Source: Teichococcus coralli | Lineage (GTDB): Bacteria > Pseudomonadota > Alphaproteobacteria > Acetobacterales > Acetobacteraceae | Length of the DNA stretch: 64,000 nt | Assembly: GCF_009829925.1 (NCBI RefSeq) | Contig: NZ_SNVJ01000004.1 | Coordinates: 1-64,000 of the forward strand | Reading direction: 5' to 3' | Shown here: one piece after another, positions 1-64,000 of the stretch | Layout of the letters: each line of letters starts with the position of its first letter | Numbering within the stretch: position 1 is the first letter of the stretch | Translations under genes and position numbers: made by a program | Notes under the pieces: generated by a model | Database searches by the model: none | The model's input: the letters and a program-made list of their open reading frames with translations, nothing else | Told to the model about the DNA's origin: nothing

Positions 1-26
1 GCGTCGTCGCCTCCATCAGCGCGTAA
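1..26 (+). CDS. tuf: Elongation factor Tu, C-terminal end (partial)
   Basis: Codons from position 3 read VVASISA followed by TAA at 24-26. EF-Tu proteins end in a GAGVVA-type motif, and tuf normally lies directly upstream of rpsJ in this operon, so this is read as the last seven codons of tuf. The rest lies outside the window. The call rests on a very short match plus synteny. Confidence 0.6.
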
Positions 27-57
27 TCGGACGCGGAAAGAGAACAGGCGCCAGACC

Positions 58-366
58 ATGGACAGCCAGAACATCCGCATCCGCCTCAAGGCGTTCGATC
101 ACCGCGTGCTGGATGGCAGCACGCGGGAGATCGTGAACACCGCGAAGCGGACCGGCGCGCGCGTGCGGGGCCCGATCCCGCTGCCGACCGAGATCGAGCG
201 GTTCACCGTGAACCGCTCCCCGCATGTTGACAAGAAGAGCCGTGAGCAGTTCGAGATCCGGACGCACCGGCGCTTGCTTGATATCGTCGATCCCACCCCG
301 CAGACCGTGGACGCGCTGATGAAGCTCGACCTGGCCGCCGGTGTGGACGTCGAGATCAAGCTCTAA
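58..366 (+). CDS. rpsJ: 30S ribosomal protein S10
   Basis: The 102-residue product is full length for S10, which sits in the head of the 30S subunit and, as NusE, joins the NusB antitermination complex. The N-terminus ([19 protein letters not shown]) and the [20 protein letters not shown] loop are diagnostic. It is the first gene of the S10 block, 31 bases after the tuf stop, so its promoter is probably upstream of tuf. Very sure. Confidence 0.98.
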
Positions 367-387
367 GGCCCGGGGGAGCAATCTGCC

Positions 388-1074
388 ATGGCCGCGAAGA
401 ATGGTCGCACCGGCCTGATCGCGAAGAAGCTGGGCATGACCCGGCTGTTCAACGACGACGGCTCGACCGTGCCCGTCACCGTGCTGCACCTCGACCAGGT
501 GCGCGTGGTGGCTGCCCGCACGGACGAGAAGGACGGTTATAATGCGGTGCAGCTGGGCATTGGCCTGGCCAAGCCGAAGAACGTCTCGAAGCCCAACAAG
601 GGTCATTTCGCCAAGGCGGGCGTCGAGGCTCCGAAGAAGGTCGTGGAGTTCCGGGTGGCGGCTGATGCCGCGCTGGAGCCGGGCGCCAAGCTGACCGCGA
701 ATCACTTCGTGAAGGGTCAGCTGGTCGACGTGACCGGGCAGTCGAAGGGCAAGGGCTTCGCGGGTGCGATGAAGCGCTGGAACTTCAGCGGCCTGGAGGC
801 GACGCACGGCGTTTCCATCAGCCACCGTAGCCACGGCTCGACGGGCAACCGTCAGGATCCGGGCAAGACCTTCAAGAACAAGAAGATGGCTGGCCATCTG
901 GGTGTTGAGCGCGTGACCACGCAGAACCTGGAGGTCGCCGGTTTCGACCTCGAAAAGGGGCTGCTGATGGTCAAGGGCGCGGTGCCTGGTGCGAAGGGCG
1001 GGTATGTGCTGGTGCGCGACGCGGTGAAGTCCGCGCGCCATGCCGATGCGCCGTTCCCCGCGGCCGTGGCCTGA
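388..1074 (+). CDS. rplC: 50S ribosomal protein L3
   Basis: L3 is an early-assembly 50S protein that binds 23S rRNA near the peptidyl-transferase centre. The 228-residue sequence begins with the family pattern [13 protein letters not shown] and contains the conserved loop segment [13 protein letters not shown] around residue 125, then [20 protein letters not shown]. The start is preceded by a GGGGGAGCA ribosome-binding region. A short alanine-rich C-terminal tail extends beyond the core fold. Confidence 0.98.
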
Positions 1075-1084
1075 GGGTATCGAC

Positions 1085-1705
1085 ATGCAGGTTCCTGTCA
1101 TCACCCTGGACAACGGCCAGGCCGGCGAGATCGATCTCCCGGACGCGCTGTTCGCCGCTTCTCCTCGCGCCGACATCATGGCGCGCGTGGTGCACTGGCA
1201 GCTCGCCAAGCGCCGCGCCGGCACCCACAAGGTGAAGGGGATGGCCGAGGTTTCCGGGACGACCAAGAAGCCGTATCGGCAGAAGGGCACCGGCAACGCG
1301 CGCCAGGGCTCGCTCCGCGCGCCGCAGTACCGCACCGGTGGCATCGTCCACGGGCCGGTCGTGCGCGACCATGGCTACTCGCTGAACAAGAAGGTCCGCC
1401 GCCTGGGCCTGATCAGCGCGCTGAGCCAGAAGGCCGCCGAGGGCAAGCTGATCGTCCTCGACACCACGGCCCTCGGCGACGCCGCCAAGACCTCCGCCGT
1501 GGCTTCCAAGGTCAAGGCGCTGGGCTGGAAGAGCGCGCTGGTGGTGGACGCCACGGTGGAGGACGGCTTCGGCCGCGCCGTGCGCAACCTCCCGCACGTG
1601 AACGTTCTGCCGACGCTCGGCGCGAACGTCTACGACATCCTGAACCATGACGTGCTGGCGGTGACCCGCCAGGCCGTCGAGGCTCTGAAGGAGCGGCTGG
1701 CATGA
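1085..1705 (+). CDS. rplD: 50S ribosomal protein L4
   Basis: The 206-residue product matches L4, which lines the exit tunnel and binds 23S rRNA domain I. The extended loop with [32 protein letters not shown] features (about residues 45-80) is diagnostic. The ATG at 1085 is chosen over an upstream in-frame ATG at 1040 because the latter lies inside rplC and 1085 gives the usual L4 N-terminus. The end overlaps rplW by 4 bases (ATGA), implying translational coupling. No sign of a changed autoregulatory role could be judged. Confidence 0.97.
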
Positions 1706-2034
1706 GCGAGACCGCGACCAAGAAGCCCGCGATCGTGATCTCGCGCGAGAAGATGTACCAGACCATCCTCGCGCCGGTCATCACCGAGAAGGCCACCGGC
1801 CTCGCCGAGCAGAACCAGGTCACCTTCAAGGTGCCGCTGACTGCCACGAAGCCGGAGATCAAGGCCTCGGTGGAGGGTCTGTTCGGCGTGCAGGTGCTCG
1901 CCGTCAACACGATCCTGACCAAGGGCAAGACCAAGCGGGTGCGCGGCCGCGAGGGCCGCCGCTCCGACTTCAAGAAGGCGATCGTGCGCCTGGCCGAAGG
2001 CCAGAGCATCGATCTGACGACGGGGCTCGCCTAA
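1702..2034 (+). CDS. rplW: 50S ribosomal protein L23
   Basis: L23 sits at the peptide tunnel exit and docks trigger factor and SRP. The 110-residue protein has an N-terminal extension of about 18 residues before the core [17 protein letters not shown]. The rRNA-binding loop [21 protein letters not shown] follows. It overlaps rplD by four bases and ends three bases before rplB. Confidence 0.97.
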
Positions 2035-2037
2035 GCC

Positions 2038-2871
2038 ATGGCGCTGAAGCACTTTAACCCGGTCACCCCGAGCCTGCGCGGGACGATCCTCATTGATCGT
2101 TCTGAGCTGTACAAGGGCAAGCCGGTCAAGCAGCTGACGGAGGGCAAGAGCCACTCCGGCGGCCGCAACAATCATGGCCGCATCACCGTCCGGTTCCGGG
2201 GCGGCGGGCACAAGCAGAGCTACCGCGTCGTTGACTTCAAGCGGCGGAAGTTCGATGTGCCGGCCACCGTGGAGCGGCTGGAATACGACCCGAACCGCAC
2301 CGCCTTCATCGCGCTGCTGAAGTATGAGGACGGCGAGCTCGCCTACATCCTCGCGCCGCAGCGCCTGAAGGTGGGTGACACGGTCGTGGCCGGCGAGCGC
2401 GTGGACATCAAGCCCGGCAACGCGATGCCGCTCGGCTCCATCCCGGTGGGCACGATCGTCCACAACATCGAGATGAAGCCCGGCGCCGGCGGCAAGATCG
2501 CCCGCTCGGCCGGCACCTACGCGCAGCTCGTCGGCAAGGACGCCGGCTACGCGCAGGTGAAGCTGATGTCCGGCGAGCTGCGCCTGGTGCGTGGCGAGTG
2601 CATGGCCTCCATCGGTGCGGTGTCCAACCCGGACAACCAGAACCAGGAGATCGGCAAGGCTGGCCGCAGCCGCTGGCTGGGCCGTCGCCCGCACAACCGC
2701 GGCGTCGTGATGAACCCGGTCGATCACCCGCACGGTGGTGGTGAGGGCCGCACCTCCGGTGGCCGCCATCCGGTGACGCCGTGGGGCAAGCCGACCAAGG
2801 GCTACAAGACCCGCACCAACAAGCGCACGGACAACCTGATTGTTCGTCGCCGCAACGTGACGAAGGGCTGA
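2038..2871 (+). CDS. rplB: 50S ribosomal protein L2
   Basis: L2 is one of the most conserved 50S proteins, needed for subunit association and peptidyl transferase activity. At 277 residues it is full length. The signature region [17 protein letters not shown] (about residues 221-237), holding the conserved histidine of the peptidyl-transferase site, is intact. It is followed five bases later by rpsS. Confidence 0.98.
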
Positions 2872-2876
2872 CCGCG

Positions 2877-3155
2877 ATGGCGCGCAGTGTCTGGAAGGGC
2901 CCGTTCGTCGACGGTTACCTGCTGAACAAGGCGGAAGCGGCGCGTGCCTCCACCCGCAACGAGATCATCAAGATCTGGTCGCGGCGGAGCACGATCCTGC
3001 CGCAGTTCGTGGGGCTGACCTTCGGCGTGTACAACGGGAAGAAGTTCATCCCCGTGCAGGTGTCGGAGAACATGGTGGGGCACAAGTTCGGCGAGTTCTC
3101 GCCGACCCGGACCTTCACCGGCCACTCGTCCGACAAGAAGGCGAAGCGAGGCTGA
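2877..3155 (+). CDS. rpsS: 30S ribosomal protein S19
   Basis: S19 forms a complex with S13 in the head of the 30S subunit. The 92-residue product begins [16 protein letters not shown] and ends with the conserved [16 protein letters not shown] segment. The ATG at 2877 is chosen rather than the in-frame ATG at 2781, which lies inside rplB, because 92 residues is the family length. Confidence 0.97.
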
Positions 3156-3159
3156 TGCG

Positions 3160-3564
3160 ATGAGCAAGCCGAAGCACGAGCGCACGCTCGCCGAGACCGC
3201 GGCGCAGGCGGTCACCCGCAACATCCGGGTGTCGCCGTACAAGCTGAACCTGGCTGCTGGCCTGATCCGCGGCAAGAAGGCGCAGGACGCGGTCGCGATC
3301 CTGACCTTCTCCAAGCGCCGGATCGCCCAGACGGTGAAGGCGACGCTGGAGAGCGCCATTGCGAACGCGGAGAACAACCACCAGCTCGACGTGGACCGCC
3401 TGGTCGTGTCGCGCGTGGAGGTGGGCCGCGCCGTGGTGATGAAGCGCTTCCATGCGCGCGGCCGCGGCAAGGCGGCGCGGGTCGAGAAATGGTTCAGCCA
3501 CCTGTCGATCACGGTTGCCGAGCAGCAGGCGGAAGCCGAGCCGGCGCAGCAGGAGGCCGCGTAA
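3160..3564 (+). CDS. rplV: 50S ribosomal protein L22
   Basis: L22 contributes to the polypeptide exit tunnel with its long beta-hairpin. The 134-residue sequence contains [17 protein letters not shown] and the family-typical [17 protein letters not shown], followed by the hairpin rich in arginine and glycine ([15 protein letters not shown]). It has a C-terminal [15 protein letters not shown] extension, usual among alphaproteobacteria. Confidence 0.97.
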
Positions 3565-3565
3565 C

Positions 3566-4243
3566 ATGGGCCACAAAGTCAATCCGATCGGGCTGCGGCT
3601 CGGCATCAACCGCACCTGGGACTCCCGCTGGTTCGCCGGCGACGACTATGCCCGGCTGCTGCATGATGACATCAAGCTCCGCAAGACCCTGAAGGATCGC
3701 CTGAAGGGCGCCGGCGTCTCGAAGGTGATCATCGAGCGCCCGGCGAAGAAGCCGCGCGTGACGATCCATGCCGCCCGCCCGGGCGTCGTGATCGGCAAGA
3801 AGGGTGCCGACATCGAGGTGCTGCGCAAGGACCTGGCGAAGCTCGCCGGGGCCGAGGTGGCGCTGAACATCGTCGAGATCCGCAAGCCGGAGATCGAGGC
3901 GCAGCTGGTGGCCGAGAGCATCGCCCAGCAGCTGGAGCGCCGCGTTGCCTTCCGCCGCGCGATGAAGCGCGCGGTGCAGTCCGCCATGCGCCTTGGCGCC
4001 GGCGGCATCCGGATCAATTGCGGCGGCCGCCTCGGCGGCGCCGAGATCGCCCGGATGGAGTGGTATCGCGAGGGGCGGGTGCCGCTGCACACGCTGCGCG
4101 CCGATATCGACTACGGCACGGCGACCGCGAAGACGACCTATGGCACCTGCGGTGTGAAGGTCTGGATCTTCAAGGGCGAGATTTTGGCGCACGATCCGCT
4201 GGCGCAGGACAAGCGCGCCGCGGAGCAGGCGCCGCAGCGCTGA
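3566..4243 (+). CDS. rpsC: 30S ribosomal protein S3
   Basis: S3 lies at the mRNA entry tunnel and has helicase-associated function. The 225-residue product starts [14 protein letters not shown]. It carries the type II KH domain with the GxxG-like loop [17 protein letters not shown] (about residues 67-83) and the C-terminal domain with [27 protein letters not shown] features. The start at 3566 is two bases after the rplV stop; the longer upstream frame is inside rplV. Confidence 0.97.
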
Positions 4244-4255
4244 GGATAACAGACG

Positions 4256-4678
4256 ATGCTTTCCCCGAAGCGCACGAAGTTCCGTAAGGCGCACAAGGGC
4301 CGGATCAAGGGCGTGGCGAAGGGCGGCTTCTCGCTGTCCTTCGGCGGCTTCGGCCTGAAGGCGCTGGAGCCGGAGCGGGTTACCGCCCGGCAGATCGAGG
4401 CGGCGCGCCGCGCCATCACCCGCGCCATGAAGCGTCAGGGCCGGGTGTGGATCCGCATCTTCCCGGACGTCCCGGTCTCAACCAAGCCGGCGGAAGTCCG
4501 CATGGGTTCCGGCAAGGGCGCGCCCGAATACTGGGTGGCCCGCGTGAAGCCGGGCCGCATGATGTTCGAGATCGACGGCGTGACGCCCGAGACGGCGCGT
4601 GAGGCGCTGACCCTCGGCGCGGCCAAGCTGCCGATCAAGACCAAGTTCGTGACCCGCCTGGGCGCGGCGGAGGCTTGA
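4256..4678 (+). CDS. rplP: 50S ribosomal protein L16
   Basis: L16 helps position A- and P-site tRNA. The 140-residue protein starts [19 protein letters not shown] and contains the conserved basic core with [26 protein letters not shown]. It follows rpsC with a 12-base gap that carries a GAGGATAA ribosome-binding segment. Confidence 0.97.
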
Positions 4679-4682
4679 GCCG

Positions 4683-4889
4683 ATGACGAAGATCGTGGAT
4701 GTCCGGACCAAGTCCCCGGACGAACTGAAGGCGATGCTGCTGGACCTCCGCAAGGAGCAGTTCAACCTGCGTTTCCAGCGCGCGACCGGCCAGCTTGAGG
4801 CGGTTTCCCGCATCAAGGTGGTGCGCCGCGACATCGCCCGTGTTAAGACGGTTCTGGCCGAGCAGTCCCGCTCGGCCGCCAAGGCCTGA
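4683..4889 (+). CDS. rpmC: 50S ribosomal protein L29
   Basis: This 68-residue two-helix protein sits near the tunnel exit beside L23. The family signature [18 protein letters not shown] (about residues 22-39) is intact. It starts four bases after rplP. Confidence 0.96.
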
Positions 4890-4906
4890 TTGAGGAGACC
4901 CCGGCT

Positions 4907-5200
4907 ATGCCGAAGCGCGTCCTCACCGGGCGGGTCGTCAGCGACAAGATGGACAAGACCGTAACGGTTCTTGTCGAGCGTCGCGTGATGCATCCGCTCT
5001 ACAAGAAGTTCATCCGGCGCTCGAAGAAGTACGCCGCGCATGATGACGCCAACCTGTGCAAGGAAGGCGACGTCGTGTCGATCGAGGAGTGCCGTCCGCT
5101 CAGCAAGCGGAAGACCTGGCTGGTGATCGAGCGCAATGGCGCGCCGGTCGTCACGTCGGGCTTCAGCGCGGGCGCTGCCGCGACTGCCGCGCAGGCCTGA
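4907..5200 (+). CDS. rpsQ: 30S ribosomal protein S17
   Basis: S17 is a primary 16S rRNA-binding protein of OB fold. The 97-residue product carries [20 protein letters not shown] and the downstream [18 protein letters not shown] pattern. Compared with the usual 80-90 residues it has a small C-terminal alanine-rich tail (about residues 83-97), which probably projects from the core. Confidence 0.97.
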
Positions 5201-5213
5201 GGACGACTGACCG

Positions 5214-5582
5214 ATGATTATCGTTGAGTCCAACCTTGACGTCGCCGACAACTCGGGCGCGCGCCGTGTCCAGTGCATCAAGGTGCTGGGCGGCTCCAAG
5301 CGCCGCACCGCCTCGGTGGGCGACATCATCGTGGTGTCCGTGAAGGAAGCGATTCCCCGCGGCAAGGTGAAGAAGGGCGACGTGCAGCGCGCCGTGATCG
5401 TGCGCACCGCCTATTCCGTGCGCCGGCCGGACGGCACCGCCATCCGCTTCGACCGCAACGCGGCCGTTCTGATCAACAAGCAGAACGAGCCGATCGGCAC
5501 CCGCATCTTCGGTCCGGTCGTGCGCGAGCTGCGCGCGCGGAAGTTCATGAAGATCATCTCGCTGGCGCCGGAGGTCCTGTAA
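5214..5582 (+). CDS. rplN: 50S ribosomal protein L14
   Basis: L14 takes part in intersubunit bridges and binds RsfS. The 122-residue product is exactly family length, begins [19 protein letters not shown], and ends with [19 protein letters not shown]. It is the first gene of the spc block, 13 bases after rpsQ, with no promoter or terminator visible between the blocks. Confidence 0.98.
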
Positions 5583-5584
5583 CC

Positions 5585-5905
5585 ATGGCCGCGAAGATCA
5601 AGAAGGGCGACCGCGTCCAGATCCTGACGGGCAAGGACAAGGGCAAGCGCGGCGAGGTGCTGCGCGTGCTGCCCGAGGACGGACGTGCGGTGGTGCAGGG
5701 CGCCAATGTGGTCAAGCGCCACATGAAGCCCCGCGGCATGGGTCAGCAGGGCGGCATCGTGGAGAAGGAGGCGCCGATCCACCTCTCCAACCTGGCGCTG
5801 ATCGACCCGAAGTCCGACAAGCCGACCCGTGTCGGCTTCAAGGTGCTTGAGGACGGCAAGAAGGTCCGGGTCGCCAAGGCCTCGGGCGAGGTGATCGACG
5901 CATGA
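5585..5905 (+). CDS. rplX: 50S ribosomal protein L24
   Basis: L24 is an assembly-initiator protein with an N-terminal KOW motif ([21 protein letters not shown], about residues 4-24). The product is 106 residues. The ATG at 5585, two bases after the rplN stop, is preferred to an upstream in-frame ATG at 5273 inside rplN. Its end overlaps rplE by four bases. Confidence 0.97.
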
Positions 5906-6462
5906 GCGAGGCGAAGGAACTGCCGCGCCTGCAGCAGCACTATGCTGAGGCGGTGCGCAAGGCACTGGTCGAGGAGTTCGGCTACGGCAACCCGATGCAG
6001 GTGCCGAAGCTCTCCAAGATCGTCATCAACATGGGCGTGGGCGAGGCCGCGGGCGACCAGAAGAAGCTGGACGCCGCGCTGGCCGACCTCACCGTCATCG
6101 CCGGCCAGAAGCCGGTGAAGACCCTGGCCAAGAAGGCGATCGCCGGCTTCAAGATCCGCGAGGGTCAGGCGATCGGCTGCAAGGTGACGCTGCGCCGGGC
6201 CCGCATGTACGAGTTTCTCGATCGTCTGGTGACGATCGCGCTGCCGCGCATGCGTGACTTCCGTGGCCTGCCGGGCAATAAGGGCTTCGACGGCCGGGGG
6301 AACTTCTCCCTGGGCCTGAAGGAGCAGATCGTGTTCCCCGAGATCAGCTATGACAAGGTGGACACGGTTCGCGGCATGGACATCGTGTTCGTCACGACGG
6401 CGAAGACGGACAAGGAAGCCAAGGCCCTGTTGAAGGGCTTCGACCTCCCCTTCGCCACCTGA
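5902..6462 (+). CDS. rplE: 50S ribosomal protein L5
   Basis: L5 binds 5S rRNA with L18 and L25 and forms part of the central protuberance. The 186-residue sequence has the conserved [11 protein letters not shown] segment, [21 protein letters not shown], and the P-site loop [21 protein letters not shown]. It overlaps rplX by ATGA. Confidence 0.98.
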
Positions 6463-6514
6463 TGTTTGGAAAACCGCCCGTTGGATCGGGCAGGTTCCGG
6501 AGGATTTAGACCGC

Positions 6515-6820
6515 ATGGCCAAGACCTCGGCTGTCGAGAAGAACCAGCGCCGCGCGCGCCTCTCGAAGCTGCATGCCGCCAAGCGCGCCGCCCTGAAGGA
6601 CGTGGTGATGAACCGCGAGCTCCCCGTTGAGGAGCGCTTCGAGGCGACGCTTAAGCTGGCTGAGCTGCCGCGCAATGGTGCCAGGGTGCGGGTTCGCCTG
6701 CGCTGCGAGCTGACCGGCCGCCCGCGCGGCAACTACCGCAAGTTCAAGCTGAGCCGTAACGCGCTCCGTGACCTGGCCTCGAACGGCCAGATCCCGGGTC
6801 TCGTTAAGGCGAGCTGGTAA
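6515..6820 (+). CDS. rpsN: 30S ribosomal protein S14 (zinc-independent form)
   Basis: S14 is a late-assembling protein of the 30S head. At 101 residues this is the long form, which lacks the paired CxxC zinc motifs of the short paralogue; only one cysteine is visible ([15 protein letters not shown]). The 52-base gap after rplE contains a small GCCCG/CGGGC hairpin (6476-6491) and a GGAGGA ribosome-binding site at 6499-6504. Confidence 0.97.
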
Positions 6821-6829
6821 GGGGGCCGC

Positions 6830-7228
6830 ATGTCGCTGTCCGATCCGCTGGGCGATATGCTGACGCGCATCCGTAATGCGCATCGCGCCCGTCAGTCCCG
6901 CTGCACCTCGCCCGCCAGCCGCCTGCGCGCTGACGTGCTCGAAGTGCTGAAGCGCGAGGGCTACATCCGCGCCTGGCGCTCCGAGCAGGTCCGCCCGGGC
7001 GTCAGCATGCTCGACATCGAGCTGAAGTATTCCGAGGGCGAGCCGGCCATCAAGGAGATCATGCGCGTCTCCAAGCCGGGCCGCCGGGTCTACTCGAAGA
7101 TCCGCGAGCTGCCGAAGTTCTACAACGGGCTCGGCATTTCCATCCTCTCCACGCCGCGTGGCGTGATGAGCGACAACGAGGCCCGCGTCGCCAATGTCGG
7201 CGGCGAGGTCCTCTGCCGCGTGTTCTGA
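6830..7228 (+). CDS. rpsH: 30S ribosomal protein S8
   Basis: S8 is a primary 16S rRNA-binding protein and, in enterobacteria, the autoregulator of the spc operon. The 132-residue product begins [20 protein letters not shown] and ends with the conserved [30 protein letters not shown] pattern. Whether the autoregulatory site is conserved here cannot be told from the sequence. Confidence 0.97.
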
Positions 7229-7241
7229 GGGAGGGAGAGGC

Positions 7242-7778
7242 ATGTCGCGCGTCGGCAAGTATCCCGTCTCCGTCCCCGCGGGCGTGACGGTCGCGATGAA
7301 GGATGGCGTGGTCTCCGCCAAGGGCAAGCTCGGCGAGCTGTCCATGCCGGTGGTCACCGACGCCGTCTCGGTGTCGGTCGAGGACAACCAGGTCACGGTG
7401 CAGCCGCTCGGCTCCGACCGTCGTTCGCGCACGCTGTGGGGCACCACCCGCAGCCTGATCAACGGCATGGTCACCGGCGTCTCCACCGGCTTCTCCAAGT
7501 CCATGGAGATCACCGGCACGGGTTACCGTGCCGCGGTCCAGGGCAAGGAGCTGGTGCTGAACCTCGGCTACAGCCACGAGATCCGCTACCCGATCCCGGA
7601 AGGCATCAAGATCACCACCGAGCGCCCGACCGCCATCAAGGTCGAGGGCGTGAGCAAGCAGGTGGTTGGTCAGGTGGCCGCCGAGATCCGCGGTTTCCGC
7701 GGCCCCGAGCCCTACAAGGGCAAGGGCGTGCGCTACGCGGACGAGGTGATCCTCCGGAAGGAGGGGAAGAAGAAGTAA
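7242..7778 (+). CDS. rplF: 50S ribosomal protein L6
   Basis: L6 lies near the GTPase centre of the 50S subunit. The 178-residue protein begins [15 protein letters not shown] and carries the C-terminal signature [15 protein letters not shown] followed by a lysine-rich tail. The start at 7242 follows a GGGAGGGAGAGG Shine-Dalgarno sequence; an upstream ATG at 7194 is inside rpsH. Confidence 0.97.
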
Positions 7779-7779
7779 G

Positions 7780-8142
7780 ATGGCGAACAAGCTCAATCTG
7801 CAGGAGCGACGGCGCGCCCGTCTGCGCTACCAGCTCCGGCTCAAGAGCGGTGGTCGGCCCCGTCTTTCGGTCTTCCGCTCGGGCAAGCACATCTACGCCC
7901 AGGTCATCGACGACAAGGCCGGGCGTACCCTGGCGGCGGCGTCCACGCTGGAGAAGGTGCAGCGCGAGAGCCTGCGCACCGGCGCGGACAAGGACGCCGC
8001 GACCGTGGTCGGCAAGCTGCTGGCCGAGCGGGCCAAGGCGGCGGGCGTGACCGAGGTCGTGTTCGACCGTGGGCCCTACCTGTATCACGGCCGGGTGAAA
8101 GCCCTGGCGGACGGCGCCCGCGAGGGCGGGCTGTCGTTCTAA
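7780..8142 (+). CDS. rplR: 50S ribosomal protein L18
   Basis: L18 binds 5S rRNA. The 120-residue product has the arginine-rich N-terminus ([13 protein letters not shown]), the [21 protein letters not shown] strand region and the end motif [26 protein letters not shown]. It begins one base after the rplF stop. Confidence 0.97.
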
Positions 8143-8154
8143 GGAGCACAGAAT

Positions 8155-8766
8155 ATGGCACGTGAACCGAGGAGCGGCGGCGGCGGTGACCGCGAGCGTC
8201 GCGGCCGCGGCCCCGATCGCAACGCCGATCGCGAGCAGGGCGACGAGCTGAAGGACAAGCTGGTCACCATCAACCGCGTGGCCAAGGTGGTGAAGGGTGG
8301 CCGTCGCTTCTCCTTCGCCGCCCTGGTGGTGGTCGGTGACGAGAAGGGCCGCGTGGGTTGGGGCGCCGGCAAGGCGCGCGAGGTGCCGGAGGCGATCCGC
8401 AAGGCGACCGAGCGCGCCAAGCGGACCATGATCCGGGTGCCGATGCGCGAGGGCCGGACGCTGCACCACGACGTCATCGGCGAGTTCGGCGCCGGCCGGG
8501 TGCTTTTGCGCGCCGCGCCGGCCGGCACCGGCATCATCGCCGGTGGCCCGATGCGCGCGGTGTTCGAGACGCTGGGCATTGGCGACGTGGTCGCCAAGTG
8601 CACCGGCACGACGAACCCGCACAACATGGTCAAGGCGACCTTCGCGGCGCTGACGCGCTGCACCAGCCCGCGCGCCGTGGCGTCTCGCCGTGGCAAGAAG
8701 GTCTCGGACCTGCTCGGCCCCCGCAAGGATGCCGAGCCGGCGCAGGAGGCGGTGGCCAGTGTCTGA
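8155..8766 (+). CDS. rpsE: 30S ribosomal protein S5
   Basis: S5 is involved in translational accuracy and mRNA unwinding. The 203-residue protein has a basic, glycine-rich N-terminal extension (about 30 residues). The double-stranded-RNA-binding-like domain follows ([20 protein letters not shown]), then the C-terminal domain with [19 protein letters not shown] and [21 protein letters not shown] features. The C-terminal end overlaps the GTG start of rpmD by eight bases. Confidence 0.97.
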
Positions 8767-8959
8767 GCAGAAGAAGACGGTGCGGGTGACGCAGATCGCG
8801 TCCCCCATCGGCCGCAAGCCCGGTCAGCGCGAGACGCTGATCGGCCTGGGGCTCAACAAGATCCGCCGTACGCGCGAGCTGGAGGATACTCCGGCCGTGC
8901 GCGGCATGATCCGCAAGGTCGCACACCTGATCCAGGTGGGCGAGACCACGGAGAAGTGA
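8759..8959 (+). CDS. rpmD: 50S ribosomal protein L30
   Basis: The 66-residue product carries the family pattern [26 protein letters not shown] and ends in [12 protein letters not shown]. The GTG at 8759 is chosen as start because it gives the family length and the N-terminus (M)SEQKKTV; an upstream in-frame ATG at 8690 lies inside rpsE. The eight-base overlap with rpsE suggests coupled translation. Confidence 0.93.
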
Positions 8960-8960
8960 C

Positions 8961-9452
8961 ATGAAGCTGAACGAGCTTCGCGACAACGAGGGTGCGCGCC
9001 CGAAGTTCAAGCGCATCGGCCGCGGCATCGGCTCCGGCAAGGGCAAGACCGGTGGCCGCGGCGTGAAGGGCCAGAAGGCGCGTACGGGCGTGTCGCTGAA
9101 CGGGTTCGAGGGCGGCCAGCTCCCGATCTACCGGCGCCTGCCGAAGCGCGGCTTCGTCAACCCGTTCCGCAAGGAATACGCGCCGCTCAACCTGCACGTC
9201 CTCGACGCGGCCATCGAGTCGGGCCGCCTGCCGGAAGGCCAGGCGATCGACGAGGCGGCGCTTGAGGCAGCCGGGCTGGTCCGCACGGGTGCCAAGATCG
9301 CCGGCGTCCGCCTGCTGGCGCGCGGCGAGATCAAGCGGGCGGTGAACATCACCGTCTCCGGCGCCTCGGCGGCGGCGATTGCCGCGGTCCAGGCGGCGGG
9401 CGGCACCGTCACGGTGCTGGTCCCGGCGAAGGAAGAAGCGCCCGCGGCGTAA
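8961..9452 (+). CDS. rplO: 50S ribosomal protein L15
   Basis: L15 is a late-assembly 50S protein. At 163 residues it has the glycine-rich N-terminal arm ([22 protein letters not shown]) and the C-terminal globular domain ending in a valine-rich strand. It begins one base after rpmD and is followed by a 120-base gap before secY. Confidence 0.97.
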
Positions 9453-9459
9453 GCCTTGC

Positions 9460-9479
9460 GCCCCCCGCCTCCGGGGGGC
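9460..9479 (+). terminator. Hairpin between rplO and secY
   Basis: Eight complementary bases (GCCCCCCG / CGGGGGGC) enclose a CCTC loop seven bases after the rplO stop. A second perfect nine-base pair arm follows at 9506-9514 and 9528-9536. Neither has a T-run, so these may attenuate, stabilise the 3' end or simply mark the block boundary rather than fully terminate; secY and adk still need expression from somewhere. Confidence 0.4.
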
Positions 9480-9572
9480 TAGGTGGTGCAAATCAGGGCA
9501 AGGCAGCGGCGCCGCGGGAGAGCCCCCCGGCGCCGCAGTCATGTTGCCCATCGGATATCGAGGGGCGAAATC

Positions 9573-10931
9573 ATGGCGTCCGCCGCCGAACAGCTCGCGG
9601 CCAACCTCAATCTCGGCGTGCTGTCCAAGGCCACCGAGCTCAAGAAGCGCATCTGGTTCACGCTGGCCGCGCTGATCGTCTACCGAATCGGCACCTACAT
9701 CCCCGTCCCCGGCGTGGACGCGGGCGTGATGGCCGAGATCCTGCGCCAGCACGGCAGCGGCATCCTGGGCATGTTCGACATGTTCACGGGCGGTGCGCTG
9801 GGCCGCATGACGGTCTTCGCGCTCAACATCATGCCCTACATCTCGGCCAGCATCATCGTCCAGCTGATGTCCTCGGCCCTGCCCAGCCTGGAGACCCTCA
9901 AGAAGGAGGGTGAAGCCGGCCGCAAGAAGCTCAACCAGTACACCCGCTACCTGACGGTGCTCATCGCCATCTTCCAGGCCTATGGCATTGCGGTCGGGCT
10001 GGAGGGCATGCAGGGCAGCTTCGGCCCGGCGGTCTACAACGCCGGCCTGTTCTTCCGCATCTCCTGCGTCGCCACCCTGGTCGGCGGCACGCTGTTCCTG
10101 ATGTGGCTGGGCGAGCAGATCACGGCCCGCGGCGTCGGCAATGGCATCAGCCTGATCATCTTCGCCGGCATCGTGGCCAACGTGCCCTCCGCCCTGGTCG
10201 CCACGCTGGAACTGGGCCGCACCGGCGCGCTCTCGACCGTCTTCATCATCGCCTTCCTGCTGATCGCGCTGGCGGTGATCGCCTTCGTGGTGTTCATGGA
10301 GCGGGCGCAGCGGCGGATTCCCATCCAGTACCCGAAGCGCCAGGTGGGCAACCGGATGTTCGGCGGGGAGAGCACCCATCTGCCGCTCAAGCTGAACACC
10401 GCCGGCGTCATCCCTCCCATCTTCGCCTCGTCCCTGCTGCTGCTGCCGGCCACCTTCGCCGGATTTGCGGGCAACCAGCTCGGCGACGGCTGGGTCAGCC
10501 GCATCGCCGCGGCCTTGGCGCATGGCCAGCCGCTCTACATGGCACTCTACGTCGCGCTGATCATCTTCTTCGCCTTCTTCTACACCGCGGTGGTGTTCAA
10601 CCCGGCGGAGACGGCGGACAACCTGAAGAAGCATGGCGGCTTCGTGCCGGGCATCCGCCCCGGCCAGGCGACCGCGGACTACCTGGACCGCGTGCTGACC
10701 CGCCTGACGGGCGTGGGGGCGGTCTATCTCTGCATCGTCTGCCTGCTGCCCGAGATCCTGATCAGCCAGTACGGGGTGCCCTTCTATTTCGGTGGCACTT
10801 CCCTTCTGATCATTGTTTCGGTCACGATGGACACGGTGGCCCAGGTGCAGTCGCATCTGTTCGCGCATCAGTACGAGGGACTGATCCGCAAGGCCCGCCT
10901 GGGTGGCCGCGGCGCGCCGCGGCTGCGGTGA
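9573..10931 (+). CDS. secY: Protein translocase subunit SecY
   Basis: SecY is the channel-forming subunit of the inner-membrane SecYEG translocon. The 452-residue product has about ten hydrophobic segments, the plug/TM2 region after [30 protein letters not shown], and the family signature around [30 protein letters not shown]. The ATG at 9573 is chosen over an upstream frame at 9483 because it gives the normal SecY start and is preceded by a GAGGGGCGA ribosome-binding site. Confidence 0.98.
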
Positions 10932-10971
10932 GAGACGACGTAACGACGTGCAGGAAGGTGGGAATGTCGCG

Positions 10972-11619
10972 ATGAACCTGATTCTGCTGGGACCGCCGGG
11001 GGCCGGCAAGGGCACCCAGGCCAAGCGCCTGGAGGAGCGGCATGGGATCGCGCAGATTTCCACCGGCGACATGCTGCGCGCCGAGGTGAAGAGCGGCAGC
11101 GAGATCGGCCGGCAGGCCAAGGCGATCATGGAGCAGGGGGCGCTGGTCCCCGACGACATCATCACCGCCATGCTGGCCAAGCGCGTGTCGCAGCCCGACT
11201 GCGCCAAGGGCTTCATCCTGGACGGCTTCCCCCGCACCACCCCGCAGGCGGAAGCGCTGGACCGCATGTTGCGGGAGAAGGGGCTGCAGCTCGACCACGT
11301 CATCGAGCTCAAGGTGGATGACAGCGCTCTGGTGGAGCGCATCGCCGGCCGCTTCACCTGCGCGAAATGCGGCGCGGGCTACCACGACAGCTTCAAGCCG
11401 ACCGCCCGCCCGGGCGTCTGCGACGCGTGCGGCAGCACCGAGTTCGTGCGCCGGGCCGACGACAAGGCCGAGACGGTGGCGGCGCGCCTGGAGGCCTATC
11501 ACCGCCAGACCGCGCCGTTGCTCCCCTACTACCAGGCCCAGGGCAAGCTCAGCGCAGTGGACGGCATGGCCAGCATGGACGAGGTGGCCAGCCAGATCGA
11601 GGCGGTCCTGGCGAAGTGA
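10972..11619 (+). CDS. adk: Adenylate kinase (zinc-type LID)
   Basis: Adk interconverts ATP + AMP and 2 ADP in the cytoplasm. The 215-residue protein has the P-loop GPPGAGKGT (residues 7-15), the AMP-binding ISTGDMLR, and DGFPRT at about residues 84-89. Cysteines at 130, 133, 150 and 153 in the LID form a four-cysteine zinc knuckle, as in Gram-positive Adk rather than E. coli Adk. It follows secY with a 40-base gap, the usual order in this operon. Confidence 0.97.
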
Positions 11620-11623
11620 GATT

Positions 11624-11641
11624 CCGCGGCTCCGGCCGCGG
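11624..11641 (+). terminator. GC hairpin after adk
   Basis: CCGCGG at 11624-11629 pairs with CCGCGG at 11636-11641 around a six-base loop, followed by CTTTCCC. It starts four bases after the adk stop. With the promoter-like sequence downstream it suggests the alpha block can be transcribed independently of the spc block. Confidence 0.4.
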
Positions 11642-11684
11642 CTTTCCCGCTTCGGGGCAGGGAGCGGCCAGGCCGCCCTGCCCC

Positions 11685-11713
11685 TTGACTCTTCCCGCCC
11701 GAACTCGTTAAAC
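11685..11713 (+). promoter_or_regulatory. Sigma-70-type promoter for rpsM-rpsK-rpoA-rplQ
   Basis: TTGACT (11685-11690) and TTAAAC (11708-11713) are separated by exactly 17 bases in the 236-base gap between adk and rpsM. The predicted transcript start is near 11720, leaving a leader of roughly 135 bases. That leader includes a GGAGCC-GGAT-GGCTCC hairpin (11826-11841) just before the rpsM start, a plausible site for translational control. Confidence 0.6.
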
Positions 11714-11855
11714 CCGCGCCTCTCGCGCGGTGGGGGCTCGCCCCGGCCGTGACGATGGTTGCGCCTGGCTGACTTGGGCCGGGTGGCGCCGATCACCTTC
11801 GCCGGCACCTCTGCCGGTACGAACGGGAGCCGGATGGCTCCGGGAGCAGGAATCA

Positions 11856-12233
11856 ATGGCACGCATTGCAGGCGTGAACATTCCAACCAACAAGCGCGTT
11901 CTGATCTCGCTTCGCTACATCTACGGCATCGGTCCGTCGAACGCGAAGGACATCTGCGAGCAGCTCGGCATCCCCGAGGATCGCCGCGTCAACCAGCTGA
12001 CGGATGAGGAAGTCCTCAAGATCCGCGAGCTGATCGACCGCGAGTACCGGGTCGAGGGCGACCTGCGCCGCGAGAATGCGATGAACATCAAGCGCCTGAT
12101 GGACATGGCCTGCTACCGCGGCTTGCGTCACCGGAAGGGCCTGCCCGTTCGTGGCCAGCGCACCCACACCAATGCCCGCACCCGCAAGGGCAAGGCCGTG
12201 GCGATCGCCGGCAAGAAGAAGGTGACGAAGTAA
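11856..12233 (+). CDS. rpsM: 30S ribosomal protein S13
   Basis: S13 forms intersubunit bridges and contacts P-site tRNA. The 125-residue product begins [15 protein letters not shown] and has the helix-two-turns-helix region ([14 protein letters not shown]) and the basic tail with [25 protein letters not shown] features. The ATG at 11856 gives the family length; the longer frame from 11730 runs into the untranslated leader. Confidence 0.97.
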
Positions 12234-12234
12234 G

Positions 12235-12630
12235 ATGGCCCGTCAGCCCACCTCCCGCGCGCCGCGCAAGAAGGAGCGCAAGAACATCGCCACCGGCGTG
12301 GCGCATGTGCTGGCCTCCTTCAACAACACCATCGTCACCATCACGGACAGCCAGGGCAACGCCATCGCGTGGTCCTCGGCCGGCAGCCAGGGTTTCAAGG
12401 GCAGCCGCAAGTCCACGCCGTACGCCGCTCAGGTCGCCGCCGAGGACGCGGGCCGCAAGGCCCGCGAGCACGGCATGGAGACGCTGGAGATCATGGTCTC
12501 CGGTCCGGGCTCCGGGCGTGAATCCGCGCTGCGCGCATTGCAGGCCGTGGGTTTCTACGTCACCGCGATCAAGGACGTGACCCCCATCCCGCACAACGGC
12601 TGCCGTCCGCGCAAGCGGCGTCGGGTCTGA
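12235..12630 (+). CDS. rpsK: 30S ribosomal protein S11
   Basis: S11 forms part of the 30S platform at the E site. The 131-residue product contains [21 protein letters not shown] and the conserved C-terminal segment [17 protein letters not shown]. It starts one base after the rpsM stop. Confidence 0.98.
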
Positions 12631-12655
12631 GGCGAGGCCGCAGGAGACAGCGATA

Positions 12656-13672
12656 GTGCTCGAGCGCAACTGGCGTTCCCTGATCCGCCCCGAGAAGCTC
12701 GATGTCGAGCCGGGGGGCGACCCCTCGCGCGTTGCGACGGTCGTGGCGGAGCCGCTCGAGCGCGGCTTCGGCATGACCCTGGGCAATGCGCTGCGGCGCG
12801 TGCTGCTGTCCTCGCTGCAGGGCGCGGCCGTGACCGCCATCCGCATTGACGGCGCGCTGCACGAGTTCAGCAGCCTGCAGGGTGTGCGGGAGGATGTCAC
12901 CGACATCGTCCTGAACATCAAGCGGCTGGCCATCCGGATGCCGGGCGAGGGCGCGAAGCGCCTGCAGCTCATCGCCACCGGTCCTGGCGAGGTCACCGCG
13001 GGGCAGATCCAGACCACCGGCGACATCGAGATCGCCAACCCGGAACTGGTCATCTGCACCCTCGATGATGGCGCCAAGCTGGCCATGGAGCTGACGGTGG
13101 ACGTCGGCAAGGGCTACGTGCCCGCCAGCGAGAACCGGCCGGAAGACGCCCCGATCGGGCTGATCCCGGTGGATGCCATCTATTCCCCCGTCCGCCGCGT
13201 GGCGTACCAGGTGCAGCCGACCCGCGTCGGCCAGCGCACCGACTACGACAAGCTGGTGATGACGGTGGAGACGGACGGCACCGTGGCCCCGGACGACGCG
13301 GTCGCCCTGGCGGCGCGCATCCTGCAGGACCAGCTTCAGCTCTTCATCAACTTCGATGAGCCGCGCGAGCGCAAGGTGGAGGAAGTGCAGGAGGACCTGC
13401 CCTTCAACCGCAACCTGCTGCGCAAGGTGGACGAGCTGGAACTGTCGGTCCGCAGCGCGAACTGCCTGAAGAACGACAACATCGTCTATATCGGCGACCT
13501 CGTGCAGAAGACCGAGCAGGAAATGCTCCGGACGCCGAACTTCGGCCGCAAGTCGCTGAACGAGATCAAGGAGGTCCTCGCCTCCATGGGGCTGAGCCTC
13601 GGCATGACCGTGTCGGGCTGGCCGCCGGAGAATATCGAGGACCTCGCCAAGAAGATCGAAGAGCCGTTCTGA
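12656..13672 (+). CDS. rpoA: DNA-directed RNA polymerase subunit alpha
   Basis: The alpha subunit dimerises to nucleate RNA polymerase assembly, and its C-terminal domain contacts UP elements and activators. The 338-residue protein has the N-terminal dimer domain with [20 protein letters not shown] (about residues 36-55), a linker, and the alphaCTD with [22 protein letters not shown] and [17 protein letters not shown]. The start is GTG at 12656 ([12 protein letters not shown]), preceded by a GGAGACA ribosome-binding site. Confidence 0.98.
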
Positions 13673-13699
13673 TTTCGGCGGCGTGAAGGAATAGGACCA

Positions 13700-14128
13700 A
13701 TGCGTCACGGAGTTGCCGGCCGGAAGCTCGGCGTCACATCCGCCCATCGCAGCGCCATGCTCCGCAACATGGCGACGAGCCTGCTCAAGCACGAGCAGAT
13801 CACCACGACCCTGCCCAAGGCCAAGGAGCTGCGCCCCTACGTGGAGCGCATCATCACCCTGGGCAAGCGCGGTGACCTGCACGCGCGCCGCCAGGCTTAC
13901 GCGCAGATCATGGACAAGAAGGTGGTGGACAAGCTCTTCACCACCATCGCGGAGCGCTACAAGGCGCGCCAGGGTGGCTACACCCGCGTGCTGAAGGCGG
14001 GCATCCGCTACGGCGATGCCGCCGACATGGCGGTGATCGAGCTGGTCGAGCGCGACGTCGCGGCCAAGGGGCTGGATTCCGGCCCGAAGCCGGAGGTCGC
14101 CGAGGCCGAGGACCAGGAGGCGGCGTAA
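13700..14128 (+). CDS. rplQ: 50S ribosomal protein L17
   Basis: L17 closes the operon. The 142-residue sequence starts [24 protein letters not shown] and contains the conserved [17 protein letters not shown] segment. Beyond the usual 120-residue core it has an acidic C-terminal extension ([14 protein letters not shown]), which is common in alphaproteobacterial L17. Confidence 0.97.
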
Positions 14129-14155
14129 GCCGCTTCCGGCACAACGGATCGTCGG

Positions 14156-14185
14156 GCGGGGCGGGTGGGCGACCACCCGCCCCGC
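14156..14185 (+). terminator. Strong hairpin terminator of the ribosomal operon
   Basis: A perfect 13-bp stem (14156-14168 with 14173-14185) is capped by a GCGA tetraloop of the stable GNRA class, 27 bases after the rplQ stop. The tail is TTGCGTT rather than a long U-run, typical for high-GC alphaproteobacteria. A second 7-bp hairpin (14211-14217 / 14221-14227) follows before nadK. Confidence 0.75.
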
Positions 14186-14256
14186 TTGCGTTCCGGTGCC
14201 GGCAGGCGAGGCCCCTTGCGAAGGGGCGTGGCAGGGCGCTTGATGCCAGCCTATGC

Positions 14257-14329
14257 GGAAGGAGGTCCCGCCATGCCTGTCCCGACCCCGCCGGCCGGCC
14301 CTGTCCGGGGCCGGGGGCGCCGCGCATGA
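14257..14329 (+). promoter_or_regulatory. Perfect Shine-Dalgarno and 18-codon leader ORF coupled to nadK
   Basis: GGAAGGAGGT at 14257-14266 is complementary to the 16S anti-SD end. Six bases later an ATG at 14273 opens an 18-codon frame ([18 protein letters not shown]). Its TGA (14327-14329) overlaps the nadK ATG as ATGA. Directly upstream of the nadK ATG the sequence is GGGGGCGCCGCGC, without a comparable SD of its own. This suggests nadK is translated by coupling to the leader. Whether the peptide has a function is unknown. Confidence 0.5.
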
Positions 14330-15150
14330 CCGCTGCCCTGCTGGGGTCGGCTCCGTCCTGTGACACGCCGGAGCTTCCGGCCGAGCTGCAGGGGCGGATC
14401 GCCTTCTTCTCCGCGCCCACCGACGTGGCGGAAGCGGCTCGTGCCCGTTTTGTCGCCCTCTACGGCGATGCCGCGCCGGAGGAAGCGGTGGTGTTGGTGG
14501 CGCTCGGCGGCGACGGCTTCATGCTGGAGATGCAGCACCGCTTCCTCGGCCGCAACCTGCCGATCTACGGCATGAACTGCGGCAGTGTCGGCTTCCTGAT
14601 GAACGCCTTCCATGAGGATGACCTGCTGCCGCGGCTGCGTGCCGCCCAGGCCGCCATGCTGCACCCGCTGCGGATGCGGGCGCTGGATGCCGCGGGGCAG
14701 ATGCAGGAGGCGCTGGCGATCAACGAGGTCTCGCTGCTGCGCGAGACGCGCCAGGCCGCCAAGATCCGCATCCTGGTGGACGGCAAGGAGCGGCTGGCGG
14801 AGCTGATCTGCGACGGCATCCTGGTCTCCACGCCGGCGGGCAGCACGGCCTACAACCTTTCGGCGCATGGGCCGATCGTGCCGCTGGGCGCGAACCTGCT
14901 GCCGATGACGCCGATCTCCGCCTTCCGCCCGCGGCGCTGGCGCGGCGCCCTGTTGCCGGGCGAGGCGGTTGTGATGTTCCAGGTGCTGGAGCCTGGCAAG
15001 CGGCCGGTCGCCGCCGTGGCCGACTATGTCGAGGTGCGCGACGTCCGGTCGGTGGAGGTCCGCGAAGACCGCACGGTGCGGCTGACGCTGTTGTTTGACC
15101 CGGATCACAGCCTGTCCGAGCGGATCATCGCCGAGCAGTTCACCGTTTGA
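14326..15150 (+). CDS. nadK: NAD kinase
   Basis: NadK phosphorylates NAD to NADP in the cytoplasm. The 274-residue protein has the diagnostic GGDG motif at residues 61-64 (catalytic aspartate 63), the NE pair in [12 protein letters not shown], and the conserved [19 protein letters not shown] segment. About 22 residues precede the usual start of the fold ([13 protein letters not shown]). The ATG start overlaps the stop of a small upstream frame. It is a stand-alone gene between the ribosomal operon terminator and a GC hairpin. Confidence 0.93.
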
Positions 15151-15167
15151 GCCGGGAGCGGGGCGGG

Positions 15168-15189
15168 GCCCCGCCCTCTTCGGCGGGGC
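15168..15189 (+). terminator. Hairpin after nadK
   Basis: GCCCCGCC (15168-15175) pairs with GGCGGGGC (15182-15189) around a CTCTTC loop, 17 bases after the nadK stop. No U-tract follows. It separates nadK from the ABC transporter operon. Confidence 0.5.
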
Positions 15190-15306
15190 TGCAAGGCCTG
15201 GCTTCGTTGCCGCGGCGTTTGAAAAACTCCTGAAACCTAGCGGCCTCGCCTGCATTCTGCTAAACCGGCCCGATTGAGAGGCGTTAGCTTCCGGGGGGCA
15301 AGAATC

Positions 15307-16896
15307 ATGATGAACCGCAAGAAGGCGGCCGCTATGGCCGCCGTTTCGGCGTTGGTGCTGGGCATGACGGGCGCCGCCCGCGCGCAGAACCTCACCATGG
15401 CCGTGGGCGCGCAGGTGACTGCGCTCGATCCGCACTACCACGCGCTGTCGCCGAACTTCGCCGTGGCGACCATGCTGTTCGACACGCTGACGCAGTTCGA
15501 TGCCGATGCCCGGCTGGAGCCGGGGCTGGCGGAATCCTGGAAGGTGGTCGAGCCGACCGTCTGGGAGTTCAAGCTGCGGCCGGGCGTTCGCTTCCACAAC
15601 GGCAACCCGCTGACGGCCGAGGACGTGGCCTTCACCATCGCCCGCGTGCCGACGGTCCCGAACAGCCCGTCCTCCTACGCCATCTACACCCGCGCCATCG
15701 AGCGCGTGGAGGTGGTGGACCCGACCACGGTCCGCTTCCATACCCGCACGACCTATCCGCTGCTGCCGAACGACCTCTCGCAGGTCGCGATCCTGGACAA
15801 GGAGACGCATGAGGGCGCCAGCACGGACGACTTCAACTCCGGCAAGGTCGCCATCGGCACCGGGCCCTTCCGCTACGTGAACTTCCGCAGCGGCGACCGG
15901 CTGGAGCTGGAGCGCAACGACGCCTACTGGGGCCCGAAGCCGGACTGGGCGAAGGTGAACTACCGCATCGTCGTCAACGATTCCGCCCGCACCGCCGGGC
16001 TGCTGGCGGGCGACGTGGACTTCATCGATCAGGTGCCGACCAGCGACCTCGCCACGCTGCGCCGCGACAACCGCGTCCGCGTGGCGGAAAAGGACGGACT
16101 GCGGATCATCTTCCTGGCGCTGGACCACATGCGCAAGGACGGCTCGCCCTTCATCACCGGCAATGACGGCAAGCCGCTCGACAAGAACCCGCTGCAGGAC
16201 CTCCGCGTGCGGCGCGCCCTTTCCATGGCGATCGACCGCAACGCCATCGCCGCGCGAGTGATGGAAGGCGCCGCCCAGCCTTCCGGCCAGTTCCTCTCGG
16301 AGGGCGCCTTCGGCTACGTGCCGGGGCTGGAGCCGCCAAAGGGCGATGCGGACGCGGCGAAGAAGCTGCTGGCCGAGGCGGGCTACCCGAACGGCTTCCA
16401 CATCACCCTGCACGGGCCGAACGACCGCTACATCAACGACGGCCGGATCATCCAGGCGATCGGCCAGTTCTGGACCCGCGCCGGCCTGCGTACCACGGTC
16501 GACGCCCAGCCCTGGACCACCTACATCTCCCGCGCCGGCAAGCAGGAGTTCAGCGCCTTCCTGGTGGGATGGGGCACGTCGTCGGGCGAGGCTTCCTCGC
16601 CATTGCGCGCGCTGGTCGCCAGCTACAACCGCGACAAGGGCTACGGCACCTCCAACCGCGGCCGCTACTCCAACCCGGAGGTGGATGCCAAGCTGGAGGC
16701 GGCGCTGCGCGAGATGGACGACGAGAAGCGCGAGAAGCTGCTGCAGGAGGCGACCCAGATCGCCATGGACGATGTGGGCATCATTCCGATCCACATCCAG
16801 AAGAACGTCTGGGCGATGCGGCCGACCCTGCGGCATGACTCCCGGGCCGACGAGCTGACCCGCGCGCAGGACGTGCATCCGGCGGCGGCCAACTGA
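15307..16896 (+). CDS. ABC transporter substrate-binding protein, peptide/opine type (SBP_bac_5)
   Basis: This periplasmic receptor should deliver a peptide-like ligand to the permease encoded just downstream. The 529-residue protein has a Sec signal peptide with likely cleavage after ARA at residue 26. The mature family-5 pattern follows: LDPHYHALSPN, then DTLTQFDADARLEPGLAESWKVVEPTVWEFKLRPGVRF, with the typical FHNGNPLTAEDV segment. The MM pair at 15307 is chosen as start because the upstream frame does not extend the signal peptide usefully. It heads a five-gene operon through 20824. Ligand identity cannot be told. Confidence 0.92.
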   Translation: MMNRKKAAAMAAVSALVLGMTGAARAQNLTMAVGAQVTALDPHYHALSPNFAVATMLFDTLTQFDADARLEPGLAESWKVVEPTVWEFKLRPGVRFHNGNPLTAEDVAFTIARVPTVPNSPSSYAIYTRAIERVEVVDPTTVRFHTRTTYPLLPNDLSQVAILDKETHEGASTDDFNSGKVAIGTGPFRYVNFRSGDRLELERNDAYWGPKPDWAKVNYRIVVNDSARTAGLLAGDVDFIDQVPTSDLATLRRDNRVRVAEKDGLRIIFLALDHMRKDGSPFITGNDGKPLDKNPLQDLRVRRALSMAIDRNAIAARVMEGAAQPSGQFLSEGAFGYVPGLEPPKGDADAAKKLLAEAGYPNGFHITLHGPNDRYINDGRIIQAIGQFWTRAGLRTTVDAQPWTTYISRAGKQEFSAFLVGWGTSSGEASSPLRALVASYNRDKGYGTSNRGRYSNPEVDAKLEAALREMDDEKREKLLQEATQIAMDDVGIIPIHIQKNVWAMRPTLRHDSRADELTRAQDVHPAAAN

Positions 16897-16899
16897 TCG

Positions 16900-17871
16900 A
16901 TGGCGGTCTACCTCCTCCGCCGGCTGCTGCAGTCGGCCCTGGTGATGCTGGCGATGTCGGTGATCGTCTTCATCGGCATCTACGCGATCGGCAACCCGGT
17001 CGAGATCCTCATCAGCCCGGAGGCGGACCAGATGGAGCGTGAGCGCGCGATCCGCGCGCTCGGGCTCGATCTGCCGCTCTGGATGCAGTACCTCTCCTTT
17101 CTGAAGAACGCGCTGCAGGGCGATCTCGGCCGCAGCTTCGTGTTCAACGAGCCGGCGCTGCAGCTGATCCTGCAGCGCATGCCCGCGACGCTGGAGCTGG
17201 CCTTCGGCGCCACCTTCATCGCGCTGCTGGTGGGCCTGCCGCTCGGCCTCTATGCCGGGCTGAAGCCGAACTCCTTTGGCGCCAAGACCGTGATGGCCGG
17301 CTCCATCCTCGGCTTCTCGCTGCCGACTTTCTGGGTCGGCCTGATGATGATCATGGTCTTCGCGGTGCAGCTCGGCTGGCTGCCCTCCACCGGCCGCGGC
17401 CAGACTGTCGAGGTGCTGGGCCTGCGCTGGTCCTTCCTGACCTGGGACGGGCTGCAGCACCTGATCATGCCGGCGATGAACCTCGCGCTCTTCAAGATCA
17501 GCCTGGTGATCCGCCTCACGCGTGCCGGCGTGCGCGAGACCATGCTGATGGACTACGTGAAGTTCGCGCGCGCCAAGGGGCTTTCCCCGGCGCGCGTGAC
17601 CTATGTGCACGTGTTCAAGAACATCCTCATCCCGGTCGTCACCGTGGTCGGGCTGGAGCTGGGCTCCACCATCGCCTTCTCGGTGGTGACGGAAAGCGTC
17701 TTCGCCTGGCCGGGCATGGGCAAGCTGATCATCGACAGCATCAACGTCCTCGATCGCCCGGTGATCGTGGCCTACCTGATGATGATCGTGCTGATGTTCA
17801 TCACCATCAACCTGCTGGTCGATCTCGCCTATTCGGCGCTCGATCCGCGCGTGCGGCTGGAAGGCAAGTGA
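16900..17871 (+). CDS. ABC transporter permease, DppB type
   Basis: First inner-membrane permease of the peptide-type importer. The 323-residue protein begins MAVYLLRRLLQSALVMLAMSV, an N-terminal anchor helix typical of DppB, and has about six membrane segments. The EAA loop, ETMLMDYVKFARAKGLSPARV, lies at roughly residues 212-232 and contacts the ATPases. It starts three bases after the receptor gene and ends one base before the second permease. Confidence 0.94.
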   Translation: MAVYLLRRLLQSALVMLAMSVIVFIGIYAIGNPVEILISPEADQMERERAIRALGLDLPLWMQYLSFLKNALQGDLGRSFVFNEPALQLILQRMPATLELAFGATFIALLVGLPLGLYAGLKPNSFGAKTVMAGSILGFSLPTFWVGLMMIMVFAVQLGWLPSTGRGQTVEVLGLRWSFLTWDGLQHLIMPAMNLALFKISLVIRLTRAGVRETMLMDYVKFARAKGLSPARVTYVHVFKNILIPVVTVVGLELGSTIAFSVVTESVFAWPGMGKLIIDSINVLDRPVIVAYLMMIVLMFITINLLVDLAYSALDPRVRLEGK

Positions 17872-17872
17872 G

Positions 17873-18805
17873 ATGAGCACGACGACCGCCAACTCCGCCG
17901 CGCCGGCGCCGGCCACCCCGGCGCCCAAGGTCGAGACGCCGTTCCGCCGCTTCGTCTCCGAGTTCGCCGAGAGCAAGCTGGCGCTGTTCGGCCTGGCCGT
18001 GATCACGCTGATCGCGCTGATCGCCCTCTTCGCCCCCTGGCTGACGCCGCAGAACCCCTACGACCTGGCGCAGCTCGACATTCTGGACGGCCGGCTGGAG
18101 CCGGGCACCCGCAACGGGCTCGACACTTTCACCTACTGGCTGGGCACCGATGACCAGGGGCGCGACATGCTCTCCGGCATCATGTACGGCCTGCGCATCT
18201 CGCTCACCGTGGGCGGCGGCTCGGCGATCATCGCCTGCACCATCGGCGCCACGCTCGGCCTGCTCGCCGCCTATGCCGGGGGCAAGACCGACACGGTGAT
18301 CATGCGCCTCGTCGACCTGCAGCTCTCCTTCCCCTCGATCCTGGCCGCGCTGATGATCCTGGCCTTCCTGGGCAAGGGCGTGATGAACGTCGTGCTGGCC
18401 CTGGTGATCGTCGAATGGGCCTACTATGCCCGCACCGTGCGCGGCACCGCGCTGGTCGAGCGCGGGCGCGAGTACATCGAGGCGGCGCAGTGCCTGGCGC
18501 TGCCGACGCGCCGCATCATCTTCCGCCACCTGCTGCCGAATTGCCTGCCGCCGCTGATCGTGGTGGCCACCATGCAGGTGGCGCGCGCCATCGCGCTGGA
18601 GGCGACGCTCTCCTTCCTCGGCCTCGGCGTGCCGATCACCGAGCCATCCCTCGGCCTGCTGATCTCGAACGGCTATGAGTACATGCTGTCCGGCAAGTAC
18701 TGGATCAGCTTCTACCCGGGCATTGCGCTGCTCGTGACAATCGTCTCCATCAACCTTGTGGGCGACCAGCTGCGCGACGTGCTCAACCCGCGACTCAAGA
18801 AGTAA
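17873..18805 (+). CDS. ABC transporter permease, DppC type
   Basis: Second permease of the importer, 310 residues. The cytoplasmic N-terminus (alanine/proline rich, about 25 residues) precedes the first membrane helix near residue 38. The DppC hallmark LGTDDQGRDMLSGIMYGLRISL follows at about residue 88. The EAA loop is EYIEAAQCLALPTRRIIFRHLLPN, near residue 200. It is translated just after the DppB-type gene (one base between stop and start). Confidence 0.94.
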   Translation: MSTTTANSAAPAPATPAPKVETPFRRFVSEFAESKLALFGLAVITLIALIALFAPWLTPQNPYDLAQLDILDGRLEPGTRNGLDTFTYWLGTDDQGRDMLSGIMYGLRISLTVGGGSAIIACTIGATLGLLAAYAGGKTDTVIMRLVDLQLSFPSILAALMILAFLGKGVMNVVLALVIVEWAYYARTVRGTALVERGREYIEAAQCLALPTRRIIFRHLLPNCLPPLIVVATMQVARAIALEATLSFLGLGVPITEPSLGLLISNGYEYMLSGKYWISFYPGIALLVTIVSINLVGDQLRDVLNPRLKK

Positions 18806-18815
18806 AGGGGAGGGC

Positions 18816-19829
18816 ATGGCACAGACCCCGACCGCGAACGACGCCTCACCCGTTCTGGAGGTGCGCGACCTCCAGACCCACTTCTTCACCCGCGCCGGCG
18901 TGGTCAAGGCGGTGGACGGCGTCTCCTTCACCGTCCGGCGCGGCAAGGTGCTGGGCCTGGTCGGCGAGTCCGGCTCCGGCAAGACCGTCACCGGTTTCTC
19001 GATCCTCGGCCTGGTGGACGCGCCGGGCCGCATCGCCGGCGGCTCCATCCTGTTCCATGGGCAGGACCTGGCGAAGCTCTCCGAGGAGGAGATGCGGCAG
19101 CTGCGCGGCAACCGCATCGCCATGATCTTCCAGGACCCGATGATGACGCTCAATCCGGTGCTCCGGATTGACACGCAGATGATCGAGACGGTCCAGGCGC
19201 ATGCCAAGGTCAGCCGCGAGGAGGCCCGCCAGCGCGCCCGCGACACGCTGGGCATGGTCGGCATCCCCTCCCCGGAGGAGCGGCTGAAGGCCTATCCCCA
19301 CCAGTTCTCCGGCGGCATGCGCCAGCGCGTCGCCATCGCCATCGCGCTGCTGCACCGCCCCGAGCTGATCGTGGCCGACGAGCCGACCACCGCGCTCGAC
19401 GTCACCATCCAGGCGCAGATCCTGGCCGAGGTGCAGAAGCTCTGCGCCCAGACCGGCACGGCGATGATCTGGATCACGCACGACCTCTCCGTCGTCGCCG
19501 GCCTCGCCGACGACCTGGCGGTGATGTATGCCGGCCGCGTGGTCGAGCGCGGGCCGGTGAGCGAGACGCTGGACGCGCCGCTGCACCCCTACACCGCCGG
19601 CCTGATCGGCAGCGTGCCCTCGCGCAACAAGCGCGGCGAGCCGCTGCGGCAGATCCCGGGCATGACGCCCTCGCTGCTGAACCTGCCGGGCGGCTGCGCC
19701 TTCCGCACCCGCTGCCCGAAGGCGCAGGAGAAGTGCAGGCAGGACCCGCCGTTCGGCGAGCTGCTGCCGGGCCGCGAGGCGCGCTGCTTCTTCCCCTACA
19801 ACGTGCCCGCCGGAGAGGCCGCCGCATGA
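18816..19829 (+). CDS. ABC transporter ATP-binding protein, DppD type
   Basis: First ATPase of the importer, 337 residues. Walker A is GESGSGKT, the signature motif is [10 protein letters not shown], and Walker B is [12 protein letters not shown] with the H-loop ITHDLS. The C-terminal peptide-transporter extension carries the cysteine-rich [14 protein letters not shown] motif that binds an Fe-S cluster in the homologous DppD/F proteins. The ATG at 18816 follows a GGGGAGGGC ribosome-binding site and is preferred to an upstream in-frame ATG inside the permease gene. Its stop overlaps the next gene. Confidence 0.95.
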
Positions 19830-20824
19830 GCACGCCGATCATCGAACTGAAGGGCGTCTCCAAGCGCTTCTCCAAGAAGCTCGATTTCGCCGGCAAGCTG
19901 GCCCAGAAGCTGGGCGTTCCGGTGAAGGAGGAGACGGTCCATGCGGTGGACGAGGTCAGCCTCACCGTCAACAAGGGCGAGGTGGTCGGCCTGGTGGGCG
20001 AGTCCGGCTGCGGCAAGTCCACCCTCGGCCGCATGGTGGCGGGCATCATGCCGGCCACCTCGGGCGAGATCCGCTGGCATGGGCGCGAGCTGGGTTCGCT
20101 TTCCGGCGCCGACGCGCGCCAGGCCCAGCTGCAGACGCAGATGATCTTCCAGAACCCCTATGCCAGCCTGAACCCGCGCATGCGGGTGGCCGACATCGTG
20201 GGCGAGGCGCCGCTGGTGCACGGCCTGACCAGGCGCGGCGAGTACGACACCTACGTGGACGACCAGCTCCGCCGCGCCGGGCTGGACCCCTCGCTGAAGC
20301 GGCGCTACCCGCACCAGTTCTCCGGCGGCCAGCGGCAGCGCATCGGCATTGCCCGGGCGCTGGCGGTGCAGCCCGAGTTCATTGTCTGCGACGAGGCGGT
20401 GGCGGCGCTCGACGTCTCGATCCAGGCGCAGATCCTGAACCTCTTCCTGGACCTGCGGCGCGAGCTGAACCTCACCTACCTGTTCATCAGCCATGACCTC
20501 GGCGTGGTGGAGCACCTCTCCGACCGCGTGGTGATCATGTATCTGGGGCGCGTGGTGGAGGAGGCGGCGGCGGAGGAGGTCTTCCGCAACGCCAACCACC
20601 CCTATACCCAGGCGCTGCTGGACGAGGTGCCGCGCATCGAGGTGCGCAAGAAGCATTTCGCGGGCATCAAGGGTGAAATCCCTTCGCCGCTCAACCCACC
20701 CTCGGGTTGCCACTTCCATCCGCGCTGCCCGCATGCCTTCGATCGCTGCAAGATCGAGCGGCCGGCGCTGAGGGAGATCGCGCCGGGCCACCGCTCGGCC
20801 TGCCACCTCAACGACAGGTCCTGA
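19826..20824 (+). CDS. ABC transporter ATP-binding protein, DppF type
   Basis: Second ATPase, 332 residues, pairing with the DppD-type protein. Walker A is GESGCGKST, the signature is SGGQRQRIGIARAL, and Walker B is FIVCDEAVAALDVS. The C-terminal cysteine motif CHFHPRCPHAFDRC is present. It overlaps the preceding gene by four bases (ATGA) and ends the operon 43 bases before a classic terminator. Confidence 0.95.
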   Translation: MSTPIIELKGVSKRFSKKLDFAGKLAQKLGVPVKEETVHAVDEVSLTVNKGEVVGLVGESGCGKSTLGRMVAGIMPATSGEIRWHGRELGSLSGADARQAQLQTQMIFQNPYASLNPRMRVADIVGEAPLVHGLTRRGEYDTYVDDQLRRAGLDPSLKRRYPHQFSGGQRQRIGIARALAVQPEFIVCDEAVAALDVSIQAQILNLFLDLRRELNLTYLFISHDLGVVEHLSDRVVIMYLGRVVEEAAAEEVFRNANHPYTQALLDEVPRIEVRKKHFAGIKGEIPSPLNPPSGCHFHPRCPHAFDRCKIERPALREIAPGHRSACHLNDRS

Positions 20825-20866
20825 GCCAAGGCGGCCACTTCCGCCCCCGCTTTTCGGAAGAAGTCG

Positions 20867-20893
20867 AGCCGGGGGAAGGCGCTTCCCCCGGCT
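20867..20893 (+). terminator. Rho-independent terminator of the ABC operon
   Basis: A 12-bp stem AGCCGGGGGAAG / CTTCCCCCGGCT with a three-base GCG loop is followed by TTTCCTTT. It is the best-formed member of the GGGGGAA / TTCCCCC hairpin family seen throughout the window. Confidence 0.8.
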
Positions 20894-21040
20894 TTTCCTT
20901 TGCGCGGCCGGCCTGCCGCCCCGGAAGGGGGGCTGTCCCAGGCTGCTGCGGGCAAGCCTGAGAGCCGCGATGATCCACTCCGGTGAACTTGCGTTCCGGC
21001 CCGCCAGCAGGGATGAAAGCCTCGCGACAGGAGGTCAGAG

Positions 21041-22048
21041 ATGCAGGATCCGGTTCTGGTCGAGGTGATGCGCGGCGGGCGGGTGGAATCCTGCCATGCC
21101 GGCGCCTTCGCCGTTACCGACACGGAGGGCGCGGTGCTGCTCTCGGGCGGGGATATCGACCATCCCGTCTATCCGCGCTCCGCCGTGAAGGTCATCCAGG
21201 CCCTGCCGCTGGTGGAAAGTGGCGCCGCCGACCGTTTCGGGCTGGACGACGAGGCCCTGGCGCTGGCCTGCGCGTCGCATGGTGGCGAAGCACGTCATGT
21301 GGCGGTTGCCGCGCGCATGCTGGCCGCCGCCGGGCAGGATGCCGGCCGGCTGGAATGCGGTGCCCACTGGCCCAGCTTCCCCGCGGCAGCGCGAAGCCTG
21401 GCCTGCGAAGGCGCCGAACCGGGACCGCTGCACAACAACTGCTCGGGCAAGCATGCCGGCTTCATCTGCCTGGCCTGTGGCCTGGGGGAGAACCCGCGCG
21501 GCTATGTGACGCCGTCCCACCGCGTGCAACGCGAGGTGCGGGCGGCGCTGCAGGCGGTGACCGGCACGCCGTTGCACGAAGGGGATCACGGCATCGATGG
21601 CTGTTCCATCCCCACCTATGCCATCCCCCTGCGCGCTCTGGCCCAGGGCTTCGCGCGTATTGGCACCGGCATCGGCCTCGCCCCGGGCCATGCCGCGGCA
21701 GCCCGGCGGCTGCGACGGGCGGTGGCCGCGCATCCCTTCCTCGTCGCGGGCACGGGCCGCTTCGACACTGCTGTGATGGAAGCGCTCGGCGAACGGGCCT
21801 TCGTTAAGGTGGGCGCCGAGGGCGTGTTTTGCGCGGCCCTGCCGGAACGCGGCCTGGGCATTGCCATCAAATGCGACGATGGCGCGGTGCGTGCGGCGGA
21901 GGTGATCATGGCCACGCTGCTGCGCCGGCTGCTGCCGTTGGGCGGGGCGGAGGAAGCGGTGCTCGCGCCTCTCGCCGCACCGGAACTGACGAACTGGAAC
22001 GGCATCGCCGTCGGCGCACTGCGTCCGGCGGGCGCGCTGGCGACCTGA
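21041..22048 (+). CDS. Asparaginase (asparaginase II family, Rhizobium AnsA-like)
   Basis: Predicted to hydrolyse L-asparagine to aspartate and ammonia in the cytoplasm. The 335-residue protein matches the PF06089 family, unrelated to E. coli AnsA/B. It shows SGGDIDHPVYPRSAVKVIQALPLV near the N-terminus, the conserved HNNCSGKHAGFICLACGL segment (about residues 130-147) and the DGCSIPTYAIPLRALA segment. The start follows an AGGAGGTCAGAG Shine-Dalgarno sequence. It is monocistronic, between two hairpins, with no transporter linked specifically to it. Confidence 0.9.
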   Translation: MQDPVLVEVMRGGRVESCHAGAFAVTDTEGAVLLSGGDIDHPVYPRSAVKVIQALPLVESGAADRFGLDDEALALACASHGGEARHVAVAARMLAAAGQDAGRLECGAHWPSFPAAARSLACEGAEPGPLHNNCSGKHAGFICLACGLGENPRGYVTPSHRVQREVRAALQAVTGTPLHEGDHGIDGCSIPTYAIPLRALAQGFARIGTGIGLAPGHAAAARRLRRAVAAHPFLVAGTGRFDTAVMEALGERAFVKVGAEGVFCAALPERGLGIAIKCDDGAVRAAEVIMATLLRRLLPLGGAEEAVLAPLAAPELTNWNGIAVGALRPAGALAT

Positions 22049-22054
22049 GAACGG

Positions 22055-22075
22055 CCGGGGAAAGAAACTCCCCGG
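22055..22075 (+). terminator. Hairpin after asparaginase gene
   Basis: CCGGGGA (22055-22061) pairs with TCCCCGG (22069-22075), seven bases after the stop codon. It belongs to the repeated GGGGAA hairpin family but has a weak pyrimidine tail (CTCCCCCCTCC). The remaining bases to 22372 hold no convincing gene; an 18-codon ATG frame (22179-22235) is present without supporting evidence. Confidence 0.5.
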
Positions 22076-22372
22076 GCTCCCCCCTCCTTCGGGTTCCTCC
22101 CGCACCTGGCTTGGGCAGCCTGGTCTCGTCAGGAAGCGCGGCGCTTCGGCCTCTCCGCTTCCGCCTCCGGGGGAAAGCATGAGCACGGGCGATTCGAAGA
22201 AGGGCACGCGCTGGCGAGACACGTATTGCGCGTAAAACACGGACGACATTTACGCTGCTGATTTCAAAATCTTTCGCGATACCGTGAATCCTCCCGAATG
22301 CGGCCCGTCGGGTGTTCGCAATCGCGCGAGGGCGGGTTCCGGCACGCTGCGTTCACGCTTACGAAGGATGGC

Positions 22373-23002
22373 ATGCGCCGTCGAATTTTCTTTCTTGCCG
22401 CCGCTGCGGCTGGAACGCTCGCCTCGCCAGGGGCCGTTCATGCCGCAAACCGCCGCCGCTTCTCCGAACTTCCTGCCGCCCGCCGGTTGCAGTTGCGCCA
22501 TGTCGCATCCGGGGCGAAGTTCTCGGGCATCTATCGCGCCGGGCAGGATGTGGACCCGGGCGCGATGGCGGAACTCTCGGAGGTATTGGCCGATTCCCGC
22601 ACCGGCGCCGTGCGTCCTTTCGACGCTGAGGCCATCGACATCCTCTGGGAACTCGGCCAGCAGCAGAAGTTCGGCGAGTTCAGCATTCTTTCCGGCTACC
22701 GCACCCCTTCCACCAACCGGGCGGTGCATGGCGCGGGAGACAGCCAGCATCTGCGCGCCGCCGCGCTCGACGTGGAGATGCCGGCAGCGAAATTCGACAC
22801 TTTCGGAGAGGCGGCGCTGCGCCTCGCGCGCGGTGGCGTCGGCCTTTATCCGCAGCACGGCTTCATCCATGTCGACTCCGGCCCGGTGCGGCAATGGGGC
22901 GGCGGAAGCGCGCGCAGCGGCGCTGCCCACGCGCGGAAGCTTTCTCCCGCGGAGGAGCGCATGAACCGCATGGCCGAGGCCTGGGCGACGATGCGGCGCT
23001 AG
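22373..23002 (+). CDS. MepK-like murein endopeptidase (DUF882, peptidase M15 fold)
   Basis: DUF882/MepK proteins cut peptidoglycan cross-links in the periplasm. The 209-residue protein has a signal peptide (MRRRIFFLAAAAAGTLAS..., likely cleaved near AVHAA, about residue 24). The metallopeptidase core has SGYRTPSTNRAV near residue 108, SQHLRAAALDVE (zinc-ligand histidine and aspartate), and GFIHVDSGPVRQW with the third histidine. The ATG at 22373 is preferred to the upstream ATG at 22298 because it places an arginine-rich n-region directly before the hydrophobic stretch. It is convergent with the next gene, eight bases apart. Confidence 0.88.
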   Translation: MRRRIFFLAAAAAGTLASPGAVHAANRRRFSELPAARRLQLRHVASGAKFSGIYRAGQDVDPGAMAELSEVLADSRTGAVRPFDAEAIDILWELGQQQKFGEFSILSGYRTPSTNRAVHGAGDSQHLRAAALDVEMPAAKFDTFGEAALRLARGGVGLYPQHGFIHVDSGPVRQWGGGSARSGAAHARKLSPAEERMNRMAEAWATMRR

Positions 23003-23009
23003 GCGCCGC

Positions 23010-23939
23010 TCAGCCCAACGCTTCCCGCGCCGCCCGGCAGGCCGCGAGGTCCCAGGCGGCGCAGCCGACGCTTTTCAGGAAAACCGGCCGGCTGAAATCC
23101 GGCCTCGTTTCCAGCGCGGTGGCAAGTGGCCGCACGCCGGCCCAGTCCGTTCCCGCGGCCACGACATCGCCGGCCTCGACCGGCGCGCCCACCGGATCGT
23201 CCACATAGACCTGGCTGCCGGTGATGGTCGGTGCGCCGATCTCCACCATGTCCAGCCGGTAGGCGCCGACGCCGATCACCAGGCATTCCGGCCGTGCCGG
23301 CCTGTCATAGACCGGCTGCTTGCTGCTGGTGGCGGCGATCACCACCTCGGCGGCTTCCGCATCTCCCGCTTCAGCCGGCCGCACCGTCGCGTTGAGCGCC
23401 GCGCAGAAGGCGCGCACTGCCTCGGGGCGGCGGGCCCGCACGGCGATGCGGATGCCGGGGAAGAGTTGCAGCAGCGCCTCGGCATGCGCGCGTCCCTGCG
23501 CGCCGACGCCGATCAGCAGGGCGGTCCGTGGCGGCGTGGCGCGCAGGCGCTGGATGCCCAGCATGGAGATGGCCGCGGTGCGACGGGCGGTGACGGTCGG
23601 ACCATCCAGCACGAAGAGCGCCCGGCCATTGGTGGCGTCGAGGCACGTGACCTGCCCCTGCAGTGCCGGAAGCCCCGCGGACGGGTTGCCGTTGTAGATG
23701 GTGACGAGCTTATGGGCGATCAGGTCCGGCGCGCTGCAAGGCATGGAAAGCAGCATGCCCGTCCCGCCGCCGACCGGCACCACCAGCCGCTCCGGGCTGT
23801 TGATCTCACCGCGTTGATAGGCGGGCAGGACCTTTTCCAGCGCCGCGATCAGGCGCGGATAGGCGAGCAGGCGGGCGGTTTCCGTGGCGTCGTGGATCTG
23901 CATGGGGGCCAGCGCATCAGGAAATCGGGACGGTGGCAA
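23010..23939 (-). CDS. Ornithine cyclodeaminase / mu-crystallin family protein
   Basis: Members include ornithine cyclodeaminase and NAD(P)H-dependent delta-1-pyrroline-2-carboxylate reductase. The 309-residue sequence has substrate-site patterns SMPCSAPDLIAHKLVTIYNGNP and the Rossmann motif GVGAQGRAHAEAL near residue 143. A second start at 23903 (MQIHDATETARLL) fits the family better than 23939. It is the last gene of the minus-strand catabolic cluster. Next to an opine/hydroxyproline-type dehydrogenase, a cyclic-imine reductase role is the more likely one; this is inference from context. Confidence 0.85.
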   Translation of the reverse strand: MPPSRFPDALAPMQIHDATETARLLAYPRLIAALEKVLPAYQRGEINSPERLVVPVGGGTGMLLSMPCSAPDLIAHKLVTIYNGNPSAGLPALQGQVTCLDATNGRALFVLDGPTVTARRTAAISMLGIQRLRATPPRTALLIGVGAQGRAHAEALLQLFPGIRIAVRARRPEAVRAFCAALNATVRPAEAGDAEAAEVVIAATSSKQPVYDRPARPECLVIGVGAYRLDMVEIGAPTITGSQVYVDDPVGAPVEAGDVVAAGTDWAGVRPLATALETRPDFSRPVFLKSVGCAAWDLAACRAAREALG

Positions 23940-23948
23940 GAAGGCCTG

Positions 23949-23965
23949 GGGGAATGAAGTTCCCC
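23949..23965 (-). terminator. Hairpin of the GGGGAA family
   Basis: GGGGAA and TTCCCC pair around a five-base loop, eleven bases beyond the stop of the 86-residue gene on the minus strand and just upstream of the ornithine-cyclodeaminase-family gene. It may reduce expression of that last gene relative to the rest of the cluster. Confidence 0.35.
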
Positions 23966-23975
23966 GAACTCTTCC

Positions 23976-24236
23976 TCACGCGCCCAGCCCGAGATCCGGC
24001 CGCGGGAAGGGCGCCACCCGCTCCTCCACGAGATCCACACCCGGCCCCGGCCGCTCGGGAATGGCCGGCCGGCCGCTCTTCACCTCCGGCTCCGGCGGCG
24101 CATCCACCAGGCCGAAGTGCTCCGGCACGCGGAACCCGCCGGGGCCGCGGATGCCTTCATCCGTCCAGAACCGCAGGATCAGCGGCGTGCGGCCGCCGAT
24201 CTTCGTGAAGCGGATCTGCGCACGGGTGATCGGCAT
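23976..24236 (-). CDS. Hypothetical small protein in dehydrogenase cluster
   Basis: The 86-residue frame begins MPITRAQIRFTKIGGRTPLIL and is rich in proline and charged residues in its C-terminal half. I do not recognise a family, and no cysteine or other cofactor motif is visible. It starts 11 bases after the FAD subunit gene on the same strand, so it is probably co-transcribed and may be an accessory to the dehydrogenase. Codon use resembles its neighbours. Confidence 0.55.
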   Translation of the reverse strand: MPITRAQIRFTKIGGRTPLILRFWTDEGIRGPGGFRVPEHFGLVDAPPEPEVKSGRPAIPERPGPGVDLVEERVAPFPRPDLGLGA

Positions 24237-24247
24237 GCCGGGCCTTT

Positions 24248-25363
24248 TCAGGCGGCAGGCGGGAAACGGTCGATGCGGAAGGCGTCGAGCGGGATGTCGG
24301 TGCGGCCATCCAGCACCAGCTCGCTCATGATGGCGCCGATGGCGGGGCCCAGCTGGAAGCCGTGCCCGGAGAAGCCGAAAGCATGGAACAGGCCCGGCGT
24401 GGTGCGGCTCGGCCCGATGACGGGGATGCCGTCCGGCATCTTGCCGTCGATGCCGCTCCAGGAGCGGATCACCTGCGTCCCCGCGAGTTCCGGCACCAGT
24501 TGCACGGCCAGTTCCAGCACCTCCAGCGTGACCTCCGGCAGCGGCCGCGCCCAGGGCGCCGCGGGGTCGGATTCGCCATGCCCGCCGCCGATGATGACGT
24601 TGCCGCGCGGGATCTGCCGCAGATAGACGTTGCCGCCGACCACGCCGAGATTGGGCTCGATGAAGTAGGGGATCGGCTCGGTCACCGCCATGTTGGGGCT
24701 GAGCGGCCGCACCGGCACCGGCTCGCCGAAGGCCTCCGCCACCGCGCCGCCCCAGAAGCCGGCCATGTTCAGCAGCACCGGCGCGCGGAAGGTCTGGCCG
24801 GCCTCGCTCACCAGCTCGAACTGGCCGGCGGCGTGGTGCTGCGCGACGACCTTGGTGTGCTCGCGGATCTCCGCGCCCGCCGCGCGGGCGGCCTGCGCCA
24901 GCGCGGGCGCGAGCAGGCGCGGATTGGCCGAGCCGTCATCCGGCGCGAAGGAGCCGGCCACCACCGCCGGCCCGAGCCAGGGGTACTCGCGGTGGATGGC
25001 GTTGCGCCCGACCAGCCGCAGCGGCAGGCCATGCCGCTTCGCCACGTCGAGATAGGCGATCAGCTCGGCCTCCTCAGCGTCGCCGCGCGCGAGCTTGAGG
25101 TGGCCGGTGACGGTGAACTCCGCCTCGGTGCCGGTGATGTCCTTCAGCCGGCCCCAGAGCTCGCGCGAGCGGCGGGCGATCGGCAGCTCCGCCGGGTTGC
25201 GGCCCTGCTGCCGCACGCCGCCATAGTTCACGCCCGAGGCCTGCGAGCCGACCAGCCCGCGCTCCAGCAGCACCACCCGCACGCCGCGCTGCGCCAGGTG
25301 CAGCGCCGCCGAGCAGCCGGCGCCACCGCCGCCCAGCACCAGCACCTCGCATTCTGTGGTCAT
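24248..25363 (-). CDS. FAD-dependent oxidoreductase, DAO family (beta subunit of opine/D-hydroxyproline-type dehydrogenase)
   Basis: This 371-residue flavoprotein resembles the beta subunits of sarcosine, opine (OoxB), hydrogen-cyanide (HcnC) and D-hydroxyproline dehydrogenases, which oxidise a secondary amine. The N-terminal FAD-binding motif is VLVLGGGGAGCSAALHLAQRG, followed by LLERGLVGSQASGVNYGGVRQQG. The C-terminal flavin segment WSGIDGKMPDGIPVIGPS lies at about residues 302-319. The start at 25363 overlaps the alpha-subunit stop by four bases. Substrate is not evident; the assignment to a heteromeric enzyme comes from the adjacent alpha and gamma genes. Confidence 0.9.
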   Translation of the reverse strand: MTTECEVLVLGGGGAGCSAALHLAQRGVRVVLLERGLVGSQASGVNYGGVRQQGRNPAELPIARRSRELWGRLKDITGTEAEFTVTGHLKLARGDAEEAELIAYLDVAKRHGLPLRLVGRNAIHREYPWLGPAVVAGSFAPDDGSANPRLLAPALAQAARAAGAEIREHTKVVAQHHAAGQFELVSEAGQTFRAPVLLNMAGFWGGAVAEAFGEPVPVRPLSPNMAVTEPIPYFIEPNLGVVGGNVYLRQIPRGNVIIGGGHGESDPAAPWARPLPEVTLEVLELAVQLVPELAGTQVIRSWSGIDGKMPDGIPVIGPSRTTPGLFHAFGFSGHGFQLGPAIGAIMSELVLDGRTDIPLDAFRIDRFPPAA

Positions 25364-26754
25364 GGCACGGGCTCCGAGGCAGGGCGGGGGGCGGCGATCG
25401 GCATCGGCTTCACCGGCGGCTGGCCGCGCAGGCGCCCGATGGCCTCCACGGGCTGGCCCAGCTCGGCGGCCAGGATCTCGGCGGCGGCGGCACCGCAGAC
25501 ACGGCCCTGGCAACGGCCCATGCCGGTGCGGCTGAAGGCCTTGGCGCGGTTCATCTCCGGCGCCGGGCCGGCGGCGTTGCCGGCGCGCGCGGCGGCGCGC
25601 AGGTCCCCCGCGCGCAGGCCCTCGCAGCGGCAGAGGATGGCGTCGTCTGGCAAGCCAGCCGCGAGATGCGCGGGAAAGGGGAAGGCGCGGTCCAGCGCCG
25701 CGCGGAATCGCTGCTGGCGCGCCAGCGCCGCGTCCAGCCGCGCGACGGTGGCGGCCTCCACCGCCTGCCCGGCATCCTGCAGCAGCGCCAGGGCGGCGCG
25801 GGCGCCGGCCAGTTCCGCCACCTCGGCCCCGCCGATGCCGGCACCATCGCCCGCGAGATAGTGGCCGGCGACCGGCGTGCGCCCGGCGGCGTCCCGCACC
25901 GGCACCCAGTTGTGCTGGAGCGCGTCGAAGCGGAAGGGGATGCCGGCGAGGTCGGCCAGCTGCGCCTCGGGCCGCAACCCCCAGCCCAGGCCGACGGCGT
26001 CGCACGCCACCGCATGCTCGCGGCCCCCGGCGTCGCGCCAGCGCAGGCCGGTGACACCCTCCGCGCCGCCCTCGATCGCCAGTGGCGTGACCCCCTCCGC
26101 CACGCGCACGCGGCGCGCCCGCAGCCAGCCGATGTAGTAGAGCCCCTTGGCGAAGGTGGCGCCGCCGCGCAGCAGCCCGGGCGCGGCGGCCGCCTTGGTG
26201 GCGAAGGGCGTGGTGTCCAGCACCGCCGCCACCTCGGCCTCCGCTTTGGCATACTGGTAGGCCACCAGCCAGAGCAGCGGCCCGCTGCCGAGGAACACGA
26301 CGCGCCGGCCGATGCCGCAGCCCTGCGCCTTCAGCGCGATCTGCGCGCCGCCCAGCGTGGTGACCCCCGGCAGCGTCCAGCCCGGCACCGGCACGACGCG
26401 GTCCATGGCGCCGGTGCAGAGCAGCGCGGCATCGTACTCGACCACGTCCTGCGCCCCGCGGTGCAGCGTGTGCAGCCGCTTCGCGCCCGGGCGGATGTGC
26501 CAGGCCAGGGTTTCCGGGCGCCAGTCCGCGCGGGCTTTCAGCGCGTCGAAGGCGGCGTGCAGGGCGGTGGCGCGCTTGGCCTCGAAGCCGTAGAGCGCGC
26601 GGGCGTCGCGCCGCAGCGGGGCGGGGGGGCGCTGGTAGACGCGGCCGCCGCCCTCCGGCGCCTCGTCGATCCAGATCGGGCGATGGCCCGCCGCCGCCAG
26701 CACCTCCACCGCGCGCACCCCGGCGGGGCCGGCGCCGACAACCGCGATCCTCAT
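25360..26754 (-). CDS. NAD(P)/FAD-dependent oxidoreductase with BFD-like [2Fe-2S] domain (alpha subunit)
   Basis: The 464-residue protein has an N-terminal dinucleotide motif (RIAVVGAGPAGVRAVEVLAAAG), a second one near residue 150 (RRVVFLGSGPLLWLVAYQYA), and the FAD-closing ATG-like GHYLAGDGAGIGGAEVAEL. The C-terminal BFD-like [2Fe-2S] region has cysteines in ILCRCEG and GMGRCQGRVCG. This layout matches HcnB/OoxA and the alpha subunits of D-hydroxyproline dehydrogenase. The ATG at 26754 overlaps the gamma-subunit TGA, so alpha, beta and gamma are translationally coupled. Confidence 0.9.
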   Translation of the reverse strand: MRIAVVGAGPAGVRAVEVLAAAGHRPIWIDEAPEGGGRVYQRPPAPLRRDARALYGFEAKRATALHAAFDALKARADWRPETLAWHIRPGAKRLHTLHRGAQDVVEYDAALLCTGAMDRVVPVPGWTLPGVTTLGGAQIALKAQGCGIGRRVVFLGSGPLLWLVAYQYAKAEAEVAAVLDTTPFATKAAAAPGLLRGGATFAKGLYYIGWLRARRVRVAEGVTPLAIEGGAEGVTGLRWRDAGGREHAVACDAVGLGWGLRPEAQLADLAGIPFRFDALQHNWVPVRDAAGRTPVAGHYLAGDGAGIGGAEVAELAGARAALALLQDAGQAVEAATVARLDAALARQQRFRAALDRAFPFPAHLAAGLPDDAILCRCEGLRAGDLRAAARAGNAAGPAPEMNRAKAFSRTGMGRCQGRVCGAAAAEILAAELGQPVEAIGRLRGQPPVKPMPIAAPRPASEPVP

Positions 26755-27026
26755 CCGCGTTTCACCGCCATGCCCGCCTCGGCCAGGGTGGCGCAGGCGC
26801 GCACCCGGCCCAGGCCCTCCACCGCCACCCAGCAATCCTGGCAGGCGCCCATCAGGCAGAAGCCGGCCCGCTCGCCATCGCCGAACTCGCTGCGGCGCAG
26901 GTGCCCGGCGCCACCGGCGAGCAGGGCGGTCAGCAGCGTGTCGCCCTGCTGGGCCTCGATGGCCTGCCCGTCCAGGGTGAGCGCGATGCGCGGCCGGTCG
27001 GCGTCGCGCAGGCGGTGCAGCCTCAC
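26751..27026 (-). CDS. (2Fe-2S)-binding protein (gamma subunit)
   Basis: This 91-residue ferredoxin-like subunit has the cysteine pattern GFCLMGACQDCWV plus RACAT, as in HcnA/OoxC-type proteins. It would carry electrons between the FAD subunits. The start is GTG at 27026, which overlaps the TGA of the upstream SDR gene as GTGA; its own TGA overlaps the alpha-subunit ATG. The much longer open frame upstream is a shadow of the SDR gene. The gene is easily missed because of its GTG start. Confidence 0.85.
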   Translation of the reverse strand: MRLHRLRDADRPRIALTLDGQAIEAQQGDTLLTALLAGGAGHLRRSEFGDGERAGFCLMGACQDCWVAVEGLGRVRACATLAEAGMAVKRG

Positions 27027-27718
27027 AGCATGTCCTCGTGGCGGCAGTTGACCAGCAGCTCGGCGACGGTGGCGGTGTTGGGCAAGTGCAGCAGCACCTC
27101 GGCCAGCACCGCGATGTCCTCGGGGCGGGACATCCGCTCGCGCGGCCATTTCGTCACATGCGCCGTCATGTCGGTGTCCACGAAGCCGGGGCAGAGGGCG
27201 CTGGCGCGGATGCCATGCTCGAAGCCGAGCCGCCGCACCTCCTGCGTCAGTGCCATGACGGCGAACTTGCTCATGGCATAGGCGAGGTTGTCGTTGCGTA
27301 CGCGCTTGCCGGAAAGCGAGGCGATGTTCACCACCCGCCCCGTGCCGCCCGCCACGAGGTGCGGCCAGGCGGCGCGGATGACGCGCATCGGCCCCTTGGC
27401 GTTGATGCCCCAGAGCTTGTCGAAGGGCGCCTCGTCGCCGTCGAGCAGGGTGCCGCGCGTGTTGCTGCCGGCGGCGTTCACCAGCGCGTCGAGCCGGCCG
27501 TGGCGTTCCACCGTGGCGGCGACCCAGGCCTCGGCGCTGCCCGGCTCGGTGGCCTCGTAGCGGTGGTGGGTGAGGTTCGGATGCGCGGGGAGCCGGCCGG
27601 CATCCCGCACGCCGGCGCTGACGGTGCAGCCGGCGGCCAGCAACCGCTCCAGCACGGCGCGCCCGATGCCGCGGCTGGCGCCGGAGATCATCACCACGCG
27701 CCCCTGCGGCGTCAGCAT
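27023..27718 (-). CDS. SDR family oxidoreductase
   Basis: A 231-residue short-chain dehydrogenase with the cofactor motif SGASRGIG (residues 12-19), NAAG, and the catalytic serine-tyrosine-lysine set in IASLSGKRVRNDNLAYAMSK. The C-terminus is slightly short for the family, ending NCRHEDML. It is coupled by a four-base overlap to the [2Fe-2S] subunit gene, so it probably acts on a product or precursor of the same pathway. Specific reaction unknown. Confidence 0.88.
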   Translation of the reverse strand: MLTPQGRVVMISGASRGIGRAVLERLLAAGCTVSAGVRDAGRLPAHPNLTHHRYEATEPGSAEAWVAATVERHGRLDALVNAAGSNTRGTLLDGDEAPFDKLWGINAKGPMRVIRAAWPHLVAGGTGRVVNIASLSGKRVRNDNLAYAMSKFAVMALTQEVRRLGFEHGIRASALCPGFVDTDMTAHVTKWPRERMSRPEDIAVLAEVLLHLPNTATVAELLVNCRHEDML

Positions 27719-27782
27719 GGCGTTTCCTTCCTGGGTCGAGGGGAGCGGGCGGCGCGCGGTGCGCCACCCGAGGCCGTGGCGC

Positions 27783-29309
27783 TCAGGCCAGCGCGGTGCT
27801 TTCGAAGGTGAGCCCGGAATAGAAGGTCAGCGCGCCCGGCAGGTTCTTGAAGCCGGTGACGCCCTTCTGCATGGCATAGCCCTGGTTGCGCCAGTTCAGC
27901 CCCACCATCGGCACCTGCTCGATCGAGACCTGCTCCATCTCGCGGTAGATCGCCTTGCGCTTGGCGGTGTCGAACTCGGCGCGGCCGGCGGCGAGCAGCT
28001 CCGTGATGCGGTCGATCTTCAGACCGTAGCTGCGGACATAGGAGGGCGAGAGGCTGCCGTCGAGGAAGTTGGCCAAGCCGTTCGGGTCGTTGCTGTCGGC
28101 CGCCGTGCCCATCACCGCCATGTCGTACTGGCCACGGTTGCCGAGCGCGACGCGCGTGCCCCAGTCCGGCAGGTTCAGCTGCGCCTGGATGCCGACGGCG
28201 GCGAGGTGCTGCTGCACCACCTCCGCCGTGTCCTTGTGCATGCCATACTGCGCCGTCGAGAGCAGGTTGCAGCTGATGCTCGGCTGCCCCGCCTCGGCCA
28301 GCAGCTTCTTCGCAAGCTCCGGGTCGTAGTTCCAGGCGTTCTTGAACTCGGGATTGTAGAACTCGCTGGATTCGTCGATCGGCAGGTGCTCCAGCGGCGA
28401 GCCGCGGCCGAAGAAGGCGGCCTTCACCAGGTCCGTGCGGCGGATGGCATGCGCCACGGCGCGGCGCACCCGCGCGTCGTTGAAGGGCGGGCGGGCGCCG
28501 TTGAACACCAGGAACATGAAGGGACCGTCCACGGCGTCCAGCTTCAGCGAGGGGTTCTCGTCGATGCTGGTCATGGATTGCCAGGGCACGTATTCGATCA
28601 GGTCCACGTCGCCGGCCTGCAGCGCGGCGGTGCGCAGGTTCTCATCCGGGTAGGCGACGGCGCGGATGCCCTTCAGCTTCGGCAGGCCCGGCTTGTAGTA
28701 GCCCTCGAAGGCCTCCAGCTCCAGCGAGGCGCCGCGCTCCTGCGACTTCAGCACGAAGGGGCCGGCGCCGATGAAGTCGTTACCCGAGGATTTCCGCGAG
28801 CAGATCGGCATGTGGTAGCTGGCCATCCATTGCGGCAGCGTCACCACCGGCTCCTTGGTGGTCAGCCGCACGGTGCGCGCATCCGGCGTCTCGACCTTGG
28901 CGATGTTGCGCATCTCGGTGCGGAAATAGGCGGTGGAGCGCTCGCCGGCGACCTGCTCGACCGTCCACTTCACGTCCTCGGCGGTGACCGGGTCGCCGTT
29001 CTGGAACTTCGCGTCGCGCAGCTTGAAGGTCCAGGTCGTCTCGCCCTCGCGCGACCAGGATTCGGCCAGGCCCGGCTGCAGCGAGCCGTCCTCGCCATAG
29101 GCCACCAGCCCGCGATGGATCATCAGCTTCACCGTCGCCGCGGCGGTGCCGCTGTTCGCCCAGGGCTGGATGGTGGGCGGGAAGCTGGAGAGGCCGAAGC
29201 GCAGCACGCCGGAAGTGGCGGCGCGCGCCCCGGGAATGCGCAGCAAAGGCAGCAGCCCGGCGGCGGCGGTACCGGCCAGGACGGCCCGTCGGGTGGCGGT
29301 GATGGCCAT
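27783..29309 (-). CDS. ABC transporter substrate-binding protein, peptide/opine type (orphan)
   Basis: The 508-residue periplasmic receptor has a Tat-like leader (ATRRAVLAGTAAAGLLPLL), unlike the Sec-type leader of the receptor at 15307. Family-5 features follow: PTIQPWANSGTAAATVKLMIHRGLV and LAESWSREGETTWTFKLRDAKF with NGDPVTAEDV. No permease or ATPase gene is adjacent, so it must share a transporter encoded elsewhere, possibly the one at 16900-20824. It sits between the SDR and the HyuB gene, which suggests uptake of the cluster's substrate. Confidence 0.9.
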   Translation of the reverse strand: MAITATRRAVLAGTAAAGLLPLLRIPGARAATSGVLRFGLSSFPPTIQPWANSGTAAATVKLMIHRGLVAYGEDGSLQPGLAESWSREGETTWTFKLRDAKFQNGDPVTAEDVKWTVEQVAGERSTAYFRTEMRNIAKVETPDARTVRLTTKEPVVTLPQWMASYHMPICSRKSSGNDFIGAGPFVLKSQERGASLELEAFEGYYKPGLPKLKGIRAVAYPDENLRTAALQAGDVDLIEYVPWQSMTSIDENPSLKLDAVDGPFMFLVFNGARPPFNDARVRRAVAHAIRRTDLVKAAFFGRGSPLEHLPIDESSEFYNPEFKNAWNYDPELAKKLLAEAGQPSISCNLLSTAQYGMHKDTAEVVQQHLAAVGIQAQLNLPDWGTRVALGNRGQYDMAVMGTAADSNDPNGLANFLDGSLSPSYVRSYGLKIDRITELLAAGRAEFDTAKRKAIYREMEQVSIEQVPMVGLNWRNQGYAMQKGVTGFKNLPGALTFYSGLTFESTALA

Positions 29310-29343
29310 GCGGAACTCTCCTCTTCCAGGGGGTCGGTGTCGC

Positions 29344-30992
29344 TTACGGCGTGCGGGCGTAGGCCTCGCGCGCGGTCGCGGCGGTGATCGCGCCTTCGGC
29401 CAGGTCGCGCGCCACCGCCTCGGGGGCGCGCCGCTCTGGCGGCCCGTAGCCGCCGCCGCCGGGGCTGACGATGGCGAACCACTGCCCGGCCTGCAAGGCC
29501 GCCGTGTTGCCGGTGAAGGTCACGCCGGGGCCGCATTCCACCGCGCCATGTCCGCCGCCGCCGCCGCCGAACAGGCCCCAGCTCCGCGAATGCAGGCGGG
29601 AGGTGTCGATGCGGACGCGGCAATCCTCGTCGGCGCGGTAGACGCGGCGCAGCCCCATGCCGCCGCGGAAGCGGCCGGTGCCGCCGGAATCCTGCACCAG
29701 CTCGTAGCGCAGCAGGGTCAGCGGATACTCGATCTCCAGCGCCTCGACCGGCAGGTTGGAGGTGTTGGTGGTGTGCACGTGCACGCCGTCCAGCCCGTCC
29801 TTGCTGGCGCGGGCGCCGTTGCCGCCGCCCATGGTCTCCAGGTAGACCCAGAGCGCGCCATCCGCCTTGCGGCTGCCGATGAAGCTGGCGACGGTGCAGG
29901 TGGAGTTGGTGCAGGCGGTGACGCGCTCCGGCACCGCCTGGGCGAGCGCGCCGAGGATCATGTCGGACACCCGCTGGCAGGCCTGCAGGCGGCCGTTCAC
30001 GGCGGCGGGGTGCCGGCAGTTCAGCATGCTGCCCTCGCGCGCCGTCACGGTGAGCGGCCGCGCGAGGCCGGCGTTGGGCAGGATGGTCGGGTCCACCACC
30101 GACTTCACCGCGTAGTACACGGTGGCCAGCAGCGCCGTGTAGGTCATGTTGAGGCCGGCGCGCATCTGGTCCGGCCCGTCGAAGTCCAGCGCCATGCCGT
30201 CGCCCCGCACGGTGACGCGCAGCGAGAAGGGCAGCGTGCCGTCGATCTCCGGGCTGTCGAACGCGTCCTCGAAGGCGTAGGTGCCGTCGGGGATGGCGGC
30301 GATGCCGGCGCGCATCTTGCGCTCGGCGTAGTCGAGCAGCGCGCTGCCGGCGGCCAGCACCGTCTCGGTTCCATATTTCCCGCAGAGCGCCTGGAAGCGC
30401 TGCACGCCGACGCGGTTGGCCGCCATCTGCGCCCGCAGGTCCGAGAGCCGCTCATGCGGCACCTGGCAGTTCAGCAGGATGAGGTCCTGGATGTCCTTCT
30501 GCAATTCCCCGGCGCGGTAGAGCCGCACGGGCGGGATGCGCAGCCCCTCCTGGTAGATATGGGCGTGTCCGCGGTCGGCGAAGTCCGAGTGGTGCGCCAG
30601 GTTCACCGTCCAGGCGGCGATGCGGCCCTCCACGAAGATCGGCTCGGCGAGGACGATATCGGGCAGGTGGGTGCCGCCGCCTTCATAGGCGTCGTTGCCG
30701 ACGAAGACGTCGCCCGGCCGCATCTCTTCCACCGCATGGCGGCGCATGATGTGCGGGATGATGCCGATGAAGCTGCCGAGATGGATCGGGATGTGCTCGG
30801 CCTGGCAGAGCGTCTCGCCGGCGGCGTTGAACAGCGCGGTGGAGCAGTCGCGCCGCTCCTTGATGTTGGTGGAGTAGGAGGCGCGGATCAGCGCCTCGCC
30901 GGTCTCCTCGACGATGGAGGAGAGCGCGGCGCCGATCACCTCGACGGTGATCGGGTCCAGCGCCGGGGCGGTGCCGGCCTGCAACGCTTGGC

Positions 30993-30996
<4 letters not shown>
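29344..30996 (-). CDS. Hydantoinase B / oxoprolinase family protein
   Basis: HyuB-type subunits act with HyuA in ATP-dependent opening of cyclic amides such as hydantoins or 5-oxoproline. The 550-residue protein begins with the family pattern DPITVEVIGAALSSIVEETGEALIRASYSTNIKERRDCS. It also has GSFIGIIPHIMRR, GDVFVGNDAYEGGGTHLPDI, and the glycine-rich C-terminal FRGGMGLRRVYRA and SPGGGGYGPPERR. The ATG at 30996 overlaps the hyuA stop. Substrate is not determined by the sequence; acetone-carboxylase-like activity is an alternative in this family. Confidence 0.9.
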
Positions 30997-33065
<2,069 letters not shown>

Positions 33066-33237
33066 GCTGCAGCTTCCTCCGGGGATGGATGCAGGGAACA
33101 GGGGAACTACTATTTCGTTGCGGGGTCGGAGGCGGCAAGCAGCTTTTTCTTTGAGCGGGAAAAACGAAGCAAAACTTTCACCAAGCGAAAATATATGCCC
33201 CAATCAGGCGCCAGGATACCACTTGCTGGAATGTGCC
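33066..33237. promoter_or_regulatory. Divergent promoter region between hyuA and iclR-type gene
   Basis: The 172-base gap is notably AT-richer than its surroundings, with tracts such as CTTTTTCTTT, GGGAAAAACGAAG and CGAAAATATATG. TTCGTT (33112-33117) and AACGAA lie about 50 bases apart in inverted orientation. It must hold the cluster promoter and probably the IclR operator, but no unambiguous promoter hexamers or single palindrome were recognised. Confidence 0.4.
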
Positions 33238-34074
33238 GTGCTCGATCCCACCAGCAGCCTGCACCGGGCCTTTGCGCTGCTCCGCCTGCTGGGCGAAGGC
33301 GGGCCGGCCGGGCTGCGCCTCACCGCGCTGGCCGAAGCCGCGGCCCTGCCACGCCCGACGACGCACCGGCTGCTGCGCAGCATGGTCGCGGAAGGCTTCG
33401 TGCGCTTCGATCCCCAGGGCAAGCGCTACGCGCTGGGGCTCGACCTGTTCCTGCTCGCCGCCCGCGCCGGCAGCCCGCAAGGATTGCGCGAGATCGCCCG
33501 GCCGGCGCTGCTGCGGCTCACCGCCTCGCTCGGCGAGACGCTCTTCCTGCTGGTGCACAACGGCTACGATGCCGTCTGCATCGACCGCTCGGCCGGGCCG
33601 CTGCCGATCCGCTCCTTCACCGGCGACATCGGCGGCCGCGTGCCGCTCGGCGTGGGGCAGGGCTCGGTCGCCATCCTCGCCTTCCTGCCGCCGGAGGAGC
33701 AGGACGAGGTGATCCGCCACAACCTGCCGCGCATGCAGCAGATCGGCCTCTTCGACGAGGCTTCGGTGCGCGCCGAGTTGGCGCGGGTGCGTGCCGAGGG
33801 CCATGCGGGCGGCGCCACCGGGCTGATCCCCGGCATGGCCGGGCTCGGCGTGCCGATCCTCGACCGCGAGGGGCGGGCGGTGGCGGCGCTCAGCGTCGGC
33901 AGCATCGCGGACCGGCTGACGCCGGCACGGCGCGCGGTGATCGCGCAGATGCTGAAGCGGGAAGCCGCGGCGATTACCGCGCGGCTCAACCCGTTCGACC
34001 CCGCGTTGCGGCGGGCCGGCGCGGCGATGGAGGCCGGTCCGCAGCCGGATGGCGGCGAAATGCGGCGGCGCTGA
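33238..34074 (+). CDS. IclR family transcriptional regulator
   Basis: The 278-residue protein has an N-terminal winged helix (SLHRAFALLRLLGEGGPAGLRLTALAEAAALPRPTTHRLL) and a C-terminal GAF-like effector domain (LFLLVHNGYDAVCIDRSAGPLPIRSF, later LGVPILDREGRAVAALSV). The start is ambiguous: GTG at 33238 (VLDPTSSLHRAF) gives a normal length. Divergent orientation suggests that it controls the hyuA-to-OCD cluster. Confidence 0.9.
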   Translation: MLDPTSSLHRAFALLRLLGEGGPAGLRLTALAEAAALPRPTTHRLLRSMVAEGFVRFDPQGKRYALGLDLFLLAARAGSPQGLREIARPALLRLTASLGETLFLLVHNGYDAVCIDRSAGPLPIRSFTGDIGGRVPLGVGQGSVAILAFLPPEEQDEVIRHNLPRMQQIGLFDEASVRAELARVRAEGHAGGATGLIPGMAGLGVPILDREGRAVAALSVGSIADRLTPARRAVIAQMLKREAAAITARLNPFDPALRRAGAAMEAGPQPDGGEMRRR

Positions 34075-34134
34075 AGAAGCCGTCAAGGCATCCCGCGCTG
34101 CGAGAACTGGCCTCCCCTGCGGCGCCGGAGTGCG

Positions 34135-34140
34135 TATAAT
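34135..34140 (+). promoter_or_regulatory. Perfect -10 hexamer (TATAAT)
   Basis: TATAAT at 34135-34140 stands out in this GC-rich DNA, preceded by TGCG. No good -35 is visible at the usual distance. It lies within the long frame of the next gene, which argues that transcription starts near 34147 and that the downstream TTG at 34220 is the real start. Confidence 0.4.
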
Positions 34141-34219
34141 CGAGCGCGAAGACGCCGCTGCGCCGCGCGCCCCACCTGGTGGCGCCCGATCTCCCTTCTT
34201 CCGCGATCAGGAAACGCCT

Positions 34220-34732
34220 TTGGCTGAATTGACACCCGAACAGCGCCAGGCCGCGCAGGCGCGCGGCCGCCACTTCGTGGCGGCGACCGACGAGCAGGTC
34301 GCGACCTTGTCCATGCAGAGGCGGGTCTTCTGGATGAAGGGCCGGGCGTATCTGGTGGTGCGGTCGGACGGCTTCCTGGAAACCGTCGCCACATTGCAGG
34401 CCGTCCTGCGGCAGCCGCAGCCCGCCGTGGAGCGGCCACACCCCGCCGCGCCGCCTGAGCCGGCGCCTTCGGACCCTTTCCCCGCCAGGCCGCCATCCCC
34501 GGCGCCGGCCGAGGACGGGGCCGTGGCGCAGAAGCCGGCCGAGGCCGGAGAGCCGGAGCGCCCGGCGGCCTCCGCGCCAGCGGGGCGCCCGGCGCCGGCC
34601 GCCCTGGCCATGACGGCGCGGCTGGTGGCCTCCTATGTGGCGACCAATTCCGTCACGATCGGCGAGCTGGACGGGCTCATCCGCAGCATCCACCGCACCG
34701 TGACCGGGCTGCGCCAGCCGCGCAGGCCTTGA
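34220..34732 (+). CDS. Proline-rich protein with C-terminal MucR/Ros-like N-domain motif
   Basis: The 170-residue product (TTG start) has three parts. An N-terminal globular region contains RQAAQARGRHFVAATDEQ and MQRRVFWMKGRAYLVV. A proline/alanine-rich linker runs over about residues 70-132. The end is a 34-residue segment, MTARLVASYVATNSVTIGEL through IHRTVTGL. That last part closely resembles the helical N-terminus of MucR/Ros regulators, which precedes their zinc finger, but no CxxC or HxxxH zinc motif is present. An ATG at 34049 in the same frame overlaps the IclR gene and a TATAAT, so it is less likely. Function is unknown. Confidence 0.6.
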   Translation: MAELTPEQRQAAQARGRHFVAATDEQVATLSMQRRVFWMKGRAYLVVRSDGFLETVATLQAVLRQPQPAVERPHPAAPPEPAPSDPFPARPPSPAPAEDGAVAQKPAEAGEPERPAASAPAGRPAPAALAMTARLVASYVATNSVTIGELDGLIRSIHRTVTGLRQPRRP

Positions 34733-34739
34733 TGGGCGC

Positions 34740-35768
34740 TCAGGCCGCGGCCAGCGCTTCCACCGCGCGCAGATCGGCCGCGGCCACCGCCACGCCCTCG
34801 CGCCGGCTGCGGGCATAGGTGGCCATCTCGCGGTCGCCCGGCGCCATCACCGGCGCGGACGGGTCGGCCGGCGGCGTGCCGCGCAGGATGCCGCCGAAAT
34901 CCGCCATGCGCTCCTGCAGCCAGTCCTGCGCCTGCATCCGCTTGGTGTCGATCAGGATGAAGACGTGCCCGAGGTTCTGCGCCACGCCCGGGTTCTTGTC
35001 CCAGGCCTGCACATGGGTCAGGTAGGCGGCGCCGGAGAGCAGGCCCGCCAGCAGGTCGATCATCACCGCCAGCCCGTAGCCCTTGTGGCCGCCGACCGGC
35101 AGCAGGAAGCCCTTCAGCGCCTTCACCGGGTCGGTGGTCGGCTGGCCCCCGGCGTCGGTCGCCCAGCCCTCCGGCATCGGCGCGCCCTGCTCGGCCAGCT
35201 TGCGGATCTTGGCGCGCGCCGCGACGCTCAGCGCCATGTCCAGGATGATCGGGTCGCCGCCCGGATTGGGCATGCCGATGCCCATGGGGTTGTTGCCGAC
35301 CCGCGTGTCCTTGCCGCCCCATGGCGCGATGGTGGTGGTGGCGTTGCTGGCGATGAAGGAGGCGAAGCCCTCCCGCGCCGCCAGCCAGGCATAGGGCAGC
35401 ACCGGGCCGAAATGGTTGCTGCCGCGGGCGAAGGCGGCGCCGATGCCGACCTCCCGCGCCGACTCCGTCGCTGCCCGCAGCGCCCGCATGCCGACCAGCG
35501 TGCCGACGCCGTTCCGCCCGTCCACCATGCTGAGGCCGGGCGCCACGCGGCTGACCGCCACCTCGGCGCCCGCGTCGATGCCGCCCAGCCTCACCCGCTC
35601 CAGGTACTGCGCGACGCGGCTGATGCCGTGGGTGCGCAGGCCGAACATGTCGGCCAGCACCAGCACCCGCGCCGCCTCGGCCGCCGCATCCTCGGGCATG
35701 CCGCCGCGCGCCAGCGCGCGGGTGGCGAGGGCGAGGAGCTCGGCCTCGGGAATCTTGGTCTCGGTCAT
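34740..35768 (-). CDS. Malate/L-lactate dehydrogenase family (LDH2) oxidoreductase
   Basis: Type-2 family members are NAD(P)-dependent dehydrogenases of malate, lactate, ureidoglycolate, sulfolactate or delta-1-piperideine-2-carboxylate. The 342-residue protein has ADMFGLRTHGISRVAQYLERV with the catalytic histidine near residue 48, RGSNHFGPVLPYAWLAAREG, and WGGKDTRVGNNPMGIGMPNP. The GGHKGYGLAVMIDLLAGLLSGA segment lies at about residues 226-247. It is the last gene of a three-gene minus-strand set with a metallo-beta-lactamase-fold protein and a Bug receptor, so the substrate is probably a small hydroxy- or keto-acid. Confidence 0.9.
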   Translation of the reverse strand: MTETKIPEAELLALATRALARGGMPEDAAAEAARVLVLADMFGLRTHGISRVAQYLERVRLGGIDAGAEVAVSRVAPGLSMVDGRNGVGTLVGMRALRAATESAREVGIGAAFARGSNHFGPVLPYAWLAAREGFASFIASNATTTIAPWGGKDTRVGNNPMGIGMPNPGGDPIILDMALSVAARAKIRKLAEQGAPMPEGWATDAGGQPTTDPVKALKGFLLPVGGHKGYGLAVMIDLLAGLLSGAAYLTHVQAWDKNPGVAQNLGHVFILIDTKRMQAQDWLQERMADFGGILRGTPPADPSAPVMAPGDREMATYARSRREGVAVAAADLRAVEALAAA

Positions 35769-35774
35769 GGGGCC

Positions 35775-36533
35775 TCAGTCGCAGCGGAGTTCGAAGCGGG
35801 TGGTGTGCTCGATGTCCTCGCCGAACCAGGCGGCGATGGCGGCATCGCGGGTGCCGACATAGTCGGCGCGCCCGTTCTCATCGAGGCGCAGGGTCAGGTC
35901 GTGGCCGGGGATCACCAGCGTGCCCGGCACCTGGCGCCACAGCTCCCAGATGGCGGCGATGGAGCGGGCGGTCGCCGCCTCGTCCTCGCTCATGTCGGCC
36001 CGGCCGCAGAGCAGCTCGGCACGGTTCTTGGCGGCGTCGCCGGTGAAGATCACCGGCGTCTCATTGGCCGTCAGGTGGAAGACCAGGCAGCCGGGCGTGT
36101 GGCCGGGCGCCAGCATGGCATGCAGCCCGGGCAGGAACTCCTCGCCGTCCCTGATGCGGCGCACCTCCGGGTTCTGGTTCAGCGCGGCGACGTAGAGCTC
36201 GGGCAGCGGGTCGAAGCCCGGCGGCTGCGCGGCGGCCCAGCGCAGCTCCTCCTCGCCGATCCAGACCGTGGCGCGCGGGAACAGCGTGAAGTTCACGGCA
36301 TGGTCGTAGTGCGCGTGGGTCAGCACCACATCGGTGATGTCCTCCGGCTTCACGCCCCGGGCGGCGAGCTGCCGCGCCAGCGGCTTGCGCACGCCGAAGG
36401 CGCCGACATCAATGAGAATGCAGCGGCCCTCGCCGCGCAGCAGGGCGATGGTGCTCCAGCCCAGCCCGCCATGGCAGACGGCCTTGCCGGGAAAACCCTG
36501 CACCAGAACGTCGATGCGATACATTCGGCTCAA
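35775..36533 (-). CDS. Metallo-beta-lactamase-fold hydrolase (AHL-lactonase-like)
   Basis: The 252-residue protein has the zinc motif THAHYDHAVN (HxHxDH, near residue 73), a downstream histidine in APGHTPGCLVFHL, the bridging aspartate in IFTGDAAKNRAE and the last histidine in IPGHDLTL. The arrangement resembles N-acyl-homoserine lactonases and related lactone hydrolases. It lies between LDH2 and Bug-receptor genes, with a four-base overlap with the latter. A lactone or ester in the same catabolic route is as likely a substrate as a quorum-sensing signal. Confidence 0.88.
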   Translation of the reverse strand: MSRMYRIDVLVQGFPGKAVCHGGLGWSTIALLRGEGRCILIDVGAFGVRKPLARQLAARGVKPEDITDVVLTHAHYDHAVNFTLFPRATVWIGEEELRWAAAQPPGFDPLPELYVAALNQNPEVRRIRDGEEFLPGLHAMLAPGHTPGCLVFHLTANETPVIFTGDAAKNRAELLCGRADMSEDEAATARSIAAIWELWRQVPGTLVIPGHDLTLRLDENGRADYVGTRDAAIAAWFGEDIEHTTRFELRCD

Positions 36534-37519
36534 CCCTCGACGGTGATGTTGGCGTCCTCGATGATCTTCGCGAACTTGGTCGCGTCCTCCTCGACGAAGC
36601 GGCGGAAGGCGGCGGGGTCGAGGCGGCGCGGGATGATGCCCTGTTCCATCAGCTTGCGCTGCAGCGCTTCGTCCTGCAGGGCGGCGTCGGCGGCGCCGGC
36701 GAGCTTGTCCATCACCGGCGCCGGCAGCCCGGCGGGGGCGAAGAGGCCGAACCAGTTGATCAGCTCGTAGCCCTGCATCCCCGGCGCGCTGCCCAGCGGG
36801 GCGACGTCCGGCAGCTGCGGCATCGGCTTGCCCGAGGTGACGGCGACGGCGCGCAGCTTGCCGTCCTGGATCAGCGGCAGGGCGGCGCCGAGGCTGCTGA
36901 AGCTCATCGTCACCCGTCCGGCGGCCACGTCCGTCACCGCGGGCGCGGAGCCGCGATAGGGCACGTGCAGCACGTCGGTGCCGGCCATGTGGTTCATCAG
37001 CTCGCCCGCCAGGTGCTGCGGGTTGCCGATGCCGGAGGAGGAGAAGGAAAGCTTGCCCTTGTTCGCCCGGGCATAGGCGATCAGCTCGGCCGGGTTGCGC
37101 ACGGGCAGGCTGGCCGGCACGACGACAAGGCAGGGCACGGTGCCGCAGAGCGCGACCGGCGCCAGCTCCTTCGCCGGGTCGTAGGTCATGCGCTCCTTGT
37201 AGAGCGCCGGGTTGACCGCCACCTCGCCGGCCGCCGCGAAGAGCAGGGTGTAGCCGTCCGCCGCCGCCTTCGCGACCGCCTGGGCGGCGATCATGGCGCT
37301 GGCGCCGGGGCGGTTGTCCACGATCACCGGCTGGCCCAGCCGCTTTTCCATCGGCGCGCCGACCAGGCGGGCCACGATGTCCACGCCGCCGCCGGGCGGA
37401 TAGCCGACCAGCGCATGGACCGGGCGGTCCGGGAAGGCCGGTTGCGCCCGCGCCGGGCGAAGGCCGGCGGCCAGCAGGGCGGAGCCGGTGGAGACGGCGA
37501 AATGGCGTCGGGTGAGCAT
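36530..37519 (-). CDS. Tripartite tricarboxylate transporter substrate-binding protein (Bug/TctC family)
   Basis: Periplasmic receptor of 329 residues. A leader with RRHFAVSTGSALLAAGLRPARAQ precedes the mature sequence (FPDRPVHALVGYPPGGGVDIVARLVGAPM), the family pattern at the ligand site. VIVDNRPGASAMIAAQAVAKA and HVPYRGSAPAVTDVAAGRVTM follow. No TctA/TctB genes are adjacent; the pair at 55369-57406 is a candidate partner. It is divergent from a GntR regulator across a palindromic operator. Confidence 0.92.
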   Translation of the reverse strand: MLTRRHFAVSTGSALLAAGLRPARAQPAFPDRPVHALVGYPPGGGVDIVARLVGAPMEKRLGQPVIVDNRPGASAMIAAQAVAKAAADGYTLLFAAAGEVAVNPALYKERMTYDPAKELAPVALCGTVPCLVVVPASLPVRNPAELIAYARANKGKLSFSSSGIGNPQHLAGELMNHMAGTDVLHVPYRGSAPAVTDVAAGRVTMSFSSLGAALPLIQDGKLRAVAVTSGKPMPQLPDVAPLGSAPGMQGYELINWFGLFAPAGLPAPVMDKLAGAADAALQDEALQRKLMEQGIIPRRLDPAAFRRFVEEDATKFAKIIEDANITVEG

Positions 37520-37588
37520 GGGCGGGTCTTCCTTGGTCCGACGGGCAGGGTGCGGTCCGCTGCTCCGGGGTTCATTTCAGGGGAATGA

Positions 37589-37624
37589 ATTGCATAATGA
37601 GCATTGTAAATGCAATTATGCAAT
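37589..37624. promoter_or_regulatory. Palindromic operator between Bug-receptor and GntR genes
   Basis: ATTGCATAAT (37589-37598) and ATTATGCAAT (37615-37624) form a perfect 10-bp inverted repeat with a 16-base spacer. Within the spacer is a second dyad, GCAT-TGTAA-ATGC (37601-37613). The AT-rich block is striking against the local GC content and lies between divergent genes, as expected for a GntR-family operator. Confidence 0.65.
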
Positions 37625-37666
37625 CACGGCTTCGCAAGCCCGCGCAATCTGGCAAGATCGGTGGAG

Positions 37667-38608
37667 ATGGAATCAGAGCGCATGCCCAAGGCGGACCCGC
37701 GCGCCTCGGCCGGCGTGGCGGCGGAACTGGCGACCGCCATCGCGGGTGAGATCGGCGCCGGAATGATGCCGCCAGGGACGCATCTTCCCGCCCAGCTGTT
37801 GGCCGACCGCTTCGGCGTCTCGCGCTTCCCGGTGAACCAGGCGCTGCGCCTGCTGGCCGAGCAGGGGGTGGTGACGGCCGAGCCGCGGCGCGGCTTCTTC
37901 GTCGCCGAGCAGGGGCGACACACCGCCGAGGCGCTGGCCGGGCGCGGCGCACGGGACCCGCTCTCGCGCATCTACTTCGCCATGGCCGAGGACCGCGTGG
38001 CCGGCCGGCTGCCGGATTCGATCTCCGAGGCGGCGCTGCGCGAGCGCTACGGGCTGAGCAAGGGCCAGCTCGCGCAACTGCTCGACCGCATCGCCGCGGA
38101 GGGTTGGGCGGAGCGGCGGCCGGGCTATGGCTGGCGCTTCTCCTCCGTGCTGACCACGCCGGACGCGCTGGAGCAGACCTACCGCCTGCGCCTCGCCATC
38201 GAGCCGGCGGCGCTGCTGGAGCCGGGCTACCGGCTCAGCCCGGAACTGGCCGCCCAGTGCCGGGCGGTGGAGGAGCACATGCTGGCCGGCGGCATCGAGG
38301 CCGCCTCGGCTGACGCCCTCTACGAGCGGGGGGTGCGCTACCACGAGGCCATCATCGGCGCCTCGGGCAACCCTTTCATGCTGGACACGCTGCGGCGGGT
38401 GAACCGGATCCGGCGGCTGCTGGTCTATCGCTCCCTGACCGACCGGCAGCGCTTCCACCGCCAGGCGCGCGAGCACCTCGCCATCCTCGATCTCCTGGAG
38501 GCCGGGCGGAACGCCGATGCGGCGGAGGCGCTGCGGGCGCATCTGCGCACCGTGGTCGCCAGCCTGCGCGGCATGCGTGGCCTGCTGGAAGCCCGGCCCG
38601 GCCACTAG
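37667..38608 (+). CDS. GntR family regulator with two winged-helix segments and FCD domain
   Basis: The 313-residue protein has a first GntR winged helix (LPAQLLADRFGVSRFPVNQALRLLAEQGVV, about residues 38-68). A second winged-helix-like segment follows (ALRERYGLSKGQLAQLLDRIAAEGWAERRPGYGWRF, about residues 123-158). The helical FCD ligand domain covers the remainder (LEQTYRLRLAIEPAALL onward). Most GntR/FCD proteins have only one winged helix. ATGs at 37667 or 37682 are possible starts; an ATG at 37610 lies inside the operator. Its TAG stop lies inside a palindromic repeat. Confidence 0.88.
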   Translation: MESERMPKADPRASAGVAAELATAIAGEIGAGMMPPGTHLPAQLLADRFGVSRFPVNQALRLLAEQGVVTAEPRRGFFVAEQGRHTAEALAGRGARDPLSRIYFAMAEDRVAGRLPDSISEAALRERYGLSKGQLAQLLDRIAAEGWAERRPGYGWRFSSVLTTPDALEQTYRLRLAIEPAALLEPGYRLSPELAAQCRAVEEHMLAGGIEAASADALYERGVRYHEAIIGASGNPFMLDTLRRVNRIRRLLVYRSLTDRQRFHRQAREHLAILDLLEAGRNADAAEALRAHLRTVVASLRGMRGLLEARPGH

Positions 38609-38712
38609 AGCATTTCCCGTTCGCCCTGGTTCACGGGAAATGCTCTAGCGGTTTGTTTTGACGAGCATCTTCACCCGTTCCGATGATGCCATCGGAACGG
38701 GATCTGCTCTAG
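38605..38712. repeat. Composite palindromic intergenic repeat
   Basis: The 108-base element is bounded by CTAGAGCA and TGCTCTAG. It contains a perfect 16-bp inverted repeat (38605-38620 / 38633-38648) and a 12-bp inverted repeat (38674-38685 / 38690-38701, loop ATGC), separated by a T-rich segment. The first arm includes the stop codon of the GntR gene. Such AGAGCATTTCCCG elements resemble dispersed palindromic repeats of alphaproteobacteria; it may also act as a bidirectional terminator. Confidence 0.7.
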
Positions 38713-38737
38713 GAGGCGAGGCCCGGCGGTGCCGGCC

Positions 38738-39514
38738 TTAGCGAGCCACCAGGCTGTCGTGGAGCCAGCCCCAGGGCGCCGCATCGCCGACCTGCAGCCA
38801 TCCGCCCGGCGCCTCGGCGAAGACGCGCAGCGTGGTGCCCTGCTCGACCACCCGCAGCACCGTGCCGCCACCATTGGGATGGGCGCGCAGGTTGCCGTTC
38901 TGGCGCAGCGTGACGCGGCGGCCGCCGGGTGCCGGGGCGGGGGGTGCCGTCCCACGCGCCGCCCCGGGCGCCGGCGCAGGCACCGTTTGCGGGCGGAGGG
39001 GCGGGGTGGGCGGTGGCGTGGTTGGCGGTGGCGCGGCCTGGGGAATGCGATCCGGCACCGGCGGCATCAGCGGCGGCGCGCCGGGGCGTTGTCCGGGCTG
39101 CGGACCGCCTCCGGTGTAGCAGCGGTTCACCATCTCGACGAAGACGCGCGAGGCGGTGGTGCTCGACGTGGCGACATGCTGCTCGACGGCCGGGCGGCCT
39201 TCGCCTTCCGGCGTGACCACGGCGACAAACAAGGTGAAGAGGCTTTCGCCCCCGCCCGGCTGGAGGTTCACCTGGCCGCAGACGGCGCTGCTCTGCCCGA
39301 CCGCCTGCCGGTAGACCTGCACGCCGCGCAGCGCGACAGGGCCGCCGGCGGTGGACCGCAGCGCCTCTTCCGCCGCGCGGCGCGCAGGGGCGGCCGTGGG
39401 AGCCTCGGGCGTGTCCTTCGCCGGCGGATCGTCGCAGGCGGCCAGCGCGGCGAGCAGCGCCAGCCCCGCCCCGACTCGCCGGATCCGGCCTTCCGCCCGC
39501 GGCGTCCGACTCAC
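38738..39514 (-). CDS. SH3b-domain lipoprotein
   Basis: The 258-residue protein has a lipoprotein signal with lipobox LAALAAC (cysteine about residue 27) and aspartates at +2 and +3. A middle domain follows, with two cysteines (SAVCGQVNLQPGG, VNRCYTG). A proline-rich linker occupies about residues 135-190. The end is an SH3-like domain of bacterial type (RQNGNLRAHPNGGGTVLRVVEQGTTLRVF then GGWLQVG and WGWLHDSLV). It probably sits in the periplasm attached to the inner or outer membrane and binds cell-wall or protein ligands. Its exact role is unknown. Confidence 0.8.
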   Translation of the reverse strand: MSRTPRAEGRIRRVGAGLALLAALAACDDPPAKDTPEAPTAAPARRAAEEALRSTAGGPVALRGVQVYRQAVGQSSAVCGQVNLQPGGGESLFTLFVAVVTPEGEGRPAVEQHVATSSTTASRVFVEMVNRCYTGGGPQPGQRPGAPPLMPPVPDRIPQAAPPPTTPPPTPPLRPQTVPAPAPGAARGTAPPAPAPGGRRVTLRQNGNLRAHPNGGGTVLRVVEQGTTLRVFAEAPGGWLQVGDAAPWGWLHDSLVAR

Positions 39515-39804
39515 TTCAGGTGGTTGGAAAGGTGCTTGTTCATCTCGAACATGGTGACACGGTCCTTGCCGAACACCTTGCGCAACTTGTCGTCGGCGAC
39601 GATCTCGCGCCGGTTCTCCGGGTTCTGCAGGTTGTTGGCCTTGATGTAGTCCCAGACCTTGCTGACCACGTCGCCGCGCGAGAGCGGTTCGGCCCCCACG
39701 ATGCCGGCCAGTTCCGGCGAAGGCTTCAGCGGCTGCTGGAGCGCGTTGGGCTTGTTGCCTGGCTTGGGCTTCTCAACAGCCCCTTGGTCCTTTTTGGCGG
39801 GCAT
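39511..39804 (-). CDS. SWIB/MDM2 domain-containing protein
   Basis: A 97-residue stand-alone SWIB domain with a short lysine-rich N-terminus (MPAKKDQGAVEKPKPGNKPN). The fold core is LQQPLKPSPELAGIVGAEPLSRGDVVSKVWDYIKANNLQNPENRREI and KLRKVFGKDRVTMFEMNKHLSNH. The family is best known from eukaryotic chromatin remodellers, but bacteria also carry small free-standing versions of unknown role, probably nucleoid or DNA associated. The start at 39804 follows GGAGGTTGG; the upstream frame to 39954 is non-coding. It overlaps the lipoprotein gene by four bases. Confidence 0.88.
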   Translation of the reverse strand: MPAKKDQGAVEKPKPGNKPNALQQPLKPSPELAGIVGAEPLSRGDVVSKVWDYIKANNLQNPENRREIVADDKLRKVFGKDRVTMFEMNKHLSNHLK

Positions 39805-39946
39805 CTTCCAACCTCCGTTAAGGTGACGGCAGGGGAGGAACGCCGGGAAGGCGGCTCGGATGCAGCTTTCCTTGCAGTCCTTCGCCGGACAGGTGGAGCG
39901 CGGCCTTTCTCGCCTTGCCCGGGCGGCCGTGATAGGCTTGCCCTCC

Positions 39947-40372
39947 ATGCCCATCCGCCCCGAGTTGCGCTGGCTCTACCCCATTGATTGGGCCCAGCTC
40001 AGCCACGCGATCCGCTTCGGCCGTGCCGGAGGGCGCTGCGAGCGCTGCCGCCGCCCGCATGGCGCCGTTGTCCGGTGCCTGCCGGATGGCCGCTGGCGCG
40101 AGGCGGAGGACGGCCGCTGGCGCGATGGCGACGGCCGCCGCTGCGCCGCCGTGAAGGTGGAGGAGCTGGCGGCCGCGCGCAGCAGCCGGGTGGTTCTGGC
40201 CGCCGCCCATCTGGACCATGACCCGACCAACAATCATCCGCGCAACCTGCGCAGCCTCTGCCAGCGCTGCCACATGTTGCACGACCGGCCCCACCATCTG
40301 GCACAGCGCCGCCTCACCTATCGCCGCCGATGGGCACTCGGCGATCTTTTCACCGGGCCCTACTGGCGCTGA
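39947..40372 (+). CDS. HNH-nuclease-like zinc protein
   Basis: The 141-residue product begins MPIRPELRWLYPIDWAQLSHAIRF. It has one CxxC (GRCERCRR), an insert of charged repeats (DGRWREAEDGRWRDGDGRR), then a core AAAHLDHDPTNNHPRNLRSLCQRCHMLHD. That is the HNH-type pattern: histidine-aspartate-histidine, asparagines and a second CxxC. A zinc-stabilised HNH fold is likely. Nuclease action is not proven, and no restriction or phage genes are nearby. Start at 39947 is the first ATG giving a compact protein; upstream in-frame starts exist to 39860. Confidence 0.7.
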   Translation: MPIRPELRWLYPIDWAQLSHAIRFGRAGGRCERCRRPHGAVVRCLPDGRWREAEDGRWRDGDGRRCAAVKVEELAAARSSRVVLAAAHLDHDPTNNHPRNLRSLCQRCHMLHDRPHHLAQRRLTYRRRWALGDLFTGPYWR

Positions 40373-40466
40373 AGAAGGTCCGGAAAATGGCTTCCCCGGG
40401 GCGTGTTTGAGTCGCCCGCGCCGGCGGCCAGCGCGGCCCCGGAGCTGACAAAAGGAAGATGGCGGT

Positions 40467-40489
40467 TCGGGGGAATTCCTTGCCCCCGA
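40467..40489 (-). terminator. Terminator repeat after DUF1264 gene
   Basis: TCGGGGG and CCCCCGA pair around a nine-base loop, and on the minus strand this is followed by ACCGCCATCTTCCTTTTG, a pyrimidine tail. It lies 17 bases beyond the stop of the minus-strand OBAP-like gene and is nearly identical in layout to the copy at 48318-48339. Confidence 0.6.
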
Positions 40490-40506
40490 CCTTTCACCCG
40501 GCCGCC

Positions 40507-41310
40507 TCAGCGACGGGGTGCCTGGTTCTTGAGGTCCATCTCCTCCAGCCGTGTCTGCACGGTCCGGCCGCTTTCCCAGGCATTGGCGCCCGGAACGGGG
40601 CCGGGCATCGGGATGTCCTCCCGCTGCCGGCGCCGCTGCTCCGAGGAAACGCCGAGCCGGCCGTCGCGCGCCGCGACCATCGCGGGGTCGACCTGTCCGT
40701 CCCCGGTGAAGCCCATCATCAGCTGCGGAATGCCGTAGGGGAAGTCGTCCCGGTCGACCTGCCAGGTGTGGAAGGTCTTGCCATAGGTGGTGACGAGGTC
40801 CTTGAAATAGGCGTGCTCGGCCAGCTCGGGGATCCCGGGGGCCATCAGGGTGCCGGACCTCACCTCGTAATGGTGGCTGTGCCAGAGGCGCTTCTCCGCC
40901 GCAGGCAACGAGCGGAAGCGTTCCTCGCTGATGATGTACTCGATGCCAATCAGCCGCGCGTCGGGGCGGTTGGAGTCGAAGATCACGCATTGATGCAGGT
41001 CGTGCTGGAGATGGATGCAGAAATGCGTCGCCTCCACCTGGCGGCCCATGTCGTCGGCATAGAAGTGGAAGCCGTTGAGGTAGGTGCTCATGGCCTCCAG
41101 CGGGTATTTCCGCTGCATCGCGCCTGCCGCGGCGTCGAGCAGGCGGTGCTTGAGCGGGTGGCCCCGGCCGACCTGCGCGGTGCTGACCGCCTTGCGGCCA
41201 AGCATCACGCCCGCCGCCGCCGCCACCCCGGCGGCCACGCCCAGGCCGATCGAGCCGAGCAGGCCCATGCCAGAGCAATGCGGGCAGGAAGCGCCGTGCA
41301 GACGAGTCAT
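40507..41310 (-). CDS. DUF1264 / oil-body-associated protein (OBAP) homologue
   Basis: The 267-residue protein matches the DUF1264 family, named for plant seed oil-body-associated proteins. Diagnostic segments are KYPLEAMSTYLNGFHFYADD, EATHFCIHLQHDLHQCVIFDS, LIGIEYIISEERFRSLPAAEK and LWHSHHYEVRSGTLMAPGIP, then YGKTFHTWQVDRDD. The N-terminus has a CPHC pair and an alanine-rich hydrophobic segment (GLLGSIGLGVAAGVAAAAGVML), likely a membrane anchor absent from plant OBAPs. Biochemical role is unknown. It is divergent from fhuF. Confidence 0.85.
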   Translation of the reverse strand: MTRLHGASCPHCSGMGLLGSIGLGVAAGVAAAAGVMLGRKAVSTAQVGRGHPLKHRLLDAAAGAMQRKYPLEAMSTYLNGFHFYADDMGRQVEATHFCIHLQHDLHQCVIFDSNRPDARLIGIEYIISEERFRSLPAAEKRLWHSHHYEVRSGTLMAPGIPELAEHAYFKDLVTTYGKTFHTWQVDRDDFPYGIPQLMMGFTGDGQVDPAMVAARDGRLGVSSEQRRRQREDIPMPGPVPGANAWESGRTVQTRLEEMDLKNQAPRR

Positions 41311-41393
41311 GGTCCGTCCCCCTCTCCTCGTGCGGCGGTAACGTGCGGTTGGGGGGAAGTTTGCCGGCCGGCGCTCCCAGGACTGGACGCGAT

Positions 41394-41408
41394 TGAGAAT
41401 TAGTGTCA
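41394..41408. promoter_or_regulatory. Fur-box-like 7-1-7 site upstream of fhuF
   Basis: TGAGAATTAGTGTCA matches the 7-1-7 Fur consensus TGATAATNATTATCA at 11 of 14 defined positions. It lies 45 bases before the fhuF start, where repression by iron-loaded Fur would be expected, and also upstream of the divergent OBAP-like gene. Confidence 0.5.
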
Positions 41409-41452
41409 ACAAAACCCGTGACCCCGCCGCTGCGACTGGAGTCCCGCCGCCG

Positions 41453-42190
41453 ATGATCCCGGACTTCGCCCCTGCTCTTGCCGGGCCGCTGGCCTTCGCC
41501 CGGGACTGCCTCGTGCCGCCCGATGACGCGCGCCCGGCGATTCCCTGCGCCATGCTCTGCGAGGCCGGGACCCTGGCGGACATCGCCGCGCCCCTCGCCG
41601 GCCGCTTCCCGCGGCAGGAGCGGCAGGCCAGCTTCTCCATGTGGAGCCAGTACTACTTCGCCCGGCTGATCTATCCCGTGCTCGGCGCCAGCCTGCTGCT
41701 CGGGCGCGACCTGCCGTCGCGGGCGGAGGACATGGCGCTGATCCTGGGGCCGGACGGCGCGCCGGCGGCCTTCCGCATCGCCGATGCCGGGCGACCCTGC
41801 GCGCAGCCGCAGGGCTGCCGCCGCTTCGCCGGGCTGCTGCGCGGCCATCTGGAACCGATCGTCCAGGCGCTGAGCGAAGCCAGCGGCGCCTCGCCGCGGC
41901 TGTTCTGGTGCAATGCCGGCATCCGCTGCGACCATGTGCTGCGCCTGCTGCAAGGCCAGGTGGACACCGCCCCCGCGCAGCGCCTGCTGTTCGGCCTGCC
42001 GCACTGGGCGGAGGAGGGAAGCGAGGCGGCCCGGACCAATCCCCTGCCGCAGACCGTGCGGCAGGTGGATGAGGATGGCACCCCCGCCGTCCGCCGCCGC
42101 GTCTGCTGCCTGCGCTACCGCCTGGCGGAGTTCGAGACGGGCTGTCCTTCCTGTCCCCTGCCGGCGGTGCGCAAGCGGCACCTGCACTGA
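41453..42190 (+). CDS. fhuF: Siderophore-iron reductase FhuF-like protein
   Basis: FhuF-type [2Fe-2S] proteins reduce ferric siderophores in the cytoplasm. The 245-residue protein has the central FxMWSQYYFARLIYPVLGASLLLGRDL region and the C-terminal cluster motif with cysteines 218, 219, 231 and 234 (CC-x11-CxxC), the family hallmark. The ATG at 41453 is preferred to a TTG at 41393, which lies in the Fur-like site. No siderophore receptor or ABC importer is adjacent. Confidence 0.85.
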   Translation: MIPDFAPALAGPLAFARDCLVPPDDARPAIPCAMLCEAGTLADIAAPLAGRFPRQERQASFSMWSQYYFARLIYPVLGASLLLGRDLPSRAEDMALILGPDGAPAAFRIADAGRPCAQPQGCRRFAGLLRGHLEPIVQALSEASGASPRLFWCNAGIRCDHVLRLLQGQVDTAPAQRLLFGLPHWAEEGSEAARTNPLPQTVRQVDEDGTPAVRRRVCCLRYRLAEFETGCPSCPLPAVRKRHLH

Positions 42191-42279
42191 GCCCGGCGGA
42201 AATCTCCGGCCGCAGTGGCGCGCCGTGCGGGGCGGTGGCCTAAGCTGCCCCGCCGCCCAGGCCGGAGGATGAGTCGCCG

Positions 42280-44103
42280 ATGCGCCGAGACGAGTTCATG
42301 GTTTCCTGCCGCGATGGCGTGCGGCTGGCCACCGACGTCTACCTGCCGGAAGGGGCGGGACCCTTTCCCGTGATCCTGGAGCGCACGCCCTACGGCAGGC
42401 GCGAGACCTCCCGCGCCGAGCGGACCGCCGCCGAGCCGGAGCCCGCGACGCGCGAGGCCGTCGCCGCCTTCTTCGCCGAGGCCGGTTATGCCGTGATCTA
42501 CCAGGACTGTCGGGGACGCTGGGGCAGCGAGGGAAGCTTCGAGAAGTATCTGGCCGATGGCGAGGACGGCTACGACTGCTGCGCCTGGATCGTCGCGCAG
42601 CCCTGGTGCAACGGGCGCATCGGCACCATGGGCCTGTCCTACGCGGCGCATGCCCAGGCCTCGCTGGGCTGCCTCGATCCGCCGGGGCTGGCGGCGCAGG
42701 TGCTCGACTCCGGCGGCTTCTCCGATGCCTGGCAGGGCGGCATCCGGCGCGGCGGCGCCTTCGAGCTGAAGCAGGCGAGCTGGGCCTTCAACCAGGCCCG
42801 CCTAGCCCCGGAGACGCAGGCCGACCCGGTGCGCGCCGCCGCCTTCGCGGCCGAGGACCTGCGCGCCTGGTTCACCCGCTTCCCCTGGAAGCCCGGCCAC
42901 TCGCCGGTGCGCCACGCGCCGGACTACGAGGCCTATCTCCTCGAGCAGTGGCGCCAGGGCGCCTTCGGCGACTACTGGAAGAAGCTCGGCCTCTACGCCA
43001 AGGGCTGGCACGACCGCTATGCCGCGGTGCCGAGCGTGCACATGTCCTCCTGGTACGACCCCTATCCGCGCACGGCCACCGAGAACTATTGCGGCCTGCG
43101 CGATGCCGGGCGCGGGCGGCCCTCGCTGATTCTCGGCCCCTGGACGCATGGCAACCGCTCGCAGACCGCCTTCGGGGAGGTCGAGTTCGGCCCCGCCGCC
43201 ACGGTGGATGCCTGGGCGGGCGACTGGCTCCGCTTCCGCCGCCGCTACTTCGACCGCTGGCTGAAGGATGAGCGCAACGGCGTGGAGGACGACCCGCCGG
43301 TGCGCGTCTTCGTCATGGGCGGCGGCTCCGGGCGGAAGAACGCCGAGGGCCGGCTGGAGCATGGCGGCCAGTGGCGCAGCGCCGCCGACTGGCCGCTGCC
43401 CGGCACCCGCTTCACGCCCTTCCACCTGCACCGCGACGGCGGGTTGCGCGCGGCGAAGCCGGCCTCCGGGGCCACGCCGCTTTCCTGGCGCTCCGACCCG
43501 GCCGACCCTGTCCCGACGGTGGGCGGCGCCATCACCTCGATGGAGCCGGTGATCGCCGGCGGCCCCTATGACCAGCGCGAGCGGCCCGGCATGTTCGGCC
43601 ATCGCGCGCCCTACCTGCCGCTCGCCTCCCGCCCGGACGTGCTGGTCTTCCAGACCGAGCCGCTGGCCGAGGACGTGACGGTGATCGGCCCGGTGGCGGC
43701 GCATCTCTGGGTGGCGACCGACGGGCCGGATGCCGACGTCACCGCCAAGCTGATCGACGTGCATCCGGCCTCGGCGGACTACCCGCAGGGCTTCGCCATG
43801 AACCTCTGCGAGGGCATCCTGCGCCTGCGCTACCGCGCGGACCCGGCCGATCCGAAGCCGATGGTGCCGGGGCGGGTGGAGCGCGTGACCGTCGCGCTGT
43901 TCCCCACCGCCAACCTGTTCAGGGCGGGGCACCGCATCCGGCTGGACATCGCCGCCAGCGAGTTCCCGCACTACGACATCAATCCCCAGACCGGCGAGCC
44001 GGAAGGCGAGGGGCTGCGGACGCGGGTGGCGGTGAACACGCTCTGCCTGGATGCGGAGCGGCCCTCGCAGGTGGTGTTGCCGCTGCTGCCCGCCGGCGCT
44101 TGA
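42280..44103 (+). CDS. CocE/NonD family alpha/beta hydrolase
   Basis: The 607-residue protein belongs to the X-Pro dipeptidyl-peptidase-like family, which includes cocaine esterase and glutaryl-7-ACA acylase. The N-terminus MVSCRDGVRLATDVYLPEGAGPFPVILERTPYGR is diagnostic. The nucleophile serine is residue 120 in MGLSYAAH, with DCRGRWGSEGSF upstream. The C-terminal jelly-roll domain includes GHRIRLDIAASEFPHYDINPQTG. No signal peptide is visible, so it is probably cytoplasmic. It cleaves an ester or amide of unknown identity. Confidence 0.9.
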   Translation: MRRDEFMVSCRDGVRLATDVYLPEGAGPFPVILERTPYGRRETSRAERTAAEPEPATREAVAAFFAEAGYAVIYQDCRGRWGSEGSFEKYLADGEDGYDCCAWIVAQPWCNGRIGTMGLSYAAHAQASLGCLDPPGLAAQVLDSGGFSDAWQGGIRRGGAFELKQASWAFNQARLAPETQADPVRAAAFAAEDLRAWFTRFPWKPGHSPVRHAPDYEAYLLEQWRQGAFGDYWKKLGLYAKGWHDRYAAVPSVHMSSWYDPYPRTATENYCGLRDAGRGRPSLILGPWTHGNRSQTAFGEVEFGPAATVDAWAGDWLRFRRRYFDRWLKDERNGVEDDPPVRVFVMGGGSGRKNAEGRLEHGGQWRSAADWPLPGTRFTPFHLHRDGGLRAAKPASGATPLSWRSDPADPVPTVGGAITSMEPVIAGGPYDQRERPGMFGHRAPYLPLASRPDVLVFQTEPLAEDVTVIGPVAAHLWVATDGPDADVTAKLIDVHPASADYPQGFAMNLCEGILRLRYRADPADPKPMVPGRVERVTVALFPTANLFRAGHRIRLDIAASEFPHYDINPQTGEPEGEGLRTRVAVNTLCLDAERPSQVVLPLLPAGA

Positions 44104-44305
44104 ACCGGCCGCGCGGCCGGCGGGCTGCGCCGCCGTCGAGCCATCGTGTAGTGCCGATGCCGCCTGGGCCAGACTACCCAGGAATGTTGCGACCGCACAG
44201 CGGCCAGGCCTCCATCCCGGCCGCCGGCGGCATTGTGGCTTGGCTGCGGGGCGATGGCGCGAGGCGCCGGCGCGGCACCGCGCCGGAGAGGAGGGGCGGA
44301 GCTGC

Positions 44306-46030
44306 GTGGCCAATCGTCTTGAACCTGCGGGCAGCGCCGGAGCATCCGCCGACGCGTCCAGGACGGCGCGGCTGCGCGCCGGCGCCGCATCGGACTGGCT
44401 GCCGGTGATCCTCCTGGCGCTGGGCGTCGTCGCGCTGGCGCTGCCGGTCCTCACCACCCCGATTCCGCCGCTGCTCGATTACCCCAACCACCTGGCGCGG
44501 CTCTGGCTGGAAGCCGGCGGCGCGGCGGAGCCGCCCTTCGACCGGATCTACGCCGTCGACCTTGCCAGCGTGCGGACCAACATCGGCATCGACCTGCTGG
44601 CGGCCTGGGTCGGGCCGCTGCTGCCGATCGAGCGCTTCGGCCAGCTGCTGGTGCTGGCGGCGGTGGTGCTGCCGCCGCTCGGCGCCGCGCTGCTCAACCG
44701 CGCCGTCTTCCGGGGCAGCCACTGGTGGCAGGTCGGGTTTCCCTTGCTGGCCTGGAACTGGACGCTGATCGCCGGTTTCCTGAACTTCCAGATCGGGCTT
44801 GGGCTGGCGCTGCTGGCCGCCGCCGCCGACGCGGCCCTGAGCCGCCGCGCCGGACCGGCCGGGATGTTCCTGCTGCGTGCCGCCTTCGCCGTGCTGCTGC
44901 TGCTGACGCATGCCTTCGCCGCCTTGTTCTATGCGGGCCTGCTCGCGGCCCTCGCCCTGGGCGGCGGCTGGGACTTCCTCCTCTCCCGCGCCCGGCTGGT
45001 CCAGGGCGCCTGGCGCGTGGCCCTGGCGGTGCTGCCGGTCGCGCTGCTGGTCGTCCTGGCGGGGCTCTCGGCGCCCGCGCTGCCCGGCGCGCAGGAGGAC
45101 CCCTCGACCCAGACCTCCTGGGAAGGCGGCTTCAGCCTGTACCACAAGCTGGTGACGTTGTTTTCCGCGATCGGCGCCCACAAGGCCGTCTACGACGTGC
45201 TCTGCGTCGGGCCGTTCGCCGTGCTGGCGCTCTGGGCGCTGGCGCGGCGGCGGCTGCGCGTCCATGCCGGGCTGCTGCTGGCCGCGGTGGCCTTTCTGGT
45301 GCTCACCTTCGCCGTGCCGCCCAAGGTCGCCGGGACCTATTTCGTCGATGCGCGCTTTCCCCTGATGATGGTGCTGACCGGCGCGGCGGCGCTGCGGCCG
45401 GACCTGGTGGCGCCTGCCTGGCCCCGGCGCCGCGCCGCCGAGGCCCTGCTCGCCGGCATGCTGCTGGTGCTGGTCGGGGCGCGGGCCGCCTGGGTCGGCA
45501 GCGTCTGGCACGAGCGGCAGGCGGATGTCGCCGCGCTCCGCCGTGCACTGGCCCCGGTCGAGCCGGGGCGGGCGGTGCTGCAGGTGACCCATGCCATGAG
45601 CGGGCCGGCGCGCCGGACGGCGCCGCGCGGCCGCTACTACGGCGGCAGCGGCCCCATGCTCTACGAGCACCTGCCGGCCCTGGCGGTGCCCTGGCAGCAT
45701 GCCTTCGTGCCGATCCTCTTCGCCTCGCGCGGCAAGCAGCCGCTCCGCGTGCTGCCGCCCTGGGACGAGATCGCCGGGCCGGACAACACCACCGCCGTCT
45801 CTGTCCACCGCCTCGCCGATGCCGAGCACGCGGCGCTGCCGCCGAACACGGATTATGTGCGGGCCTGGCGCACGCGGTTCGACTATGTCCTGGTGCTGAA
45901 CGCCGACCAGCCGGACAGCGAAGGGCCGGTGGCGATTCCGGCCGGCCTGGAGCTTGTGGCCGATGAGGGCTTTGCCCGGCTCTACCGGGTCCACCCGCCT
46001 GCCGGAGCCGCGCCCGGCACCACGCGGTGA
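44306..46030 (+). CDS. Polytopic membrane protein of unknown function
   Basis: The 574-residue product (GTG start at 44306 after GGAGAGGAGGGG) has roughly ten hydrophobic segments. The first is LPVILLALGVVALALPVLTTPI, followed by LDYPNHLARLWLEAGG. A soluble C-terminal domain of about 150 residues ends the protein. Topology and the early LDYPNHLAR loop recall integral-membrane glycosyltransferase-like proteins, but no catalytic motif is clear to me. The longer frame from 44051 covers the end of the CocE gene and is not used. It is convergent with the flavin reductase gene. Confidence 0.75.
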   Translation: MANRLEPAGSAGASADASRTARLRAGAASDWLPVILLALGVVALALPVLTTPIPPLLDYPNHLARLWLEAGGAAEPPFDRIYAVDLASVRTNIGIDLLAAWVGPLLPIERFGQLLVLAAVVLPPLGAALLNRAVFRGSHWWQVGFPLLAWNWTLIAGFLNFQIGLGLALLAAAADAALSRRAGPAGMFLLRAAFAVLLLLTHAFAALFYAGLLAALALGGGWDFLLSRARLVQGAWRVALAVLPVALLVVLAGLSAPALPGAQEDPSTQTSWEGGFSLYHKLVTLFSAIGAHKAVYDVLCVGPFAVLALWALARRRLRVHAGLLLAAVAFLVLTFAVPPKVAGTYFVDARFPLMMVLTGAAALRPDLVAPAWPRRRAAEALLAGMLLVLVGARAAWVGSVWHERQADVAALRRALAPVEPGRAVLQVTHAMSGPARRTAPRGRYYGGSGPMLYEHLPALAVPWQHAFVPILFASRGKQPLRVLPPWDEIAGPDNTTAVSVHRLADAEHAALPPNTDYVRAWRTRFDYVLVLNADQPDSEGPVAIPAGLELVADEGFARLYRVHPPAGAAPGTTR

Positions 46031-46055
46031 GCTGCGGGCGGGCCGCGCGGGGGGG

Positions 46056-46568
46056 CTACTTCCCGGCCGGCGCGGCGCGCGGCGTGACGAGCTGGTGGTA
46101 GGCGCGGCGGAAATAGACCAGCCCGTCCGGCTCGCCCTCGGTCACGCGCAACCCGACCACCTCGCCGAGAAAGACCGTGTGCGTGCCGGCCTCCACCGCC
46201 TGGGTCACGCGGCAGTCGCAACAGACCGGAGCCTCCTCCAGCACCGGCGCGCCGGTGACGAGCCGCCCCCAGTGGCCCATGGCGAAGCGCGCCTCCATCT
46301 CCTCCTTGCTGTTGGCGAAGAGGCCGGAAAGCTCCTGGTGCGCGGCGGCCAGGATGTTCACGCAGAACACGCCATTGGCCTTCACCAGCGCGTTCAGCCG
46401 GGCGGACTGGTTGATGCAGGTCAGCAGCGTCGGCGGGCTGTCGGTCACGCTGCACACGGCGCTCGCCGTCATGCCCGCGCGGCCGCCGGGACCGTCGGTG
46501 GTGATCAGGTTCACCGCCGCCGCCAGGTGGGACATCGCCGCCCGGAACGACTGCTGGGTCACGCTCAT
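46056..46568 (-). CDS. Flavin reductase family protein
   Basis: These enzymes supply reduced FMN or FAD to two-component monooxygenases. The 170-residue protein has the family pattern FRAAMSHLAAAVNLITTDGPGGRAGMTASAVCSVTDSPPTLLTCIN and the NGVFCVNILAAAHQELSGLF segment. GTHTVFLGEVVGL follows near residue 132. The ATG at 46568 has GGAAGG upstream; an ATG at 46583 is possible. No monooxygenase partner is adjacent. Confidence 0.88.
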   Translation of the reverse strand: MSVTQQSFRAAMSHLAAAVNLITTDGPGGRAGMTASAVCSVTDSPPTLLTCINQSARLNALVKANGVFCVNILAAAHQELSGLFANSKEEMEARFAMGHWGRLVTGAPVLEEAPVCCDCRVTQAVEAGTHTVFLGEVVGLRVTEGEPDGLVYFRRAYHQLVTPRAAPAGK

Positions 46569-46658
46569 GCTGCTGCCTTCCATTGCCTGCCGCCGCGGGG
46601 GCGGCGCATCCATGTCAAATGCTGGGGCGGGCAGGCCGGGCTGCCAAGCCGCGCCGCA

Positions 46659-47603
46659 TCAGCCATGCCGCGCCGCCATGGCCGCGCGTGCCATGGCCAG
46701 CGCGGCCTCCCGCGTGCGGGCGCTGCCGATGAAGCGGCGGGCATGCACAAACACCGCGCCGGGAATGCCGCAGGCGGCCTCCAGCGTCTCGCCCTGCAGC
46801 CCGGCCCAGGGCTCGGGCAGCGGCAGGCGCTGGGCGAAGCTGCCGCGCTCGGGCGGCATGGCCTCCACCATCCAGTTGCCGTTCGGCACGGGGTAGATGG
46901 CGTAGAGCACCGGCCAGCCATGGCGGAAGACCGGCTCCTGCCAGGGCAGCTTGGCGTCCAGCACCAGCAGGCGCGGGTCCTCCGCCATGGCCTGCGCCGC
47001 CACCACCACCGCCTCGGCCGCCAGCCTGGCGCGGATGGCGGCGGCGCGGCGGCGCAGCACGCCTTCCGCCAACGCCGAGGCCTCCAGGAAGGCGGCGTCC
47101 TCCGCGGCGGCGTCGCCCAGCGCCGGGGAATCCCAGGAAGGGTTGAAGTCGGCTACCAGCCCGGCCAGACCGAGCACGCCCTCGCGCGGGCCGATGCCGT
47201 TGTCGATGGCGTCCACCTTGCGGATCACCGTGGCGTCGATCTCGGCCGCCACGGCGGCGGCCATGCCGGCGGCGCCGAGCGGCGCCAGCAGGGCGCGGGC
47301 GGCGGCCTCGCCATGCTGCTGCCAGACCAGCCCGGCGGCGCTGAAGGGCAGCCCGTCCGGCCGCTGCGGCGCGCCGCGCTGGTGGTGGTCGAAGCGCCCC
47401 GTGGCGGGGTCGTGGATGCCGCCCACGTCGAAGGCGATGGCGGCCGCGGCGATCACCGCGGGGTCCCGCGTGCGGACCAGGCGATGGTCCTCCCCCGCGC
47501 GGCCGAGGCCGAGCGCCAGGCGCAGCACTGCGTAGGCCAGCGCGTCGTCGCAATGGAAGCTGCCGCTGTGCGTCGCCAGCACGGGCGCGGGGGCAGGGGT
47601 CAT
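46659..47603 (-). CDS. MYG1 family protein (DHH-type exonuclease fold)
   Basis: The 314-residue protein matches UPF0160/MYG1, described in eukaryotes as a 3'-5' RNA exonuclease of DHH relationship. Metal-binding segments are THSGSFHCDDALAYAVL near the N-terminus and GGIHDPATGRFDHHQRG near residue 65. VDAIDNGI and FNPSWDS follow, with the C-terminal HGWPVLYAIYPVPNGNWMVEAMP region. The start at 47603 is preferred to 47642, which would overlap the upstream gene's end. A bacterial role has not been settled. Confidence 0.88.
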   Translation of the reverse strand: MTPAPAPVLATHSGSFHCDDALAYAVLRLALGLGRAGEDHRLVRTRDPAVIAAAAIAFDVGGIHDPATGRFDHHQRGAPQRPDGLPFSAAGLVWQQHGEAAARALLAPLGAAGMAAAVAAEIDATVIRKVDAIDNGIGPREGVLGLAGLVADFNPSWDSPALGDAAAEDAAFLEASALAEGVLRRRAAAIRARLAAEAVVVAAQAMAEDPRLLVLDAKLPWQEPVFRHGWPVLYAIYPVPNGNWMVEAMPPERGSFAQRLPLPEPWAGLQGETLEAACGIPGAVFVHARRFIGSARTREAALAMARAAMAARHG

Positions 47604-47625
47604 CGTCTCGCTTTCACGGGAAACA

Positions 47626-48276
47626 TCAGGCATCGGAAGCATCGGTGCGGGCGGTGAATTCGGCCAGGCTCATGGTCGGCAGGTCGAAGCGGTCGCGCGT
47701 GCGGGCATAGCCGTGGCCGCCCATGCGGCCCACCGCGTCCAGCACCGCCGGGTCCACGTGCAGGCGGTCATCCACCGCGTCGGCGCGCAGATGCGCGTGC
47801 ACCACCTCCCCCAGCACGATCTCGCGCGAGTTGCCGATCTCCAGAAAGGAGTGCAGCCGGCATTCCAGCGCAGCCGGCGCGGCGGCGATGCGCGGGCTGG
47901 CCACCGCCACACCGGGCACAAGGGCGAGGCCCGCCCGCTCCAGCTCGTCCACCTCCGGCGGGAAGGGCACGGCGCAGACGTTCATCGCCTCCACCAGCGC
48001 GTCGGAAACGATGTTGACGGTGAAGCAGCCGCTGGCGCGGATATTGCGGCCGGTGTCCTTCGGCGCCCCGTCCGGGCGGAACTCGATGCCGAGCGCGACA
48101 ATGGCCGGATCGGCCGAGAGGCAGTTGAAGAAGCTGTAGGGCGCCGCGTTCGGCCGGCCCTCCGGGTCCACCGTGGTGACCCAGGCGATCGGGCGCGGCA
48201 CCACCGTGCCGATCAGCAGCTTGTAGCGGTCCCGCGGCGAAAGCCGGGCGAAGTCGAAGCCGACACTGTCCGTCAT
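47626..48276 (-). CDS. Flavin reductase family protein (DIM6/NTAB type)
   Basis: A 216-residue FMN-binding split-barrel protein distinct from the copy at 46056. Diagnostic segments are GTVVPRPIAWVTTVDPEGRPNAAPYSFFNCLSADPAIVALGIE and KDTGRNIRASGCFTVNIVSDALVEAMN. It is upstream of MYG1 on the same strand with a 22-base gap. Electron acceptor partner unknown. Confidence 0.88.
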   Translation of the reverse strand: MTDSVGFDFARLSPRDRYKLLIGTVVPRPIAWVTTVDPEGRPNAAPYSFFNCLSADPAIVALGIEFRPDGAPKDTGRNIRASGCFTVNIVSDALVEAMNVCAVPFPPEVDELERAGLALVPGVAVASPRIAAAPAALECRLHSFLEIGNSREIVLGEVVHAHLRADAVDDRLHVDPAVLDAVGRMGGHGYARTRDRFDLPTMSLAEFTARTDASDA

Positions 48277-48309
48277 ATGCTGCCTTTGCCTTCCCGCGCG
48301 CAGCCCTGT

Positions 48310-48357
48310 CCAGAAGGCCGGGGAAAGGAATTCCCCCGGACCCCCATCTTCTTTTTG
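48310..48357 (+). repeat. Terminator-like repeat copy (orphan orientation)
   Basis: CCGGGGAA (48318-48325) pairs, with one bulged C, with TTCCCCCGG (48331-48339), followed by ACCCCCATCTTCTTTTTG. It has the full consensus of the dispersed hairpin family, including the leading AGAAGGCC, but no plus-strand gene ends here; the upstream gene is on the minus strand. It faces the copy at 48400-48441 in inverted orientation. Confidence 0.6.
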
Positions 48358-48399
48358 TTGGCCTGGGGCTGTGCTGGCTGCCCGTGCGGAAACGCGAAG

Positions 48400-48441
48400 A
48401 AAAAAGAAGGGAGCCTGGGGGAATTCATTCCCCCAGCCTTC
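48400..48441 (-). terminator. Rho-independent terminator of the DAO flavoprotein gene
   Basis: CTGGGGGAAT (48415-48424) and ATTCCCCCAG (48427-48436) form a 10-bp stem. On the minus strand it is followed by GCTCCCTTCTTTTTTCTTCG, a good pyrimidine tail, and begins directly after the stop codon of the minus-strand gene. Confidence 0.75.
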
Positions 48442-49551
48442 TCAGCGCCGCAGCGGATCATAGGGTGCGAGGGAGATCTCGGCCTCGCCCTTCAGCAGGC
48501 GTTGCGCCAGCAGTCGCCCGGCATAGGGGCCGATGGTTAGGCCGCTGGCGCCCAGGCCATTGCCGATCACCAGCCCATCGACGCCTGCCACGGGGCCGAG
48601 CAACGGCTTCAGGTCGGGCGACATCGGCCGCATGCCGATGCGCATCTCGTGCAGCGTCGCGGAAGCCAGTCCGGGGGCGATGCCAAGCGCCTGCTGCAGC
48701 ACCTGCAGCACGCCCCCGGCGGTGAGGCGGTGGTCGAAGCCCGAGCCGGCCTCGCGCGTCGCGCCCACCACCACGCGCGAGTCGTCGAAGGCCAGCAGGT
48801 AGTGGCTGCTCATCGGCAGCAGCACCGGCCAGTCGCGCGTCTGCATTCCCGGCAGCAGGAGGTGCAGGATCTGCCCGCGCTGCGGCACCACGGCGAGGTC
48901 CAGGCCCAGCGGCGCCAGCAGCGGCGGCGCCCAGGCGCCGGCCGCCAGCAGCACCGCATCGGCGTGGAACTCGCGCCGCCCGGCGCGCACTCCCTGCACC
49001 CGCGACACGGTGCCGACGAGCCCGGTCACGGCGTCGCGGTGCAGCTCCGCGCCGCGCCGGATGGCGGCGCGCAGCAGGGCGGCGGCCAGCAGCCGGCCAT
49101 CCACCCGCGCCGCGCCGCTCAGATGCAGCGCCGGCTCATCCGGCCGCAGCGGTGGAAAGAGGCGACGCGCCTCATCGGGCGAGAGGCGGTGCAGCGTGCC
49201 GGCCTCGGGCGCGGCTTCCATGCGGGCGCGGGTGCGGGCTTCGGCCTCCGGCAGCCCGCCATCCTCGCCGGCGACGATCAGCGCGCCGACGCGACGGTAG
49301 CCCAGCTCCGCCTCGCCATCCTCGGCAAGCTGCGCCGCCAGGGCGGGGTAGTCGCGCGCGCCACCACTGGCGAGCCGGTACCAGTCCGCATCGCTCACGG
49401 CCGAGCGCCAGGGGCAGACGATGCCGGCCCCGGCGGCGGTGGCGCGGCCTTCCAGCATGGGGTCGAGGATGGTCACCTCGGCGCCGCCCGCCGTGAGATG
49501 ATAGGCGGCGCTGGCGCCCAGCACGCCCGCGCCGACAACGATCACCCGCAT
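48442..49551 (-). CDS. FAD-dependent oxidoreductase (DAO family, glycine-oxidase/ThiO-like)
   Basis: The 369-residue protein has the N-terminal dinucleotide motif VIVVGAGVLGASAAYHLTAGGAEVTILD and the post-Rossmann ATAAGAGIVCPWRS. The C-terminal flavin segment runs DLKPLLGPVAGVDGLVIGNGLGASGLTIGPYAG (about residues 315-347). It should deaminate an amine or D-amino acid with reduction of FAD. Similarity to D-amino-acid dehydrogenases or glycine oxidase cannot be separated by eye. It is monocistronic, with its own terminator. Confidence 0.88.
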   Translation of the reverse strand: MRVIVVGAGVLGASAAYHLTAGGAEVTILDPMLEGRATAAGAGIVCPWRSAVSDADWYRLASGGARDYPALAAQLAEDGEAELGYRRVGALIVAGEDGGLPEAEARTRARMEAAPEAGTLHRLSPDEARRLFPPLRPDEPALHLSGAARVDGRLLAAALLRAAIRRGAELHRDAVTGLVGTVSRVQGVRAGRREFHADAVLLAAGAWAPPLLAPLGLDLAVVPQRGQILHLLLPGMQTRDWPVLLPMSSHYLLAFDDSRVVVGATREAGSGFDHRLTAGGVLQVLQQALGIAPGLASATLHEMRIGMRPMSPDLKPLLGPVAGVDGLVIGNGLGASGLTIGPYAGRLLAQRLLKGEAEISLAPYDPLRR

Positions 49552-49706
49552 TCCATCCGCTCCTGCCTGTTTCCATCCGCTCCGGCCCGATCCTGCGCCG
49601 CGTCGCGCCTGCTGCAAACCCGCTCGGCCAGGCTCCTGCAAGGGGCGGGCCAGCAACCCGCGCCGCCCCCTTGCGGTTCACTCACCACCCCAGCCCCGGA
49701 GCGAGC

Positions 49707-50705
49707 ATGATCCAGCGGAACCTGAACGGCGCGACCGTCGTCATCACCGGCGCTTCCAGCGGCATCGGCCAGGCCACCGCGGAAGCCTTCGCCCGCCGCC
49801 ATGCCCGCCTCGTCCTGGCGGCGCGGGATGGCGCGGCCCTGGAGGAGGTGGCGGCGGGCTGCCGCGCGCTGGGCGCCGAGGCCATCGCCGTGCCGACCGA
49901 CGTGACCGATGCCGGGGCCGTGCAGCGGCTCGCCGAGCGGGCGCGGGCCTTCGGCGGCCAAGTGGACGTCTGGGTCAGCAACGTCGGCGTAGGTGCCGTC
50001 GGCCGCTTCCACGAGACGCCGATGGCGGCGCATGAGCAGGTGATCCGCGCCAACCTGATCGGCCACATGAACGACGCCCATGCGGTGGTGCCGATCTTCC
50101 TGCGGCAGGGGCATGGCACCTTCATCAACACCATCTCGCTCGGCGGCTTCGCGGCGGCACCCTTCGCGGCGGCCTACAGCGCCAGCAAGTTCGGGCTCAG
50201 GGGCTTTTCCGAAGCGCTCCGGGCCGAGCTGGCGGCCGAGCCGGGAATCCGGGTCTGCGACGTCTATCCCGCCTTCATCGACACGCCGGGCCTGCTGCAC
50301 GGCGCCAACTACACCGGCCGCGCCCTTTCGGCGCCGCCGCCGGTCTATGACGCCCGCCGTGTGGCCGAGACGATCGTCGGGCTTGCGCGCCACCCGCGCG
50401 ACATGGCGGTTGTCGGCCAGGTGGTGCACCTGGTGCGGCTCGGGCATGCCCTGGCGCCCAGCTGGATCGCCCGCGCCATGGCGCGCTTCATGGCGGCCTA
50501 TTTCCGGCGCGCCCGGCCGGCGCCGGTGACGGACGGCAACCTTTTCGCGCCGCCCCGGGTGGCGGGCGGCATCGATGGCGGGCTGCGCGCGCCGCGCCAA
50601 AGGGCCGCGGGGCGCTTCCTGGCCGGCGCGGCGCTGGTGGCGGGCGTGGCGGTCGCCATCGCGCTGCTCGACCGGCGCGGCGCAAGGGGGTTGCGGCTGC
50701 GGTAA
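49707..50705 (+). CDS. SDR family oxidoreductase with C-terminal membrane anchor
   Basis: The 332-residue protein has the cofactor motif VVITGASSGIGQATAEAFARR (residues 11-31) and NVGVGA. Active-site residues are in NTISLGGFAAAPFAAAYSASK, with Y and K in YSASK. The C-terminal third departs from typical SDRs and ends in a hydrophobic segment (FLAGAALVAGVAVAIALLD) followed by basic residues, so the enzyme is probably tail-anchored to the inner membrane. It is divergent from the DAO gene. Substrate unknown. Confidence 0.87.
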   Translation: MIQRNLNGATVVITGASSGIGQATAEAFARRHARLVLAARDGAALEEVAAGCRALGAEAIAVPTDVTDAGAVQRLAERARAFGGQVDVWVSNVGVGAVGRFHETPMAAHEQVIRANLIGHMNDAHAVVPIFLRQGHGTFINTISLGGFAAAPFAAAYSASKFGLRGFSEALRAELAAEPGIRVCDVYPAFIDTPGLLHGANYTGRALSAPPPVYDARRVAETIVGLARHPRDMAVVGQVVHLVRLGHALAPSWIARAMARFMAAYFRRARPAPVTDGNLFAPPRVAGGIDGGLRAPRQRAAGRFLAGAALVAGVAVAIALLDRRGARGLRLR

Positions 50706-50812
50706 GCGCGGGGGGAGCAGGGTTTCCCGCTCCCCCTTGCATTCCTGCGCCCTCGGATGCCGCTGGCGCCCTCGGCGGCGCGTGCGGATGCCGTCGCGTG
50801 ACCAAGAGCCGG

Positions 50813-50864
50813 CAGAAAAAAGGAAGAGGGGGATCCGGGGAGAGTTCCTTTTCCCCCGGCCTTC
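50813..50864 (-). terminator. Terminator repeat after SAF-domain dehydrogenase gene
   Basis: CCGGGG (50835-50840) and CCCCGG (50854-50859) form the stem. On the minus strand the sequence starts TGAGAAGGCCGGGGGAAAAGG and ends CCCCCTCTTCCTTTTTTCTG. It abuts the stop codon exactly as in the copy at 48400-48441. Confidence 0.7.
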
Positions 50865-52235
50865 TCAGCGCATGGCGTCCTGCTCATCGCGCAGGCGCCA
50901 GAGCAGGCTGTCGGCCGGCGCCTCCACCATGTCGCGCGTCAGCACCGTGCCGGCGGGAACGGCCCGCCGCAGGCGCCGGCCGACGGCCATGTAGTAGGGC
51001 AGCGGCGCTTCCGGCCCGGGCGCGGCGGTCGGACGCAGCAGCGGATCGATGCCCGGCACGGCGTGGCGGTTGCCCTCGATGCGGAGCTCGTGCCCGGCGG
51101 GCAGGTCCTGCGTGGCGCGGCCCAGCAGGTCCACGCGCTGGGCATAGTCCGGCCCGAGGACGGAGTGCTTCAGCCGCCCGGCGGCCAGGATGGAGACGGG
51201 CGCCTCGACGCCGAGCAGGTGGGAGGGGTTGTAGATCAGCGCCCGCCGCCGGTCGGCCGAGACGGGGATGCCCTTGCCGGCGAAGAGCGCGCCGGTGCGC
51301 GTGTCGGCCAGCTCCACCACGACATAGACGCCGCCGGCGAAGCTGGTCTCGTCCGGCCGGCGCAGCACGTTGAAGACGTCCAGCTTGCCGGGGGCGGAGA
51401 GCACGCCGCCGGCCTCGCGCGGGCCGTAGATGTCCGGCAGTTCCACGGTGCGGGCGAGAGGCGCGTGGAAGTCCTCCCGGTCGGGCAGGATGCCGGTGGC
51501 GTTGGCGACCAGCGTCATCTCGCAGAAATCCGGCACGGTGCGCAGCGGCAGGCTGGCCAGCAGCTCCGCCCGCGCGGCGACGGTGGCGGCCACCTCCCGG
51601 CCGAGCTGCCAGTGGCGCATCATGCCCTTGGCCGGGGCGCGGCGCTCCAGCCAGGAGACCTCCTCGGTCGCCGGGTCGATGACGAAGTCGTACTCGCTGC
51701 TCTTGCCGGCGGCGACGATCGGCAGGCCCAGCAGGCGTGCCCAGGAGACCAGGCCGACCAGCAGCGCCGGCTGGTCGCCATCCACCAGGGTGTAGGGCAC
51801 GCCGGCGGCGGCGGCACGGCGCGCGAGGGCGGGGCCGACCACGCATTCGGCCTCCTTGCTCACCATGGCGACGCCGATGCCGGCCTTGATGGCGGCTGTG
51901 GCATGGGCGGCGGCGGCCTCGGCATGGCCGGTGGCCTCCACCACCATGTCCAGCGGCAGGGCCAGCAGGTCCTCCATCCTTTCGCAGAGGGCGACGGCGC
52001 CGGCGGTGCGGGCTGCCTCGGCCTCGGCGCGGCTGGCGCAGCGGCGATGCGGCACGCCCATCTCGGTCAGCGCCGCCGAGACGCGCGCCGGGTCGAGGTC
52101 GAAGGCGGCGGTGATGTCGAGGCCGCGCATCCGCCGGGCCTGGGCGATCAGCGACAGGCCGAACTCGCCGGCGCCGAGCAGCGCGGCAACCACGGGACGC
52201 TCAAGCGCGGGTTGGAACAGGGTCTGGAACTGCAT
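50865..52235 (-). CDS. Homoserine-dehydrogenase-like oxidoreductase with C-terminal SAF domain (COG4091)
   Basis: The 456-residue protein has an N-terminal NAD(P)-binding Rossmann motif (VVAALLGAGEFGLSLIAQARRM, residues 15-36) and VVEATGHAEAAAAHATAAIKAG. A catalytic-type middle domain has VPYTLVDGDQPALLVGL and GKSSEYDFVIDP. The C-terminal SAF-like region includes YYMAVGRRLRRAVPAGTVLTRDMVEAP. Members of this family often lie in sugar-acid or tricarboxylate-transporter clusters, and several are annotated only as predicted homoserine dehydrogenase. It shares an operator word with the pdxA-like gene, so it is placed in the same pathway. Reaction unknown. Confidence 0.85.
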   Translation of the reverse strand: MQFQTLFQPALERPVVAALLGAGEFGLSLIAQARRMRGLDITAAFDLDPARVSAALTEMGVPHRRCASRAEAEAARTAGAVALCERMEDLLALPLDMVVEATGHAEAAAAHATAAIKAGIGVAMVSKEAECVVGPALARRAAAAGVPYTLVDGDQPALLVGLVSWARLLGLPIVAAGKSSEYDFVIDPATEEVSWLERRAPAKGMMRHWQLGREVAATVAARAELLASLPLRTVPDFCEMTLVANATGILPDREDFHAPLARTVELPDIYGPREAGGVLSAPGKLDVFNVLRRPDETSFAGGVYVVVELADTRTGALFAGKGIPVSADRRRALIYNPSHLLGVEAPVSILAAGRLKHSVLGPDYAQRVDLLGRATQDLPAGHELRIEGNRHAVPGIDPLLRPTAAPGPEAPLPYYMAVGRRLRRAVPAGTVLTRDMVEAPADSLLWRLRDEQDAMR

Positions 52236-52272
52236 GGCGTTTCTCCCCGGCGCCGTGATGCCGGCGCGCCGT

Positions 52273-52294
52273 ATTCTGCATACAGGATGCAGTA
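52273..52294. promoter_or_regulatory. GntR operator upstream of SAF-domain dehydrogenase gene
   Basis: CTGCAT-ACAGG-ATGCAG is a perfect 6-bp dyad (52276-52292). The 12-base word TTCTGCATACAG (52274-52285) recurs exactly at 53103-53114. The site lies 41-57 bases upstream of the dehydrogenase start. Confidence 0.65.
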
Positions 52295-52335
52295 TTGCCA
52301 GGGCCGCCGCGGCAGTCCAGAGCGGGAAAAAAGGG

Positions 52336-53031
52336 TCAGTAGGCCTCGCGGATACGCTCCAGCCCGAGGTCGTGATGGCGCCCGATCACCTCCGCCAGGG
52401 CTTCGCCGTCCCGCCGCGCCATGGCGGCGGCCATCTCCTCATGCTCCGCCATGGCGGCGGCCCACTTGTTGGCGCCCTCATGGCCGATGAAGCGGATGCG
52501 CTTCATCTGGGCCTGCAGGATCTCGTGCATCCGCAGCAGGGTCGGGTTGTCGGCCAGGGTGACGATGGCGGAATGGATGGCCTGGTTGACCTTGAAGTAG
52601 GGCAGGCGGTCGCCCGCCGCGTAGCGCTCGCGCAACTGGTCGTGCAGCGCCAGCACATGGGCGATTTCCGCGTCGGTGGCGACGGCGCAGGCGCGCCGGC
52701 CGGCGAGTTGCTCCAGCGCCTTCAGCACCTCCATGCTGTCGGCGATGTCCTTCAGGGAGAAGCGGCGGACCACGGCACCGCGGGTGGGCACCAGCTCCAC
52801 AAGGCCCTCGCCGGCCAGGGTCTTCAGCGCCTCGCGCAGCGGCGTGCGGGAAACGCCCAGCGCGGCGCCGAGCGCCACCTCGTTGATGCGCTGCCCGGGC
52901 GCCAGATGGCCTTCCGTCACCATGTCGCGCAGCCGTGTCACCACCTGCCCGTGCAGGCTCTGGCGGGGAATGGCGAAGTCCTCCAGGGGCGCGGCGCCGG
53001 CCTGAGGTTCGGTCGAGGCGATGCTGGTCAT
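52336..53031 (-). CDS. GntR family regulator, FCD (FadR-C) type
   Basis: The 231-residue protein has a GntR winged helix (LHGQVVTRLRDMVTEGHLAPGQRINEVALGAALGVSRTPLREALKTL, about residues 26-73). The all-helical FCD domain follows, with metal-ligand-type histidines (ALHDQLRERY, NQAIHSAIV, MAEHEEMAAA). The start at 53031 is preferred to an upstream in-frame ATG in the operator region. It lies between the SAF-dehydrogenase and pdxA-like genes, both of which carry the same operator word. An acidic intermediate is the likely effector. Confidence 0.92.
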   Translation of the reverse strand: MTSIASTEPQAGAAPLEDFAIPRQSLHGQVVTRLRDMVTEGHLAPGQRINEVALGAALGVSRTPLREALKTLAGEGLVELVPTRGAVVRRFSLKDIADSMEVLKALEQLAGRRACAVATDAEIAHVLALHDQLRERYAAGDRLPYFKVNQAIHSAIVTLADNPTLLRMHEILQAQMKRIRFIGHEGANKWAAAMAEHEEMAAAMARRDGEALAEVIGRHHDLGLERIREAY

Positions 53032-53100
53032 GGCACCCTGTCTTGTGATCACCGGAAGTATATGGCCCCTTTGGGGGGTGGCTGCGAAGCCTCTTGCGGA

Positions 53101-53123
53101 GTTTCTGCATACAGTGCACAAAA
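53101..53123. promoter_or_regulatory. GntR operator upstream of pdxA-like gene
   Basis: TGCA-TACAG-TGCA (53106-53118) with flanking TTT and AAA forms a dyad centred at 53112. It contains TTCTGCATACAG, identical to the site at 52274. It lies between the divergent GntR and pdxA-like genes and could serve both promoters. Confidence 0.65.
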
Positions 53124-53172
53124 CTCTCAACGCAGACTGGCCCTCCAGGGCCGGCTATCCCGGGAGAGATGC

Positions 53173-54237
53173 ATGCCGGACGCCACCCTTCCGATCCTTG
53201 CCCTGGCCATGGGCGACCCCGCCGGGATCAGTCCTGAGCTGACCGCCCGCGTGCTGGCCGAGCCGGAAGTGCGCGCCGCCGCGGGCCTGATCGTCATCGG
53301 TGACCGCCGCGTTCTGGAGGAGGGCGCCCGGGTGGCCGGCGTCGCTCCCGCCCTGCGCTTCGTCGCGCCCGACGCGCCGCTGCCGCGCGACCTGGCTGAG
53401 CCGGTCTTCGTGGACCTCGGCACGCTGGATCCGGCCGCCATCGAGCGTGGCAAGATCAGCGAGGCGGGCGGCCGCTTCGCCGCCGAGAACTTCCGCTACG
53501 CCCTGGCCCTGGCCATGCGCGGCGATGTGGACGCCGTGACCTTCACGCCCTTCAACAAGGCGGCGATGCGGCTGCACGTGCCGGACTATGACGACGAGAT
53601 CTCCTTCACCGCCCGCTTCATCGGCTTCGACGGCGTGGCCAAGGAGTTCAACGTGCTGGAAGGGCTGTGGAACGCCCGCGTCACCTCGCATGTGCCGCTC
53701 TCCGGCGTGGCGCCGCTGATCACCCGCGAGGCGATCCTGAACAACCTGCGCCTGACCGAGGCGGCGCTGCGCGATTCCGGCGTGGCCAGGCCGCGCATCG
53801 CGGTGGCCGGGCTGAACCCGCATGCCGGCGACGGTGGCAATTTCGGCCGCGAGGAGATCGACGTCATCGGGCCGGCGGTGGAGGAGGCGAAGCGCGAGCA
53901 GATCGGCTGCGACGGCCCCTATCCCTCGGACACCGTCTTCGTCCGCGCCAAGCGCGGCGACTTCGACGCGGTGCTGACCATGTACCACGACCAGGGGCAG
54001 ATCGCGATGAAGCTGATCGGCTTCGAGCAGGGCGTGACGCTGCTCGGCGGCTTCCCCTTCCCGATCTGCACGCCGGCCCATGGCACGGCCTATGACATCG
54101 CCGGAAAGGGCATCGCCCATCCCGGCGCTGCCCGCAACGCGCTGCTGCTGGCCGCCCGGATGGGCGCGGCGCAGCGGCGCCAGCGGCCGGACGCGGCCGG
54201 CTCGCTGCTCGAGGCACGGGCCGCCATGGCGGCCTGA
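53173..54237 (+). CDS. PdxA-family dehydrogenase (PdxA2-like)
   Basis: PdxA-family enzymes are metal-dependent NAD(P) oxidoreductases acting on 4-phospho-hydroxythreonine, D-threonate/D-erythronate 4-phosphate (PdxA2) or aromatic diols (TphB). The 354-residue protein has AMGDPAGISPELTARVL near the start and the three metal-ligand histidines in TSHVPLSG, LNPHAGDGGNFGREE and MYHDQGQIAMKL, then CTPAHGTAYDIAGKG. The start at 53173 follows GGGAGAGATGC. It heads an operon with a tripartite tricarboxylate transporter, and no pyridoxine genes or DUF1537 kinase are nearby, so a catabolic role is more likely than vitamin B6 synthesis. Confidence 0.85.
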   Translation: MPDATLPILALAMGDPAGISPELTARVLAEPEVRAAAGLIVIGDRRVLEEGARVAGVAPALRFVAPDAPLPRDLAEPVFVDLGTLDPAAIERGKISEAGGRFAAENFRYALALAMRGDVDAVTFTPFNKAAMRLHVPDYDDEISFTARFIGFDGVAKEFNVLEGLWNARVTSHVPLSGVAPLITREAILNNLRLTEAALRDSGVARPRIAVAGLNPHAGDGGNFGREEIDVIGPAVEEAKREQIGCDGPYPSDTVFVRAKRGDFDAVLTMYHDQGQIAMKLIGFEQGVTLLGGFPFPICTPAHGTAYDIAGKGIAHPGAARNALLLAARMGAAQRRQRPDAAGSLLEARAAMAA

Positions 54238-54319
54238 GACCCTCGCGGGTGCCGGCCCGGCGCCCGCGCAAGGCCCCGCAAGAGGGCCGGCGCAACGCTT
54301 CAAGGAGGAACAACGGATC

Positions 54320-55321
54320 ATGCGCATGACCATCGCGGCGTTCGGCGCCGTTCTCGGCCTGAGTGCCACGCTGCCGGCGGCGGTCGCCGCCGAATGGAAG
54401 CCCACCAAGCCCGTGGAGTTCGTCGTCGCCTCCGGTCCCGGCGGCGGCACCGACAACTTCGCCCGCACGGTGCAGGCCATCATCGGCAAATACGACCTGC
54501 TGCCGGTCTCGGTCATCGTCTCGAACAAGGGCGGCGGCTCCGGCGCCGAGGGCTTCGTCTACACGAAGCTGGCCGGGGGCGACACGCACAAGCTGATCTT
54601 CGGCACCTCCAACGAGTGGCTGCTGCCGCTGGTCTCCAAGGTGGCCTGGAAGCCCGAGGAGCTGACGCCCGTCGCCGCCATGGCCTTTGACGAGTTCGTC
54701 CTCTGGACCAAGGCCGACGCGCCCTACAAGGACGCGGCGGACTACGTGAAGGCGCTGAAGGCCGCGCCCGAGGGCAAGTTCCGCATGGGCGGCGCGCAGT
54801 CCAAGGATACCGACCAGATCCTCACCCGGCTGATCGAGAAGGGCATCGGTGCCCGCTGGACCTATGTGCCCTTCCGCTCCGGCGGCGAGGCCGGCGTGCA
54901 GCTCGCCGGCGGCCACATCGACTCCAACGTGAACAACCCTTCCGAGAGCCTGGGCGCCTGGCGCGGCGGACAGGTGAAGCCGCTCTGCGTCTTTTCGCCG
55001 GAGCGCCTGCCGGAGGGGCCGGCGGTCACCGAGGGCAAGGGCTGGCACGACATTCCGACCTGCAAGGAGGAAGGCATCCCGGTCGCCGAGTACCGCATGC
55101 CGCGCACCGTCTTCCTGCCGCCCAAGGTCTCCGACGGGGTGCGCGAATACTACGAGGGCGTGCTCCGCCGCGTCGCCGAGACGCCGGAATGGAAGGAGTT
55201 CGTCACCCGCACCTCGCAGACCGCCCGCTTCATGGACGCCGAGCAGCTCAAGACCTTCATGGCCAAGGACCAGAAGAGCTCGACCGAGCTGTTCCGCGAG
55301 GAAGGCTGGCTGGTGAACTGA
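54320..55321 (+). CDS. Tripartite tricarboxylate transporter substrate-binding protein (TctC-like)
   Basis: The 333-residue receptor has a Sec signal (MRMTIAAFGAVLGLSATLPAAVAAEW, cleaved after AVAA). The mature family pattern follows (KPVEFVVASGPGGGTDNFARTVQAII), with VSVIVSNKGGGSGAEGFVY and FRSGGEAGVQLAGGHIDSNV. Unlike the receptor at 36530, it is directly followed by tctB and tctA. Its substrate is presumably the carboxylate handled by the PdxA-like and SAF-domain enzymes. Confidence 0.92.
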   Translation: MRMTIAAFGAVLGLSATLPAAVAAEWKPTKPVEFVVASGPGGGTDNFARTVQAIIGKYDLLPVSVIVSNKGGGSGAEGFVYTKLAGGDTHKLIFGTSNEWLLPLVSKVAWKPEELTPVAAMAFDEFVLWTKADAPYKDAADYVKALKAAPEGKFRMGGAQSKDTDQILTRLIEKGIGARWTYVPFRSGGEAGVQLAGGHIDSNVNNPSESLGAWRGGQVKPLCVFSPERLPEGPAVTEGKGWHDIPTCKEEGIPVAEYRMPRTVFLPPKVSDGVREYYEGVLRRVAETPEWKEFVTRTSQTARFMDAEQLKTFMAKDQKSSTELFREEGWLVN

Positions 55322-55368
55322 GGCGCCGGGCGGACGCGCCGGGCTGACGGGCAGGGGAGGACCGCGCC

Positions 55369-55875
55369 ATGGACGAGAGCACCGAGGACAGCCCGCTGCT
55401 GTCCCGCCTCGCGCTCGAGCTGCTGGGGGCGCTCGTCGTCCTTGGCTTCGGCATCACGGTGGCGATGGGGGCGCTGGAGCACCCCGTCGCCTGGTCGGAC
55501 CAGGGGCCGCAGGCCGGAACCCTGCCTTTCTGGCTCGGCGTCATCGCCATCCTGGCCAGCCTGGGCATCGCTGGCCAGGCTCTGGCGCAACGCCGCGTGC
55601 TGGCGGCGCAGGGCGTGCTGGGGCGGCAGGCGGCGCTGCGCATCGGCCGCTTCCTGCTGCCGATCGTCGCGCTGGTGGCGCTCGCCGTCCCGCTCGGCCT
55701 CTACCTGACCATGGCGCTCTACCTCGCGGGGATGCTGCTCTGGCAGGGCCATGGGTGGAAGGCGGCGCTGCTCACCGCGGCCGCCGCCGTCCTCTTCAGC
55801 TGGTTCGCCTTCGAGCACTGGTTCATGCTGCCGCTGCCCAAGGGACCCATCGAAGCCTGGCTCGGCCTGTACTGA
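55369..55875 (+). CDS. Tripartite tricarboxylate transporter small membrane subunit (TctB)
   Basis: The 168-residue protein has about four membrane helices and the typical order: short cytoplasmic N-terminus, helix near residues 18-36, a loop with WSDQGPQAGTLPFWLGVIAILASLG, and a C-terminal pair ending WFAFEHWFMLPLPKGPIEAWLGL. That last segment is a TctB hallmark. It lies between the receptor and tctA genes. Confidence 0.9.
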   Translation: MDESTEDSPLLSRLALELLGALVVLGFGITVAMGALEHPVAWSDQGPQAGTLPFWLGVIAILASLGIAGQALAQRRVLAAQGVLGRQAALRIGRFLLPIVALVALAVPLGLYLTMALYLAGMLLWQGHGWKAALLTAAAAVLFSWFAFEHWFMLPLPKGPIEAWLGLY

Positions 55876-55888
55876 GGAACAACGGCGC

Positions 55889-57406
55889 ATGGAAAACCTT
55901 GAAGCGCTGATGCACGGCTTCACCGTCGCGCTGACCGTGCACCACATGGCGCTGATGATCGGTGGCGTGCTGCTGGGCATCCTGGTCGGCGTGCTGCCGG
56001 GGCTGGGAGCACCGAACGGCGTCACGCTGCTGCTGCCGCTGACCTTCACCATGGACCCGGTCTCGGCCATCATCCTGCTGACCAGCACCTACTGGGGGGC
56101 GCTGTTCGGCGGCTCGACCACCTCCATCCTGTTCAACATCCCCGGCGAGCCATCCTCCGTCGCCACCACCTTCGACGGGCACCCGATGGCGCGCCAGGGC
56201 CGCGCGGCCGAGGCGCTGACCACCGCCTTCCTGTCGGCCGGCTTCGGCGCGCTGGTGGGCATCGTCACCATCACGCTGCTGTCCAGCTTCGTCGCCAGCT
56301 TCGCGCTGCGCTTCGCGCCGCCGGAATATTTCGCGGTCTATTTCCTCGCCTTCGCCTCCTTTGTCGCCTTCGGCGGCGGCAAGCCGCTCAAGACCATCGT
56401 CTCCATTGTCACCGGCTTCGCGCTGGCGACGGTCGGCATGGACATCGTCTCCGGCGGCATGCGGCTGACCTTCGACATGCCGGAGCTGATCCGCGGCGTC
56501 AGCTTCCTGGTGGTGGTGATCGGGCTTTTCGGCATCGGCGAGCTGCTGCTGACCATGGAGGAGACGCTGGAGTTCCGCCCGGTCTCCGCGCATCTCTCGC
56601 CGCGCGCGGTGCTGCAGGCGGCGGCGCGGCTGCCGCGCTACTGGGTGGCGCTGCTGCGTTCGGCGGCCATCGGCGTCTGGATGGGCATCACGCCCGGCGG
56701 GCCGACGGCGGCCTCCTTCATGTCCTATGGCATCGCCCGGCGCTTCTCGCGCAACGGCGCGCGCTTCGGGCGCGGCGAGCCGGAAGGCATCGTCTCCCCC
56801 GAGACCGCCGACCACGCCGCCGGCACCGCCGCCATGCTGCCGATGCTGGCGCTGGGCGTGCCCAGCTCGGCCACCGCCGCGGTGATGCTGGGCGGCCTGA
56901 TGATCTGGGGCCTCAACCCGGGGCCGATGCTGTTCATCGAGCAGCGCGACTTCGTCTGGGGCATGATCTCCTCGCTCTACCTGTCCAACGTCGTGGCGGT
57001 GGTGCTGGTGCTGGCGACGGTGCCGCTCTTCGCCGCCATCCTGCGCCTGCCCTTCACCGTGGTGGCGCCGCTGATCGTGGTGATCTGCGCCATCAGCGCC
57101 TGGAGCGTCGCCAGCGCCGGCTTCGACCTCTGGCTGATGCTGGTCTTCGGCCTGGTCGGCTGGGGCATGAAGAAGCTCGATTACCCGATCGCGCCGCTGG
57201 TGCTGGCCATGGTGATCGGCGACAAGGCGGAGGACGCCTTTCGCCAGTCCATGATCATCAGCCATGGCTCCTTCGGCATCTTCTGGGGGAACGCGCTGGT
57301 GGGCGGCATTTCCACCCTCGCCATCCTGTTCCTGCTCTGGCCGGTGGTGACGCTGATCCGGCGCCCGGCACGGGCGGAACCCGGCCCCGCGGAACATCTG
57401 TCGTGA
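55889..57406 (+). CDS. Tripartite tricarboxylate transporter large membrane subunit (TctA)
   Basis: The 505-residue protein is the main proton- or sodium-coupled channel of the TTT system, with about twelve membrane segments. Diagnostic segments are [24 protein letters not shown] near residue 34, [30 protein letters not shown] and [27 protein letters not shown]. The ATG at 55889 is chosen over an upstream frame inside tctB. A terminator hairpin follows at 57412. Confidence 0.94.
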
Positions 57407-57411
57407 AAACT

Positions 57412-57434
57412 CCGGGGGAAATGAATTCCCCCGG
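57412..57434 (+). terminator. Hairpin terminator of the pdxA-like/tct operon
   Basis: CCGGGGGAA (57412-57420) pairs perfectly with TTCCCCCGG (57426-57434), five bases after the tctA stop, followed by TTTCGG. It belongs to the same repeated hairpin family. The rest of the gap to 57692 contains no gene but does contain a run of DnaA-box-like sequences. Confidence 0.65.
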
Positions 57435-57588
57435 TTTCGGTGGCACCCGCGGGCGATGCGGCCTGCCACCGTCGCCCGTCATCGGCTGGCGGCGCACGGC
57501 GGAAAGTTTGAGCGGCTAAGGCGGTCGCTCTGTCACAGGAGCGTAGCAAACCGTGGAATCCGCCTGAGTCGCCACCCGGTTTTCCCGG

Positions 57589-57636
57589 TTGTCCACCAGC
57601 TTTTCCACAGGCATGTCCACCCGATCTGGGGATAAG
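57589..57636. other. Cluster of DnaA-box-like sequences with 12-base spacing
   Basis: TTGTCCACC (57589), TTTTCCACA (57601) and ATGTCCACC (57613) are spaced exactly 12 bases apart, followed by GGGGATAAG (57628-57636), an inverted CTTATCCCC. The middle box differs from TTATCCACA by one base; the others by two or more. They lie between convergent genes. Function is uncertain. Confidence 0.35.
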
Positions 57637-57692
57637 GGCGCTGCCGCCGGCCAGCTTTCCAGCCTGGCCGCCTGTTGCGCCGCAGCGCGGCG

Positions 57693-58106
57693 CTATTGCG
57701 CCAGGGATTGCCGCAGATCGCCGACCGTGGCGCGCAGGGCCGCGGCCTTCGCCGCCACCTCGGGGCGCAGCAGGAAGGTGCGCAGCCTGCTGTGGATGTC
57801 GGCGGAAGCCGCATCGCCGCCGCCCTCCACGAGGTGCAGCGCATCGGCCAGGAAGCCCTGCATGGCCTCGGGAGAAGGCGTGGCGCCCTTCGCTCCCGCC
57901 TCGTCGATCCGCAGCATCAGGTTGCTGAAGCCGCGCAGCCAGGCGAAGTCGGGGTCGTGCATCACCGCCTGCAGCAAGGCGTAGGGGTTGCTGGCCAGGG
58001 GGCTGCCGGCCGCCTGGGCGTTCAGCAGGGCACGGTGCAGGTCGGCCAGGGCGGCGCTCAGGCGGCGGTGCGGGGGCGGAGCGGGGCGGGTGGGGCTTTG
58101 GGGCAT
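57693..58106 (-). CDS. Conserved hypothetical protein (helical)
   Basis: The 137-residue product starts MPQSPTRPAPPPHRRLSAALAD. It has a helical central region (LHRALLNAQAAGSPLASNPYALLQAVMHDPDFAWLRGFSNLMLRIDEAGAKG) and ends ATVGDLRQSLAQ. I recognise no catalytic motif and no signal peptide or membrane segment. It is separated from the downstream (convergent) tctA gene by 286 bases and from the upstream phosphatase gene by 80 bases. Real coding is supported by codon use and a clean frame. Confidence 0.7.
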   Translation of the reverse strand: MPQSPTRPAPPPHRRLSAALADLHRALLNAQAAGSPLASNPYALLQAVMHDPDFAWLRGFSNLMLRIDEAGAKGATPSPEAMQGFLADALHLVEGGGDAASADIHSRLRTFLLRPEVAAKAAALRATVGDLRQSLAQ

Positions 58107-58186
58107 CGGAAGGCCTTGTCGGAGGGAAGGGAAGGTCCTCGGACTGCCTAGCCGCACGGGCGGCGCGAGGCGAGCGGCGACCAGGG

Positions 58187-59020
58187 TCAGGAGGTCAGTT
58201 CGCAGAGTTGCCGGACCGCCTCCGGCCGCCCCAGGATCACCGGGCGGCGCCACTGCCCGGGATCGCCGTCGGGCGCCTCGGCGGCGAAGTCCGCGAAAGG
58301 CTTCCAGCCCTCCGGTCCCAGCGTGCGGATCTCGCCGCCGGTGGCGCGCACCAGCGCGAAGCCGCCAGCCACATCCCAGGCATTCGGCCGCTCGAAGCGG
58401 GCCACATCCATCACGCCGGCGGCGATGAAGGCGCATTCGATGGCCGCCGAGCCGGTCCGCCGCGCCTCCCAGGCTTCCGGCGAGCGCGGCGAGGCGTCCA
58501 CGAAGCCGCCCAGCCGCCGCCGCACCGCCGGATTGAAAAGCGGCTGCACCGGCTCCTCCTCGAAGAACAGGCCGCCGCCGCGCATTGCATGGTAGACGCC
58601 GGCACGCAGCGCGTGGCTGGCGGCGCACCAGACCGCCCCGGCGACCGGCGCGCCGTCCAGCAGCACGCCGATGGAACCGGCATAGAGCGGAAAGCCGTTG
58701 ATGTAGTTGGCGGTGCCGTCCACCGGGTCCACCGCCCAGAGGAAGCGGCTGCCGCGCGCCGGGCGTTCACCCGACTCCTCGCCGAGCACGTCATGCTCCG
58801 GGAAATGCTCCGCCAGATGCGCGCGGATCATCGCCTCCACCGCCTGGTCCACCTCGGAAACGGGATCCCTCAGGCTTTCCCCGCCATGCCCGCCGGGCTT
58901 GTAGCGGACTTCCGGCGTGCGGCGGAGCCCGGCAGCCATCTCCCGTCCCGCCAGCCGGGCGAGGTCGAGCGCCACCGCGCCGATCCGCTCCAGGGTTTCC
59001 TGCGGCAGCGCATCGCTCAT
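58187..59020 (-). CDS. Inositol monophosphatase family protein
   Basis: A 277-residue lithium-sensitive-type phosphatase. Metal-binding motifs are GEESGE (residues about 80-85), WAVDPVDGTANYINGFP (residues about 95-111) and the late NAWDVAGGFALVRATGGEI. These enzymes hydrolyse inositol phosphate, 3'-phosphoadenosine phosphate or similar. It overlaps the lipid kinase gene by four bases, which suggests joint expression. Confidence 0.9.
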   Translation of the reverse strand: MSDALPQETLERIGAVALDLARLAGREMAAGLRRTPEVRYKPGGHGGESLRDPVSEVDQAVEAMIRAHLAEHFPEHDVLGEESGERPARGSRFLWAVDPVDGTANYINGFPLYAGSIGVLLDGAPVAGAVWCAASHALRAGVYHAMRGGGLFFEEEPVQPLFNPAVRRRLGGFVDASPRSPEAWEARRTGSAAIECAFIAAGVMDVARFERPNAWDVAGGFALVRATGGEIRTLGPEGWKPFADFAAEAPDGDPGQWRRPVILGRPEAVRQLCELTS

Positions 59021-59901
59021 GCTGAACTCCTTTCTGCGATTTCCGTGCTGGGCGGAACCAGCACCTGAAGCGCCTCGGCTTCCGGTTCGAGGCTGGCGGT
59101 GGAGGGCTGCTCATGCGGCATGCTCTCGTCGTCCAGGCGGATCGGGCCGCGGGGCCAGTCCACGGCGATGCGGCGGCCACGCCAGCTCTCCACCGGCGGC
59201 GGCCCCGCATCGGGCGCCTCCAGCCAGGCCAGCATGGCCTCGCGGCGCCCGGGAGGCAGGCTGACGACGTCCAGCCTGCCGTCGCCCGGTGCCGCTTCCG
59301 GCGCCAGTGGCAGGTTCGGGCCGAACAGGCCGATGTTCATGACCTCCAGGAACAGCGTTTCCACCTCGCGGCCCTTGCCGTCGATGGTCACGCAGGCGCG
59401 CAGCGGCTCCGCGGCCGAAAGAACGGCGCGAAAGGCGGCGCGGCCGGCCTCGACGCCCTTCAGCCCCTTCTGGTCGGCCCGCTCGACGGCCCGCGCGAAG
59501 GCGCCGAAGCCCGCCGCCTCGATGAAGCGGCGCCCTCCCCAGGGGCCGGTGGCGCGGATGCGGTTCAGCGGGCGGCGCTGGGCGGTGCGCCAGTTGGCGG
59601 CGAAGGCTTCCGGCGTCCCCCAGCTGCCAAGCGCGCGCGCGAGGTTGTTGGCCGTTCCCAGCGGCAGGATGGCGATGGGCAGCCGGTGGTCCCGCAGGCG
59701 GGTCGCGACCTTGCCCACCGTGCCGTCGCCGCCGGCGACGATGGCCAGCCCCTGCGCGGCTTCCAGCGCTTCGCGGAACCGCTCGCCCTTGGTGTTGCAG
59801 GGCCGGGCTGCCAGTCCGGCCGCCCGCAGCAGCTTCACCAGCGCTTCCGGGGAATGCCCTTCATCGCCGGCAGCGGGGTTGTGGAACAGTGTGGCGTCCA
59901 T
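59017..59901 (-). CDS. Diacylglycerol kinase-family lipid kinase
   Basis: The 294-residue protein has FHNPAAGDEGHS near the N-terminus, the nucleotide-binding GGDGTV (about residues 57-62) and ILPLGTANNLARALG. The C-terminal substrate domain has AAPGDGRLDVVSLPPGRRE. It should phosphorylate a lipid such as diacylglycerol or sphingosine at the membrane surface. The related YegS/LCB5 fold is shared with NAD kinase, but the GTANNLAR motif points to lipid kinases. Confidence 0.88.
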   Translation of the reverse strand: MDATLFHNPAAGDEGHSPEALVKLLRAAGLAARPCNTKGERFREALEAAQGLAIVAGGDGTVGKVATRLRDHRLPIAILPLGTANNLARALGSWGTPEAFAANWRTAQRRPLNRIRATGPWGGRRFIEAAGFGAFARAVERADQKGLKGVEAGRAAFRAVLSAAEPLRACVTIDGKGREVETLFLEVMNIGLFGPNLPLAPEAAPGDGRLDVVSLPPGRREAMLAWLEAPDAGPPPVESWRGRRIAVDWPRGPIRLDDESMPHEQPSTASLEPEAEALQVLVPPSTEIAERSSA

Positions 59902-59968
59902 GCGGGCATGAACACCCGCCGGCGCGATGCGTTCCCGAAACGCTGCCGGGGCGTGCGGCGCATGGCTT

Positions 59969-59989
59969 CGGTTAAGAAACGCTTAACCG
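59969..59989. promoter_or_regulatory. CtrA-type binding site (TTAA-N7-TTAAC)
   Basis: CGGTTAAG-AAACG-CTTAACCG is a perfect 8-bp dyad that contains TTAA (59972-59975), seven bases, and TTAAC (59983-59987), the full consensus for the alphaproteobacterial cell-cycle regulator CtrA. It lies between divergent genes, 49 bases before the small protein at 60038 and 68 bases upstream of the lipid kinase. Confidence 0.6.
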
Positions 59990-60037
59990 CATGGCCTCAC
60001 CCTAACAGCCCTAACTAACCTGAAGTGGCAGCTGGCC

Positions 60038-60289
60038 GTGGAACAAGACGTCTATCGCGAACCTTCCGCCGAATTTAGCGCAGCGCTTGCCGCTGCGGCC
60101 GCCCGCAACACGCCGGAGGCCATCGAGCATGTCGCCGGCTGGATCGCCGATCACGCCCGGCTGGCGATCGAGGGCAGCGTGGAACTGCTGCCGGGGGATC
60201 TCGCCCTGACCGCCGGTGTTCTGCTGGCGATCGCGCAGGAGATGCGGCACGCACGCGTCGCGCCGCTGCGGCTCGTCGCCGCGCGCTGA
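60038..60289 (+). CDS. Small conserved hypothetical protein, possibly CtrA-controlled
   Basis: The 83-residue product (GTG start at 60038) begins MEQDVYREPSAEFSAALAAAAARN and is predicted helical (EAIEHVAGWIADHARLAIEG, LLPGDLALTAGVLLAIAQEM). No cysteine, zinc or catalytic motif is visible. No upstream ATG is available, and GTG follows a weak ribosome-binding sequence. A perfect CtrA-type site sits just upstream. Function unknown. Confidence 0.65.
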   Translation: MEQDVYREPSAEFSAALAAAAARNTPEAIEHVAGWIADHARLAIEGSVELLPGDLALTAGVLLAIAQEMRHARVAPLRLVAAR

Positions 60290-60345
60290 TCCCCGCGCGA
60301 GGCGAGCCGGGAACAGAGGGCTGCCCGGCTCTCCCCGCCTGCCGG

Positions 60346-61113
60346 TCAGGCGCCGCCCCAGTTCATCATCAGCCCGCCATCGATCACCCAGGTCTGGCCG
60401 GTGACGTAGTCGCCCGTGTCGGCGGCGAGAAACAGCGCGAGCTGCGCGATTTCTCCGGGCTGGCCGGCCCGGTGCCACGGGATCGCGGCGAAGGAGGATT
60501 CGCGCTCCTTCGGATCGTCGAGGCGCTTCTGCGTCATCGGCGTCTGGATCATGCCGGGAGCGATGTTGTTGACGTTGATCTTGTCCTCCGCCAGCTCCCG
60601 CGCCAGGCTGCGGGTGAGTGATCCCACCGCCGCCTTGGCCATGCCGTAGGGTGCGCTTTCCGGCGTCGGCAGGAACTGCGCCACCGAGCTGATGTTGACG
60701 ATGCGGCCACGGCCGCCGTGCTGTCGGCGAAGGCGGATGAAGGCGCGGCAGCAGAACAGCGGGCCCTTCATGTCGGTGCGCAGGACGCGTTCCAGCGTTT
60801 CGTCGTCCAGTTCGGCAACGGGCATGTCCGACATCCCGGTGCCGGCATTGTTCACCAGCAGCTCGGGAACGCCAAGGCCGGCGGCCGCCCGGAACAGCGA
60901 ATCGACCGAGGCCGGGTCGCCGACGTCGCACTGCACGACCAGCGCGCGCCTTCCTGCGGCCTGCACGCGGCGCCCGGTCTCCTCGCCGCCTTCCCGGTCA
61001 TGGTAGTAGCTGAGGCAGACATCCGCCCCCTGCTGCGCGAACAGCTCGGCGATGGCGCGGCCGATGCCGGAATCCGCACCGGTGATGATGGCGAGCTTGC
61101 CGTCCAGTCTCAT
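60346..61113 (-). CDS. SDR family oxidoreductase (3-oxoacyl-ACP reductase-like)
   Basis: The 255-residue protein has TGADSGIGRAIAELFAQQGADVCL (cofactor site from residue 11), NNAGTG and the catalytic ISSVAQFLPTPESAPYGMAK. The C-terminal DYVTGQTWVIDGGLMMNWGG is typical of classical SDRs such as glucose or glucitol dehydrogenases and FabG-like enzymes. The start at 61113 is preferred to 61164. Specific substrate unknown. Confidence 0.9.
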   Translation of the reverse strand: MRLDGKLAIITGADSGIGRAIAELFAQQGADVCLSYYHDREGGEETGRRVQAAGRRALVVQCDVGDPASVDSLFRAAAGLGVPELLVNNAGTGMSDMPVAELDDETLERVLRTDMKGPLFCCRAFIRLRRQHGGRGRIVNISSVAQFLPTPESAPYGMAKAAVGSLTRSLARELAEDKINVNNIAPGMIQTPMTQKRLDDPKERESSFAAIPWHRAGQPGEIAQLALFLAADTGDYVTGQTWVIDGGLMMNWGGA

Positions 61114-61208
61114 GCGTCTCTCCTGCCTTTGCGGATCAACCGGCAGGCGGCGCGGCGGTCGCACCGGCGCCGGTCACATCCACCGGCGCCGGCGCAACGC
61201 GCGGGCGG

Positions 61209-61373
61209 CTAGCGGAACTCCCAGTCGCGTTCCTCCTCGCGGCCGGGCAGCTCGGTGACCGCCTCCGAAACCACCACCGAAAGCAGCTCGTCCAGCGTGG
61301 TGCCCAGCTCGCTCGCCCGGCGTTCGATCTCCTCGGCGAGACTCTCTGGCAGCTCGATCCTCATCTCCGTCAT
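61209..61373 (-). CDS. Small ribbon-helix-helix-like protein
   Basis: A 54-residue frame, MTEMRIELPESLAEEIERRASE with GTTLDELLSVVVSEAVTEL. The strand-turn-helix-helix layout (MRIELPESLAEEIERRA) resembles CopG/ribbon-helix-helix DNA-binding proteins, often antitoxins. No toxin gene is adjacent on either side. ATGs at 61373 and 61364 are both possible. It is short, so confidence is moderate. Confidence 0.6.
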   Translation of the reverse strand: MTEMRIELPESLAEEIERRASELGTTLDELLSVVVSEAVTELPGREEERDWEFR

Positions 61374-61461
61374 CGCGGTTACCCTGGTCCCCGGTTGCAC
61401 CGGAACAAGAACGCCTGTCCCGCCCACTGGATGCGCACCCGCCCCGCGATGTCGCCCCGAT

Positions 61462-62412
61462 TCAGCCGGCGGTGAGGCGGGGACGATAGGCGGCGGCGCC
61501 GAGCAGACCGGTATGCGGGCGCAACACCTGCACAACAGGCACCGCTTCCAGCAGCCCGCCGAAGCGCCCCTTCGCGTGGAAGGCGGCCAGCAGGGCCTCC
61601 CGGTCCAGCAATGGGCCAAGGTTCCGGCAGAGGCCGCCGGCGAGGTAGACGCCGCCCTCGGCGAGCAGCGTCAACGCCAGGTTCCCGGCGGTCGCGCCGA
61701 GGATGGCGGAGAACAGCCGCAACGCCTCGGCGCAGACGGGGTCGCCGCCCGAGGCCGCCAGCCGGCTGACATCTGCCGGGTTCTCCACCGGCACCGGCCT
61801 GCCGCGGATCTCGCCCAGGCTGCGGGCGATCTGCAGGAGGCCCGGGCCGGAGAGCAGCCGTTCGGTGGAGACGTGCCCGCCATGGAGCGGCCGCATCCGC
61901 TGCAGGATCTCGGCCTGCAGCGCGTCCTGCGGGGCGAAGGAGGCGTGGCCGCCCTCGCTGGGCAGGATATGGGGCACGCCGCCTTCCCGCAGCACGAAGG
62001 CGACGCCCAGGCCGGTGCCGGGCCCCAGCACCACCAGCGGCCGCTCCGGCTGCGGCTGGCCGGGCTTGAGCACCCGCAGGTCCTCCGCCGACATCAGGCC
62101 GATGGCGGCCGCCTGGGCGACGAAGTCGTTGATCACCGTCAGCCGCTCCAGGCCCAGCGCGCGCTGCGCCTCCCGCACCGAGAAATGCCAGTCGTTGTTG
62201 GTGAAGGTGATGGCATCGCCGCCCACCGGCGTGGCGACGGCAAAGACCGCCTCCTCCACATGGCGGCCCTCCAGGTAGGCACGGGCGGCGGCCACCACGC
62301 CGGGATGGTCGGCCACCGCCAGCTTGCGCTCCTCCCGCGGCGGGCCGCCATCCTCGCTCAGCGCGAAACGGGCATTGGTGCCGCCGAGATCCGCCAGCAG
62401 CCGCCGGGTCAC
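61462..62412 (-). CDS. glk: Glucokinase
   Basis: The 316-residue ROK-independent glucokinase family protein phosphorylates glucose with ATP. It has LLADLGGTNARFALSEDG (phosphate 1), INDFVAQAAAIGL (catalytic aspartate), VVLGPGTGLGVAFV (phosphate 2) and PSEGGHASFAP. The GTG start at 62412 overlaps the TGA of the upstream sugar kinase gene (GTGA), so the two are coupled. Confidence 0.92.
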   Translation of the reverse strand: MTRRLLADLGGTNARFALSEDGGPPREERKLAVADHPGVVAAARAYLEGRHVEEAVFAVATPVGGDAITFTNNDWHFSVREAQRALGLERLTVINDFVAQAAAIGLMSAEDLRVLKPGQPQPERPLVVLGPGTGLGVAFVLREGGVPHILPSEGGHASFAPQDALQAEILQRMRPLHGGHVSTERLLSGPGLLQIARSLGEIRGRPVPVENPADVSRLAASGGDPVCAEALRLFSAILGATAGNLALTLLAEGGVYLAGGLCRNLGPLLDREALLAAFHAKGRFGGLLEAVPVVQVLRPHTGLLGAAAYRPRLTAG

Positions 62413-63365
62413 GGCAGGATCCCCGCCATCTGCGGCACGGAGGTGATGCGGGCGCGCAGCGCGCCCACTTCCGCCCGCGTGGGATGCGCCGTGCCGGCAT
62501 TGGAAACCGCCGCCGCTCCGGCAGCGACGCCCCAGGCAAAGGCGTCCGTGGGCATGTCGCCGCGGGCCAGGGCGAGCGTCATGGCGGCGAGGAAGCTGTC
62601 CCCCGCGCCCACCGCGCCGCGCACCACCACGTCGAGCGCCGGCAGGCGCAGCGTGCCGTCCGCCGTGGCCAGCAATGCGCCGTCGCCCCCCAGCGTCACC
62701 GCCACCATCCGGGCGCCGCCGCCGCGGACCACTTCCATCGCCGCCGCTTCCTGCGCCGCCGCCTCGCGCAGCGGCCGGCCCATCAGCGTCTCGAACTCGC
62801 CAAGGCTCGGCTTGATCAGCTCCAGCCCACCCTGCCGCAGCGCCAGCTCCAGCCCCTCGCCGGACGTGTCGAGCACGCAGTGCAGCCCCTGCCGGGAAGC
62901 CTGGGCGGCCAGCCGGGCGTAGAAGTCGGCCGGCACGCCGGGCGGCAGGCTGCCGCTGGCCACCAGCCAGCCTTCGCGCAACTCGGCCATGGCGGCCAGG
63001 GCGGCCTCCCATTCCGGCGCGGAAATGGCCGGCCCCTCCGCCACGAAGCGGTATTCCAGCCCGGTTTTCCGCTCCAGCACCGTATGGCTGATGCGGGTGC
63101 GCCCGGCGATCGGGATGGCGCGGTGCGGCACGCCGCCTTCCTCCAGCAGCTCCTCCAGGAACCGCCCGGTGACGCCTCCGGCCAGGATGATGGCGAGCGT
63201 CTCCCCGCCCAGCTCCCGCACCACCCGCGCCACGTTGACGCCGCCGCCGCCGGGATCCTGCCGCTCGCCATGGGTGCGGATCTTGCGGACCGGATGCACT
63301 GTCTCGGCCTCGCTGGCGAGGTCGATGGTGGGGTTCAGGGTCAGGGTCGCTACGAACGAGGACAT
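62409..63365 (-). CDS. PfkB-family sugar kinase (1-phosphofructokinase / Pfk-2 type)
   Basis: The 318-residue protein has TLNPTIDLASEAETVHPVRK at the start, GGGGVNVARVVRELGGET (residues about 39-56), KPSLGEFETLMGRPL and the C-terminal catalytic GAVGAGDSFLAAMTLALARG. These match Pfk-2, FruK and LacC. It is coupled to glucokinase, suggesting a fructose- or glucose-phosphate step; E. coli-like Pfk-2 and FruK cannot be told apart by eye. Confidence 0.88.
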   Translation of the reverse strand: MSSFVATLTLNPTIDLASEAETVHPVRKIRTHGERQDPGGGGVNVARVVRELGGETLAIILAGGVTGRFLEELLEEGGVPHRAIPIAGRTRISHTVLERKTGLEYRFVAEGPAISAPEWEAALAAMAELREGWLVASGSLPPGVPADFYARLAAQASRQGLHCVLDTSGEGLELALRQGGLELIKPSLGEFETLMGRPLREAAAQEAAAMEVVRGGGARMVAVTLGGDGALLATADGTLRLPALDVVVRGAVGAGDSFLAAMTLALARGDMPTDAFAWGVAAGAAAVSNAGTAHPTRAEVGALRARITSVPQMAGILP

Positions 63366-63609
63366 CGTGCCGGCACTCCTTGCTGGCCCCGACATATGGC
63401 GCGGGACTTGGTGTGTGTCATGGCGTGAGGCGGCGGAAGCCCGAAGGGTTGCCCCGCCCATGCCTCACCGCATCTTTACGAAGCCCTGGCGGCACCACGA
63501 TATTGTTGCGGTTCGGCCCAGCCCGGAAGGAAGGCTCCTTGCGCACCACGCCCCGCCCACGTGTTTCCGTTCTGGCCGGCGCCCATGGGCGCCATGGAGG
63601 CTCCGGGCG

Positions 63610-64000
63610 ATGCGCGTGAAGATGCGCACGCGGCGGTTCACGGGTGTGTTCCAGCCCTGGACGGATATCTGGTCCCGCTCCGGCTGGCGGGTGCAGACGC
63701 ATTGCAAGACCGGCCTCGGCCGGGCGGTGGACCCCTTCGGTGGCATCGCGCTGACCGGGGCGGCGGAGGCCTGCCTCGCGCAGGCGTCGCGCCTGGCGCG
63801 CCCCGCCGGCTGCCGCCGCGCGGTGGTGGTGCTGCATGGGCTCGGGCACCATCCCGGCGGCATGGCGCGGATGGCCGGCGCGCTGGCCGATACCGGCTGG
63901 GCGGTGGCGAATATCGGCTATGCCAGCCTGCGGCAGTCCCTGGAGCACCATGCGCGTGCGGCCAGCCGCGTTGCCGCCGCGCTGGCGGAGGATGGGGCCG
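63610..64000 (+). CDS. Alpha/beta hydrolase (partial, cut by window end)
   Basis: The open frame starts at ATG 63610 (MRVKMRTRRFTGVFQPWTDI) and runs off the window. It contains VVVLHGLGHHPGGMARMAGALADTGWAVANIGYASLR, an oxyanion-loop-type HGLG followed by alpha/beta-hydrolase secondary structure. The nucleophile is beyond the window. It could be a lipase or esterase. The preceding 244 bases (63366-63609) show no gene, hairpin or clear promoter. Confidence 0.65.
   Translation, partial: MRVKMRTRRFTGVFQPWTDIWSRSGWRVQTHCKTGLGRAVDPFGGIALTGAAEACLAQASRLARPAGCRRAVVVLHGLGHHPGGMARMAGALADTGWAVANIGYASLRQSLEHHARAASRVAAALAEDGA

Follow-up and report, generated by a model that had tools for sequence, protein, structure and literature searches.

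We identified, in a 64,000-nucleotide stretch of DNA (the window), a GntR regulator that carries two winged helices (WH1 and WH2) ahead of its FCD domain in a single chain, together with a conserved intergenic sequence that is predicted to serve as a wide operator. According to structural models, WH2-FCD is by itself an ordinary, complete wHTH-FCD regulator, and WH1 is an extra head fused ahead of it. The combination of tandem layout and wide operator is well supported in silico. The features of the locus are collected in Table 1.

Table 1 Features of the regulator locus, with positions in the window.
Feature	Position	Strand	Basis
Tandem winged-helix GntR/FCD regulator, 313 aa	37667..38608	+	Start set at ATG 37667
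WH1, extra N-terminal winged helix (modelled), residues 15-82	37709..37912	+	AlphaFold2; Pfam GntR; VIA-align
WH2, second winged helix, adjoining FCD as usual (modelled), residues 98-160	37958..38146	+	AlphaFold2; hhalign
FCD effector/dimerisation domain, residues 165-308	38159..38590	+	Pfam FCD
Predicted operator, ATTGCAT-N14-ATGCAAT	37589..37616	.	Ortholog conservation; genome uniqueness; family matrix
Left half-site, ATTGCAT	37589..37595	+	Ortholog comparison
Right half-site, ATGCAAT on the + strand	37610..37616	-	Ortholog comparison
Outer dyad right arm, ATTATGCAAT	37615..37624	.	Window-specific; orthologs without conservation
TctC tripartite tricarboxylate transporter receptor, divergent	36530..37519	-	Pfam PF03401 1.8e-66
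MBL-fold hydrolase, divergent gene run	35775..36533	-	Pfam PF00753
Ldh_2 malate/L-lactate dehydrogenase family protein, divergent gene run	34740..35768	-	Pfam PF02615 8.6e-107

Domain architecture of the tandem-head regulator

The open reading frame of the regulator matched Pfam GntR in two stretches as well as FCD, with GntR and FCD both over the cut-off; WH2 alone scored 23.9 bits against Pfam GntR (E 3.2e-5), which is under the curated cut-off of 27. When profiles were compared with hhalign, WH2 matched WH1 with 98.1% probability (E 8.8e-13), and neither WH1 nor WH2 reached 1% against FCD. The AlphaFold2 model, built with a 34-row alignment (pLDDT 84), shows the elements of two winged helices, WH1 (H11-30, H42-49, H53-65, E69-72, E76-79) and WH2 (H98-111, H121-128, H132-145, E148-151, E155-158), followed by an all-helical FCD domain of ~145 residues. 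Both winged helices recur in the AlphaFold2 model of a distant family member that shares 30% identity with the window protein (model pLDDT 91). The two helix-turn-helix-type segments that the earlier note had placed before the FCD domain are thus borne out by Pfam, AlphaFold2 and hhalign, and the possibility that the second segment belongs to the FCD fold can be set aside, given its winged-helix form in both models, its profile match to WH1 and its structure alignment.

Residues 94-307 (WH2 and FCD) align, over nearly the full length of the matched proteins, to single-head regulators of the FCD (FadR/VanR) subfamily, namely Lar (6ep3), PmiR (7xp0), TM0439 (3sxy) and Atu1419/VanR (6za3), with Z scores of 16 to 19 (6ep3_B, Z 19.1 over 209 residues; 7xp0, Z 18.1; 3sxy_A, Z 17.6). 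Pfam and this alignment both place the protein in the subfamily, with its GntR-type winged helix next to an FCD made of helices only. Residues within 4-96 align to BusR and to short GntR-type heads (Z 10.1 to 12.7). Since the C-terminal part resembles a complete single-head regulator and the N-terminal part an isolated head of the BusR or short GntR type, we assign WH1, on these models, as the added head. The usual layout of the subfamily, one winged helix per chain, is departed from in both models by the extra winged helix in front. Foldseek against the PDB returned 48 matches at E <= 0.001, and among the tables examined no row spanned both heads in a well-fitting alignment; the chains recognised in these and the structure-alignment tables are single-head GntR proteins.

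A longer open reading frame of the regulator begins at 37610, inside the predicted operator. This start is unlikely and 37667 was taken instead; an automatic gene caller could misplace the start there and hide the operator.

Distribution and conservation of the tandem family

The search for other proteins with the same layout, which the earlier note had proposed, was productive. The tandem layout was present in 34/34 first-aligned proteins and is the mark of a proteobacterial family, of which 163 proteins were aligned. This set omits L003 (single head), L017 (internal stop) and L031 (partial); L001, L032, L040, L043 and L064 duplicate other loci. With the protein as query (E <= 1e-30), 22/200 genomes of the same family had a match. 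With the alignment profile (E <= 1e-40), matches were found in 21/387 genomes of the class, 24/397 of the phylum, 57/247 of one other family of the class and 5/245 of one order outside the class, and the listed profile matches cover positions 2-5 to 275-280 of 282, bar one starting at 14. A further 145 plasmid records had a match, including Agrobacterium, Sinorhizobium, Pantoea and Burkholderiales, and the annotated plasmid rows seen were named GntR family or FCD proteins. No description of a tandem-head FCD regulator was found in the literature searched (open-licence PMC texts, most judged by listing alone). In the searches run, therefore, the tandem-head branch of GntR/FCD regulators is widespread yet undescribed.

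Among 12 orthologs, mean pairwise identity was 78% for WH2, 75% for FCD, 65% for WH1 and 31% for the linker, which indicates that selection maintains WH2. The position equivalent to FadR Arg45 holds Arg in 163/163 WH1 domains, and in WH2 it holds Arg in 137 and Lys in 15 of the 163 proteins. In the FCD domain, His226, His270 and His292 are kept in 163, 160 and 160 of 163 proteins, respectively. Three His of the FCD form a metal/ligand pocket as described in PMC7674646, and by conservation the window regulator appears to retain these metal-type residues of the subfamily; the Asp of the DgoR site reported there matches Gly222 of the window regulator by position.

A wide operator conserved among orthologs

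Between the divergent genes, the earlier note had described a 10-bp inverted repeat with a 16-base spacer that itself contains a GCAT/ATGC dyad, and had suggested that two heads per monomer could read the nested dyads at once. The inverted repeat is exact (ATTGCATAAT / ATTATGCAAT at 37589-37624), and the chance of at least one such dyad (gap 0-30) was 0.2% with a 147-bp intergenic model and 0.8% with a 71-bp AT-rich model (1000 first-order Markov sequences). The inner GCAT (37601-37604) and ATGC (37610-37613) are present too, but as a dyad they are weak, with arms of 4 bp and a centre half a base off the outer centre. Orthologs do not keep the nested pairing: outside the window, none has the inner GCAT in register, and the right arm of the outer dyad is not conserved. 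The nested dyad was thus rejected as the operator, and the simultaneous reading of both dyads is not supported. Judged by eye, the -10 region of the regulator's promoter may fall partly within the outer right arm; a consensus promoter scan of 37480-37720 found no promoter. An RNA element was set aside, 37400-38800 giving no Rfam match at the gathering threshold.

What the orthologs preserve joins the left arm of the outer dyad to the right arm of the inner one. TGCAT-N14-ATGCA is exact in 12/12 orthologs (the window, L004, L033-L039, L005, L006 and L041), at -43 to -219 from the matched start. In the window, this gives a 28-bp palindrome with a poorly conserved centre and half-site centres 21 bp apart (TTG-N20-CAA). 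The exact sequence TTGCAT-N14-ATGCAA occurs once in the 5,021,249-bp genome. Among plasmid relatives, TGCAY-N14-RTGCA was found in 7/8 of those fetched, the exception being L213; neither L042 nor L213 has an exact site in the fetched stretch. In three annotated Burkholderiales loci (L209, L210 and L211), where the regulator is located behind acnA, the site shifts to the acnA promoter, in the interval that separates acnA from a lactonase gene and ahead of the acnA-regulator gene pair. That the site has moved to a different promoter speaks for an operator and against a passenger sequence.

On an Agrobacterium pusense plasmid (L214), the three best matches to the family matrix described below, at 3635, 4926 and 6111, are all gap-8 and intergenic around the regulator, a possible multi-operator regulon.

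Half-site spacing is a predicted property of the tandem family

For motif learning we used the upstream regions of 54 non-ortholog loci, the 12 orthologs being held out; 21 near-duplicate loci had been dropped beforehand by judgement, and L017 (internal stop) was retained among the 54. Palindrome expectation-maximisation (EM) was started from 60 random seeds and six 7-mers typed by hand, two of which were motif-like, and the joint matrix was seeded with the resulting motif. EM recovered one motif, in register at arm gaps of 8, 10, 12 and 14, whereas nothing comparable emerged when the procedure was applied to the upstream regions of 30 single-head FCD genes from the genome that contains the window. 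The family form is ATTGTATTTT-N8-AAAATACAAT, in which the G and the inner T run are strongest and the central 8 bp are nearly uninformative. With the matrix trained without orthologs, the window operator scored 14.8, the 99% point of the null being 10.3, although one shuffle reached 16.3; 20/54 training loci were below the 99% null.

Gap 8 was the best spacing in 12/12 held-out orthologs and in 41/77 later-fetched tandem loci (next best gap, 4/77; another best gap in 36/77), as against 1/30 FCD genes with a single head in the same genome. Since relatives of training loci are among the 77 later loci, clusters without training members were counted apart: 10/22 of these had gap 8 in at least half of their members. 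Among the first members of 67 clusters (55% identity), gap 8 was best in 26 and the next best gap in 6; in 40/67 clusters, gap 8 was found in under half of the members. Because the single-head control had been scored with a tandem-trained matrix, an independent comparison of ATTG/CAAT spacing was added. Single-head FCD genes of the same genome had ATTG-N3-5-CAAT in 6/30 and N20 in 0/30, whereas [AT]TTG-N20-CAA[AT] was present in 10/67 tandem cluster firsts (expected 0.8). The tandem family therefore appears to have the same type of half-site set ~16 bp further apart, and by comparative genomics the wide spacing is shown to be a property of the family.

An internal control is provided by a single-head FCD gene of the window, at 52375-53100 on the minus strand, which shares with five relatives a contiguous upstream palindrome, CTGTAT(A/G)CAG. 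The FadR-subfamily consensus is given in PMC4494728 as GTM-N0-1-KAC, with a half-site distance that varies weakly. The TTG-N20-CAA predicted for the window regulator departs from this usual contiguous operator, to which exceptions are known. The earlier note's expectation of a geometry unlike that of normal GntR/FCD dimers is thus supported in the form of widely spaced predicted half-sites.

TTG-N12-CAA and TTG-N13-CAA were also enriched, in 6 and 5 of 67 cluster firsts (expected 0.8 and 0.6). TTG-N21-CAA was enriched too, in 5 of 67 (expected 0.6 to 0.8 across N12, N13 and N21). Sub-families with other spacings are possible. The same genome also encodes a second tandem-head regulator (L002; contig C1, 390058-390900; 36% identity), with a gap-8 site ~111 bp upstream of its matched start that scored 24.0, this locus being in the training set.

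Proposed arrangement of the heads on the operator

The best explanation, which is probable but unproven, is that the protein acts as a four-head ruler and represses until a carboxylic acid binds the FCD. An FCD dimer would set both WH2 heads near the centre of the dyad and WH1 would reach outwards, so that the dimer would line up four heads in the order WH1-WH2-WH2'-WH1' along a single 28-bp operator. Reading of the outer half-sites would fall to the two WH1 heads; these half-sites (TTGCAT in the window, TTGTAT in most of the family) are 21 bp apart, which would put them two helical turns from each other and on the same side of the double helix. The two WH2 heads would hold the centre, which is T/A-rich and unconserved, with little specificity for bases, and the fixed chain length would act as the ruler. 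We infer the dimer, its four-head occupancy, the assignment of heads to sites, the repression and the ligand; that both heads of a chain touch the same operator is plausible.

The assignment of WH1 to the outside and WH2 to the inside is favoured by co-variation together with the canonical place of WH2 beside the FCD. Across 43 cluster representatives, the base after TTG (TTG[T/C]) co-varies with WH1 residues 57 and 42, the latter near the FadR Glu34 position in a by-eye reading of the alignment. For residue 57, p was 2.6e-4, a post hoc value in which the two half-sites of one site are not independent. The same base shows co-variation with residue 122 of WH2 and with several columns of the FCD as well, so the signal is only suggestive as a pointer to WH1 reading the half-sites. 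PMC4494728 reports that FadR contacts a G through Arg45 of its recognition helix. Speaking against the four-head reading, no conserved G was found near the motif centre for the WH2 Arg/Lys to read.

In a different arrangement, WH2 would stay off the DNA as a folded spacer between FCD and WH1, leaving the wide operator to be read by the two WH1 heads only. The near absence of information in the central 8 bp and the sub-threshold Pfam score of WH2 alone fit such a role, but a mere spacer would need neither the recognition-helix Arg/Lys kept in 152/163 proteins, a conservation that could still be structural, nor a WH2 conserved as well as the FCD, and we consider it unlikely. Exchanging the roles, with the outer half-sites read by WH2 and an accessory WH1 contacting flanks, a second site or another protein, seems improbable to us. 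Although the canonical position of WH2 relative to the FCD and the co-variation of its residue 122 with the half-site point that way, base 5 of the half-site shows co-variation with residue 57 of WH1, and canonical FCD heads, as described for Atu1419 (PMC7797058), bind contiguous 10-bp palindromes rather than half-sites 21 bp apart.

The spacing might also arise from two dimers side by side or from overlapping promoter elements instead of the reach of one protein. Tetrameric FCD regulators are described in PMC7797058, and promoter-like hexamers can be seen by eye around the sites, with no match in the consensus scan. Three points make this very improbable: N14 is exact in 12/12 orthologs despite the varied distance of their sites from the start, the site is found at acnA promoters in other loci, and the spacing is common to distant tandem relatives and not to single-head FCD genes.

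The four-in-line arrangement has a likely parallel in BusR, a structurally solved case for which PMC8517857 describes four wHTHs on one bipartite operator, the outer pair specific and the inner pair sequence-independent and apparently limited to backbone contacts. The same account presents BusR as a 'molecular ruler' with a fixed 22-bp motif separation, tested by +5 and -10 bp changes. By analogy, the window regulator would share with BusR four winged helices and widely separated motifs, and the BusR head aligns with WH1 and its following helix (Z 12.7). The two differ in that BusR chains each carry a single head and an RCK_C sensor and tetramerise through a coiled coil, whereas the window regulator has two heads per chain and an FCD, Pfam giving no RCK. 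Members of the YtrA subfamily have one head per chain, and in place of their short two-helix C-terminal domain (~50 residues) the window regulator has an FCD of ~145 residues. A conserved GT/AC far from the palindrome centre is a likeness to YtrA, which is described with a short C-terminal domain (PMC4494728); unlike the window regulator, YtrA has no FCD.

We lean, with modest confidence, towards a new structural class in which a head added before a complete regulator yields a four-in-line ruler dimer, BusR's solution reached by domain addition in a broad proteobacterial family; the inner heads would clamp the centre, and a ligand of the FCD could move them and so control the outer heads. If this is true, many proteins named 'GntR family regulator' have operators that would escape searches tuned to short contiguous GntR palindromes, and nature offers a ruler-type repressor usable in engineering. 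A predicted operator is now available for many members, and the family is a natural test of how an added DNA-binding domain resets operator spacing.

Gene neighbourhood and probable ligand

The predicted operator lies between the regulator and the divergent run of TctC, MBL hydrolase and Ldh_2 genes. The TctC receptor gene is a likely target. Roseomonas haemaphysalidis has the same gene set, followed by acnA, and the three Burkholderiales relatives adjoin acnA and a lactonase gene. Most likely, repression by the regulator would act in both directions and be lifted when the FCD binds a carboxylic acid, and the ligand is likely to be a tri- or dicarboxylic acid.

Directly 3' of the regulator gene, at 38605-38712, lies a ~108-bp dispersed repeat with two hairpins. 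It has 46 matches in its own genome, a few of which are the opposite strand of the same place, and is REP/BIME- or MITE-like.
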